From Cinnamomum chago (taxonomy: Eukaryota > Streptophyta > Magnoliopsida > Laurales > Lauraceae): DNA of 64,000 nt. A program made the translations under genes and the position numbers. Shown piece by piece: positions 1 through 64,000 of this stretch (position 1 is its first letter; every line of letters begins with the position of its first letter). The notes beneath the pieces were generated by a model that worked only from the letters and a program-made list of their open reading frames with translations, had not been told where the DNA came from and did not search any database. Location of the stretch: assembly GCA_038049695.1 (NCBI GenBank), contig CP142451.1, forward strand, positions 72,353,501 to 72,417,500. The letters are read 5' to 3'.

Positions 1-2
1 TC

Positions 3-1229
3 GGGGGGTCGCGTCGCGAGCCAGAGTCCCCGAGGCCGGAGAACACGACGGGCCTGAGGGAACTGCTCGACCACTACGTCAAACAAGAGGTCCAGGCCCG
101 GATGGTAGAGATTTGTTTCACCCGGGACCGATCGGAGGCCTGCGATGCAGAGGACCAGGGCATGTCCTCCTTCTCCCAGGAAATAAAGGACTTCTCTCTT
201 CCCGAGAAATTCAACGTTCCGAGGTTCGTCCTCTATGATGGGACCTCGGACCCAGAAGCGCACCTGCGTCATTTCACTCAACGGATGTCGGTTTGGAGGG
301 ACGTCGGCCACCTGAATTGCAGGGTTTTCTCCTCCAGTTTAGGCAACCTCCCGCTCCGATGGTTCTGCGCGCTCCCTGGAGGGTCGGTCTTAAGCTGGCG
401 GTAGCTCCGAAGCTCCTTCGTTGAGAAGTTTCAAGCGCATCGAGTCATCCCGAAGACGGGTGGCAACCTCATGGCGATCCGAATGAAGGACGATGAGAGC
501 ATCACTGCATTCGCCAGAAGATTCTGGACGATCTATAGCCAGATCACGGACGCCAAAGATGAAGTCGCGATTATGAGTTTTCGGCAGGCCTTGCTCCCAG
601 GCAATGAGCTCTACAGAGACCTGGTCCGAACCCCCGTGACCACGATGAAAGCGCTGATGGCCAAGGTGAATCAATACATTGAGCAGGAAGAGGACGAAGC
701 TCGAGGCAATGAGCGGTTTGGCCTCCCGCAAAAGGGCCAAACTCCCAGAGGAGAAGGGATGTTCCCCAAACAAAAGCCAGATAAGGAGAGGGCCACCACC
801 AGTACAACGACCTTCTCAACCTCCATCTCGGGCAGCAGCAAGATACCGAAGTTCAAGCCTGCCAAGCCGGTAGGAGATCCTTACAGGGCCGTCAATGTTG
901 TCTTCAAGGAGCCCATCTACAGACTCCTCGGCAAAATCAAAGTAGAACCTTATTTCCAGTGGCCGCAGCCGATGAGGGGCGACCTATCCACCCGAGACTG
1001 GAGCAAGAACTGCTCTTACCATAAGCAGCACGGACACATGACTGAAGACTGCATGTCCCTGAAATCCCACATCGAGAAGCTCATCAGGGACGGACACCTT
1101 CGGGAATACATCAAGGAAGGGGAGAGGATCAACCAAGCTCAGCAGTGCGCTCCACCCAGTGCGGATCAGGACAGCGACGAGTCGGCGGGTATCATCAAAC
1201 GTCATTCACCTGGCCCATTCTCCCAGTAG
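3..1229 (+). pseudogene. Gag of element A, one in-frame stop
   Basis: This is the retrotransposon capsid polyprotein region, reading in one frame from base 3. It includes the conserved stretch FSQEIKDFSLPEKFNVPRF, followed by YDGTSDPEAHLRHF and the FWTIYSQITDA block of plant Tat Gag. A TAG at 402-404 interrupts an otherwise open frame, where the expected residue is probably Gln. The same stop is present in copy D at 41012-41014. Near 1196 copy A has one extra A relative to D, which shifts the frame, so this frame ends at 1227-1229. A zinc-finger-like CSYHKQHGHMTEDC lies near the C-terminus. The true start is outside the window. Confidence 0.88.
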
Positions 1230-1649
1230 AGGAAGTTCCCAAGCTCGCTCAGAGGCCAGGAGGGCCTCCCATGGCAAACAAGTGATGTCGGCCGAGCTAG
1301 AGCCTGCACCAAAGAAAGCCAGGAAGGAAAAACCCAAGATCTGGTTCTCGGACGAGGACCTAGGGGGGCTCCAGCTCCCCCACAGCGACGCACTCATTCT
1401 CACCCTGCGGTTGAACAATTACACTGTGAAGCGCGTCCTCGTAGATCCAGGGAGTTCATCCGAGATCCTCTACTTCAGTTGTTTCAAGCAACTCGGCCTG
1501 ACCGAGTCCGATCTGCAGGAAGCCCCCGTCCCCTTAGTAGGCTTCAACGCCAACGCCAAGCCGGTGTATCCCAAGGGAAGGGTCTCGCTCGAGATCCGAA
1601 TAGGAGGAGCCATGAAGATGGCCGACTTTATGGTGGTGGACGCACCGTC
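1198..1649 (+). pseudogene. Gag C-terminus and protease of element A, 5' half
   Basis: After the frameshift the polyprotein continues in the next frame. It carries the retroviral aspartic-protease signature VDPGSSSEIL at about 1441-1470, with Asp as the catalytic residue, after a basic linker. The reading is cut at 1649/1650 by insertion of element B. The rest of the protease resumes at about 18349, where the homologous D sequence shows NVIMGRSWL. The bases just before the insertion are CCGTC. The matching target duplication on the right side has been deleted. Confidence 0.85.
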
Positions 1650-2000
1650 TGTGAGGCCCCACCCCTTGTGGGCCCTCTAATTGAATATTTGAATACTATT
1701 TAATATTAACTATTAGCTAATTATCCTAATTACGGGTTAGTGAGGGTAGTTTGATATTTTCTTAAGTTTTAGTTAGATTAGCTTAGTTGAGTTAGTAATT
1801 GAGTTAGTAAGGAGTTTTGTGTAATTTCTAGGGTTAATTAGTGAGGGGAGGCCCTAGCTAGGGATTAGAGTTAACTATAGGAGGGTATCTGTAAAACCTC
1901 TTCTAGAACCTTCCCACCTAAAGACCTATTTGCCCCCAACCCTAACCCTAATTCTATACAACCTCAAAGGGCATTTCAGTCCTTAGCCACCCCCAAACCC

Positions 2001-2008
2001 TATAAATC
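2001..2008 (+). promoter_or_regulatory. TATA box of element B LTR
   Basis: TATAAATC follows CCCAAACCC and precedes a pyrimidine-rich leader. It is preserved in the 3' LTR at 17871-17878. Position ~350 bp into the LTR is usual for a U3/R boundary. Activity is inferred. Confidence 0.6.
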
Positions 2009-2511
2009 TAGCACATTTCCCAAGGAAACCTAGCAACTATTCATCTCTTCCATTTCCCTCTCTCTCATTTCTCTTCTAGACTTAGGCTGGGACTGTTCTT
2101 GTGCTAGGAGAATACTTAGGAGCTGCAACTTCATCTTCTTCTTAGCTTGGATTGGTTTTCTTCTCTTCTCTCTCTACAACCTCTCATATCACAAAGGCAA
2201 GTGCAATATACCTTTAACATAGAATGTATGCTTATGTTTCATTGATTCTGTAATTTTTAGTTCAGTTATTATTCATGTGTTAGAACTACCTGGAGCTTAG
2301 TTTTGTTGGATGATGTGGCATTGATGGATGGGTTTCACCCCATTTGGAAGATCAATGGGCCATTTGGGGGTTTGATGGAGGTGCAGTGGAGTATTTCTAT
2401 GTTTTATGTTGGTTTAGTGATGTTTGGAAAAGATTAGAAGTGATTTGATGGAAAAACGGATTAAAAAGGGAAAAACCCTGAAAAACTGGGTTTCCCCAGT
2501 TCTGCGTGTGC

Positions 2512-2964
2512 CCGGTCGACCGGCCTGCAGCTCACTGAAACTGGGAGAAAACCAAGTCTCAGTTAATTTTCCTGCGGAAATGAGATTTCAGTGTACCAGG
2601 TCGACCGGGCCATGCCCAGGTCGACCGAGCACTCTGTTTTTGTAGGAAATAGCTGGGAGATGCATTTTTCCTCAGATCCAGACCTCCTGTGTGCCAGGTC
2701 GACCGAGCACACTGGAATTGCAGTAGAAATGGTTGGAAGCTGGGACATCACTCTTTCCAGGGTTTTTGGTGTATGCGGTCGACCACCCAGGCCGGGAGGT
2801 CTACCGAACACACTGGGAACCATTGAAACAAATTAAATCTTCCAGGAAGCCTGACCCAGTTTTTCCAGTGCACTCTGTCGACTGACCAGGCCAGGAGGTC
2901 GATCGAGCACACTGCACACCAGGTCGACCTGGGGGTCAACCCCCAGTGTGCCAGGTCGACCGAG
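2512..2964 (+). repeat. Cluster of GTCGAC-centred palindromes in element B LTR
   Basis: About nine copies of a variant of CCAGGTCGACCGAGCACACTG occur at irregular spacing, for example near 2512, 2596, 2616, 2695, 2776, 2898, 2921 and 2951. Several are perfect palindromes: CCGGTCGACCGG at 2512, and CCAGGTCGACCTGG near 2920. The truncated 3' LTR stops just before the equivalent point. Function is unknown. Confidence 0.85.
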
Positions 2965-4709
2965 CACACTGGGATCAGTGATTTTCCATTTTCAGTAGTT
3001 TGGAGTTGTGATCATTTGTGGGCCCCATTGACCATCCAAATGGACATTAATCGATGTGCCAAGCCCGAGTCAACGATGTGGCTCAACCTTGACTCGTGGG
3101 GACCACCAAGTAGGGTTTCGGTCGTTTAATCTAAGATGATTCGATCCATAAACGTTGTCAATGATGCCCGTAACCTCAGGAGCACCAAACACAGTATCCT
3201 TTGGCATCTGAGACTCCATTTAGGGATCGAATTACCTGAGATGGGCCTGGACCTGAATGTGGTCCATTACTTAGGTTGGACTGTTGTATTTCCCTATTGA
3301 TTCTCATATTGAAGTTCACACTTCACCTTGTTTATTATTGTCACTCTTAAATCCTTAGTATAGCTATAACTATTAATTAAATGGAAATGGATGACTTAAA
3401 CCTAGGATATCTTAGAGGTGACCCGAGGGTGTGAATGAGAGAACACTTACCCGTGTCTGGTGATAGGCGGGCCCTTGTTGGTCCTATGTATGGATATGTG
3501 TACCCTTAGATTGGAGATGTAGTTTATGTTGGGATTATAAATCCTTATGGATTAGAAGGAGCTGTTTATCAGTAGAAATGGGTATGATGCCTCGTTTGGA
3601 CTGTTTTAGACTAGGTCAGGTGTTGATGGGCCTTGGTATGGATCCAACGAGTGGGCTTGGACTTGGATTATAATCCATGGACTGATTTGTTGTATGAACC
3701 TCTTAGAGACTTGGTTAGGACCTTGTTCACACAAGGCAAAGCCTAGACAGACACAGACCCCTAGAGTTTCTTAAGTCGGCATAGACATTCACTCGGTTGA
3801 TTTAAGCTCAGCCTGTGGACTGATCATCCCCGGTAGGAGCTATTATGAGTGCTGAGGAGCTATCATGATGAGCTATGTGGTTAAGACGGACGGTGTGATG
3901 CCGAGTCCGGTCTTTGAGTGATGAGTGTATGAGATGGTTGAGTGATTTGCGGGTTTAGTAATCCCCAGCACTGGTGAGATTCCCAGCCGAAACTGTGTTC
4001 AGTATGGGAGGGGCGCGCCATAATATCCCGCGGTATCCAGCTCGTGTGAATGTGCCATTTTGTAATAGATTAGATGTTGTATATTTTATCCTGATTCTAT
4101 ATGTTATCTTGCTCAACTGCCTAGTACTTTTACCTTGTTATTCCTTAATTTATATACCTGTCTCTATTCCTTTGATATATATGTCCTATGTTACTTGTAT
4201 ACTGTGACTTGCCAGATCTTTAGATCTAACCCATCTTTGGTGCTTAGGCTTTGACCCAGAGTATGCGGAGGACGCGCTCGCGCTCGTAGAGGCGCCTGTC
4301 TTCAGAGATTACATGTGGGGCCCGGCCGACCCCGATGTCTAGCCGGAGGGTGGAGAGCCGTTACCAGGGCTTTGAGTGATATTTTTATCTTGGGCTTTTG
4401 AGCGAAATTTTGTAGTGAGCCGAGTAGTTATCAAGGATGTAATTAACTTTTATTGTCTTAACAACTGATACCTTTAAACTAGACTATAGTTCTGCTCACA
4501 TTTGATATATATTGATACTTGTTGCTTCCGCTTTACTTCTTATGCTTCCACAATTTAACCATTGATAGTATATTATTCAAAAGTTTTAAATTGGACCTCA
4601 CTGCGGACCTACGATCTTGGAAGTTCTCGGATTTTCCGGGAAGTAGCACGCCAACTTCGGGTATTCCGAAGACTTTGTCGGTATCCGGAATTGGGGCATT
4701 ACATTTTTA

Positions 4710-4721
4710 TGGTATCAGAGC
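4710..4721 (+). other. Primer binding site of element B (tRNA-Met type)
   Basis: TGGTATCAGAGC lies six bases downstream of the LTR end. It is the usual plant retrotransposon match to the 3' end of methionine tRNA. Confidence 0.9.
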
Positions 4722-4872
4722 TAAGCTGGTCTCTAGGAAATAAAACACACTAGAAACCTTAGGATGTAGTGAGGATTTCTGTGTTGGGATACGTGTGAGG
4801 ACGATGGATTGGGTAGAATCAGTGTAGACCTAAGCGTTAGACTTAAACTGACACAATTCCTTTTCATGATAG

Positions 4873-6175
4873 ATGTCTGGAGGCGAGGCACCCCTTGAGG
4901 CGATAGCGATCGGCGACCAGTCCGTCCACGAGCGTCACTTTGAGAGGTTTCTTCAGGCTTTCCTTGCTGCTCAGGAGGCCCAGGTGACTGCCCATCAGCA
5001 ACAGACAGAGGACTTTACGCAGTTTCAGGCACATGTCCTAGACGTGATCAATAGGGTGGCTCAGCCCGGTTTCGCAGCAGCACTTGTTCGGGATGCAGAC
5101 TCGAACGTTATCTTCGAGAAGTTCCTCAAGAAGGAACCACCAGAGTTCACGGGCGCATTAGTGGCTGACGACTGGATTGTGCGGATGGAGAAGATTTTTA
5201 GAGTCTTCGAGTGCACCGGCCAGCAGAGGGTGCAACTAGCTGCCTATATGTTTAGAGGAGTCGCTGAGGATTGGTGGAGGACTATTCAGCGTCATTACGA
5301 GGCGATCGGGGACGAGATTGCTTGGACGGCTTTCAAGGCAGATTTCCTCCGGAAGTTCATCCCATCGCATGTTAGAGACCGCAAGCTACGGGAGTTCCAG
5401 GCACTGGTGCGGGGCAGTATGACTGTCTACCAGTACGAGGTCCGCTTCACCCAGCTTTCTCTCTTCGCAGAGGCTCTAGTCACGCCTGAGTCGGAGAGGA
5501 TCCGGCGGTTCGTTGAGGGACTGAGGGATGATATCCAGCTGAACATGTCCTGTATCGAGATTCACACCTATGAGGAGGCTTTGAGGAGAGCCTACTGGGC
5601 AGAAGTCAGCGGATAGAGACTGGACAGCAGCAGAGACGGATCCGAGCCGCTCTGGCCAGACCACAGCCCGTGCCCCTACGACAGCAACAGCCATTCCAGA
5701 GGCAGAGGCCGGCAGGTCAGGCAGGGCAGTATCAGCATCAGCAGCAGCGTGGGCCCAGAGTGTACTACTATTGTTGAGAGTCAAGGCACATCTCCAGATT
5801 TTTTCCACTCCGAGGAGGGCAGCCTCAGATGCTTCAGCTTCCAGTACCTCCTAGAGCTCCAGTTCCCGCTCCACCTGTTAAACGGATTGCTCCGGCACCC
5901 CAGCCACCACAGCAGCAGTACCGTGCTCAGCAGCAGCAGGTACGTGGACCCCAGCAGCCTAGAGGGCAGCCTTACCAGCGAAGACGACACCGGAGACCCC
6001 ATGGCCAGCAGCACCAGCAGCAGAGACCCCAGGCTGTGGGTCGAGCTTTCGCGCTCACTCACGAGGACGCAGAGGCCACATGCAACGTGGTGGAAGGTAC
6101 TCTTTCTATCAGTGATCATCTTGTTAGAGTATTGCTTGATCCGAGAGCGACACATTTGTATGTGTCGTCAGCTTT
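4873..6175 (+). pseudogene. Gag and start of protease of element B, degraded
   Basis: The first 247 codons (4873-5616) are an intact Tekay-type Gag: a Gln-rich N-terminus, then FLKKEPPEFTGA, an AEDWWR core and a REFQALVRGSMTVYQYEVRF segment. A frameshift/stop at 5614-5616 ends the frame. Further on, the zinc-knuckle region near 5760-5810 reads YYC-stop-ESRHISRFFP, so its Cys/His ligands are lost. The protease start is readable at about 6020-6175 with VLLDPRATHLYVSSAF. The expected D-[ST]-G triad is DPR here, so the protease would be inactive. Element C interrupts the gene after SSAF, and it resumes at 14184. Confidence 0.85.
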
Positions 6176-7866
6176 TGAAAGTCCACGGGATCCTAACCCT
6201 AGAGGGGGGGGTGAATAGGGTGTCCTATAAAAATGACCAATTAAAACCAATTTTGATTAATTAAAGAAAACTAGTCATATAACATGATTTACCAGACAAG
6301 ATGCGGAAGCTAAGAAAACAAGCACCACAAGCAAACACCACAACTCCAAGGTTTATAGTGGTTCGGCCTCAATGCCTACATCCACTACCGGCTTGTGATC
6401 CCGGATTTCCACTATTTATGCTTTTTCAAAGGCTAAGCAATAACCTATACAATGTTGTTTTTCTAAGGCTCAACAACAACCTTTACAAGTTGCTTTTCGA
6501 GGCTAAGCAAAAACCTTTACAAGTTGCTTTTCAAGGCTAAGCAAAAACCTTTACAAGTTGCTTTTCAAGGCTAAGCAAAAACCTTTACAAGTTGGATTTT
6601 CTCTAAGAAGGTGTCTCTTCAAGAACACTCTAAGAGATACAATTTTAGCTCAAATGAAATGCCTCTAAATAGGCTAATGTGAAAGTGCAATTCAAATAAC
6701 AAACATACACTAAAACAAACTAAGGTGTGTGTGAACAAGTGTATGCAAGTTGTACTTCAATCAATTTCAAAGGTGAAGCTCTTAATTGTATGCTTGATGC
6801 AATTTAAAATCAAAGCTTGGAAATAGATGATTGAAGATAAAACTAATCACATAAAAGATTCAAACAACTTTGAGGAATTAAGATGACAAGTTGTATGAAA
6901 GTTAAAATCTAAGAATGCATGTGATTTAGTTAAGATAGTTTGCAAACCCATCTAATTTACCAAGGGTGCTTTTGAGTTTGCTAAACATCTCTTTTTAAGC
7001 TAGAAATCATGCATAGAAGGTAATACAAAGATTTGTGCATGCATTGATTTCAATCTTAATGAAAATCAAAATGAAAAGAATGAAATACCTTTTTAAAACT
7101 CTAACATTTGATTTCCAAATAAGCTTCTAGCCTTCTCAAGTTAATCTCCTTTCTTTTTCTTCAATCTCCTCTCAAAAGTTCATTTTTCAAGCCCCTAAAA
7201 GAATGGGAAAAGAAAGGTTTTTAAACAAGAAAAGTGTCTAACGGCTAGTTTACCCGGTTAACCCCATAGCAGGCCGGTTAACCGGGCAAACTCAACGGTC
7301 ATAAAAAGAGCCGTTGAGATTTTGGGTCATTCTGCACTGTGGCCGGTTAACCGGCCTACCATGGCCGGTTGACCGGCTACACTGCCAGAGAACCCTTTTT
7401 GGCCAAAAATCCTGCACAATGCATATTTGAAGATTTCCCTTGGAAGAGATCTTTGGACCTGAAAGACAAGCTTAAAAACATGTTTTATGATATTCTAAGA
7501 TATTAAAAACATGAGACACCCAAGGTCTAAAAAGATTCAAAATGTTTAAGACCAAAGGTTAGCTTGAATTCTAAAAACTCCTTTTTCAAAAACAATGCAT
7601 ACAAATGTGATAATGAAGAGATGAATGCATGCAAAGATCAAACCTAATTTGTCAAGATGATTTTCCAAGTAAGACACAAGGAAATAGGTTCTCAAAGGAG
7701 TTTGGGTTCTAAATCATGCATGAAGTAAATTCATTTCAAAAGCATGTGTATATGCATGAGAGAAATCAAGATCCAAGAAGTCTACATTTAAGAGCTCAAG
7801 TGTGTGATCATGTCAAGGTGAAAGTGTGTGCATCCATCAACCATTGCAACACTCAAGGGCCTAACA
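6176..7866 (-). repeat. 3' LTR of element C
   Basis: 1691 bp. On the minus strand it starts TGTTAGGCCCTTGAG and ends GGACTTTCA. It carries three copies of a ~34-bp unit (AAGGCTAAGCAAAAACC type, about 6490-6595) where the 5' LTR has one, and lacks an 11-bp stretch. These account for the 57-bp length difference. GGTTAACC-centred palindromes lie at 7253-7377. Confidence 0.93.
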
Positions 7867-7877
7867 ATCTCCCCCTT
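7867..7877 (-). other. Polypurine tract of element C
   Basis: On the minus strand AAAGGGGGAGAT abuts the 3' LTR start. Its position and strand fix the orientation of the element. Confidence 0.85.
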
Positions 7878-8003
7878 TGCAATTTGATGGCAACTCCTAT
7901 GATCTCACACTCAATGGACTCTGGATCTTCTAGAAGTCTCTGACTTTGAAATCTCTTGAATAAATCTGATTTTGACGAAAGCTTGTGACAATATTCAAGC
8001 AGA

Positions 8004-8215
8004 TTTCTCCCCCTTGGTTAGAGCTCTCCTTTGCTCTTGAAACCAAGGTCTTGTCATCCCGTTCTTCAGATCTTCTATGCTTTTCTCTCCCCCTGAGACA
8101 ATGCAAGGATCTGAGAGAACTCTGTTCTTTATCTTCATTTCGTAGAGGATCTTGATCTCTTGATCTCTTTCTCCCCCTGAGTCTTGAGAGATCTATACTA
8201 TTTCTCCCCATTTGC
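8004..8215 (-). repeat. Repeated polypurine-tract-like motifs in element C
   Basis: Minus-strand GGGGGAGA-type tracts recur near 8004-8017, 8085-8097 and 8167-8180, with a weaker GGGGAGAAA at 8201-8210. Multiple tracts upstream of the 3' LTR are known from Sireviruses. The stretch 7878-8650 has no other supported gene. Confidence 0.65.
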
Positions 8216-8650
8216 CAAATAATTGCAAAGGAACCTGTATACATGAGCAAACATATACCTTTTAGTAGCACCTGTTAAAAAGAATACAATGGAAGTGCGA
8301 AACAGGCAATCATGTATATAGACTTGTGTAATCATGTTTGAATGAAGCAATGAAAACAGATATAAATTGATTTGATCATATTGTACTCCAAAACAACACA
8401 ACACAACCATCAGGGAGATACATCATGGAGAAAACCAAGATTAAATAAACTTTGTACTTTCATTGATTTAACTTTAAAGTTTAATACAAGTTCATTAAGT
8501 ACATGACCATTTACAAAAAAATACCAAAAGATGGTCAGTACGCAAAACAATGAGTTAGATGATAGAAAAGAAATACAACATGAAATGTCACTCTATCACT
8601 ACCCACAATATCAAAACCCCAAATCAAAAAGAAAAACACTCCTAAAAGAT

Positions 8651-9856
8651 CTAAGAAGAATCTGGAGGAGAGGGGGTCATGACATCATCATGTCGCCTGC
8701 AGCTCTTGGCGACGCTGGTCATAAACTTCAAGGCCTTTTTCATAAACCCTGAAGACTCTTGTCGATACTCAAGAAACTCTGTCCTCAAGGTAGTAACCTC
8801 GGTCCTCACGGTGGAAACCTCCTGCTCTACGGAAGACAAACGCCCCTCTAGAGATGTCAAGCGAGCACGAACAGATGGTCGAGGAGGTGGCTGAGGCTTA
8901 TCTGGCTGAGGCTGTTGCTGATCTCCAACCGGTGAATCTGCAGCCTCAAGCTCTGCGTCTCCTTCTGCAACTGGATTGGCCCGAGAAGGGGCCTGTGAAG
9001 GAGGAGGGGGAAGCTTCATCAAGTTGATATTGGTCTTGTTGAAGACTGTTGTGCGCTCGGGTCTCTCTGTTTCAGGAGGAGTCACACCAAGAAAGCGGGC
9101 AATCTGAGTGATAAGAAAGCCGAAAGGAGCAGCACAGGGCTGACTACCAGAGATCACACGAATGATATGTCGCATGATAATGGAGGGAAGGCACATGGGC
9201 ACCCTTGTGATCACATTGTGCAAAAGATTGACCATGTAGGGTGTGACTTCAGTCCTATTCCCTTTCCTAGGATAAATTGAGTAAGTGAAAATGTTATGAA
9301 TAATCCTAAGAGAGGGGACCATGAAAGAAGCTGGAAGATAGTTCTTGACCGACCACTCAGCAGGATAGCCACAGATGGAAGTGGTGACAGACTCTCTCAC
9401 ATCTAGAGGAAGAACATCTGAAACTATCTTGGGTCCATTAGACATAGGAATCCCCAAGATGGAAGAGATCGTGGAAACGGTCACTGTCTCCTCACCATGT
9501 ACGAATCGAATGGTGAAAGAATCTTCAGATACGGCTCTAATGGATTCGTATAAGCCATAAACAGAGGAAGCATAGGTCTTGCCACTCCAAGTGAGAATCC
9601 TTTCCCAGCCTATAGCTTCTAAAATGGGAGAAATTTGGTAGTCAACTAGGTCCTCTAAGACACAGAATTTTTCAACAATGATCCCTTTACTCCTAAATGA
9701 TTTCACAGGTGTAAAAGGAGAACGAAGGGGGTTGAAAAGAATTTCACGAGGAGGGATTGGTTCTGGAGAAGAGGAGGAAGATCTACGGGAAGTGGAAGCT
9801 TGGTAGGTTTTGGATTTCTTGAGGGGCCTCCTAGCAGTTTGCTTGGTCCTAGCCAT
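8651..9856 (-). CDS. Histone-H3-tailed retrotransposon protein (plant transposon-protein domain, coiled coil)
   Basis: 401 codons. I chose the Met at 9856 because it is the first ATG in the frame; the open sequence upstream has none, and GC follows the ATG. Met is followed by Ala, so Met would normally be removed. That exposes ARTKQTAR, identical to histone H3 residues 1-8 including Lys4, then Arg-Pro instead of Lys9-Ser10. A basic, Ser-rich stretch to about residue 35 resembles a flexible tail. Residues ~55-250 resemble the plant 'putative transposon protein' domain common in retrotransposon ORFs (FVHGEETVTVSTISSILGIP). A Pro/Gln-rich linker and a heptad-like coiled coil (LEGRLSSVEQEVSTVRTEV, ~335-370) follow. 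It lies downstream of the Gag-like ORF, where Sireviruses have an env-like gene. Function is unknown; binding to H3K4 readers or writers is inference. Confidence 0.85.
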   Translation of the reverse strand: MARTKQTARRPLKKSKTYQASTSRRSSSSSPEPIPPREILFNPLRSPFTPVKSFRSKGIIVEKFCVLEDLVDYQISPILEAIGWERILTWSGKTYASSVYGLYESIRAVSEDSFTIRFVHGEETVTVSTISSILGIPMSNGPKIVSDVLPLDVRESVTTSICGYPAEWSVKNYLPASFMVPSLRIIHNIFTYSIYPRKGNRTEVTPYMVNLLHNVITRVPMCLPSIIMRHIIRVISGSQPCAAPFGFLITQIARFLGVTPPETERPERTTVFNKTNINLMKLPPPPSQAPSRANPVAEGDAELEAADSPVGDQQQPQPDKPQPPPRPSVRARLTSLEGRLSSVEQEVSTVRTEVTTLRTEFLEYRQESSGFMKKALKFMTSVAKSCRRHDDVMTPSPPDSS

Positions 9857-10548
9857 TTGCAAATAGAAGGTAAAAGATAGCAGGAAAAGGGACCAAGGAA
9901 GAAAAGGCAAAACAGCCCACTTGACAGCCTGTAAACAGTGTGAAAACACACTAAAAACAGTCACAAGAGGAAGAGAGTAGAAGGCTGAAATGGATAGGGA
10001 ATACTGCCAGAGGATGCGGTCTTTCTGAGCACAAGAGGTTACTGCTGCAGAGTCCAACCAGAGACTGAGTTTGAGTGAAAAAACTGGTTCAGACAAATTT
10101 ACAAACAGTTGGTGTGCAATGGAGAGAGCTGGCTGCAACACAACATAAGGCAGCAGGAGGAAATGCCCAAACGGCTACACAAGATACACAGAGAAGAAGG
10201 AAACCATAAAACAAAGAGAAAAGAAAACAAAAACCACACAAAACAGCAACAAAGAAACCACGGAATGGAGAAGCAGCAGGCGGCAGGGAGCACAGAGGCA
10301 GAGATGGAATGGGCGTCAGCGCAGACGAGGTGGAGAAGATGAACACGAGAGAGAGAGAAAAACGAAACCGAGAGAAGAAGGGAATGGAAGAACGAGGAAG
10401 AAGGAACGAGGAAGAAAAGAAGAGCAGGAGAAGAGCAGCAAGCAGGAGAGTCTCAGTCGGTTGGCAGAGAAAAGAAAAAAAAAAAAAAAACTGTTCTGAT
10501 GAAACAGAACAAAATGGCACACAGTCGTTTAAGTGACTGTCGAGCAGG

Positions 10549-10585
10549 GCCGGTTAACCGGTCCACTAAGGCCGGTTGACCGGGC
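10549..10585 (-). repeat. GGTTAACC-type palindromes upstream of the H3-tailed ORF
   Basis: GCCGGTTAACCGGTC and GCCGGTTGACCGGGC repeat the motif of the element C LTR inside its internal region, about 0.7 kb upstream of the H3-tailed ORF. The surrounding 9857-11079 interval is A/G-rich on the plus strand, contains a run of 18 A at about 10467-10485, and shows no other supported gene. Confidence 0.75.
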
Positions 10586-11079
10586 AGACTGAGTCAGTTG
10601 AGAAAACTGACCAGTCCAGGAGGGAAAAACAGGGGATAAGAAATGTTCAATCTGAAACACTAAACCCTGATTCCCAACAATCATACAAGGTTAAAAACTT
10701 TTAGAAAAGACATTTTCAAAAATCAATTCTAAAATATTTCCTTTGAAATTAAGAAAATTTGTATGATTAAGCTAGTTTTTCAAAACCATTTAAATTTGAC
10801 ACAATCAATAGTTTGACTAAGAAATCACTCAAGAAAAAACATTTTGAAAAACAAATCAATTGAATTAGAAGATACAACAAATTAAGGCTTTTTCAACTCA
10901 ATTGATCATAAATCATGCATATAATCAAATAGCTCCATTATAAAATCACAATGCACAATCATCAAACAAAACTCAATAACATGAGTCTAAAAACCTAAAG
11001 AAATACTAAGAGAGTAGAACCAAGACCAACTAAGCATATGACTATGAGAAAAAGGTTGGTCTCATCTATCTAAGTAACC

Positions 11080-12432
11080 TTAGTAATTTTCTAAAGGTCT
11101 AACCTTAGGTATCCATCTAAGGTCTTGGGCTTTTGAGATTAATTTGGAAATTCCACCAACTAAGAGAGATGAAGATTTAATTTTCTTAGACTTGTCATCA
11201 ATTCTTTGAGATGTAACTAATTTAGGTTGATGATTAGTCTTAGTAGGTTGGTGTTTCTTTTTCTTTTTATTCTTTTCATTTCTTTGAGCTTTTCCTCCTT
11301 CTTTTTGTCTTTTGAATTTCAATTTCAACATTTCAACCTTTTTCAATAATTCTTTCATTTCTAAGGTTAAAGGAGGGAATGAATGAGGATTCTTTTTGAT
11401 AGATTTCTTTTTGACATCCATCTTGGATGACTCTTTTTGAATAGATTTTCCTTGTTTGAAATTCTTAGAGTCTATCTTGGAATTCAATGTCTTACCCTTC
11501 TTAGAATTTGGTTTAACTTTCTTTGGTTCGAAGATGGGTTTATACATATGATTTTTCCTCAATTTGCACTCAAATTTGAAATGTCCTTCTTTTCCACAAT
11601 AATGACATTTTGTCTTGGACATTTGAGAGATAGTGCTAGAGAAAGAGGACTCACCTTTCACAAAGGTGTTGGTGAATTTAGGGTCATGTGTAGTATGCTT
11701 ATTAAAACCAAGACCCGTCCTATCTCCATGAGGTTTACCCAATTTGAATAATTTTTCAAGTCTCTCTTCACTTTGGATAAACTTGCACTCATACTTTTGT
11801 TTATATCCTTCAAGTTGAGTGACTTTGGTTATAAGGATTGAATTTTCATTTTTGACTTTAGAAAGTTCATTTTCAATTTCCTTATATTTGATTAGCTCTT
11901 CATGGGCAAGTTTTAATTCAAGTTGTAGTTCATTAACAACATTAGGTCCAAGCTCTTGGGTTTTTAACTTACTTTTAATCAACTTGGATTCTAAATTGTT
12001 AAAATCTTTGTCTTGCCTTTTTATATGATCTTTTAAATTTAAATTTTCTTTTTCAAGATCATTATAACTTATCTTAATTTCCTTTAGTTCATCTTTGATA
12101 TTGGATAAGTTATTTAATGAGATCATGAACTTAGAGTCTAGACATTTTATCACTTCTTCTTTCTCTCTAAGCTCATCTTTTGAAGAGACTAGTTCTTTGT
12201 TTAGTCTTTTTGATTCTTCTCTTAGTTTCTTATTTTTCTTGTTAAGCTCTAGAGATAGAGTGTATAATTCTTCATAGGCTTGTTGGACATCCTCTTCATC
12301 ATAATTTTCTTCTTCATTTAAATCACATTGAGATTCTTTTAATTGAATATTAGAATCTCCAATAGATGGAAGAGTGAGGGATCTAGAAGAATCTACACAA
12401 TAGCCTAAACAATCTAGCTTAGTGGACTCCAT
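11080..12432 (-). CDS. Gag-like protein of element C: long coiled coil plus CCHC zinc knuckle
   Basis: 450 codons, starting at the ATG at 12432, which has G at -3 and +4. The open frame just upstream has no ATG. An acidic N-terminus (LNEEENYDEEDVQQAYEEL) leads into a Lys/Glu/Leu-rich coiled coil of about 170 residues. A zinc knuckle follows at about residues 276-289 (CHYCGKEGHFKFEC, C-X2-C-X4-H-X4-C), then a very Lys-rich tail. This matches the C-terminal half of Copia/Sirevirus Gag and lacks the usual N-terminal Gag core. It probably binds the element RNA and multimerises. It starts ~100 nt after the primer binding site and is intact. Confidence 0.82.
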   Translation of the reverse strand: MESTKLDCLGYCVDSSRSLTLPSIGDSNIQLKESQCDLNEEENYDEEDVQQAYEELYTLSLELNKKNKKLREESKRLNKELVSSKDELREKEEVIKCLDSKFMISLNNLSNIKDELKEIKISYNDLEKENLNLKDHIKRQDKDFNNLESKLIKSKLKTQELGPNVVNELQLELKLAHEELIKYKEIENELSKVKNENSILITKVTQLEGYKQKYECKFIQSEERLEKLFKLGKPHGDRTGLGFNKHTTHDPKFTNTFVKGESSFSSTISQMSKTKCHYCGKEGHFKFECKLRKNHMYKPIFEPKKVKPNSKKGKTLNSKIDSKNFKQGKSIQKESSKMDVKKKSIKKNPHSFPPLTLEMKELLKKVEMLKLKFKRQKEGGKAQRNEKNKKKKKHQPTKTNHQPKLVTSQRIDDKSKKIKSSSLLVGGISKLISKAQDLRWIPKVRPLENY

Positions 12433-12535
12433 GTCAAGGGAATTCAAACAAAACACAAATCTAGGGTTATAAACTCTAGGTTTTTACACCTAATCAAGAG
12501 TTCCAACTACTTGATCCTATAAGATAGAGCACGAG

Positions 12536-12547
12536 GCTCTGATACCA
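12536..12547 (-). other. Primer binding site of element C (tRNA-Met type)
   Basis: On the minus strand TGGTATCAGAGC begins two bases after the 5' LTR end at 12550. It is identical to the site of element B. Confidence 0.9.
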
Positions 12548-12549
12548 AT

Positions 12550-14183
12550 TGAAAGTCCACGGGATCCTAACCCTAGAGGGGGGGGTGAATAGGGTGTCCT
12601 ATAAAAATGACCAATTAAAACCAATTTTGATTAATTAAAGAAAACTAGTCATATAACATGATTTACCAGACAAGATGCGGAAGCTAAGAAAACAAGCACC
12701 ACAAGCAAACACCACAACTCCAAGGTTTATAGTGGTTCGGCCTCAATGCCTACATCCACTACCGGCTTGTGATCCAATCACCCCACCGGATTTCCACTAT
12801 TTATGCTTTTTCAAAGGCTAAGCAATAACCTATACAATGTTGTTTTTCTAAGGCTCAACAACAACCTTTACAAGTTGCTTGTCGAGGCTAAGCAAAAACC
12901 TTTACAAGTTGGATTTTCTCTAAGAAGGTGTCTCTTCAAGAACACTCTAAGAGATACAATTTTAGCTCAAATGAAATGCCTCTAAATAGGCTAATGTGAA
13001 AGTGCAATTCAAATAACAAACATACACTAAAACAAACTAAGGTGTGTGTGAACAAGTGTATGCAAGTTGTACTTCAATCAATTTCAAAGGTGAAGCTCTT
13101 AATTGTATGCTTGATGCAATTTAAAATCAAAGCTTGGAAATAGATGATTGAAGATAAAACTAATCACATAAAAGATTCAAACAACTTTGAGGAATTAAGA
13201 TGACAAGTTGTATGAAAGTTAAAATCTAAGAATGCATGTGATTTAGTTAAGATAGTTTGCAAACCCATCTAATTTACCAAGGGTGCTTTTGAGTTTGCTA
13301 AACATCTCTTTTTAAGCTAGAAATCATGCATAGAAGGTAATACAAAGATTTGTGCATGCATTGATTTCAATCTTAATGAAAATCAAAATGAAAAGAATGA
13401 AATACCTTTTTAAAACTCTAACATTTGATTTCCAAATAAGCTTCTAGCCTTCTCAAGTTAATCTCCTTTCTTTTTCTTCAATCTCCTCTCAAAAGTTCAT
13501 TTTTCAAGCCCCTAAAAGAATGGGAAAAGAAAGGTTTTTAAACAAGAAAAGTGTCTAACGGCTAGTTTACCCGGTTAACCCCATAGCAGGCCGGTTAACC
13601 GGGCAAACTCAACGGTCATAAAAAGAGCCGTTGAGATTTTGGGTCATTCTGCACTGTGGCCGGTTAACCGGCCTACCATGGCCGGTTGACCGGCTACACT
13701 GCCAGAGAACCCTTTTTGGCCAAAAATCCTGCACAATGCATATTTGAAGATTTCCCTTGGAAGAGATCTTTGGACCTGAAAGACAAGCTTAAAAACATGT
13801 TTTATGATATTCTAAGATATTAAAAACATGAGACACCCAAGGTCTAAAAAGATTCAAAATGTTTAAGACCAAAGGTTAGCTTGAATTCTAAAAACTCCTT
13901 TTTCAAAAACAATGCATACAAATGTGATAATGAAGAGATGAATGCATGCAAAGATCAAACCTAATTTGTCAAGATGATTTTCCAAGTAAGACACAAGGAA
14001 ATAGGTTCTCAAAGGAGTTTGGGTTCTAAATCATGCATGAAGTAAATTCATTTCAAAAGCATGTGTATATGCATGAGAGAAATCAAGATCCAAGAAGTCT
14101 ACATTTAAGAGCTCAAGTGTGTGATCATGTCAAGGTGAAAGTGTGTGCATCCATCAACCATTGCAACACTCAAGGGCCTAACA
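12550..14183 (-). repeat. 5' LTR of element C
   Basis: 1634 bp, essentially identical to 6176-7866 apart from the 34-bp repeat number and an 11-bp indel. Palindromes GGCCGGTTAACCGG recur at about 13570-13690. The target duplication GCTTT follows at 14184-14188. Confidence 0.93.
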
Positions 14184-17100
14184 GCTTTTGCTTTAGTCCT
14201 TAGAGGGGTAGGAGAGGCTATGCCTTGTACATTAGTTGTGTCCACTCCGATGGGTAGGAGTGTGGTGTGTCAGACTTACCACCCCAGATGCCGAGTGCAG
14301 ATTGGGGAGTGCATTTTACTTGCAGATCTGATCATGCTACCCATGCATGACTTCGACGTCATTTTGGGGATGAATTGGTTGGCGAGATATCGGGCGGTGA
14401 TGGATTGCTTCGAGAAGACAGTCAGACTCTCCATCAACGGATCAGATGACACGATCGAGTTCGTAGGCGAGAGGAAGCGGCCCAGCACAAGAGTGATTTC
14501 GGCACTAAAGGCTGAGAGATTGATGAAGTCAGGTTGTGAAGGCTATATCGCGTTCATCTCGGAGGATAAGCAGACCAAGGGAGTAGAGGAGATCCCAGTT
14601 GTTCGTGAGTTCCCCGATGTGTTTCCCGACGAGATCCCGGGATTACCACCTGTCAGAGAGATCGACTTCACCATCGAGCTTGCACCAGGCATAACACCGA
14701 TTTCCAGAGCTCCTTACCGCATGGCTCCGACAGAGCTACGAGAGTTGAAGACCCAGTTGGAGGAGTTGCTAGACAAAGGCTTCATCAGGCCGAGTGTGTC
14801 ACCGTGGGGCGCACCAGTACTCTTTGTGAAGAAGAAGGATGGATCGATGAGGATGTGCATCGACTATCGGCAACTGAACCAGGCAACAGTGAAGAACAAG
14901 TATCCTCTTCCTCGGATCGACGAGCTCTTCGACCAGCTTCAGGGTGCGCAGTACTTTTCAAAGATAGACTTGAGATCGGGATACCATCAGCTGCGAGTCA
15001 GAGAGCAGGATGTGCAGAAGACAGCATTTCGATCACGCTATGGCCACTCCGAGTTCCTTGTGATGCCGTTCGGATTGACGAATGCACCAGCAGTGTCCAT
15101 GTCCCTGATGAACAAGATCTTCGCTCCGTACCTCAACAGCTTCACAGTTGTGTTCATCGACGATGTGTTGGTCTATTCCAAGTCTAGAGAGGAGCACGAG
15201 CAGCATTTGAGGACGTCTCTACAGTTGTTGCGCGATAACCAGTTGTACTCGAAGCTTAGCAAGTTCGAGTTTTGGTTGGAACAAGTAGTCTTCCTCAGGC
15301 ATATCATCTCCAAGGACGGGTTAGTAGTGGACCCAGCGAAGATAGAAGCAGTGATGAATCGGGCGAGATCGAAGAACGCCACGGAGATTCAGAGTTTTCT
15401 CGGCTTAGCGCGCTACTATCGCAGATTCGTCAAGAGCTTCTCCACGATTTCAGCCCCGTTGACCAAGTTGACGCGGAAGGATATACCATTCGTTTGGACC
15501 GATGCTTGCGAGAACAGCTTTCAAGAGCTGAAGGAGAGACTGACAACAACACCGATCTTGTCTTTGCCTACCGGTAACGGTGGATTCGTAGTCTTCACCG
15601 ACGCTTCGGGGACCGGTCTAGGTTGTGTTTTGAAGCAGGAAGGGAAGGTCATTGCCTACGGATCACGCCAGCTGAAAGAGCACGAGAAGAAGTACGCTAC
15701 TCACGACCTGGAGCTAGCAGCGGTCGTTTTTGCGTTGAAGTTGTGGCGACACTACCTTTATGTGGAGAAATTCGAAGTGCATTCAGATCATCGTAGTTTG
15801 CAGTACCTGTTCACTCAAAACGACCTCAACAATCAGCAGAGAAGATGGATGGAATACATCAAGGATTACGACTTCCCTATCAAATACCATTCGGGTAAGG
15901 CGAATGTCGTAGCGGATGCTCTGAGCAGGAAGACCGCCCTCGTCAGTTTTCTAGCAGCGGAGGGTGTGTGGACCGGCGACTTCAGCAGTTTAGACGTTCA
16001 GTTTCAGCCGCTCAGCGAGAGAGTCTTGCTTGCGACCATGTCCGCATGGGAACCAGAGTTAGTAGGAAAGGTCAAGGACAGTCAACACAACGATCCAAAG
16101 CTTGTCAGAGTGATCGAGCAGATTGACCAGAGGCTAGAATCCAGATTGATTGGTGGAGTGCTCTACTATCAGGACCGATTGTGCGTGCCTGATATTCAGG
16201 AGCTGAAGGATGAGATCCTCGCAGATGCACATCATAGCAGATACTCGATTCACCCAGGCAGCACCAAGATGTACCAGAACCTGAGGAGTTACTACTGGTG
16301 GAACAACATGAAGAAGGAGATAGCTTGCTATGTCTCCAGGTGTTTGACGTGTCAGCAGATCAAGGTCGAACACCAGAAGCCGCCAGGACTATTTCACTAG
16401 CTCGACATACCCCACTGGAAGTGGGAGCATATCACCATGGACTTCATCGCAGGACTTCCAGCTACCAGGAGACGCCACGACGGCATTTGGGTGATTGTGG
16501 ATCAGCTGACTAAGTCAGCTCACTTCTTGCCAGTCTCGGTGAAGGCAGGACTCAACGTCCTTGCTAAGCTGTATGTGGACAGGATCGTTTCTTTGCACGG
16601 GGTTCCAGCTTCGATTGTTTCGGATAGAGACCCGTGTTTTACTTCTCATTTCCGGGAGAGTCTACAGCAGGCTTTGGGCACCAAGTTGAGTTTCAGCATC
16701 GCTTATCATCATCAGACAGACGGGCAGACCGAGCGTACTAACCAGACACTGGAGGACACGTTGAGAGCTTGTGTCTTGGACTACAAGGAGAATTGGGAGG
16801 ATTCCTTGCCGCTTTGCGAGTTTGCCTACAACAACAACTACCATTCGAGCATCAAGATGGAACCGTTCGAGGCCCTATATGGAAGGAGACGCAAGACCCC
16901 AGTCTGTTGGGAAGAAGTTGGTGTCAGGAGTTTCCATGGACCATCCATAGTCAGCGATACCAGCGAGAAGGTTCGGCAAATAGTCGAGAACCTGAAGGTC
17001 AGTCGCAGCCAACAGAAGAGCTATGCAGATAACCGGCGCAGACCTCTCGAGTTTCAGAAGGGAGACAAGGTTTTCTTGAAGGTTTCCCCAGCCAGAGGTA

Positions 17101-17516
17101 CCCTTAGGTTTGGCGAGAAGGGTAAGTTAGCTCGGAGATACGTCGGATCGTTCGAGATCAGGTCGAGGATCGGAGACGTTGCTTACAAGCTTCAGCTACC
17201 GCCAAAGCTATCAAGAGTGCACGAAGTGTTTCACGTCTCTATGCTGAAGAAGTACATGGAGGATCCCACGCATGTTCTATTTTACCAGCGAGACACTTCA
17301 TACGTCGCCAGGCCAGTTGCGATCATGAACACCAAGGAGCAGGTGCTCCGGACCCGAACCATCCATTGGGTGAAGGTCCAATGGGAGCATCACACTCCAT
17401 TAGAGGCTACGTGGGAGCTACGGGACCAAGTGGAGAATGACTATCCACATCTTCTACCTCAGGTATGTTCTAACTTTGATTTTTACATTTGGGGACCAAA
17501 TGTTTTAAAGGAGTGA
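14184..17516 (+). pseudogene. Pol of element B: protease end, RT, RNase H, integrase, chromodomain
   Basis: The frame resumes after element C and is open to a single TAG at 16398-16400, then open again to 17516. RT carries [28 protein letters not shown] and the catalytic FIDDVLVYS. RNase H carries [10 protein letters not shown] and ends VVADALSRK. Integrase has an HHCC finger (HPGSTKMY...CLTCQQIK) and the D,D,E core (DFIAGLP, VSDRDP, ...QTERTNQTLE). The C-terminus, RTRTIHWVKVQWEHHTPLEATWEL, is shortened here to its key features: a basic start, WV-VQW, and EATWE, as in Tekay chromodomains. Homologues have Gln-Pro where this copy has His-stop, so the TAG is a nonsense mutation. ATG-like codons before 14184 belong to element C. 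Confidence 0.9.
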
Positions 17517-17520
17517 ATGA
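17507..17520 (+). other. Polypurine tract of element B
   Basis: AAAGGAGTGAATGA directly precedes the TG of the 3' LTR and overlaps the end of pol. It is weaker in purine continuity than usual. Confidence 0.6.
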
Positions 17521-18316
17521 TGTGAGGCCCCACCCCTTGTGGGCCCTCTAATTGAATATTTGAATACTATTTAATATTAACTATTAGCTAATTATCCTAA
17601 TTAGGAGTTAGTGAGGGTAGTTGTATATTTTCCTAAGTTTTAGTTAGATTAGCTTAGTTGAGTTAGTAATTGAGTTAGTAAGGAGTTTTGTGTAATTTCT
17701 AGGGTTATTTAGTGAGGGGAGGCCCTAGCTAGGGATTAGAGTTAACTATAGGGGGGTATCTGTAAAACCTCTTCTTGAACCTTCCCACCTAAAGACCTAT
17801 TTGCCCCCAACCCTAACCCTAATTCTATACAACCTCAAAGGGCATTTCAGTCCTTAGCCACCCCAAACCCTATAAATCTAGCACATTTCCCAAGGAAACC
17901 TAACAACTATTCATCTCTTCCATTTCCCTCTCTCTCATTTCTCTTCTAGACTTAGGATGGGACTGTTCTTGTGCTGGGAGAATACTTAGGAGCTGCAACT
18001 TCATCTTCTTCTTAGCTTGGATTGGTTTTCTTTTCTTCTCTCTCTACAACCTCTCATATCACAAAGGCAAGTGCAATATACCTTTAACATAGAATGTATG
18101 CTTCTGTTTCATTGATTCTGTAATTTTTAGTTCAGTTATTATTCATGTGTTAGAACTACCTGGAGCTTAGTTTTGTTGGATGATGTGGCATTGATGGATG
18201 GGTTTCACCCCATTTGGAAGATCAATGGGCCATTTGGGGGTTTGATGGAGGTGCATTGGAGTATTTCTATGTTTTATGTTGGTTTAGTGATATTTGGAAA
18301 AGATTAGAAGTGATTT
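17521..18316 (+). repeat. 3' LTR of element B, truncated
   Basis: About 796 bp align to the start of the 5' LTR with scattered differences. The match stops at GTGATTT (18316), so about 2.26 kb of LTR and the right target duplication are missing. Confidence 0.9.
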
Positions 18317-18348
18317 GTAATAATGGGACAGTCAACGCAACGATCCAA
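18317..18348 (+). other. Filler DNA at a deletion junction
   Basis: Between the truncated LTR and the resumed element A sequence lies a patchwork. GTAATAATGGGA duplicates the adjacent target sequence (18350-18360). CAGTCAACGCAACGATCCAA matches 16079-16098 of element B with one mismatch. This is the signature of end joining with templated filler synthesis. Confidence 0.75.
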
Positions 18349-21300
18349 TGTAATAATGGGGCGTAGTTGGCTGCATGCCATGGAGGCAGTACCTTCCATC
18401 TTTCACTAGAAGCTCAAGTTTCCACTAGAGAAGGTCGGAGGGGTGATCGAGATAGTAACTATACGGGGAGATCAGCAGATGGCTAGACAGTGCCTCACGG
18501 CCATAGCGCCTGACGAAATAGAGCCGCAGAGAGTGCATATGGCCGAACTCGAGGACGTCGGTTGATCGGCGGAGCAGAAGAGCATATAGGAGCTCGCCGA
18601 GGTCAGGATCAATTCTGATGACCCCGAGCGATATTTCCTACTGGGAAGCCAACTCACTGACAACGAGAGGTCCTAACTGCTCGATTTCCTACTACAGAAT
18701 AAGGACCTCTTCGCTTGGACTCCACACGAGATGCCTGAGATCGACCCCAAAGTCATGTGTCACAAGCTAAACGTGGACCCTGGACACAAGCCCATAGTGC
18801 AAAAAGCCGGCAGAACAGGGGTCCCGCAGACAGAAGCGGTGATTGAAGAAGTAGATAAGCTCCTCGAGGCCGGAGCGATCCGTGAAGTGCATTATCCGAA
18901 GTGGTTGGCCAACACCGTGGTGGTCAAGAAGAAGAACGACAAATGGAGGGTCTGTGTGGACTTCACCAACCCTAATAAAGCCTGCCCCAAGGATAGCTTC
19001 CCGCTCCCGAAGATCAACCAGATGATCGACGCCACTGCGGGTCATGACAGGATGAGTTTTCTCGACGCCTACCGAGGTTACCACCAGATCCCCATGCATG
19101 GGCCTGATGAGGAGAAAACCGCATTCATAACAACTCGAGGCATCTACTGTTACAAAGTGATGCCCTTCGGGTTAAAGAATGCTCGGGCGACGTACCAAAG
19201 ACTGGTTACGAAGATGTGTCAAGCACAGCTCGGGAAGACGACGGTGGTCTACATCGATGATATGGTTGTCAAGTCCAAAAACCTGCAGGACCATTTGGCA
19301 GACTTACGCCAGACATTCGCCATCCTCAGAGAGTTCCAGCTTAAATTGAATGCCTCCAAGTGTGTGTTTGGCGTCAGATCTGGCAAGTTCTTAGGAAGCC
19401 TGGTGACCCGGAGAGGGATCGAAGCTAATCCAGAGCAGATTTCAGCAATCCAGGCGATTAAGAGCCCGACCTCTGCAAAGCAAGTCCAAAGGCTCACGGG
19501 GATGACCGCTACGCTCAATCGCTTCATCAGCCGAGCTTCGGACAAATGTCGCCCCTTCTTTCAACTCCTGAGAAAGAGCTCCAAATTTCAGTGGACCCCT
19601 GAGTGTGATCAAGCGCTGGAGAAACTCAAGGAATACCTTTCCTCGCCACCACTGTTGTCCACTCCAACACAAGGTGACCACCTCTATCTCTATCAAGTAG
19701 TCTCGGACCACGCAGTGAGCTTGCTATTAGTCAGAGAGCACAGCAAGCAGCAGCAGCCCATTTACTACACGAGCAAAATCCTGCTCGACGCCGAGACCAG
19801 GTACCTTCCACTCGAGAAACTCGCGCTGGCACTCGTCAGTGTCTCTCGTAAGCTCTCCCACTATTTCCAGACATATACAGTGGTGGTTGTCACAGAACAC
19901 CCTCTCAAATCCCTTTTTCAAAAGGCGGACTTTTCCGGAAGAATCTCCAAATGGGTCGTCGAACTGGGGCAATTCGATATCCAATATCAACCCAGGACGA
20001 CCATCAAGGCACAGATTCTGGTAGACTTTATCGTCGAGTTCACTTCTCCTAGTTCGGCACCGACCTCTCTCGATACCGAACTGGGGGGCAATGAGGACAA
20101 TGAGACAGCCGAGACCGAGGAAGACCGATCTTGGAAACAATTTCTTGAGTCGGCCTGGAAGGTCTTCGTCGACGGATCCTCAACATCCAGAAAGGCTGGC
20201 GCTGGCATAGTCCTCCAATCTCCAAAGGGCCTAGTCATCAAGCAAGCCCTGACCCTTGATTTCAAAGCCTCCAACAATGAAGTGGAGTACGAGGCACTGA
20301 TTGCGGGTCTCGGTAGCGCAAGAATCCTGGGGGCAAGTCGGCTAGTAGTCTTTAGGGACTCCCAATTGGTGACGAACCAGCTAAAAGGAGACTATCAAGC
20401 TCGTGACGAAAGGATGACAGCCTACTTAGCTCACACAAAGCAGCTCCTCTCCCAGTTTGAGAAAGCAGAAGTCAAGCAAATCGGCAGAGAGTCCAATTGC
20501 CATGCAGATGCCCTCGCCAACTTAGCCTCTGCCGTAGAAGCAGGAAAAAGAAGGACAGTTGACGTGGAGAAGTTGAAAAAACCAAGTGTAGAGCTCCTTC
20601 CATCTCGGCAAGTCCTGTGTGTCGATCTCTGTCCTAGTTGGATGGACCCCATCATAGCATTCTTAAAGGAAGACAAACTCCTTGAAGACAAAAACGAAGC
20701 CCACAAGATCAGAGTGAAAGCAGCTCATTTTTGGCTATCCCCAGATGAGAAGCTCTATAGAAAGTCCTTCACGGGACCATATCTTCAATGTGTCCACCCA
20801 AGCAAGGTGGAAGACTTCCTTTTTGAAATTCACGAGGGAATCTACGGAAGCCACATTGGAGGGAGATCACTGGCGTACAGAGCCATCAGTTAGGGCTACT
20901 GGTGGCCCTACATGCAAAAGGACGCCCAGCTCTAAGCCAGGAAATGTGAGAAATGCCAGAAGTTCTCCCACTCTCTGCACCAACCGGCGCAGGACTTGAG
21001 TCCTCTCTCCAGCCCGTGGCCCTTCGCTCAGTGGGGGCTAGACATCGTGGGACCTCCTCACCGGACTCTAGGAAACAAAAGGTGAGTGATAGTGGCCACT
21101 GATTAATTCACCAAATGGATAGAGGCAGAAGCTTTATCCTCCATCACCGAACGGGATACAAAGAATTTTGTATGGAAGAACATTGTCATAAGTTTCGGGG
21201 TCCTCCGAGCTCTGGTCTCGGACAATGGGACCCAGTTCGATTTCAACTTCTTTAAAAACTTCTGCTAAGAGCTCGGTATCAGGAACCTCTATGCAACCCC

Positions 21301-21876
21301 GGCCTATCCGTAGAGCAAAGGACAAGCAGAGATCTCGAATAAGGTTGTATTGGACGGACTCGAGAAGAGACTCGACAGAGCTAAAGGCAGATGGGTAGAG
21401 GAACTACCAAGTGTCCTTTGGGCATACAGGACCACCCCGAGACGATCCGCTTCGGCAACTCCTTTCTCCCTAGCCTACGGGATGGATGTTGTAATTCCTC
21501 TTGAGGTCGGCCTTCCGACCTTGAGATCGGATCTCTTCGACCAGGGGTAAAATGAAGTAAATTTGGCCAAAGAGCTCGACTTGGCCGAGGAGCGGATGGA
21601 AGCAGCATCCGTTCGCCTGGCTTCCTACCAGCGACAGCTATCCAGGGGATACAACAGAGGGTCAGAGAAATGAAGTTCTCGATTGGGGAACTGGTCTTAA
21701 AGAGGGCTCTTCCAGCAGACAAAGATCCTAACGAGGGCAAACTCGCACCAAATTGGCTCGGGCCTTTTATGGTGGTCTCAGCATCCGGGAGATCGGCCTA
21801 TAGGCTTGAAAGCATGGATGGCAAAGAGTTGCCACGACCGTAGAATGCCGCGCAACTCAACAAAATACTACTTCTA
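18349..21876 (+). pseudogene. Pol of element A: protease end, RT, RNase H, archaeal-type RNase H, integrase
   Basis: The protease tail (18349-18730) has several stops. RT to integrase start is open from 18731 to 20893. RT shows VCVDFTNPNKACPKDSFPLP and VVYIDDMVVKS. RNase H follows, then a second RNase H (WKVFVDGSSTSRKAGAG ... SNCHADALANLAS) typical of Tat elements. A TAG at 20891-20893 replaces Gln of D. Integrase to 21876 has further stops, including TAA at 21104-21106 and TAA at 21266-21268, both at positions that are also stops in D. Readable pieces include QWGLDIVGP, FTKWIEAE and [12 protein letters not shown]. The last codons end KYYF-like before a TAA at 21874-21876. Confidence 0.9.
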
Positions 21877-21955
21877 AATGTACCTAAATGATAAGTCAAT
21901 GAAAGAAGGATTTTATGGAAGACGTGTCCCTTGTCTCTTTCAAATTGTGAATCAA

Positions 21956-22390
21956 GGCTCCGATCGTAGGACCAGCCTCCTCGAGTTCGGTCATTGGACC
22001 AGCTCTCAAGGCTTTGGTCACAGGACCAGTCTCTTCGAGTTCGGTCATTGGGCCAACTCCCAAGGCTCCGGTCGTAGGACCAGCCTCCTCGAGTTCGGTC
22101 ATTGGACCAGCTCTCAAGGCTTCGGTCACAGGACCAGCCTCTTCGAGTTCGGTCGTTGGGCCAACTCCCAAGGCTCCGGTCGTAAGACCAGTCTCCTTGA
22201 GTTTGGTCGTTGGGCCAACTCCCAAGGCTCCGGTCGTAGGACCAGCCTCCTCGAGTTCAGTCGTTGGGCCAACTCCCAAGGCTCCGGTCGTAGGACCAGC
22301 CTCCTCGAGTTAGGTCGTTGGCCAACTCCCAAGGCTCTGGTCGTAGGACCAGCCTCCTCGAGTTCAGTTGTTGGACCAACTCCTCAGCCC
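21956..22390 (+). repeat. 54-bp tandem repeats downstream of pol, element A
   Basis: About eight units of a 54-bp sequence (GGCTCCGGTCGTAGGACCAG plus 34 bp) lie just after pol. Because 54 is a multiple of three, several frames on both strands stay open without coding meaning. Arrays in the 3' region are known in Tat-lineage elements and can seed satellites. Confidence 0.9.
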
Positions 22391-22609
22391 CTTGGGTCGA
22401 GAACGGAATCAGCTGTTTTATTTCATTCACAATCTGCGGAATTCGGTCCACCTTTAAACTCGGCCGAACCCCCCGAGTTATCAAAATTGGCAATACGGCC
22501 CCAGCTCGATTATGGAAACTTACCTCCAGCAGCAAGGTCGCACCCCAGGGTATGAGTCCAAGCTAATTACAAGGTCTTCTAATGAGGCGGTTCCCTCAGA
22601 AGCATTTTG

Positions 22610-22812
22610 TCGGGTCCCGGTCTTATAACCAGATGTTCGCCGATCTCAACCACTTTAAGATTTGGGGAACTGGTCAGAGACAGGGGGCCCTAATTTTGTT
22701 CAATGTCTTTCTCAGGAAGATTAAGTCCCGGTTCTACGAGTTCACCGATCTCAGCCACTTAAGGATTTGGAGAATTGGTCAGAACGTGGGCCTCAATTTT
22801 GTTCAGGATTAG
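22610..22812 (+). repeat. Two ~118-bp direct repeats, element A 3' region
   Basis: The CCCGGT-TCTA/TTATAA-GATCTCA-CCACTT-AAGATTTGG-GAA-TGGTCAGA pattern occurs twice, near 22610 and 22725. Related copies lie in D (about 55620-55930). No coding sequence is supported between 22391 and 22972 on the plus strand. Confidence 0.65.
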
Positions 22813-22972
22813 AAGAACATCCACACACATTGTCAGAAGAAAGAAATGGGAAGACAGCTGAGCAAGTAAAAGAAAATTGCTTTTTCATTAATGGGAGGAA
22901 ATAGTTACAAAGTTTTGTACACTCAGAAAAGAAGGAAAAATACATTAGAAAAAAGAGAAAAATACAGACACA

Positions 22973-25252
22973 TTATTCCTCTGCATTATTTCTCGGGCGC
23001 CTCGGCTTTATCCACAGGAGGGACGGATGGAGCTGGGTCAGAAGCGCCTGGGGTCTCGAGCGGGGGAACGCAGAAGAAGCTTGGGCCTGGTCGCCCTCGG
23101 CGGGGGTCGGGGTCGGAGGAGGGGGGCCCGGGACTTCAGGAAGGGCTTCCGGAGGGTTGGAGTCGGGCTCTGACTCCGGACTAAGTATCACAGATTGGAA
23201 TTGGGGAAGGTTCACAAATATGGGGTCATCCTCAGGGACCCCATACTCCCGAAGTGTTTCTCGGCATCCCATCTCATACAGCACAGGGTTCAACTCCTTG
23301 ATCTGAGCCACATACTCCGCCAATGCCTAATCCACTCCTTCTTGATAAGCTTTTGCGACTTGGGCCCGCAGAGTGGATTCGGCCTCGGCTCGCTCCTTCA
23401 TAGAGGACTCGAGCTCGGTTTCTTTTCCAGCCAGTTCGGTTTCTTTCTTTGCGACCTCAATCTCTAGTTCGTGCACCCTCTTCTCCTTGCCCTCGGCCAC
23501 GCCTTTCAAGTGCCTATTTTTAGCTCGCAACTTGGTGATCTCGTACTTCATTGTTTGTTGCTCCGTTGCGAGCTCGGAGATCTTCTCCTCCGCCTTCTTC
23601 AGCTCTCCCGCACTAGCTTCTAGGGCGTTTCCCATCCTCTTCTTCTCGGCGTCCATCTCGATGACCCGTGAAGTTGTCTTCTCCGTCCTCTTCAGTATAT
23701 TATGAAGCCTCTGTACATTCTGCAAAGAAAAAGGGGAAAAGGGGGTCAGAACAAGCGACTAAGGCATAATGCTTAAAAAAGACAGAAAGGACTGAGAATT
23801 ACCTCGATCGACGCCTTCATCATCGAGTAGATCAGGCTCAGCTGCCCGGCTTTATTGTGCTTCTCCATGTCCTTAGGGAGAGCGCAAGCCCGGGCAACTG
23901 CAGAGATCGTCCCAGCAGAGGTCCCCATCCGGTCCTCCACATTCAGGGGTTCGCCAGGGTTGACCTCAAGGTCAGGCCTGAAGGGGGGCGGTTTGAGAAG
24001 CCGGAGCCGCGGAGCCGCTTCAGAAGCTTGCTCCTTCTCGCCCCCCACGCTAGGCCTCTTTTCGGGAGGGGGCCTCTCACCCTCCTTCTCGGCCTCAGCG
24101 ACGCGTGGCCGGGTGTCCTTGGGTGGCTCCTCCGACCTCCCTCTCTTCTCCTGCTGGGGGCCTAGCGCGCCTTTGTCTCTTGCGGAGGAAGAGGCCCTGG
24201 CTGTGCTTGAGGGTCCGGAGGGGGAGCTGGCCGAGGAGCCTTGAGCGGCCCCAGACCCGCTGGGGGTAAGCTTTGGAGCGGGAGGAGCTCGGCCTTTGAG
24301 GACCAAGCCCCCGATCCTTCAGGGGAGGACGTTGCCCGTCCATTTCTTCTTCTGCTGGATCTTGGGCGGAGGGGTTATCTTCAACCCGAGTCGGATTGAG
24401 GGGCTCTGAGGTTTGACCACCAGTTTTCGCAAGCGCAAGCACGATCTCCCCTATCGGCTCAAGGGGGATCTCGGCAGTCTTCCTGGTATAAGACTGGTAT
24501 CGCGGCTTGTACCGGAGCAGCGAGAAGGCGGCCCGATCATTGTGGCCGTGGTATTGGTAGATCTTCTCGAGCCAGGCGTCGTTCCTCTTCCAACGATCGA
24601 GGCCAGCGTCCTTCCTCCTTCACTGAACACCTGCACAGAAGACAGAAGACATCAGCTTGGCGAATCAGCAGTAAAACAACACAAATAGCCCGGGGAAGTG
24701 AGTATTTACTCTGAGGGGTCCCAGGTCTCCGTGGAACCTGGATTCTTCGCTCCACCTCCGTCTCGGCCGCCCCGAACTCCAAGTTCTCGAGACTAGCAGG
24801 CGGTCCTCCCCGGCGTACTTGCTCGAGTCCTCCAGGGCGTTAATCAAGGGCCTGCGTCTCGCTTTCACCCGAAGGTAGTACGAATCATCGCCCCCCGCGG
24901 ACTTACAGATGTCATAGACATCCTCTATGTCGTGCACGCCGAGATTGGTATCGAGGATTCGGTTCAACTCTGCCACACCCATAGTTATTTTGAACCCATT
25001 TGGCATTAGTTGGAAGGGGCAGATCCGCCACGAGCTAAGGCAGGATCGGAGAAGAGGATGAACGGGGAACCGGACTCCGCCTTCGATAATGGACACCAGA
25101 GGAAAGGGCATCCACTTTTTGAAGTGGGTGAGGCCGTCAACAAGGCCCTGGAGGTCGTCAGGCTTCACCAGAACATCATCTGGTATATCATATGCCATCC
25201 TTAGTCCCTCCAGGGCTTGGGGGCTCTCTAACCAGTGGCTATAAATTCCCAT
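22973..25252 (-). pseudogene. Antisense spliced ORF of Tat element A (gypsy-type transposon protein)
   Basis: This is an antisense gene of the retrotransposon, read right to left. Exon 1 starts at Met 25252 (MGIYSHWLESPQALEGLRMA) and carries the 'putative gypsy-type transposon' domain with CPFQLMPNGFKITMGVAELN. Intron-like gaps with GT...AG ends are at 24709-24631 and 23802-23720, 79 and 83 bp. The middle exon is Pro/Ser/Glu-rich and the last exon is a coiled coil (VIEMDAEKKRMGNALEASAG...). Defects: a frameshift near 24785 and a TAG at 23327-23329 before the final ~115 codons. Antisense ORFs in this place are known in Tat elements such as Grande. The function is not known. Confidence 0.75.
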
Positions 25253-25512
25253 TTCCTAGAAGCTAGAAGGAAGCAGAGAGCAAGGAAGCAGGGACGAGGC
25301 CTAGAAACCCTAGGGGACGAAAACACTCTAGACGAAAGGCAGAAGAGGTGAGAGGAGGATGAGGAAGAACAGAACTCACAGAGGGAATCTGAAGGTTTTC
25401 GAGAGTGAAAGTCTCCGGGTTTGTTGAGGTTCTGATTTCAGCAGAATATCTTCTTCAGCAGAGACTTCTTCCAAGCGAGAACAAAGATAAAGGAAGAAAG
25501 GAAAGAGGTCAT

Positions 25513-25527
25513 CCCTATTTTATAGAG
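25513..25527 (-). promoter_or_regulatory. Antisense TATA-like promoter, element A
   Basis: Minus-strand CTCTATAAAATAGGG lies ~270 bp upstream of the antisense ORF start at 25252. The same box is present in D (56534-56542), and a variant in I (60446-60457). Activity is inferred from position and conservation. Confidence 0.6.
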
Positions 25528-25861
25528 GGACGCTCCTCTTAAATGCCACGCGTGCGGGGCAACACTTCGGACTCTCCACGCGTCGCTTCGATCCCAGTAA
25601 ATAACCAGACGGAAGGTGACATGTGGCACCACCGGTTCATCTCCCACCATAACTCTGGTACATTATTCATCACCTCGGGCATACGAAACGACGTCCGCGT
25701 GCCCACCTTGGTGAAATAATTATGATACCATATTTATTGCCTACGGCAAACGAAACGGCATCATAATGAGGATCACACATCAGTAAGAGGTGTAAAGATA
25801 AGCGCCAGTACATCCTTTCAATCTTAGCTCCCGACCTCAGAGAGAATTCTATGAGGTCGAG

Positions 25862-25874
25862 AGCTAGGGGAAAT
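25862..25874 (+). other. Polypurine tract of element A
   Basis: AGCTAGGGGAAAT immediately precedes the 3' LTR. D has GAGCTAGGGGCAAT at the same place. Confidence 0.65.
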
Positions 25875-26545
25875 TGTGTGGGGTCACTTCCTAATGACAG
25901 ACTTGCGTGGGGCCACTCCCCAATTTCAGGATAGTCCCTGGCCTCGGTGATTCCCAGCTCGGTAGAAGCGCCAGCTCGGGGAAGCGCGGAGCCCATCTCG
26001 GTGGCCACGTTTGCAGGTGCCCATCTCGGTCTCGGCCTTAACTTGATCTCGGCCCTCCTGTCATTCAGCCATAAATGCGACCGTAAATGCGCTGCCATGG
26101 CGGTAAACGGCGAACTGACAAGTAGAGTGGGCGCCGGACTTAGATAAGTGGCATGCCTTATCTCAAGGTCACATCCGCAGGCATAAGGGGATGGCCCGAT
26201 GGGACGTTCCCTTTTTACCCACCCCCACTCAGGAAAGAAAGTACATGCTGATGGGACTTCCATCTCTCCCTGAGGGGCCAGTCCGATGATGACTCTCACG
26301 TCTATATAATGCATGAAGAAAAACTACAGGAGGTATGCAACAAATCTGCCCTCCATACTCTTTCTTCCTTATTCTCCTCAGTTATCAAACTAACTCAGGC
26401 AACGGAGTGCCTTCGGCTGCCAACAGCCAGGGGCTCTGACCTTTGTTTTTCCTTTCAGATTACCGGAGGCCGGTCCTTTCCCAAAATCATCAAATCAAGA
26501 GTTTAATCCTCATCTAACCAAGTCCGTAAATTTTAGGCACTTACA
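25875..26545 (+). repeat. 3' LTR of element A
   Basis: 671 bp, TGTGTGGGGTCAC to CACTTACA, matching the D 5' LTR (39149-39830). A TATA box TATATAAT is at 26303-26310. Confidence 0.92.
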
Positions 26546-27036
26546 AGTATTGTGGTTCACAACCCCTGTAACCCAAGACCTATCCATCCATAAAGGGGTT
26601 GTACAAGTGCCACACTCAATGCATGTTCAAGATTCCTTTTCTTCTCTCCTACCACCCTCTCCAATAATTCCACATCACCTTTTCTCTTGTTCTGATATCA
26701 AATTAAAATATTATAAAAGGGACCCAAATTTTCATGCCCCTAGAACCTTCCAAATCCCCAACCTGATTAACCTAACGTCCACCTTTACCAAACCATATAT
26801 GATGTTATGTGGCCTCCTTCAAGGGTAGTGGAGGCCACTTTAGTGCTGGTGAACAATCCCTGAAAGCTTGCCTATATAAGGGGAGGCTCAAGAGTACTTA
26901 AGTTGCAAGTTTGAGCATAGAAGTGAGAAAGAGATACAGAAAGAGAGTGAGAGAGGAAGGGAGCAAAGTTTTCTTGCTTCGTTAAGCTTTTGAAGTTCTT
27001 TTACTGTTGGGACTTACAAAAATGGTTTGTGATACA
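26546..27036 (+). other. No gene seen; promoter-like segment between A and Copia E
   Basis: No ORF is supported. A TATA-like CTATATAAGG at about 26871-26881 is followed by a purine-rich leader (AGAGAAAG...). This may be part of a diverged 5' LTR of element E, but it does not match the visible E 3' LTR. Confidence 0.4.
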
Positions 27037-27124
27037 TGTTGGGTATTTTCTAAATCCTTATGGATTACTATTGGGACTTACAACAATTTAAAGACAGCAA
27101 ACCTTCCAAATCTTACTCTACAAT

Positions 27125-30100
27125 ATGGCTGCCCCATTCAATAAACCTATGTCAAATGATATTGAAAAATTGGATACATTGAATGGGTCGATTTTCAAGC
27201 GATGGTAGATGAAAGTCTACATGCAGTTGGTGATCCAACAAGTTGCCTATGTGCTCCAAATCCCATATCCAAAAGGCAGACCATCGGATAATTCAACGAT
27301 CAGTTCATTTTATGCATATAATGGCTACACAAAAGATCAATTGCGGTGGTACGAGGATGATTGCATTTGTCGGAGTTTGATTCTTGGTGCGATGTCAAAC
27401 ACCCTCTTCAATCTTTTTTTGCAATTATTCTACCGCATTAGAATTATGGACTGCCCTACATGCATGGTATGTCACTGAAGATGCAGGAAACCGTTGTTAT
27501 TTAATTAATAAATTTGTGGACTATAAAATGGTTGATGAGAAACCAGTACTTGAGCAAGTTCATGAAATGCTTTAAATTGCTCAAGAGACTGCTGAAATTG
27601 GAGAACCTATGACTGAGTATTTTCAAGTTTCTACAGTTATTGGTAAACTTCCACCTTCTTGGAAAGATTGCCGAAAATTGTTGAAAAGAGACCGGACCAT
27701 TAACACCATTGAGGATTTGCTTCAAAATTTGCAAATTGAGGATGAAGCAAGACAAAGGGACAAAATTGAAGATGAAGAAATTGGCAAAATTAAATCCCTA
27801 AAAGACAAGGTTCATATGATTGAACAAAAGGAGAAGGAACCAAAAGGAAAGGACAAAGAGAAGAAAAACAATTCTCAACGTTCCGGAAATAAGAACAAAA
27901 ATAACGAGAGAAATAGAAATAAGAATCATTCAAATTTTAGGTCCAAGAACAAACAAAGAGGGAGTGAAGATTCTAAGAAAAATAAAAGCCCAGGCCCATG
28001 TTATGTGTGTGGAAAAATGGGGCATACTGCCAGGCAATGTCGATATCGGAAAGGTCAAAATAAAGAATCAAATCATGTTAAAGATGAATTTGTTGTTGTA
28101 ATTTCTAAGGTCTTTATGGTTAATAATGATAATGGATGGGGGATTGACTCGGGTTCAACCTGTCACGTCACCCCTCACCGGGAAGCATTCAAGACATATA
28201 AGACCATGGAAACTACAAAGCTTTACATGGGAAATTCGGCTACAAGACCCATTGTTGGAACTGACACTGTTGAAATCCTACTTTCCTCTGGCAAGACTCT
28301 CACCCTCAAGAATGTTCTTCATGTACCTGAATTAAGAAAGAGCCTGATTTTTGTATTTCTTCTAAATCATCATGGTTTTCGTGTTGTATTTGATAGTGAT
28401 AAAGTAATTATCACTAATAACGGAACCTTTGTTGGCAAGGGATATGCCAAAGATAAAATGTATTTATTATCTGTCATGAATAATATTTATGCTTCTTCTT
28501 ATTTGACTATGCATGATGATAAATGGCATTTTAGGTTAGGAATTGTTGGTAAAAAGACATAAAATAGAATGATGTCTAGTGCATTAATTCCTAATGCTGA
28601 CAAATCATCTTTATCTTATCAATGTGAATGTTGTGCTCAAGCCAAATTATGTAAACATTCTTTTAAATCGGCAGATAAGACCAATGATTTATTAGATTTA
28701 ATACATAGTGATATATGTGATAATAAAAATGTGGAGACTAGTGGTGGTAAAAGGTATTTTATTACTTTTATTGATGACTACTCTAAATATACCTATGTAT
28801 ATTTAATTAAAACTAAAGATGAGGCGTTAGACAAATTCAGGATTTTTAAAGTTGAAATTGAAAATCAATTAGAGAGAAAAATGAAAGTTCTTAGGACAGA
28901 TAGAGGAGGTGAATACCTCTCAAATGAATTTAAGAATTTTTGTGAAAATGAAGGAATTATTCATCAAGTTACAACCCCTATAGCCCCCATCAAAATGGAG
29001 TTGCAGAACGTAAGAATATGACTTTAATGGAAATAGTTAGTACTATGTTGATTAATTTTAATTTCCCTTTGAGTTTTTGGGGAGAAGCCCTTTTTACTGC
29101 ATGTCATATAGGAAATAGAATATTACATAAGGGATATGATAAAACACCCTATGAACTTCTTAAAGGTAGAAGACCAAATATTAATTACATGAAAGTGTGG
29201 GGGTGTATTGCTTATGTAATAGATCTATCTCTAAGAAGACCAAAATGTGGCACTTAAGGTGTAAGGTCTATTTTCTTAGGCTATCATCCTAACTCTAAAG
29301 CCTACAGATTTTTTAATTTAAAAACTAATTCGATTTTAGAAAGTACCTCTGCTGAATTTTTTGAACATTTGACTATTAAAGATTCTAATTGTTTAGAATT
29401 AGAAAAGGACTTACAATTAGAATTAGAAGATGTTCTTCCTCATAATAATGATTTAATACCACTGAATGATACACATATTTTTTAACCTGAACTTCGTAGA
29501 AGTAAAAGAAAATGATTTGAAAAAGATTTTGGACCTGATATGATTGCTTTTCTCTTAGAAGACCCTAAAGATTATAAAACTGCTTTGTCCTTATCTGATT
29601 CGCATAATTGGAAATTAGCTATGGATGATGAAATTAGGTCCATTAAAAGTAAAAATACTTGGACATTAACTGATCTCCCCCCTAATGCTAAGACTTTAGG
29701 GTGTAGATAGATTTTAAAGAAAAAGCTTAAACCTGATGGTAGCATTGATAAATACAAAGCTAGATTAGTAGCCAAGGGTTATAAACAAAAGGAAGAAATT
29801 GATTATTTTGTGACATTCTCTCTTGTTACTAAATTAACATCCATTAGAATTTTAATGGCTTTAGCCTCTATTTATAATTTTTAAATACATCAAATGGATG
29901 TTAAAATAACATTCTTAAATGGTGATCTTGATGAAGAAATTTATATTGATCAACCTGAAGGTTATATAGAAGAAGGTTATGAATACAAAGTTTGTAAATT
30001 AAATAAATCACTATATAGGCTTTAACAAGCTCCTAGACAATGGTATAAAAAGTTTAAAAAAGAAATGAAAAAAATGGTTTTAAAACAAATGCAGTGGAAC

Positions 30101-31066
30101 CTTGTGTTTTTATTAAAGGAGTGGGTTCTGATAGTGTTGTCTTAACTCTTTATGTTGATGATATTTTAATTTTCAGTTCTACTATTGAGAAAATTGATGA
30201 AACAAAAAGGTTTCTTGCACAAACTTTGAGATTAAAGACATGGGTTGTGTTGATACAATTTCGGGTATTAAAGTAATAAGGAAAAATAGTTCTATAATCT
30301 TAAGTCAATCTCATTATGTTGATCAAATTTTGCATAAGTTCAACTTTTCAAATTGTAAACCAAGTCCTACCCCTATAAGTCCAAATATTAAACTAACTCG
30401 TCATTATGGTTCTCCAATTGCTCAGTCAAAATATGCTAGTATCATTGGTAGCCTAATGTTTTTAATGAATTGTACAAGGCCTGATATAGCATATGTCGTA
30501 GGCCTACTTAGTAGGTTCACTAGTAATCCAAATCATACTCATTGGCAAGAAATTAGTAGAATTCTCCGGTATTTAAAACATACTATTGATTATGGATTAC
30601 ATTATAGTGATGCAGATTGGGCTACTAACAAATTGGACTCCAAGTCCACCAGTGGTTGGTTGTTTACCTCAGGTGGAGGAGCTGTTGCTTGGTCATCTTG
30701 CAAGCAAACTTGTATAGCATTCTCATCCATGGAATCCGAGTATGTGGTTATGTCACTTGCAGGTAGGGAAGCAGTATGGATGAGACGTCTTTTAAGACCT
30801 CTCCCTTTTATTGAGAAGCCGATCAAACCACTCACAGTGTATTGTGATAACAAGTCGGCTATGTTTACTGCTAAGAACAAATGGTATACAGGTAAATCTA
30901 AACACATTGCTATGAAGTATAATCATATTCGTCGTTTAGTCAAGAAAGGAAAACTAGTGTTGGAATAACTTCCCACACAAGTCATGCTTGTAGACCCTTT
31001 GACTAAACCTATTTCTAGTGAACGAATATGGAAAACCTCAAGGGAGATGGGTTTATTACCAGCATA
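27125..31066 (+). pseudogene. Copia gag-pol of element E, many stops and frameshifts
   Basis: Gag starts MAAPFNKPMSNDIEKLDTLN and meets a TAG at 27206-27208. A zinc knuckle CYVCGKMGHTARQC lies near 28000. Protease has DSGSTCHVTPHRE. Integrase (28569-29021, then a new frame) has CECCAQAK, SDICDN, RTDRGGEYLS and WGEALFTACHI. RT shows KARLVAKGYKQ and YVDDILIFSS with several stops (for example at 29484, 29708 and 29881). RNase H at 30240-30968 reads DSKSTSGWLFTSGGGAVAWSS and ends near LTKPISSERIWK. Copia order is clear; the lineage within Copia is not assigned. Confidence 0.85.
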
Positions 31067-31673
31067 GAGGGATGGTCTTAACTTCTAAGTTAGAGTTCAA
31101 AGGAAATTTGGTTAGATGTACCATCCACTAGAGAGTATATTGAGATATTCCTCACAGTGCACATTTAGTTTATTTGGAACTAGTGGGGGAACTTGTTGTG
31201 TTCCAAATTTCCCCATCTCTAAGGTTCGTGCACTTTCAAGCTTTCGCCTATGTTAGGCTGGACTTTTTTAGTCCTTAACAGATGCATGGCTTAGTGCGGA
31301 GTGAGCGAAAGCACTCCTGATGGGTTTGCTTTTGCGGATGTAGAGATCATGGCCGCCTCCCATAGGTCTTGTTGGTAAGGCTCTAGAGCATTCGCTAAGA
31401 CCAGGACTAGCACATGGCTTATGAAATAGCATGGCGTGTAGAATATGAATGCCCGACCATATTGTATAACGTGAATTTGTATCGTGAACTTCACCTAGGT
31501 CACTTAGTCACAAACTTCCTAATACATATTCTACCTCCTGATTCAAGGGACATCCACCTATGAGGGATGCATTATGTAGTTTTTATTTATTTTATTTTAT
31601 TTTATTTTTCATAAAAATATGTATATATATTATATTTTCATAAAATTATAAGTTTTAGAAAATAGTGGGGGAT
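31067..31673 (+). other. Element E 3' untranslated region
   Basis: No gene is seen. The segment contains an AT-rich run of TTTTA repeats near 31580-31610 and ends in the polypurine tract GTGGGGGAT. Confidence 0.6.
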
Positions 31674-31704
31674 TGTTGGGTATTTTCTAAATCCTTATGG
31701 ATTC
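31674..31704 (+). repeat. Start of 3' LTR of element E
   Basis: TGTTGGGTATTTTCTAAATC... matches 27037-27066, then is cut by solo LTR G. GATTC (31700-31704) is the target duplication. The LTR resumes at 34559 with GATTCCTTTGG. Confidence 0.8.
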
Positions 31705-34558
31705 TGTTAGACCCCGACCCAGACTAATTCGATTAGTGAGTGTTTAGTGTGTGTTTAGTCTTAAGTGGGTTTAGTTATTGTTCAGTTATAAATAATTAGT
31801 TTTAGCCCTGGATATAGCTTTGGGAATTTTGAGAACATAAGTGTTAGTCAGACACGCTCAAGAAGGCCCGAGTGCACGTGTAAGGTTGGGAGGATTGTAT
31901 TGGGTTCCGTTTTTAATTGTGATTTTGATTTCATTTGAATGGTTTTATTATTTGTAACAACTTTCGTTTTCAGCCCATTCGTGTTTGAAGCCCAAAATCC
32001 AAGTTTTGGCCTAAAAAAGAGTAAAATTGTCTTTTATGCACAAATCTGGACACAAATTTTGAAATCTCAAAACCATGTCAAAAATGTACTTTTTGGAAAC
32101 TAGATATTTCGAGGATCATTTTATCCTTCTTCGTCGAGTTCATTAGAGGCCCGTAAGATCATGTTTTTGTCAATGCAAGGTTTAGGCTCATTGGGGCCCA
32201 TTTGCTAGGGTTTTTAAGTAAACTCTTTCTCTTTCCCTCTTTTCATTCCCAAACCCTAACCCTAGAGCAGCCAAGAATAGAAAGCCCTTTTCTTTCTACT
32301 TTACTCTATTGAATGATCAAGTTAGAAGACTCCAAATGGAATTCCAAGACCATTATCTTCTTCCTCTCATCCCAAGCTTTCCATTGATACAAGTTTCTTG
32401 AAGTTTCTAGTTGGGCAAGATCTCCATTTTCTTCCTTCTCTCTTGTTTGGCCTTTTCTAGGTAAGAGCTCCAACCCATCTTTTTAATGGAGCCTTTTTGG
32501 TTCCTAAAGATCTTGTTTTTCATATTTGCAAACCCTTTTGTGAAAATGAGTTTCTTATTTTCAAGTTTGAGTGAGTTTTGAATGGTTTTCATGGGGTTTT
32601 GTAGCCTTTGGTTTAGCTTGAGTGGAAGTTCTTGGAGAGGGTTTTTGGCATCTTGAACTAAGGCAAGTAAACAATCTAGGATGGATGTTAGTATGTGTGC
32701 ATTTGGTTTGTTTCCCTTTCATTCTCTTCATTTCATTGGAAATCTGTCTTGAATGGAAATTTTGGGGATTTTGTTTTAGATTGGAGAATGGGAGTGAGAT
32801 GTTTTAAATTGTGCTTGAATATGTATGTTTAATCCCTTGGAGAGCTTGTAGGCTCAGGGAAGTGCAGGTTGAAGGAGAAATAAGAAGAAGGGAAGAAGAA
32901 ATGTAAAAATCTGACTTGAAATGCATTGTCCGCGCAGTGTCGGTCAGCTGTCGGCTAACCGAAATTTCCACTTCGGTCGACCGACAGCCAACCGAACTCA
33001 GTCGGCTCCTTTTCCCGAGACCTACATTTCGTCAGGGAGATTTCGGTCAGCTGTCGGCTAATTGACGTTTCTCACCTCGATCGACCAACAGCCAACCGAA
33101 ATCAGTTCGGTTCCTTTTCCCGAGAGCTGAGGTTTTCTGGGAAAATCTGTCTGCCAACTTGTCGGTCAGCTGTCGACTAACCGACATACCCCGTCTCGGT
33201 TGACCGACAGGTGACCGAGAGGTAACCGAAATTTCAAGATGAGCTGTTTTAGAAGGATTTTTACAGGAATGAAAACTAGGATATGTTATGGAGCATTTAG
33301 CCTGGCATTGTGTGATTGAAACCTGAGATGTCATTAACTTCGGGGGCACCCAATTCTCTTTGCAATTTCAACATTTGGGTTTCAATTACACAAGGGTCAA
33401 CCAAAAGTCCTTACATACGCTTGATAGACTTTACTTTCGAACCTTAGTTTTGATGCAACAAGTATTATCGTATACTCGTTTTGAAGTTAAGTATAAGCTC
33501 GTTTGAAAATGGTTTCAAGGATAAAAAGGGGGTCACTTCTTAAGCATGTTTTGCATATATGTACTTCTGTCTCTTGCTTGTGATTTCCCCCTTCAAGCTT
33601 GATTTGGTTTAAGACGTGTTTCGCCGTGTTTTATGCATTCATGAATTTAAGTGAACACCACTGAGCTTGGACTGCCCTTTCAGTTTGATCCACTGTTTGG
33701 GGGTCTTTAAACATGTGGACTGTCTGCAAACTAGACGTGCATTTTATTACACATCGTGCGTGTCCGGTTCCGCGGGCCGGAATCCCCGTATATGTGGGAA
33801 TCGTGTCGTGATTATATGATGTATATCGTGCTTGTCGTGCGTGCTTGCTCTTTTCATTATAAATGATAGAGAAAGGATGGGCTCATTGTGGATTGTGACT
33901 ATTCATGATATTATAAGTATTCATGCTAGCTTTGCTCGTATTTTGAAATGTACCTTAGTCATGTAACTGTTTACAATTCAGCAAAAATGTCTTAACATGT
34001 TTCTTTAAAAACAATTACTTACATGCTCATGCTTAAATTGATTACCTGCCAAACCGTCGTGTTTGATTCTTGTATGTTGGTGCCCAGGTGCAGGTGATGT
34101 TGCATTTGAGGAGGAGCGTCCGGAGGAGGCTCTTGAGCCACCCCGAGTCAGAGAGTGGCAACCCGACGATGTCAATTAGACATCGGGCGGGTTCTTGAGT
34201 TGCGCTTCATTTGTCATGGGTTTCCTTTGTCATTTTGAGAATTATATTGGCCTCTATTGGCCTGTTATGGGATGTAATTAAACTTAACTACCTTTTTGTG
34301 TTAGTCTCATAACTTGAATTATGATGGGAATGCCATGTTAACTCCTTTCTTATGATACTATGTCTTGATATTATTTTGTTTAGAACTTAAAATTTTATTG
34401 GTGCTTATCTTGATGTGATTTGCTACACACTTCCGCAAACTTGATTGTGTGAGACAGATTTCGCGTGCTTCGGGAATCCTCACTGCGGGAACCTGTGAGA
34501 AAACAACAAACAACAGAATCAACGTCGCGGGCCCGGGATCCGTTCCGGGGTCGCGACA
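31705..34558 (+). repeat. Solo LTR G (large Gypsy-type LTR)
   Basis: 2854 bp, TGTTAGACCCCGACCC to GGGGTCGCGACA, flanked by GATTC on both sides (31700-31704, 34559-34563). There is no internal region, so it is a solo LTR from unequal recombination. The form of its ends resembles Tekay LTRs. It carries a telo-box AAACCCTAACCCTAG near 32260. It is homologous to G' at 41668-44418. Confidence 0.9.
32938..33235 (+). repeat. Palindrome cluster in solo LTR G
   Basis: Three spaced units pair TCGGTCAGCTGTCGGCTAACC with CTTCGGTCGACCGACAGCC, starting near 32940, 33044 and 33162. Each contains GTCGACC- or CAGCTG-centred inverted repeats. Confidence 0.85.
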
Positions 34559-34563
34559 GATTC

Positions 34564-35316
34564 CTTTGGCATCAATCATCTCAAATAATAAAATATGTAA
34601 TATGAAAGTAAGAAAAGAAAAGAAAGAAAAGGGAGGAGATGTGTAGTACGTTTGGGATATGGCCAAAGGGGTGACAATTGGTAACTACCAATCCCTAAAA
34701 GACCCTTCATGCTTTCAAAGATTCAAATTTGGAAGATGATAGTTTTTCTGGCTATTGGGTAGTTTGGACGGTTAGCTTCAACAGTCATGTCCCTTGGGCC
34801 CATTTGAATAGTTGTGACCTGTCCATTTGAATGGGTGTGACCCAAGTGATTGGGTTGTTTTCAAGTCTATATATATATTGAGGCCCAATTTGAGTTCAGT
34901 AATACAAAAAATAAGAAAAACCAAAAACTGAGATTCAAGGAAACCAACTAATAGCTTTCTTTACTTCATTTTATTTCTAAATTTTTTTTAAGGGTAATTC
35001 CATATTTCTATCTCGGGTGTGAAGACCTTGAGATAGAGTGGGCCATTGTATCTTGGGGACAGAATTTCACTCCATCCACCTGCAGATGGGGAAATTGTTG
35101 TCTTTAAGATAGCATTTTTATTGGTGTGCCTTGCCCATTTTCACTTTTGTTTTTCTTAGTTTTTTCTTACTTTCACATACGGCCAAGGACACATTTACAA
35201 CAATACATGCATCACTGTTTTCTCCAGCTTCTTTGGGTCAATGGGATTCCCCAACTTTTCCATTTTTTTTTTTGGGTGCACTTGGGATCTTAAAGATTTC
35301 TATTTCTCATTACTAG
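34564..35316 (+). other. Probable remainder of E 3' LTR, then host sequence upstream of the NPF exon
   Basis: No ORF is supported. A TATA-like TCTATATATATATTGAGG lies near 34867-34883 and would suit an LTR U3/R boundary. From about 35120 the sequence is T-rich and ends TTTCTCATTACTAG at 35316, a splice acceptor for the following exon. The first NPF exon with the start codon was not found. Confidence 0.45.
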
Positions 35317-35559
35317 GACGGCAAGGAGACATGCATTGTAGCTGATGCTTTGGACTACAGGGGCTTTCCTGCTGACAAGTCTACAACTAGGGGGGTGGAT
35401 TTGTGCAGCTCAGATTCTAGGTTTGTGTCTCTTTTCCATGTTTAATGTTGATTTAGTCCTAATAAAATAATCTCCTCTTAACCCACCACGACTAACAAGA
35501 CAATTGCTCGGGCAGCATTGCTTTCTTGGACTGACTTGGGTGACCTATCAAGTACTTAG

Positions 35560-38031
35560 AAAGGGTATTTTTTCTGGTTTTATATGTCGATGACATCCTA
35601 CTCCTTGGGAAAGATGTGGGAACGTTGTCAACAGTGAAAGTTTGGTTGACAAAGACTTTTGATATGAAGGACTTGGGAGAAGTCAGCCACATCCTAGGGA
35701 TCAAACTACATTGAGACTGAAAAAATAGGATGATAGGCTTATCCCAATATGCATATATAGATGAGGTGCTGGTACGGTTAGCTATGCTTAGTACTAGGCC
35801 GGATATTTATCACGCAGTGGGCCGAGTCAGCAAATATCAGTCTAACCCAGGACCTGAACATTGGACTGCTGTAAAGTGTATTCTCAAATACTTGAGAAGG
35901 ATTAGGGATTACATGTTAATTTATGGCAGTGATGAGCTGATTCCAGTCGGATACACAGATTCTGACTTCATGTCAGATAAGGATTCCAAGAAATCAACTT
36001 CTGGGTATGTGTTTATGCTATAGCTGCTTGAGAAGCAACTAAAGAAGCATATTGGTTCAAAAGATTTCTTATGGAACTTGGAGTGGTACTTTTGGCAGGA
36101 CAACCGCTCACAGTTTACTATGATAACAATAGGGCAGTCGATAAGTCCAAGGAACCCTGGAACCAAAAGCATGTACAGAGGTAGTAACACATGGTCAGAG
36201 AGATTGTGCAGAGAGGTGATACTGCTATCACCTAGATAGACTCTGCAGACAATCTGGGAGATCCCTTTACTGAGCCTTTGACTACCAAAGTCTTTGAGCA
36301 GCATGTAGACAGGATGGACATGAGATGCAACCTTGACCGGCATTGAGCCCAAGTGGGAGATTGTTAGATTGCATGGTCTCAATCCATTAGTTGATGTAAT
36401 AAATTGATTAATTTCTTTATTCATCAATAAAATCATGCTTTCCTTTCATGACATGAATGGTGTTTATTACTTAATGCACATGACCAATACATATGACATA
36501 ATGGTTCATGAGATGAACCGGGTCCCATTAGCATATTGGATGTGATATATGTATATGGATGAGATCCACATACGGGAAACATGTGTCAAATCTTATACTT
36601 AAAATATCTTCACAACCAGTGATGAGACTGGACATCTCATCTGATAAGGTTTCAACACTTTGATCACTATGAGATAGTGTGATTTGTTTCGATCATCAGA
36701 ATGAAAGATTCCGGATCACGGTGCTGGTACATTGGATGTATCGAAGGACCATGAGAAGCACCTTATGAAACACTGTCTTGATTTTAAAGTCTGCTCTCAT
36801 AATTCCCTAGCAACAGGCTCTCAATCCTGAGACATTGATGAACTCAAGTTTCTATCTATTCATTTGCTTTGAATCACCAATGAGTGATGCCAACTGTAGG
36901 TCAACACCTTGGTGTCTTGGGTACGTGGTAGTAGGACTGTGGGAACAACCAATAGTCAAAATGAAATCTATCTATATTATCCCCTTGTGCCAATTAATGG
37001 ATTTATCATTAGTAAGTGCGCACCCTTCTCGATTAAGAGTTAATTGGATGGTATTGATGATCACTGTGATTAATTTGGGCTCAAGGATAATAAGATGTGG
37101 ATCTAAGATTGGATGTGACAGATTTATTCCAATTGATCCATGGATAATAATGGAGGGGCCTACTTGTGGTAATTGGGAAGTTTAGGGTCTTCATTGTAAT
37201 TTATTTCTAAGACTGGAGTGCAATTGCATTTATATAATGATATTATTTGCAATTAACTTTGGGCCCGGACTGCACATGAGATGTGGGGTCACTGTGTCCC
37301 AGTTGGAGCAAGCTTTCTAAGGAATCCGTAGTGGTCCCCACGCTAGCCCAAGTTATTAGAAAGATTCTATTTTTACTTGAACTCTAAAAGGAAGGAATTA
37401 GAAAGTTACTATTTCTATTTGAAGTGAGACTTCTAATAGTGGTAATAGTAAGTTACTATTGTGTGGAAGTGTAACTTCTAATGCAATTAGTAAGAGAATC
37501 TTAAGAGGAGACCTAAAAGCTATAAATAGAGGAGTCTATAGGGCTGGACGTCCCATGCATATCAGCACCTAGGACTCACGCCCAAAACCTCTTTGTGCAA
37601 GTTGTTGCACAATTCTTCTTCTCATCTTTCTCTTCTAGTTCCCGTCTAGATCCTTGGAGTTTCTAGTAGGATTTTCTCTTGGAGACCCCACACATCTTTT
37701 TGAGAAAAAAAGATCTGATAGAGGGTCATAGCGTGGAAGACAATAAGGTCTTGGAAATCTCTAATTGCTTCAAGAAGAGTTTTTGATCAAGTCGATTGTC
37801 TTCTCCTCCATTAGAGCACTACTAGGCTGCAAAGGTATAATCTACTTCTCTACTTGTTGTAGATAATTTTGTTGCAATGTAGTTGCTGATAGGTTATATT
37901 GCTGTACATGATTGATGAGAATGAGGGATTGCATCCTGGATTGGGTTATAACCTTCTGGATAGTTGATCCCTGAGTCAAGTGAGTCAAAAAGTTTTGAAA
38001 ACATATTCACGAGGGTCACCTATTTCCAACA
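35560..38031 (+). mobile_element. Copia remnant J in the NPF intron
   Basis: An RT/RNase H remnant with its 3' LTR lies in the NPF intron. The coding piece (about 35575-36345) reads LYVDDILLLGKDVGTL, MKDLGEVSHILGIKL, IDEVLVR, TRPDIYHAVGRVSKYQSN and STSGYVFML. Against the family it lacks the region between IDEVLVR and LSTRPDI and the GAVSW/MEAEY region of RNase H, and has several stops. The polypurine tract AAGTGGGAGAT precedes the LTR. The 5' half and left LTR are absent. The left boundary is approximate. Confidence 0.8.
36362..38031 (+). repeat. 3' LTR of Copia remnant J
   Basis: About 1670 bp from TGTTAGATTGCATGG to TATTTCCAACA. A TATA box TATAAATA is at 37521-37528. The right end is inferred from the terminal CA only. 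Confidence 0.7.
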
Positions 38032-38958
38032 AGAATAACTCAAATAAAAAACAAAATACTATAAATTCACCAAAATTTGTATTATCTGTAAATTTCCTTA
38101 TTTTCTGTAAATTTCCTTTTTTCCTTTTTAGATAATCTTGAGTATTAATCAATATATTGCACTGTGATTCAGCAGTATGAGTAGAATTACGGGAATTCCA
38201 TTTCACCACCAAACATGGGGAGCAAGAAATTTTCTTCTTTCCTTCTTGTAATCCCAAAATCTAGAATTTTATTTCCTTCTTTTCTTTTCAACCATATGAT
38301 GCAAGTAGGCAGTTCACATGCTTCTTGCTTGTCAGAAGATGCATGTAATGATGTAAGGATCATGAGTTTGAACTGATTAGAAAGTAGTTGCATCATGCAG
38401 AGAGAAGAAAAGAAAGTCCCTCCCATCGATTTTTGTCCCTCTTTTGCCATATTAAGGATGGAAAATCTGTAAATCAAGGGTTAGTATGCATTTTTTTCAG
38501 GAATCTTCGAAAGGTCATATAATAGAGAACATGGAGGTCAACATGAGAGTTCAGGTTCTCATATTACCTACCATTCTGGTGGGGACCAATAAAACATGCC
38601 ATCTTTTCTTGTTCATTCTTATCTTTTTGCTTACTGAAGGACAGAAATAGCCCCGAGTTCCATTTGAAAGACACATGTCTACAAAACCAGTTTCTGTAGA
38701 AAATAAAATTGAATTTCGAGAGAGAACGGATTTTCATTGTTCTATGTCTACATTTTTCACTGTTTTTATTTCCTAAGAAGAAAAGCATTTTCTCCAATTT
38801 TTGTGGAATGTAGATATGTATCCGAGGTAGATCACCACTATGTGCAGTCTTTTAGATGAGCTTAAGAAAAAAATTCACCGTGGATAATGTTTATGCAATT
38901 CTTCATTCACCCTCCCCGTTAATTTACTAATCTTTGACTCTAATTATGGTTTCTCTAG
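38032..38958 (+). other. Rest of the NPF intron
   Basis: No gene is seen. AT-rich sequence ending in the splice acceptor TTTCTCTAG at 38950-38958. Short minus-strand ORFs here show no family resemblance. Confidence 0.6.
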
Positions 38959-39148
38959 TAATCGAAGTATGTGAAAGGCTTACCACAATGCGAATAGCAG
39001 TGAACCTTGTGACTTACCTCACTGGGACAATGCATCTCCACAGTGCAGCTTCCGCAAACATTGTTACAGACTTCATGGGAACCTCATTTCTCTTGTGCTT
39101 GCTCGGTGGCTTCTTGGAAGATTCCTTCTTAGGTATGACAGTTGCCAT

Positions 39149-39830
39149 TGTGTGGGGTCACTTCGTAATTACGGATCTATGTGGGGCCATTCTCAGTTTC
39201 GGAATAGTTCCTAGTCTCGGTGTTGCCCAGCTCGGTAGAAGCACCAGTTCGGGGAGGCACGGAGCCCATCTCGGTGGCCACGTCTGCGGCTACCCACCTC
39301 GGTCTCGGTCTTGGCTTAGTCTCGGTCTCCTGTCATTCAGCCATAAATGCGACCGTAAATGCGCTGCCATGACGGTAGACGACGAACTGACAAATAGAGT
39401 GGACTCCGGACCTAGATAAGTGACACGCCTTGTCTCAATGTCACATCCACATGCATAGGGGGATGCCCGATGGGACGTTCCCTTTTTACCTACCCCCACT
39501 CAGGAGAGAAAGGTACATGCTGATGGGACTTCCATCTCTCCCTGAGGGGTCCAGACCGATGATGACTCTCACGTCTATATAATGTATGAAGGGAAACTAC
39601 ATGAGGTACGCAAAAAACCTGTCCCCCCTACTTCTTCTTCCTCGTTCTCTCTCAGTTAAAAAACTAACTCAGGCATCGGAGTGCCTTCGGCTGCCAACAG
39701 CCAGGGGCTCTGACCTTTATTTTTCCTTTCAGGTCACCGGAGGCCGGTCCCTTCCCATAATCTTCCCAATATCACCAAATCGAGAGTCTAATCCTCTTTT
39801 AACTAAGTCCGTAGTTTTTAGGCACTTACA
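39149..39830 (+). repeat. 5' LTR of element D
   Basis: 682 bp, TGTGTGGGGTCACTTCG to GGCACTTACA. TATA box TATATAAT at 39576-39583. It is preceded by GCCAT of the NPF exon. Confidence 0.92.
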
Positions 39831-39832
39831 GT

Positions 39833-39841
39833 TGGCGTCGT
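39833..39841 (+). other. Primer binding site of element D (tRNA-Asp-like)
   Basis: TGGCGTCGT lies two bases after the LTR. TGGCGCCGT would match plant tRNA-Asp, so one base is changed. Confidence 0.65.
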
Positions 39842-41667
39842 CTGTGGGGACAGGACCTTAACCAAAGCCTTTACCAAAGCCAAACCTACAAAAGCCATGC
39901 CTCCAAAAACCAGATACGGCGGCGAGGGATCGTCAAAGTCCCGAAAAGCGTCATCCTTTCCTCCGCCGGAACAACCCCTATTTCCACCGTTTTCGCAACC
40001 TCAGCCGCTCTAGTCGGTACTTCCAGAACCACCCACTGGCGTTCGCTCTTCTCTTCTTCCCCCTCCGGGACCAACGGAGGTTCCCCCGTCCTACAGGGGC
40101 TATTGGGGATTCCTCGCCAGAGAAAGTCCGGAGGGAAATTCGGTCCCGTGTACGCGGAGGGTGTCGTCCAGTCGGACTCCTCATCCTGACCTGTGACGAC
40201 ACTCCCCAAGCGTGACAACCGCCATGAGGCTCCTCACCCCCTCGATGAATAGCCACCCAGGGGCCCACAGCAGAACGTCTCCCCGTCGGATCTTCGACGA
40301 TGAGGCAAAATCCCATCACTCCCATCATCGCACTCACAATGACGATCAATCTTTTCATCAAGCCCGTGAAGAAGAAGATGACCCCATATTTGAAGAGCTC
40401 GAGGCCCAGAATCGGGTCCTCCAAGAAAAAGAGGAGTTGATTCGTCATCTCCAAGAGCAGCTCAAGGCGAATGAAAAGAGGACTCGTATTCCACCTCCCA
40501 GACGACAACAGAACCGTCCGGGCAGCCGAGACTTGAGGCAGGTCCTCAACGACAGAAGAAGAAATCGTTGCGAAGAAGAAGGCTCGAGCAGCAACCACCT
40601 ACCTAGCAACCTCGGGGGATCGCGTCGCGAGCCAGAATCCCCGAGGCCAGAGAACATGACGGGCCTGAGGGAACTGCTCGACCACTACGTCAAACAAGAG
40701 GTCCAGGCTCGGATGGCCAAGATCGGTTTCACCCGAGACCAAACAGAGGCCTGTGATGCAGAAGACCAGGGCATGTCCCCCTTCTCCCAGGAAATAAAAG
40801 ACTTCTCTCTTCCCAAGAGATTCAGCGTCCCGAGGTTCGTCCTCTATGACGGGACCTTGGACCCAGAAGCGCACCTGCGGCATTTCACTCAGCGGATGTC
40901 GGTCTGAGGGGATGTCGGCCACCTGAATTGCAGGGTCTTCTCCTCAAGCCTAGGCGACTCCCACTCCGATGGTTCTGCGCGATCCCTGCTGGGTCGGTCA
41001 CGAACTGGCAGTAGCTCCGAAGCTCCTTTATCGAGAATTTCCAGGCCCACCGTGTCATCCCGAAGACAGGCAACCTCATGGCAATCCAGATTAAAGACGG
41101 TGAAAGTATCACTGCATTCGCCAGAAGATTCTGGACGATATATAGCCAGATCACGGACACCAACGATGACGTCGCCATCATGTGCTTCCGGCAGGCCTTA
41201 CTCCCAGGTAATGAGCTCCGAAAAGACCTGGTCCGGACTCCCGTGACCACGATGAAGGCGCTGATGGCGAGGGTGAATCAATACATTGAGTAGGAAGAGG
41301 ACGAATCACGTGGCAAGGAGCGGTTCGGACTCCCACAAAAGGGCCAAACCTCCAGAGGAGAAGGGATGTTCTCCAAACAAAGGCCAGATAAGAAGAGAGC
41401 CACCACCAGTTCGGCGTCCTTCTCAACCTCCATCTCGGGTAGCAGCAAGAGACCGAAGTTCAAGCCTACAAGGCCGGCCGGAGATCCTTACAGGGCCGTT
41501 AATGTTGTCTTCAAGGAACCCATCTACAGACTCCTCGACAAAATCAAGGCAAAACCTTATTTCCAGTGGCCGCAACCGATGAGGGGCGACCCATCTACCC
41601 GAGATCGGAGCAAGAACTGCTCTTACCACAAGCAGCACGGGCACATGACCAAAGACTGCATGGCTCT

Positions 41668-44418
41668 TGTCGCGACCCCGGAACGGAGACCCGGGCCCGC
41701 GACGTTGTTGTTGTTGTGTACATTGGAGATATACTTTCCCACAGGTTCCCGCGGTGAGGATTCCCAAAGACACGCGGAATCTGACTCACACGATCAAGTT
41801 TGCAGAAGCATGTAGCAAAACACATCAAGATAAGCACCAATAAATCTTTAAGTGCTATAACAATTAATAACAAGACATAGTATCAAAGAAAGAAACTAAC
41901 ATGGCATTCCCAACATAGTTCAAGTTATAAGACTAACACGAAAGTAAGTTAAGTTTTTTGTTACAACCCATAAGAGGCCAACAGAGGCCAATACACTTCT
42001 CAAATAATCAAAGGAAACCCCAAAACAAAATGATGACGAGACTCAAGAACCCGCCCGACGTCTAGATGACACGTCGGGCTGCCACTCTCTCACAGGGGTT
42101 GGCTCACAAGCCTCCTCCTGACGCTCCTCCTCAAAGGCAACGTGTCCTGCACCTGGGCACCAACAAACAAGGGTCAAACACAACGGTTTGGCAGGTAATC
42201 AATTTAGGCATGAGTACAAAATAGAAAAGGTTTAAGAAATCATATAAAGTCCTTTTATTGAACTATAAGCAATTACAAGACTAGGGTGCATTTAAAAATA
42301 CGAGCAAAGATAACATGCATACTTATAATATCATGAATAGTTATGCTCCACAAGAGCCCATCCTTTCTCTATCATTTATATACTGAAAAGAGCAAGCACG
42401 CACGACAAGCACGATATACATAATATAATCACGACACGATTTCCCATAAATACGGGAATTTCGGCCGCGGAACCGGACACGTACGATGTGTAATAAATAC
42501 ACGACCAGTCTGCAGACAATCCACATGTTTAAGGACCCCCAAACAGTGGATCAAACTGAAAGGGCAGTCCAAGCTCAGTGGTGTTTACTTAATTCATGAA
42601 TGCACAAAACACGCGAAACACTATCAAACATGTCGAGATAAAAAGGGGGAAATCACTTATCAAAAACACGATGAACACGACTAGCAAAGGCATAATTAAT
42701 ATGCATAACACGCTTAGGAAGTGATCCTCTTTTTCTTGAAACAATTCTTCAAAACAAGCTTATACTTGAAATCCAAAACTAGTACACGATGGTACTTATC
42801 GTACCAAAACAGAATTCAATTACGAAATCTGACAAGCATGTGTTAAGGCTACTAATTGACCTTTGTGTAAGTGGGACCCCAAATGTCGGAATATACAAGA
42901 GTTGGTGTCCCCGAAGTTGGGTTGCATTTCGAAGTTCCATTTACACAATGTCAAGTCAAAACCCTTAACATAGTCTAGTTTTTCAACCTTCGAGAAAATA
43001 CAGAAATGAAATAATTATTCTTCCTGAATCTGGCAGGTTCGCTCGAGTGGACTTTATAAGGTGATGACACTTTGCTCGAGCGAGACAGTTCGCTCGAGCG
43101 GATAATAAGTGCGCTCAAACGGACAACTCTCTGTTTGCGCTCGGACCAAACAGAGGCTTGGTCGCTCGAGCGGACCCAAGGGTCGCTCGAGCGGACAAGC
43201 TTCTGCCTGTGATCGCTGAGTGCAGAAAATGCCTTTCTCTTACACATCTTTCACTACATTTTTCTCCTCCTTCTCATCCATAAATCACATACAATCCCTT
43301 GAGCCTTCATGCTCCCCAATGGTTCATTTATCACAATTTCAAGCATCCAAATCCAATGAAAACAAAATCATGAAGCTTGTAAACAAATTTATATGCACAA
43401 TTTCTAAAATAACAATGTAATCAAAATACACATGCATCATTGAACCTATAAAGATTACTTGCCTTGCCCAATGCTAACAATCCTCTCAAGCACTTCACTC
43501 AAGCTATTCCAACACTACAAGAGAACCCAAGAGAAATCCACTCAAAACTCAATCAAAATGGAAACAAAGAACCCATTTTAACAAAATGGTTTGTAAACAT
43601 GAAAAACATGATCTTTAAGAACTAAAAGGACTTAATGAAAAACATGGGTTGAAGCTCTTACCTAGAAATGGCCAAACAAGAGAGAGGGAAGGAAATGAAG
43701 AGCTTATCCCACAAGAAGTTCCAAGAAGTTTGTACCAATAGAAAGCTTGCAAGGAGATGAAGAAGATGATAACCTTAGAATTTTCTTTGGAATCTTCTAG
43801 CTAGATCATGCAAGATGAGGAAGATGGAAAAGAAAGAAGGGTTTTCAGCCCTAGGTCAAGAAATTGCAGAGATTTGGGGGAAATGAATGAAAAGAGATGG
43901 AAAGGGGGATTAAGTGATGACAATGGGCCCCAATTAACATGAACCTTGAAATGACCAAAACACGATCTTGTGGGCCTCGAATGGCTTCGACGAAGAAGGA
44001 TAAAATGATCCTCGAAATATCTAGTTTCCAAAAAGTATATTTTTGACATGGTTTTGAGATCTCGAAAATTGTGTCCAGATTTGTGCATAAAAGACAATTT
44101 TACCCTCTTTGGGCCAAAACTTGGGTTTTTGGGCTTCAAACATGAATGGGCTTAAGACGAAAGTTGTAACACATAGAAAAATCATTCAAATGAAATCAAA
44201 ATCACAATCACATGGAAACCGATACGATCTTCCCAAGCTTACACGGGCACTCAGGCCTTCATGAGTGTGTCAGACTAATACTAAACGTTCTCAAAATTCC
44301 CAAAGCTATGTCCAAGACTAAAACTAATTACTTCTAACCCAACGACAACTAAACCCACTTAGGACTAAACACATACTAATCGCACACTAATCGACTTGGT
44401 CTGGGTCGGGGTCTAACA
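41668..44418 (-). repeat. Solo LTR G' (same family as G) inside D gag
   Basis: 2751 bp. On the minus strand it starts CTGTTAGACCCCGACC-like and ends GGGGTCGCGACA. It is flanked by GCTCT (41663-41667 and 44419-44423), and the gag frame reads on across the duplication (CMAL / LKSHLEK). It aligns with G over its length, except for the palindrome cluster and indels. Confidence 0.9.
43034..43194 (-). repeat. CGCTCGAGCG palindrome cluster in solo LTR G'
   Basis: Copies of CGCTCGAGCGGAC or variants occur near 43040, 43074, 43091, 43111, 43163 and 43183. They sit at the position where G has GTCGAC/CAGCTG units, next to the shared flank AAAACTAG(G/A)ATATGTTA on the minus strand. Confidence 0.85.
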
Positions 44419-45143
44419 GCTCTGAAGTCTCATCTCGAGAAGCTCGTCAGGGATGGGCACCTTTGAGAGTACATCAAGGAGGGGGAGAGGATCAACCAGA
44501 CTCAGCAGCGCACCTTACCCAGTGATGACCAGGACAGCGACGAGCCGGCGGGTATCATCAACGTCATTCACCTGGCCCCCACTACCAATGGGGGAAGTAC
44601 CCAAGCTCGGTCAGAGGCCATGAGGGCTGCCCATGGCAAACAAGTGATGTCGGCCGAACTAGAGCCTGCACCAAAGAAAGCTAGGAAGGAAAAGCCCAAG
44701 ATCTGGTTCTCGGACGAGGACCTAGGAGGGGTCCAGCTCCCCCACAATGACGCACTCACCCTCACCTTGCGGCTGAATAATTACACCGTGAAGCGCATTC
44801 TCATAGATCCGGGGAGTTCGTCCGAGATCCTCTACTTCAGCTGTTTCAAGCAGCTCGGCCTGACAGAGTCCGACCTGCAGGAAGCCCGCGTCCCCTTAGT
44901 AGGCTTCAGCGCCAAGCCAGTGTACCCCAAAGGGAGGATCTCGCTTGAAGTCCGAATAGGGGGCGCCACGAAGATGACCGACTTTATGGTTGTGGACGAA
45001 CCATCTCCTTACAATGTAATAATGGGACGAAGTTGGCTGCATACGATGGAGGCAGTACCCTCCACCCTTCACCAGAAGCTCAAGTTTCCGCTAGAGAAAG
45101 CCAGAGGGGCGATCGAGATAGTAACCGTGCGGGGAGATAACAG

Positions 45144-48100
45144 ATGGCTAGACAGTGCCTTACGACCATAATGCCGGGCGAGACGGAGCCACAACGAGTA
45201 CATATGGCCGAACTCGAGCCTGAACTCGAGGATGTCGGTCGCTCAGCAGAACAGAAGAGCGTAGAAGAACTCACCGAGGTCAGGATCAATTTCGATGACC
45301 CCGAGCGGTATTTCCTGCTGGGAAGCCAGCTCGCCGACAACGAGAGGTCCGAGCTGCTCGACTTCCTACTGCAGAATAAGGACGTCTTCGCCTGGACTCC
45401 ATATGAGATGCCCTGGGTCGACCCCGAAGTCATGTGCCACAGGCTAAACGTGGATCCCGGACATAAGCCCATAGTACAAAAGGCCCGCAGAACAAGAATC
45501 CCACAAACAGAAGCTGTCATCGAAGAAGTAGACAAGCTCCTCGAGGCCGGAGCGATCCGCGAAGTGCATTATTCAAAGTGGCTGGCCAACACTGTGGTGG
45601 TCAAAAAGAAAAGCGGCAAATGGAAGGTCTGCGTGGACTTCACTGATCTTAATAAAGCTTGCCTCAAGGACAGTTTTCCCCTCCCAAAAATCGACCAGAT
45701 GATCAACGCCACCTTGGGACATGATAGAATGAGCTTCCTCGACGCCTACCGAGGTTACCACCAGATCCCCATGCACGGGCCTGATGAGGAGAAAACCGCA
45801 TTCATAACACCTCGAGGCATCTACTGTTACAAAGTGATGCCCTTTGGGATAAAGAATGCCGGGGCAACACACCAGAGACTGGTCACAAAGATGTTTCACA
45901 CCCAACTCGGGAAAATAGTGGAGGTCTACATCGACGACATGGTGGTCAAGTCCAAGAAGTCACAGGACCATTTAGCAGACCTGCGCCAGATGTTCGCCAT
46001 CCTCAGCAAGTTTCAGCTTAAACTGAATGCCTCCAAGTGTGCGTTTGGCGTCGGGTCTGGCAAGTTCCTAGGAAGCCTGGTAACAAGGAGAGGGATCGAA
46101 GCTAATCCAGAGCAGATTTCAGTTATCCAGGCGATCCAGAGCCCGACCTCGGCAAAGCAGGTGCAGAGACTAATGGGGATGGCCGCTGCGCTCAATCGCT
46201 TCATCAGCCGAGCTTCGGACAAATGTCGCTCCTTCTTTCAGCTCCTGAAAAAAAGCTCCAAATTTCAGTGGACCCTTGAGTGTGATCAGGCGCTGGAAAA
46301 ACTCAAGGAATACCTTTCCTCGCCACCACTATTGTCCACTCCTTCACAAGGTGACCTCCTCTATCTCTACTTAGCAGTCTCGGACCACGCAGTGAGCTCG
46401 ATGCTAGTCAGAAACAACGACAAGCAGCAGCAACCCATTTACTACACAAGCAAAATCCTGCTAGACGCCGAGGCCAGGTACCTTCCACTCGAGAAACTTG
46501 CGTTGGCACTCGTCAGTGCCTCTCGCAAACTCTCCCACTATTTCCAAACACATACAGTGGTGGTCGTCTAGAGTACCTGCTCAAGTCCCTTTTTTGAAAG
46601 GCCGACTTCTCCGGGAGAATCTCCAAGTGGGTCGTCGAACTGGGGCAATTCGATATCCAATATCAACCCCGAACGGCGATCAAAGCACAAATTCTGGTAG
46701 ATTTCATCGTCGAATTCACCTCTTCTAATTCGGCACCGACCTCGCTCGATACCGAACTGGGGGGCTCCAAGGGCAATGGTGGGGCCGAGACCGAAATCGA
46801 GGAAGACCGATCCTGGGAGCAATTCCTTAAGTTAGCCTGGAAGGTCTTTGTTGACGGATCCTCCACATCCAGAAGGGTTGGCGCTAGCAAAGTTTTCCAA
46901 TCTCCAGAAGGCCTCGTCATCGAGCAAGCCCTGATCCTTGATTTTAAAGCCTCCAACAATGAAGCAGAGTACGAAGCACTGATTGCGGGTCTCGGTAGCG
47001 CGAGAATACTCGGGGCACGTCGGCTAGTAGTCTTCAGCGACTCCCAGTTGGTGACGAACCAGCTAAGCAGAGACTATCAAGCCCGAGATGAAAGGATGAC
47101 AGCCTACTTAGCCCACACGAAGCAGCTCCTCTCCCGGTTCGAGAAAGCAGAAGTCAAGCAAATCGACAGAGAGTCCAACTGCCATGCAGATGCCCTCGCC
47201 AACTTAGCCTCCGCCGTGGAAGCAGGAAAAAGGATGACGGTCGACGTGGAGACATTGAAAAAGCCAAGCATAGAGCTCCTCCCACCTCGGCAAGTCCTGT
47301 GCGTAGATCTCGGTCCGAGCTGAATGGATCCGATCACAGCATTCCTAAAAGAAGATAAACTCCCTGAAGACAGAAATGAAGCCCACAAGGTCAGAATGAA
47401 AGCAGCTCATTTTTTGCTATCCCCAAATAAGAAGCTCTATAGAAAGTCCTTCACGGGACCATATCTCCAATGCGTTCACCCGAGCAAGGTGGAAGACTTC
47501 CTTTTTGAAATTCAAGAAGGAATATGCGGAAGCCACATCGGAGGAAGATCACTGGCATATAGAGCTATCAGCCAAGGCTACTGGTGGCCCTACATGCAGA
47601 ATGATGCCCAACTCTATGCCAGGAAATGTGAAAAATATCAGAAGTTCTCCCACTCCCTGCACCAACCGGCGCAGGACTTGAGTCCTCTCTCCAGCCCATG
47701 GCCCTTCGCTCAGTGGGGGCTAGACATCGTGGGACCTCTTCACCGAACTCTAGGAAACAAAAGGTGGCTGATAATGGCCACCGATTAATTCACTAAATGG
47801 ATAGAGGCAGAGCCTTTATCCTCTATCACCGAGCAAGATACAAAGAATTTTGTATGAAAGAACATTGTCACAAGGTTCGGGATCCCCCGAGCCATGGTCT
47901 CGAACAACGGGACCCAATTCAACTCTAACTTCTTTAAAAACTTCTGCTAGGAGCTCGGTATCAAGAACCTCTATTCAACATCGGCCTACCCACAGAGCAA
48001 CGGACAGGCAGAGATCTCAAATAAGGTGGTGCTAGACGGACTCAAGAAAAGACTCGACAGAGCAAAGGGCAGATGGGTGGAAGAATTACCAAGTGTCCTT

Positions 48101-48416
48101 TGGGTGTCCAGGACCACCCCGATACGATCCACTTCGGTAACCCCTTTCTCCTTAGCCTACGGAATGGAAGCTGTAATCCCTCTTGAGGTCGGCCTTCCGA
48201 CCTTGAGGTCAGATCTCTTCGACCAGGGGCATAATGAAGTGAATCTCGCCAAAGAGCTCAATTTGGCCGAGGAACAAAGGGAATTAAGCAGCATCCGTGC
48301 GCCTAGCCTCCTACCAGTAGCAGCTATCCAAGGGATACAATCAGAGGGTCAAAGAAAGAAAGTTCTCAGTCGGGGAACTAGTCTTGAAGAGGGCGCTTCC
48401 AGCAGACAGAGATCCT
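45144..48416 (+). pseudogene. Pol of element D: RT, RNase H, archaeal-type RNase H, integrase
   Basis: Open from 45144 to a TAG at 46569-46571. RT carries VEVYIDDMVVKS and MPFGIKNAGATHQRL. After a frame break, the second RNase H at about 46835-47225 reads KVFVDGSSTSRRVGAS and SNCHADALANLAS. TGA at 47321-47323 follows, then an integrase piece at 47324-47788 with GYWWPYMQNDAQLYARKCEK and QWGLDIVGP. TAA at 47786-47788 and TAG at 47948-47950 match stops in A. VLWVSRTTPIRSTSVTPFSL is shared with A. Element H interrupts the end. Confidence 0.9.
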
Positions 48417-48439
48417 AACCATTACAACAATATGCACTT

Positions 48440-49075
48440 TTAGCGACGTTTTTTAGCGACGCTTTTGTAAATCGTCGGTAAAAGTCATACTTTTACCGAC
48501 GGTTATACAAAAACGTCAGTAAAAGTATGACTTTCACCGACGTTTTCCTTAAAAACGTCGGCAAAGTTGAATCTGGAACATAGGGAAGTGAAAATGAAAG
48601 ATTATTACCGACGAATTAGAAAACGTCGGTAAAATGACTTTTAGCGACGTTTTATTTGTTTTACCGACGACAAAAAACGTCGGTAAAAGTCTTTACATTT
48701 TTTATTTATTTTTCTATTTTCTTTTTGCCGACGAAAAAAAAACGTCGGTAAAAGTCTTTACATTTTTTATTTATTTTTCTATTTTATTTTGCCGACGAAA
48801 AAAAACGTCGGTAAAAGTCTTTTTATTTTTGATTTGCCGACGAAAAATAAAACTTCGGTAAAAGAAATTTTTTTTATTTATGTTTTTTTATTTTGCGGAT
48901 GAAATTAATGTTTTACCGACGAAAATTAGCGTCGGTAAGTGTTTTACCGACGTTTCGCATAAAACGTCAGTAAAAGTTGTTAATTTTTAACTTATTTTTT
49001 ATTAATAAAAATTTATTAATTTTTACCGACGAAAAAATTCATTTGCCGACGAAAATAAACGTCGGTAAAGATTCT
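48440..49075. repeat. Left subterminal palindromic repeats of H
   Basis: At least ten units of TTTTACCGACG-A/T-rich loop-CGTCGGTAAAAG form near-perfect hairpins. Such subterminal motifs are usual binding sites for CACTA accessory proteins. Confidence 0.85.
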
Positions 49076-52000
49076 ATTTTCCCCTCTCCCGCCCAATAGC
49101 CCTCTTTTATCTCTATCCCTCTCCCTTTTTTCTCTCTCTCGCTCTATCTCTCGATTTGCGCTTGTCTCGCTCTCTCTGTTCTCTCTGCTATTGATCTCTG
49201 TCCCTGGCTCGATCTCTGCGCTCTCTCTCGCTCGTTCTCTCTGTCTCTCTCGCTCGATCTCTCTGTCTCTCTCGCTTGATCTCTCTCTCTCTCTCGCTCT
49301 CTGCTCTCTCACTCTCTCTCTCTACCCGAAACCGATCGTCGCTCGAGGAAGGGTCTCCCTCTCTCACGCCGCTGCCTCTACTCGGACCCTCTCTGCCGTT
49401 GCTGCCTCTGCATCTCTCCCCTCTCTGCAGGTAGAGTAACTTTCTCATCTCTTCTCTCTTCGTTTCTATCTGATATGGCCATTTGCAACTTCTGTTTGGA
49501 ATTTTCGTGGTTAATAGGTTGCATTTCTTATTGTTACTCTCTGTTTTTTCTTTTCTTCAATACTTTATTTTATTCTATTTCAATTAGTTTTTTGATGGTG
49601 GGGTTCTACTAGTTATCTGCATTTGATTGTTTTGCTAGTCTTGGAGCAAAAACTTTTGTTGTGGGTGATTTGGGTTCTAGTAAGGCTTGGGTCAGAAAAT
49701 GATAACCCAGTATGAATTTAGATCAGGGAAAGGACATAACCTTAAAAAAGTTGACCCTAAAAATTATATATAATGCACAAACAGGGAAAGGAAACAAAAC
49801 TTTATAAAGATGGGGAGTCTTCTAATTTCTTGCCAATGTATCAGCCTCTTCACTCCATTCTCTTATAATATAAGAAAAAGCTATTTAGGGGAAGCTATAA
49901 TCATGATCTTTATAACCTCCAATTACACCAGTTTCTTTCTTGAATATGAAGCTCCTTGTGCCCACTTGTAGAATTAAGGCAATCTGTTTCAACTAATGAG
50001 CATTCTGAGCATGCATTTTTCAAAAGTTCTATCCTTTTTTTCGTTTATTGTAATAGCATTGTTGATTTCATCTTATAGCATTAATTGAGTTTTCTTAAAT
50101 TAGCAGAAAGAAAGCGATTAAAAGAAAAACCACAAAGTAATGTCTAGTCGTGCTGACAAGGCTAATTTTCACACTCAATAGCCCCAGAATCCTGGGTTGA
50201 TGAGAATACACATTTTTTTTTGCAATTACAACTAAATGAGACTGCTCATTGTATTCATTTCTTGATATGGACTGATGTTTATTCTCCTCATTACTCTATT
50301 TCAAAATTCAGTTTTCTATGTTCTAAACCATAAATATTGTGTTTCCCTCCAAGTACAACTGAACCCATTTGTCACACTCATAACTCATGACTCATCCAAA
50401 TGGTGGCTTGCAAATGAAACTCAGTAGTCCCTGTTTCATGGGCTTAATTTCGAACCATCATGAAAAAAGCATAACAAAATTGAGGATCACTCATCCAAAG
50501 TAATTTTAGAAAACTTGCCAGACTTGGCAATTTTATGAGGTTTATCCTTTTTGCAGGGGGGAATTGTACAGGGAAGCACTTCATATTCTCTAATGATGAC
50601 ATGAGTATGATTGTGGGGCTCGTTAGCTAATGATTCATCTCTTTAATATTGTAATAAAAAAAAGTAAAGATCAAACCTCCTATGCTGGTATAGAATATAG
50701 AGTCTAACCAATTACTTGGTGAAACTATGCAGTATCCTGAGACCAATATGGGCGAGTGTGAGTAATGAAATGTTACACTAAAGCATGTTAATGTGGTTGC
50801 CATGATGTTCTAAAGACCAAGACCAGAAGCTAGTCTTCTTGTGGGATTTAATCAATTAGGAGTTTTGAAGCTTCTATGGATTTAATAATCCTTTGGACTG
50901 CTGACGATCTTGCAGGTGTGTATTTTCCAGTTTCTGCACCTCCACAATGGGGGCTGGTTTTTGAAAATTGGAGCAGCTTTCAAAACAAACGCCCTTTCCA
51001 TGAATTGAATTGTTACATTTGTAAGAATTTTTTTGTTTTTTTGGTAAATGTTACATTTGTTGCTGCTTTATATTGTCTCAATTTTATATTCAAACAATAA
51101 CTCAACATATTCATCTATTTGCTTGATGTTTTAATTTAATGGTTGGTGGAGTCTCAATGTATAACTTTGATTGGTCTCATGTGTCTGCAATATGAACCTT
51201 GTTTAGTATTGGAGAAGTTTGGTGGAGTCTCAATGGATGAGCTGAAGGTAGGATTCATTACATATCTCATAGTGTCACTAGTGATATTATTTTCTGAATT
51301 ACGAGGTTTGCTAATAGTGGTGCCCTTTCCATGTCCCCTTCTATGTGGGAGCATGTGGAATTGGCCCACATGTGCATCTCTGCATTTTTGGTCCACCTTC
51401 TTGATGTTTTGGATCTTGCATACGCCTGTCATCTTGGCATGTGCTACCATGTGGAGAGAACATGTGTTTAATAAATTCTTTCCTAACTACAGTGCTTGTT
51501 TCTTTCTGTTGGAGGAAAAGGGTTGTAGTTTTGTTTTGTGTTAGATCTTTAGTGCTTGTATTAGTGATTGGTCTCATGGTATGTGCATGGTGTATTGGAG
51601 AGCCTGCAAGTGGATTTGAGTAGGGCTAAGAAAGGGAAGCCACCATTGAAAGATGCTGATGGGAAGACAAAGAAGAACCTGGCACCTGAAGCGTAATAAA
51701 ACTCTCAAATGTATTTTTTTTACACGACCATGCAAATTGGCTCAAGGTACCAACCTTCCTTACCAATATATTTTTGCAGGAGGGCTTCTTATCAGATATA
51801 GGGGATATGAAAGGCGTGCAGCATATTATTATTTTATCTCAAGTTTTCATTTCTCCATGAACTTGCTTATTGTCTTATGGATAATTTTATTTGGTTGCGG
51901 CATGGAGTGATAATAAGTTTGCAGCTGGCTGCTTATAAAGGTAGCAGTGGCATACAAGCTCTCATGAACATTAGTAGTTGATTCTCATTAATTTCTATGC

Positions 52001-54261
52001 AAAATTTTGATTCTTTGTTGTCCTACATAACTTTGGGAGAAAGGCTGAAAATGAATGTAAAGTAAGAAATGTATATGAAGATTATAGCAGCCAATGCTTG
52101 TGACAAGCTAAGCATCCAAGAGGTGGTTGATCCTAGTTTTGAGCAAACTACATTTACCTTCTATGTAAGAAAATAACATAAAAATTGTGTGCCTTAATAG
52201 GTGGTGAATGGAGAAGAAAAGGTTTCAGACTGGAAAGAATGCCTTGTGTCACTAATGAAAAATGGGGAGCAACTTCAATGACCATTCAAATCATTAAAGG
52301 ACAGGTATCTGCTCATTCATCTCATTGACCTCTGATCTTCACCTCTTCATCAAATATCTCGAAGAGAAATCACACATGGAAATCACTGTTCAGCGTGAAC
52401 TGCTTGTATCATTTTCTGGGATTTGGACTTCTTTTTTCCTTTTTCTTTTTTAAGGTCACAACATGTTTTAGGCAGGATCAGAACCAGTACATGTGTATAG
52501 CCAATTGGGCACTTGCATTGTTGGTAGGGTGTTGAGATTTTTGTTCCCAGAAGCACTCTCTACTCTAAAACCATACATGTAATCTTGTAAAAAAAGGACA
52601 TTGAACTAGAGCTGAATGATTCATAGTTCACACATTTGAGTCTGCATTTGTCAGACCTTAAAGAGAGAAATTTGGGCTCAATCCAGAGCCAAGAGACTTG
52701 TCAAGGCCAAAGACACAGGAGCACGCCTATCCTTTCCTTAGGTCTCTTTCTTTTATTTATTTTTTTCTCTACCCATACATTTTTCTCATACTCGCTTGGT
52801 CTAACTGATGAATGGGAACCATACTCTGTTTTCAGGACTGAGATTATCATTGTAGGCCTCATTCTATTACCTGATTGGTTAGGTCCAAATTTTGGCTGAG
52901 AGTTAGAAGATTAACTAGCCAAAAACACCTGGGTTGAGTGTTTTAGTCATGCATACCCTCATCCGAAGGTGGTTTACAGTTTTTGCTCCCATGGTAACCT
53001 TAAGATCCAGTTTGAATATAGAGAAAATATAAAGGTAGAGAATTCCCACTAGGTTGAAAATGTGAGGAGAAAATTAGAGGTGGAGAATCACCAAAGAAAG
53101 CTAAGCCATGTAGGAGAAAACCATTCAAAAGTGTTTTAAATAAATATTTATTAAATAGTTAATTGGCAATTTTTATTAATAAAAAAAGTTCACTAGAAAA
53201 AATGGCTTTTTTCTCCACCTCCTTGATAATGACCTCTCTTTTTACTCTTCTCCAAGTAGATCCAGGTAAGGGAATATGTTTTTGCTAGAGAATCATTTTT
53301 CTTCATCCTACTTTCTCTACATCCTAATGGGCCTGAAGACTCATCTGCCAGCCTAATTGTAGTTGTTCTTCTCTTTCTTTTTGAAAGGAAATATTTTTTA
53401 CGTTAATAATATTAAAACATCAAGTTGATACCCTGATATGTATCTGTGCCTTACACCTGTGTGTAGATTTTTCCATTTTGCTAAGACTTTCTAAATTGAT
53501 ATGCTTGGCGACTGTCGATCTTGTTTACATCTCCAGGAGCCCACCTACTGCAGGATACTGCGATTGGTAAAAACTATGCTTCAAATAAGGTAATCCATTG
53601 TGTACTATTTTATTTTATGTAAAATGAAAACATGTTCTATTCCTCTGTTCATTCCAAATTTAGTTCTTGGATTTTTTGTTTTATTTCATTTTGGGGCACT
53701 TAAGTATGTACCAAACATCGGATTTTCCAACACTTAGGCTCGAAAACGGCCCGCCGGGGGTTCGGAACAGGAGTCGGGCCCCGGAAAAATCGGGAACCGG
53801 CACGAGCACCTCGCTTGAGGCTAGAGTGACTTGTAGGAACTGAAGGTTCGAAGATAGGACTCCCGGTTAGAGAACTAGAGGCCAAAACATCGGATTTTCC
53901 AACACTTAGGCTCGAAAACGGATTTTCCAACATTTATAATTTAATTCATTGAAAAGATTCTAATGATGTTTTTGTCATTGCAGATTGATGTTGGCTTTGG
54001 GGTCGGTTGCAGACTAGCTAAATGTGTTTTATTCTTTTTAGTTTATTTGTATATGTATATTGGACATTTATATGGGACTGTATCATTATTGATTGTAATA
54101 TTTGTTTAATGAGATGAATGAGTTGATGAAAAATGACAATGGTTGTTTGCATGCATTTTTTATATTGAATATAGGTATATGAACAGGTTTATCTTTTGAT
54201 ACAGTTACATAAACAAGTTTACAGGAAAATTATATTGGAAAAAATATATTTTTTAAAAAAA
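49076..54261 (+). other. Gene-like, intron-containing interior of H; no product recognised
   Basis: A CT-rich stretch (49080-49330) resembling a plant 5' leader runs to an exon-like end CTCTGCAG/GTAGAG near 49430. Further exon-like segments with plausible splice sites include 51165-51248 (EKFGGVSMDELK), 51620-51695 (AKKGKPPLKDADGKTKKNLA, then stop) and 53985-54020 after a TTGCAG acceptor. The interior could be captured host gene pieces. None could be tied to a named family, and no transposase is seen. A 37-bp direct repeat lies at 53714-53752 and 53886-53922. Confidence 0.45.
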
Positions 54262-54890
54262 GATAAAATACTTTTACCGACGAAAAAAAACGTCGGTAAA
54301 AGTATTTTATTTTTTTTTATTTTTTTTTCAAAATACTTTTACCGACGTTTTTTTTCTTCGGTAAAAGTATATTAAAAAACAATTTATTCTTTTTAAAATA
54401 AAATACTTTTACCGACGAAAAAAAACGTCGATAAAAGTATTTTGAAAAAAATAAATAAATAAAATACTTTTACCAACGTTTTTTTCGTCGGTAAAAGTAT
54501 ATTGAAAAACAAAATTTATTTTTTTTAAAAAATAAAATACTTTTACCGATGAAAAAAAACGTCGGTAAAAGTATTTTATTTATTTATTTATTTTTTCAAA
54601 ATACTTTTATCGACGTTTTTTTTCGTCGGTAAAAGTATATTAAATTTTTTTTTATTTTTTATAAAAAATAAAATATTTTTGCCGAAGAAAAAAAAAACGT
54701 CGGGAAAAGTCAAATAAGCGTCGGTAAAAAAATAATTTTTTGCCGACGAAAAGAAATTTCGTCGGTAAAAGGTTTTGTCCACCATTTGTTGCCGACGTCT
54801 GGCCGACGAAAATATTTTCGTCGGTAAAGTGTTTTACCGACGTTTTAGTGACTTTTGGTGATGAAAAATTCTGTCGCTGAAAGTGCAGTC
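54262..54890. repeat. Right subterminal palindromic repeats of H
   Basis: About ten hairpin units of ACTTTTACCGACGAAAAAAA...CGTCGGTAAAAGT spaced by A/T runs mirror the left array. Confidence 0.85.
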
Positions 54891-54903
54891 TCTTGTAGTG
54901 AAT

Positions 54904-55046
54904 GAAGGCAAGCTCGCACCAAACTAGCTCGGGCCTTTTAAGGTGGTCTCGGTATCAGGGAGATCGGCTTATAGACTTGAGAGCGTGGATGGCAAAGAGT
55001 TGCCACGACTGTGGAATGCCATGCACCTCAAGAAATACTACTTCTG
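54904..55046 (+). pseudogene. End of integrase of element D
   Basis: Continues D pol after H: EGKLAPN, a stop, then GPF, SVSGRSAYRLESVDGKELPR and LKKYYF before TGA at 55044-55046. It matches A at 21735-21876. Confidence 0.8.
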
Positions 55047-55129
55047 ATTGTATTCAAATGATAAAGTCAATAAAAGAAGGGTCTTGTGGAAGATGCGTGC
55101 CTTGAGTCTCTTTTCAAGTTGTGAATCAA

Positions 55130-55440
55130 GGCTCCAGTCCTCGCACCAGCCTCCTCGAGCTCGGTCATTGGATCAGCTCCCCAGGCTCCGGTCCTCGTAC
55201 CAGCCTCCGCGAGCTCGGTCATTGGACTAGCTCCCCAGGCTCCGGTCCTCGCACCAGCCTCCTCGAGCTCGGTCATTGGACCAGCTCCCCAGGCTTCGGT
55301 CCTCACACCAGCCTCCTCGAGCTCGGTCATTGGACCAGCTCCCCAGGCTCCGGTCCTCGCACCAGCCCCCTCAGCTCAGTCATTGGACCAGCTCCCCAGG
55401 CTCCGGTCCTCGTACCAGCCTCCCCGAATTTGGTCGTTGG
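55130..55440 (+). repeat. 54-bp tandem repeats of element D
   Basis: About six units of GGCTCCGGTCCTCGCACCAG plus 34 bp, homologous to the eight-unit block in A. One unit has lost three bases. Confidence 0.9.
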
Positions 55441-55934
55441 GTTTGGTTTGCCTCCCAGCTCGGCCGAGCCCCTCCCTTCGAGATTATCCAAATTGACAAT
55501 ACAGCCTTAGTCCGATTTTTGGGACTTATCTCCAGCAACAAGATCGCACCTCAGGGTATGGGTCCAAGCTAACTGCAAGACATCTTAATAAAGCGGTTCC
55601 CTTGGAAGTATGTTGCTAAAGCCCCGACCCTGCTCACCGATCTCGTCCACTTGAAGTTTTGGAGGATTGACCAAGAGACGAGGAGCCTTGTCAAGTCTTA
55701 GTCTTACGGATTCACAGATCTTAGCCACTCGAAGAATTTCTCGGAAGCAGGGGGCCACATTTTCATTTAAAGATCTTGGATTAAAAGGTTAAATATACAC
55801 ACGCTATTGTGTATAGCCGGAAAGCGTTGAGCCCCGGTCTCATGAACCCACCGATCTCAGCCACTTGAAGGTTTGGAGAATCAATCAGTGACAGGGCATC
55901 AATTTTGACCAATATCTTTCTCTGGACCAGGAGG
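55441..55934 (+). other. D 3' region without gene
   Basis: Contains diverged copies of the ~118-bp repeat of A (CACCGATCTC...CACTTGAAG). No ORF is supported. A deletion of about 2.2 kb relative to A joins here near 55960. Confidence 0.6.
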
Positions 55935-56252
55935 TTAATTAAGTCCAGTTACTATAAGTTGGTTCAACTCTGCCACGCCCATTATTATTTTAAACCCATT
56001 TGGCATCAACTGGAAAGGGCAGATCCGCCACGAGCTGAGGCAGGATCGGAGAAGCGGGTGGATAGGGAACCTAACCCCACCCTCAATTACCGACACCAGA
56101 GGGAAAGGCATCCAATCCTTGAATCGGGTGAGGCCGTCAAAGAGGCCCTGAAGGTCATCGGGCTTCACCAGAACGTCAGCTGGTATTTTGAACGCCATCC
56201 TGAGTCCCTCCAGGGCTTGGGGGCTCTCTAACCAGTGGGTGTAAATTCCCAT
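55935..56252 (-). pseudogene. Antisense ORF of element D, exon 1 only
   Basis: Starts MGIYTHWLESPQALEGLRMA at 56252 and carries CPFQLMPNGFKIIMGVAELN, as in A. It stops at 55935, soon after a deletion junction near 55960. The Pro-rich and coiled-coil exons of A are gone, so only the first domain remains. Confidence 0.78.
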
Positions 56253-56529
56253 CTCCTAAAAGCCAAAGAAAGGCAGAGAGCAGGGACGAAGGAACAAGAC
56301 CGCAGAAAACCTAAGGGGCGGAAACCATCTGGACAAAAGGAAAAAGAGGTGGGAGGAGAGTGGCAGAGAAGAGAACTCACAGAGAGAATGTGACGGTTTG
56401 TAAGGAATGAAAAGCAAAGGGTGAGAAGTCTCCGGGTTCGTTGAGGTTCTGTTTTTAGCAGGGTGTCTTCTTCAGCAGGGTCTCTTTCTAGATGAAAGCA
56501 AAGATAAGAGGAGAAAGGGAAGAGGGCGT

Positions 56530-56545
56530 CCCCATTTTATAGAGG
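56530..56545 (-). promoter_or_regulatory. Antisense TATA-like promoter, element D
   Basis: Minus-strand CTCTATAAAATGGGG lies ~285 bp upstream of the antisense ORF start at 56252. It is conserved with A. Confidence 0.55.
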
Positions 56546-56880
56546 AACGCCCCTCTTGAATGTCACGCGTGCGAGGCAACGCTTCGGACTCTCCACGCGT
56601 CGCGTCGCTTCGATCCCAGTAAACAACCAGACGAAGGGTTACACGTGGCACCACCGGTCCATCTCCCACCATACCTCTGGTACGATATTTATCACATCGG
56701 GCATATGAAACGACGTCCGTGTGCTAGCCCTAGTGAAACATTTATGATAACGTATTTATCACCTAGGGCAAACGAAAAGGCATCATGATGAGGATCACAC
56801 GTCAGTAAGACACGACAGGATGGGGCCAGCACATCCTTTCAATCTTAGCTCCCGACCTCAGAGAGGATTCTAAAAGGCCG

Positions 56881-56894
56881 AGAGCTAGGGGCAA
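56881..56894 (+). other. Polypurine tract of element D
   Basis: GAGCTAGGGGCAAT precedes the 3' LTR start at 56895. Confidence 0.65.
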
Positions 56895-57119
56895 TTGTGT
56901 GGGGTCACTTCGTAATTACGGATCTATGTGGGGCCATTCCCAGTTTCGAGATAGTCCCTAGTCTCGGTGTTGCCCAGCTCGGTAAAAGCACCAGTTCGGG
57001 GAGGCACGGAGCCCATCTCGGTGGCCACGTCTGTGGTTGCCCACCATGGTCTCGGTCTTGGTCTTGGCTTGGTCTCGGCCTCCTGTTATTCAGCCATAAA
57101 CGCTACCATAAATGCGCTG
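56895..57119 (+). repeat. 3' LTR of element D, truncated
   Basis: The first ~225 bp align to the 5' LTR, ending AAATGCGCTG near 57118. About 457 bp and the right target duplication are missing. Unrelated sequence follows. Confidence 0.88.
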
Positions 57120-58434
57120 TCAGTTCGGCATTTTGGAATAGCTTTTCGGAATAATATTAAAATTTAAAATATATATACATTTATGTAAAACAAATAGAAA
57201 AATAAAAATATAATGTAAATTATGTATGTTTCTTGATATGATATCGAAGAAAAACATTTTTAAAAAAACAGTAAAGATTATGCTACAAACCAATGGACCA
57301 AAATAGACTTACATGGGCAACCGGAATTGGCCGGAATGGACTGGAATTCACATTGAACTTTTTTTACCCCCATTCCGCTTCGGCCAAAGGACCGAAACAA
57401 AAATGTTCCGTCTATTCCAGCTGAAACGAAATGGAGTTGATCATGACTAGTCATAATTATTGATCAAATGGACCCACTGAATTCTGTCGCATCATGCCAT
57501 ATGTGGGGCCACTTGCACTTTCCCTTTTTCCAAGAGTTTGGATAAAGTCCAACTCAATGAAATCATAGTGTGAAATGTCCTAGATGTCCAGATCGAATCC
57601 CCTGTCTTGTCTCCCACACATTTCCGATTAGTGGGGTGTCTAGAACTCCATCATATGGCCCACCCTAATGATAATTTAGACCGTTTAAGATGACTGTCAT
57701 TCCCTCCCAACTCCAGTGACGTATCATTAAAATTTCACTTCAGTAGGAACAAATCCCACATAAGATTCATGAGCACATGACTTATAATTGGATTAAAGTA
57801 TTTATGATTAATAATTAGTAAGATTGTGCTAATCATATTATCAAACATGAGATCAGTCTTTAGGTGGGAGAAGTGAAATTTGAGGATGCATCACTGAAGA
57901 GGATGACTTTCATCATGACCTGTCTGGATTACTATTAGGTACGCCCCAGTGCAATGTTTATGACATCCCACTTGCTGGGAAGCGTGTGGGAGACAGACAG
58001 GGGACCTTAATCACATACGCCGTCTTGGTCACACACCTTTTGTGGTTTACATCCACTGCATCTATTACCTAATAGCTTGATCGTTAGTGAATGGAACTAG
58101 GACATTGCTTCCAAAAGAAAAAAGAGAAAAAATATAGAAGCGAACATTATTTTTCTTATAGATGCAGACAAAGCTTCAGCATTCTATAGTGGGATCGAAG
58201 AAAACAAAGGCTCGCAATCATTGAGGGGTATGTATGTCTCTTCAAGAGGTCCATCAATGTTGAAGATGCATGCATGTGAGCACGTATATTACAGATAGGG
58301 AACTCAATCTCAATGTCCTTGCAGAAGAAAAAGTATCCACTTCCAATATTTGGACAATACCTTTCTCCATTACTCCGGGGCATTTTTTTCTAAGGCTTTA
58401 CAGGGACCTTCAGCTATAATGGTTGGGATAAAGA
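57120..58434. other. No gene seen
   Basis: AT-rich sequence with no supported ORF. It starts with a GGAATA/CCGGAAT-rich stretch (57120-57430). The missing NPF exons were not found here. Confidence 0.55.
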
Positions 58435-58439
58435 GTTAG

Positions 58440-59275
58440 TGTGTGGAGTGTTTTCCTAAGAGTAGGATTACACTAGTCTCGGTAGCAGTACCAGCTTAGC
58501 TCATCCCGATCTTAGTGTCCAAGCTCAGCAATAGTGCCAAGACACATCCACCTCGGTAACGGTACCGGTACCAGCTATGCATCTCATCTCAGCTCGGCAA
58601 TAGTGCTAAGACATCTTCGGTTCGGCAACAGTGCCAGCCAGCACCAAGCTTGAGCTAGCCTCGGTAAGAGTACCGATTATGCTCTTCTCGGTCTCAGTAT
58701 TAGGCACATCGGTAACAGTGCCAGGATGCGTCCAAATATGGTCTCGGTATCATCTTTTGCTCGGTACGTCCACAGAGATGAGTACTAAACCATGATTGTA
58801 CTTCCATAAAGTTACGGCTACGTTACAAAATGTGCTGACAGACAAGATGGACGCCGGATAATGTTAAGGGGTAGTCTTTATGAATCACATCCACATTGAT
58901 ACGAGAGGTCATCTCATGATCTGACTAAACCGTATCTCCACCTACCCCCCACTAAGGGAGCGCCAGGTGAAACCTCTACATATACAAGCTGGGAAAGAAT
59001 CCTTTCTCAGGTATGCAAGATAACGCCATATCACAGGTAATACACAATGTAATGCAATGTTAGCATACATGCATTTCTTCTCCATCCTTTGTTCAGCGAT
59101 AGCACTAACCCAGGCATCGGAGAGCCTTCGGCTGACGACAACCATGGTCTCTGATCTCTATTTCTCCTTCCCTTTCAGGTTCTAAGGCGATCCATCTTCC
59201 CTAAAGAAGCTTAAACAACATTATTATGAGTTTCATACTCACCTAATCGAAGTTCGTAATTTTTGGGCACTGACA
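58440..59275 (+). repeat. 5' LTR of element I
   Basis: 836 bp, TGTGTGGAGTG to GGCACTGACA. It contains degenerate repeats of CTCGGTAACAGTACCAG. Confidence 0.9.
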
Positions 59276-59277
59276 AT

Positions 59278-59286
59278 TGGTGCTGT
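59278..59286 (+). other. Primer binding site of element I
   Basis: TGGTGCTGT follows the LTR by two bases, at the place of TGGCGTCGT in D. It is a diverged tRNA-Asp-like site. Confidence 0.5.
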
Positions 59287-59309
59287 CTGTGGGAAAAAGA
59301 AAAAAAATG

Positions 59310-60126
59310 CCATGCCTCAAAAAATGGCGAAGGATCATCAAAGCCCCATCACCATCACCAACGATCCCCCGTCGAAGGAGTCCGGGGGAAAGTTTGGTAA
59401 GGTAGGCGTAGAAGGACCAGTAACTCAGACAGGTTTATCAGCAAGAGGGGTGACAGCACCTCCCCAGCAAAATGTTCCTCTATTTGGAGCACCCCCAATA
59501 GAGTGCTACCCTGTTGGAGACTCCCCCGCGGAGCAAAGCTCCAACAAGCAACTAGGTCTCGTCACTCCCTCCACCAGGTGGGCCGCGATAACGATAATGA
59601 CGAAGATCCGTTCCTCGTGGATACTAGCGCCTGAAACCTTGTCATCTAGGAACAAGACGAATTGATCCACCGACTCAAATGTCCGCCCGGGTTTCATCCT
59701 TTATGACGAAGACTCGGACCCCGAGCACTAATCCAGCATTTCATCCAGCGGGTGTTGGTATGGGATGACCTCCCCCTAAGGTGGTTCTGCATGCTCCCAG
59801 AAGGATCGACTTCGAGCTGATGGCAGCTCCGAAACTCTTTCGTGGAAAGGTTCCAGGCACGCAGAATCATCCCAGAAATAGACGACGACCTCATGTTCGC
59901 CATAAGGTTCTACACCGTCTACAGCCAAGTGGAGGACGCCACTGACAAAAGCGGCCTTCACATCCTTCAAACAAGCTCTGCTGCCAGGCAACGAGTTTCG
60001 AAAGGATCTAACTCGGTTCCCCATGGTCACAGTGAAAGCACTGATCGCCAGGGTGAACCAGATTTCCGAACGAGAAGACGAGGCTCGAGCTCGAGCTCGG
60101 GGGAGCCTCGATCTCTGGCAGAATAA
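59310..60126 (+). pseudogene. Degraded gag of element I
   Basis: Starts MPQKMAKDHQSPITITNDPP at about 59312, like the MPPK start of D, and stops at 59665. Further on it reads LPLRWFCMLPEGS, FVERFQARRIIPE and TVYSQVEDATDK in broken frames, matching PLRWFCALPGGS and TIYSQITDA of A. There is no room for protease or RT. It could only move in trans. Confidence 0.75.
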
Positions 60127-60814
60127 GCCCTCCAGAAAAGAAGCGACAATCTTGGAAATAGTTCCTTAACTCGCCATGCTAAGTCTTCGTCCTCAAGTCC
60201 CGGCTCGGTGATATCACCAGCCAAGGCTCGGGTAGAAGCGCTAACTCGATAGGAGCTCCAGCTACAGCTTCAATGACAACACCAGCCTCAGCCCAGCTTC
60301 TCCAATCTTGACGGCTCCAGCAGTGGCCTCGGTGATATCACCAGCTACAACTCAGGCAGTTTCAATCTTGACGGCTCCAGTAGTGGCCTCGGTGATAGCA
60401 CCAGCTACAGCTCGGGCAGTTTAGGGACTCACAAAAGGAAAAACCCTATTTATAAACAGAAGGGCGCCCATTCAAATTTCGGAAGGCATGCGTCGCTTTG
60501 AATTCACCGAATGACCAACCAGATGGAGACATGTGGAACTACCAGTTCATCTCCCATTGTGATCCAGACACTCTATTAATTGCCTTGGGCAGGCGAAACA
60601 GCAGTGTGCTATTTATCTCCTCGGGCAGACGAAGCGACACCGATGAGATATTTATTGTCTTGAGCAGGCGAGCAGACTTCATGATAAAGATCAGACGTCA
60701 TCAGCCAACACTAAGACGAAATTCAAATTGATATCTCAGACTCTCCCAACACGATACTTAGCTCCCGATCTCAAAAAGTTGGAGAACTCTAAGAGGTCAT
60801 GAGCTAGGGGCAAT
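60127..60814 (+). other. Element I 3' internal region with antisense TATA-like box
   Basis: Starts with short repeats of CTCGGTGATATCACCAGCTA (60200-60420). Minus-strand GTTTATAAATAGGG at 60446-60457 corresponds to the antisense promoter of A and D, but no antisense ORF remains. Polypurine tract GAGCTAGGGGCAAT lies at 60801-60814. Confidence 0.6.
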
Positions 60815-61642
60815 TGTGTGGGGTGTTTTTCTAAGAGTATGATTACGCTAGTCTCGGTAACAGTACCAGCTCAGCTCATCCCGATCTCGGTGTCCAAGCT
60901 CGACAGTAGTACCAAGACACATCCAACTCGGTAACGATACTAGCTACGCATCTCATCTCAGCTCGGCAATAGTGCCAAGACATCTTCGGCTCGGCAACAG
61001 TGCCAACCAGCACCAAGCTTGAGCTAGCCTCGGTAAGAGTACCAACTATGCTCATCTCGGTCTCGGTATTAGGCACCTCGGCAACAGTGCCAGGATGTGT
61101 CCAAATCTGGTCTAGGTATCATCTTCAGCTCGGTACATCCACAGAGATGAGTACTAAACTATGATTGTACTTCCATAAAGTTACAGCTACATTACAGAAC
61201 GTGCTGACAAACAAGATGGGCACCAAATAATGATAAGGGGTCGTCTTTATCAATCACATCCACATTGATACGAGTGGTCATCTCATGATCTGACTAAACA
61301 GTATCTCCACCTACCCCCACTAAGGGAGCACCAGGTGAAACCTCTACATATACAAGCTGGGTAAGAATCCCTTCTCAAGTATGCAAGATAACGCCATATC
61401 ACAGGCGATGCACAACGTAATGCCATATTAGCATACCTGCCCCTCTTCTCCATCCTTTGTTCAGTGATAGCACTAACCCAGGCATCGGAGAGCCTTCGGC
61501 TGACGAAAGCTAGGGTCTCTCATCACTATTTCTCCTTCCCTTTTAGGTTCTACGGCGATCCATCTTCTCTAAAGAAGCTTAAACAACATTATTATGAGTT
61601 TCATACTCACCTAATCGAAGTCCGTAATTTTATACACTTACA
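60815..61642 (+). repeat. 3' LTR of element I
   Basis: 828 bp, TGTGTGGGGTG to ACACTTACA, similar to 58440-59275 with scattered differences. GTTAG follows. Confidence 0.9.
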
Positions 61643-61647
61643 GTTAG

Positions 61648-64000
61648 AAAACTCCAAATCTTCTAAGTAAGTCCAATTATTGATTCAGAACACAAAAGGC
61701 GCGGTTAAACCAACAGGTTATATATTCAAGTGAGTCAGACAAGTTTTGACCGAGCGTGCCGAGCCTCACCAAATACCCAGTTGGGCCAATTATTTGCTTG
61801 ACAAGATTTTGAGCAAGGTTGGAAAATCCAGTGGGTCGACCCATGAGTCACTCTGTCAACCCATATTTTCGGAAGAGTCGAGATTATGTTTAGAGTAGCC
61901 AAACATCAGTGGGTGCAAAGTGCTAATATGTGAGTATTTTAGCAGAAAATTCCTGATCCAAATATGTATACATATATGAGCACTTCTATTTACACTAATT
62001 TCACTTACCCAATGAATTGATATTATTCTCAATTTGACATGGATCCAACTATTATACCACTGTTAGGCTAGCTCAACAAAAATAAATAAATGTACTTAAA
62101 AAATCATTAACCTTTTAGGCTTTAAATTAGTTAGGATTATTTTTATTACTATCATATTTAGGCCTTCTTTGGTATCTCTACTCTATTTTGGATAGACCCA
62201 TCAAGATAGAGCCATTAAAAAAAAAGAGGTTAGAATCAAAAGAAGTGTTTGGTAATGCAAGGATCTATGTTAAATAGACTTTTTTATATCAATAGTTTAA
62301 AGTTTTCCACAAACTCCACAAGATCCACAAGGTGTCAAGCCTTGACCAAATGACCGTGTTCAGCCTTCCAAAGAGATCTGACGGTTTGAATCTTGTGTTT
62401 GGGGCTCATATAATACAGAAAATCGCATCTAGTGGCTCGCGTTTTTTTCACATATCTTAAGATTGGTGATGATCCAATGGTTAAAGTTTGGTCTTATAGC
62501 CGTTTTTTATCTTTTGAACATTTTCAGTGGTTTGGATCTTGATTTCACTCACAGAAATAATAACAAAAATAGAAAAATGTTACTGCTGATAGACAAATCT
62601 TGTGTTTGGGCCCCTAGTTTTCAGAAAATTACACCTAATTGCTCACATTTTTTACACATATCTCGAGATTGGTGATAATTCAACAACTGAGATTTGGTCT
62701 CATGGCCATGTTTGGTCTTGTGAACATTTCCAACGGTTTAGATCGTGAATTACACTCTTAGATTTTTGAGAAAAAAATCAGAAAAAGGACTGGGGTGTGA
62801 ATGGGACAAGAACACTGTTCACCCGCTTCTATTTTTTTCCCTCTACTTTTTGCATGCATTCAATGGTGGGCTGTGCAAAATAGAGGCATTGTCTCTACTT
62901 CTCTATATCATTTAGAAGTTGTCAAATACTGTCAAATGCCTCTATTCTCAACCTCCATCATACATACTATACTATCCACTAGATCCAATCAGACACTCAA
63001 TGGGAGTATATTATATTGACAAATTCTGAGCACCTTTCCACTATTAATTAAGGGGCCTTAGTATCTATGCCACTACATGGCCAATCAAGCTGATTTTTTC
63101 CTCTCCCACCTACCCAAGTTATACATATATAGGCCATTCTTTCCTCATATTTCCTTTTTAATTGGAAATTGCACCTGCATCAATTCAACAGTCAAACGTG
63201 TAGAAGGAAAGATGATTAGGAAGAGGCTCTTCAGGAAAGAAAGAGACGGGGTGACTCAAGTCACATCTCTTTTCATAACATCTTATTGAAGAAGATGGTG
63301 GGTTATAATGTCATGGTAGACTATATATTATTCAACTTTAAGGCCACACATCTTGTTTCGAATCTTCCCGGTCATTGTTTGTTTTGAACTTTCGATCTAC
63401 TTTAGTAGGAAATCACATACCTAAGAATATTTTCCATACTTGTGGTCCCGATAAGAGATTGTTTGCTTGTACTTACAAAATGTGGTAACTTGCCAAACAT
63501 TCGATCGGAAGTCTGTAGAGGCACCTTTATTCCACAGCCTCTCTTTTTAGATCCATGTGAATGATGAAATAGTAGTACTCTCCTCCACCTTTTTTTCACA
63601 TCATACAAATGGGGCCCACCACCCATGCTTTGGTGATCAACGACACCTGTTTGATTAGTGTAAGGAACCCAAATCCTCATTAATTAATGGAAATACAAGG
63701 GAAAGACGATGTTGAGAATTTTTCAATAAGATTAATGGTGAAGATTAAGATTCATTAGGAAAATAAGATTAATCTAAATGGTGAAGAATGAAAGATTAAA
63801 AGTGAATATTCCCCTTTCCGATTCAACAACCCAAGGAGGCACGAGCCCCTTTAAAGGGTAGGGCCTTCCTAAATTTAAAGGTGCCAACCTTTACAGCGTG
63901 ACCCGTCCCTATCCAAAAATGTTTGAATTGTAAGGAAGTAACCATCATTTTTTTCACTTTTTATATAAAATTATGAGAATTTTATGAGAAAAAATACTCT
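61648..64000. other. No gene seen
   Basis: AT-rich, no supported ORF. It includes a ~200-bp tandem duplication (62370-62775). Short ORFs here lack family resemblance. Confidence 0.5.
62370..62775 (+). repeat. Diverged tandem duplication of ~200 bp
   Basis: The block CTTGTGTTTGGGG...CACATATCT-AGATTGGTGAT...GGTTT-GATC occurs twice, near 62390-62560 and 62597-62760, with many differences. It could be part of an unrecognised transposon. Confidence 0.5.

Follow-up and report, generated by a model that had tools for sequence, protein, structure and literature searches.

A family of LTR retrotransposon copies in Cinnamomum chago encodes an accessory protein, ORF2, that begins with a likeness of the histone H3 N-terminus, and the codon changes among its relatives indicate that this H3-like N-terminus has very probably been under selection. 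Going further, the lineage may have evolved a true mimic of the H3 N-terminus, selected at the positions contacted by H3K4 readers and writers, matching H3 exactly up to and including Arg8 in two clades that include recently multiplying subfamilies, and hijacking or blocking the H3K4 (or H3T3) machinery so as to escape silencing or to lodge in chromatin; it would perhaps be the first such mimic on a transposable element. This fuller reading is offered tentatively, as one somewhat more apt to fail in some part than to hold as a whole.

The copy analysed first-hand lies in a 64,000-nt stretch of DNA, here called the window (assembly GCA_038049695.1, contig CP142451.1, positions 72,353,501-72,417,500 of the forward strand). 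ORF2 (window positions 8651..9856; 401 codons plus stop) is read on the minus strand from 9856 to 8651, and its N-terminal sequence is MARTKQTARRPLKKSKTYQASTSRRSSSSSPEP. A sequence-only reading of the window had described an intact 401-codon ORF starting with MARTKQTARR and carrying Arg-Pro at the positions of H3 Lys9-Ser10; both statements are borne out, and to them can be added the strand, which that reading had left unnamed. Without its Met, the protein of the window copy is identical to histone H3 over residues 1-8 (ARTKQTAR, codons 2-9, 9830..9853, minus strand), a feature defined by the sequence together with its conservation in the family. Since ARTKQTAR directly follows the start Met, which is presumably removed, the free N-terminus that a histone mimic needs would be available. 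The tip is followed by a basic, Ser-rich tail with a putative NLS-like stretch, KKSK (residues 13-16, 9809..9820, minus strand), by a Transposase_32-like domain (residues 82-258, 9083..9613, minus strand) and, near the C-terminus, by a long helix that is probably a coiled coil (residues 329-393, 8678..8872, minus strand). The order of a transposon-protein domain and then a coiled coil had been proposed from the sequence, and it agrees with a match to Pfam PF20167, Transposase_32 (E 3.2e-10, profile positions 3-176 of 177), which at 40.6 bits falls below the curated cut-off of 45, and with a single-sequence AlphaFold2 model that is poor overall (mean pLDDT 43.9) and most confident in helix 329-393, where it is consistent with a coiled coil. 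The histone family is absent from the three Pfam matches of ORF2, the likeness to H3 being limited to the first residues, with no histone fold. A profile search of solved structures returned six weak matches, the best to an S-layer protein (E 0.058), with H3-like PDB chains at E 1.1, and no relatives of ORF2 were found in the protein database, searched with the single sequence and then with an alignment, or in viral contigs.

ORF2 belongs, as an accessory ORF, to a young plant LTR retrotransposon of the non-autonomous kind, whose other ORF, ORF1, is gag-like. The element, which is read on the minus strand, has the hallmarks of its class: two LTRs with TG...CA ends (5′ LTR, 1634 bp, 12550..14183; 3′ LTR, 1691 bp, 6176..7866), a target site duplication, GCTTT, on both sides (6171..6175 and 14184..14188), a primer binding site, TGGTATCAGAGC (12536..12547), which we take to be of the initiator tRNA-Met type, and a polypurine tract, AAAGGGGGAGAT, that adjoins the 3′ LTR (7867..7878). 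ORF1 (11080..12432) comprises 450 amino acids from its ATG and contains a CCHC zinc knuckle (zf-CCHC, 21.1 bits against a cut-off of 20.8); the spacer and leader ahead of ORF2 occupy 9857..11079. Between the LTRs, 1,622 of 1,623 aligned bases match and one does not, with a further 79 columns of gaps; at literature substitution rates the element would presumably be some 20,000-45,000 years old. Together with the open ORF1 and ORF2 of the window copy, this sustains the earlier claim of a young element with both ORFs intact. Inside the element ORF1 and ORF2 are the only ORFs of at least 150 amino acids, and at related loci inspection by eye of the 1,500 nt ahead of ORF2 showed no pol-like ORF; with no pol seen, the element is regarded as non-autonomous. 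It is inserted between ORFs that by eye resemble gag and pol of the Ty3 type (window positions 4873-5616 and 14145-17516). A palindrome-rich repeat, GGCCGGTTAACCGG, occurs in both LTRs (7341-7384 and 13658-13701) and, in a version 84% alike, in the spacer that precedes ORF2 (10548-10591); it is possibly a shared regulatory stretch. Elsewhere in the window, positions 21878-22555 hold an ORF built from repeated units such as TSLLEFGHWTSSQGFGHR.

The motif is widespread in the one plant genome searched (1.06 Gb, 14 contigs). MARTKQTA[RS] has 120 exact genomic places, against 0 for the reversed pattern; when the first 30 of these were fetched as loci, 25 encoded ORF2 and the five without a match to ORF2 were histone H3 genes or H3-like copies. 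The pattern MARTKQT-x-[RS]-[RS], which canonical H3 is unable to match because it has Lys9, was found at 325 places, again against 0 for the reversed pattern, these being matches to the pattern alone, whatever follows in the ORF. A chance likeness confined to one copy was rejected on the basis of these 120 and 325 matches and the empty reversed controls. The MARTK start is absent from 30 loci with other Transposase_32 matches, of which 16 start in the MAP or MAS manner, five begin with another Met and nine have no Met in the open stretch. As a separate observation, four H3-like places that match residues 1-115 with internal stops (C2:6815027, C4:868312, C3:121041323 and C10:70886550) are perhaps H3 pseudogenes.

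For the relatives of ORF2, a protein search with a query that included the tail scored 103 of 1,715 candidates. The N-terminal codons could be read in all 103, and four loci with a frame shifted at the start (L084, L126, L137 and L138) were excluded, leaving 99. In these the residues of H3 are retained as follows: Ala1 in 97, Arg2 in 88, Thr3 and Lys4 in all 99, Gln5 in 93, Thr6 in 92, Ala7 in 22, Arg8 in 94 and Lys9 in one. ARTKQT is exact in 76 relatives and Thr3 and Lys4 are invariant, and the proposal survives the search for copies lacking the motif or starting elsewhere that the sequence-only reading had put forward against itself. That reading had also equated residues 1-8 with H3 1-8, which is right for the window copy; family-wide, the match to H3 covers residues 1-6 and Arg8, and identity through residue 8 is not a family trait, being found in two subclades only (ARTKQTAR exact in 19 of 99). 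Residue 7 is W in 32 relatives, F in 26, A in 22, S in 17, T in one and a stop in one. The 11 misses at Arg2 are CAC (3), CAA (3), TGA (2), TGC, AGC and AAA (one each), of which nine look like what CpG decay of a CGN codon would yield. Beyond the tip, Lys13 is kept in 99 of 99, Lys16 in 97 and Lys14 in 68.

Selection on the tip was gauged in a sample of 48 loci (the eight top-ranked and the 40 lowest-ranked relatives), reduced to 25 representatives with less than 90% nucleotide identity. Conservation of the first codons across copies, a check suggested beforehand, came out clearly, with a pN/pS of 0.106 for ARTKQT and a free residue 7 at 1.0; the ratio was 0.283 for residues 11-17, 0.301 for 18-33 and 0.233 for 61-281. 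In the same representatives pS was 0.55 in the motif against 0.51 in the domain, and because synonymous divergence is as high in the motif as in the domain, a cis-acting DNA site was rejected as the cause of the conservation; low pN/pS accompanied by synonymous change points to the peptide rather than the DNA as the object of selection. The tip is tightly constrained, though other parts are as well: 43 of 378 six-codon windows of ORF2 have an equal or lower pN/pS. It lies within about the tighter ninth of the ORF2 protein and is not its tightest part, the constraint being weaker than in some core windows.

The history of residue 7 was followed in a tree of 70 loci from whose alignment the tail had been left out. 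Ala7 occurs in two clades separated by supported rows with W, F and S, which takes at least three changes, and the same three changes came out of a protein tree that included 21 distant Transposase_32 rows; that tree is rooted on long branches, and the position of its root is uncertain. With the root outside both Ala7 clades, Ala7, and hence identity to H3 through Arg8, would have arisen twice. Most Ala7 rows had been picked by motif, which biases the make-up of the clades; the intervening W, F and S rows had not been so picked. Very short tips (<0.015) were found in 8 of 22 motif-found Ala7 loci and in none of the other 40 loci (Fisher p 9e-5), a comparison that excludes L001-L008, found by their likeness to the window, and in which one of the eight, L029, belongs to the window's subfamily. 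As the two samples were drawn differently, this excess is a hint only.

As far as examined, no Met of the open stretch precedes the one at which ORF2 would start, and the leader in front of it is rich in C and T and poor in ATG. No upstream Met was found in the 12 codons preceding the start at the 73 loci with an ORF2 match, and at 19 loci the closest upstream ATG in any frame is at least 108 nt away; a start codon elsewhere was rejected on these grounds, splicing into the tail aside. In the last 800 nt before ORF2, ATGs fall below the mean of shuffled sequences at 18 of the 19 loci, and at 13 the count is reached by at most 5% of shuffles; L037 has more ATGs than the mean of its shuffles, and L034 and L038 have ordinary numbers. 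The leader of the window copy has two ATGs in its last 800 nt, against 12 in the roughly 400 nt before those, and C and T make up 73% of its last 600 nt. Such a leader fits translation from a transcript that would begin within it.

What the tip does may be read from which positions are kept. A permutation array gave the motif [LAPIGV]-[VPLRKI]-[TVIALYS]-K-X-X-X-[GRKP]-[RK] for MLL4, positions +1 to +3 being permissive and R or K wanted at +5 (PMC12551112), and in simulations of the ING3 PHD finger with H3K4me3 the hydrogen bonds listed are with Arg2, K4me3, Thr6 and Arg8 (PMC5000080). By analogy with these human proteins, and on the assumption that their plant counterparts are similar, the kept positions 1-6 and 8 and the free position 7 of ORF2 fit the contacts of H3K4 readers and writers. 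The MLL4 motif is fitted by the tails of 84 of the 99 relatives, and residue 7 is both free in the ORF2 family and permissive in the array. Gln5 and Thr6 are kept in spite of being permissive for MLL4, which alone leaves them unexplained, and this favours readers over the MLL4 writer. The suggestion made from the sequence, that the element mimics H3 for its K4 readers, is in this way partly upheld: the pattern of kept and free residues suits H3K4 readers and writers, but Lys9 is absent, and with Lys9 in one of 99 relatives Lys9 readers are unlikely targets.

In the mechanism that we propose, ORF2 would be translated and lose its Met, so as to present A1-R2-T3-K4-Q5-T6-x-R8 as a selected mimic of the H3 N-terminus. 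The tip would then find its binding partners among host readers or modifiers of Lys4 on the free H3 tip, such as PHD-type readers or COMPASS/ATX-type methyltransferases, perhaps with avid contact through coiled-coil multimers, and the ORF2 protein, presumably nuclear, would be tied to host chromatin factors or would occupy them, with possible effects on silencing or insertion. That the tip works by engaging readers or writers of the H3 tip is the best explanation, and we consider its chances about even. Against it, N-terminal acetylation of the Ala could spoil reader binding, and Lys13 and Lys16 vary as little as Lys4, as would be expected of an NLS.

The latter point belongs to the main rival, by which the N-terminus is an ordinary basic tail for nuclear localisation or nucleic-acid binding, the whole 33-residue tail is selected and H3 is resembled only by coincidence, through a short Ala-Arg-Thr-Lys-Gln-Thr start. 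Besides the near-invariance of Lys13 (99/99) and Lys16 (97/99), it can draw on the conservation of the Ser-rich part (pN/pS 0.30 for residues 18-33) and on the basic MAP- or MAS-type start, for example MAPKKRP or MASKKRS, at 16 of the 30 other Transposase_32 loci, which indicates that short basic tails are usual in the Transposase_32 family. A nuclear signal, however, needs no fixed Ala1, Thr3, Gln5 and Thr6 beside a free residue 7, and residues 2-7 are tighter (0.106) than the basic block 11-17 (0.283); we judge this rival unlikely, if still to be taken seriously. Common descent is a far weaker contender. The window copy is very young and near-identical copies exist, which would suit a tip shared by recent descent with nothing selected; against this, representatives below 90% identity combine a pS of 0.55 with the low pN/pS in ARTKQT, Ala1 is written with four codons, Arg2 with five and Thr3 with four, and residue 7 has drifted freely. 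We regard that explanation as very improbable.

Another possibility is that the tip imitates H3 for the mitotic Thr3 pathway, with phosphorylation of a Haspin type, docking on a Survivin-like BIR domain and retention of the protein or its cargo on chromosomes through division. The human protein Sgo1 does so with a four-residue H3-like N-terminus, AKER, which docks on Survivin in the manner of the H3 tail (PMC9253516), and in ORF2 Ala1 is kept in 97 and Thr3 and Lys4 in all of the 99 relatives. The position of the copies also speaks for it: the median distance from the chromosome middle is 0.14 of chromosome length for the 103 relatives versus 0.28 for 150 other Transposase_32 matches (Mann-Whitney p 2e-17), the middle being taken by length and not by centromere. 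Yet the mid-chromosome bias has other explanations, and Sgo1 needs only AKER whereas ORF2 also keeps Gln5, Thr6 and Arg8; we think the mitotic pathway improbable. For the engagement of H3K4 readers or writers, the same bias speaks against H3K4me3 steering elements to gene-rich arms, unless insertions there are lost.

Two further features of the distribution may be recorded. Contig C7 (64 Mb) holds one of the 103 relatives against 6.2 expected by length (binomial p 0.02) and no MARTKQTA[RS] place among the 100 matches listed, yet 11 of the 150 other Transposase_32 matches lie there. Tandem copies about 6.1-6.3 kb apart occur at C4:78.06-78.08 Mb (three, L003-L005), C10:21.36-21.38 Mb (four) and C9:34.24-34.25 Mb (three), a spacing close to one element minus one LTR, as expected from recombination between LTRs.

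Examples of histone mimicry have already been described in viruses, in a PRC2 inhibitor and in a centromere protein, and the tip of ORF2 would add a transposable element to them. If the reading is true, the selfish DNA at which chromatin silencing is chiefly aimed has responded by evolving part of the histone code for itself, and the conserved tip suggests that such elements may exploit the proteins that read it. The hundreds of natural variants that this single genome contains, free at residue 7 and otherwise fixed, would also amount to a mutagenesis experiment done by nature, of use in the study of H3-tip readers. A transposon-encoded mimic of the H3 tail was not found in the literature searched, which comprised titles and the starts of abstracts and had most subscription papers outside its scope; within it there was no occurrence of MARTKQTARR, MARTKQTWRR, MARTKQTSRR, MARTKQTFRR or ARTKQTARRP, and MARTKQTAR alongside retrotransposon led to a histone-mark study only, with no transposon mimic.

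Among known systems, the closest in architecture are the additional ORFs (aORFs) carried by LTR retrotransposons of plants, in particular the Athila aORF of sunflower, which has Transposase_32 (PMC11728184; PMC7264820). Like these, ORF2 is an accessory ORF in an LTR element and combines a Transposase_32-like domain with a tail that is basic and probably nuclear. Unlike them as described in those papers, it has a histone-like N-terminus (the word "histone" does not occur in the main text of PMC11728184), and its element differs from theirs in having no pol. Short histone look-alikes are also carried by viral mimics such as the hepatitis delta antigen (PMC6972770) and by EZHIP (PMC12713659), in proteins that engage chromatin factors; these are viral or mammalian and have a named partner or target (BAZ2B and PRC2, respectively), in contrast to ORF2 of a plant retrotransposon. 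Sgo1 comes nearest to ORF2 in its design: it is not a histone, yet the residues just behind its Met copy the H3 tip and engage a domain that binds the H3 tail (PMC9253516). It differs in being a human cellular protein with experimentally established binding, and of its four residues Ala1 alone equals the corresponding residue of H3 1-4.
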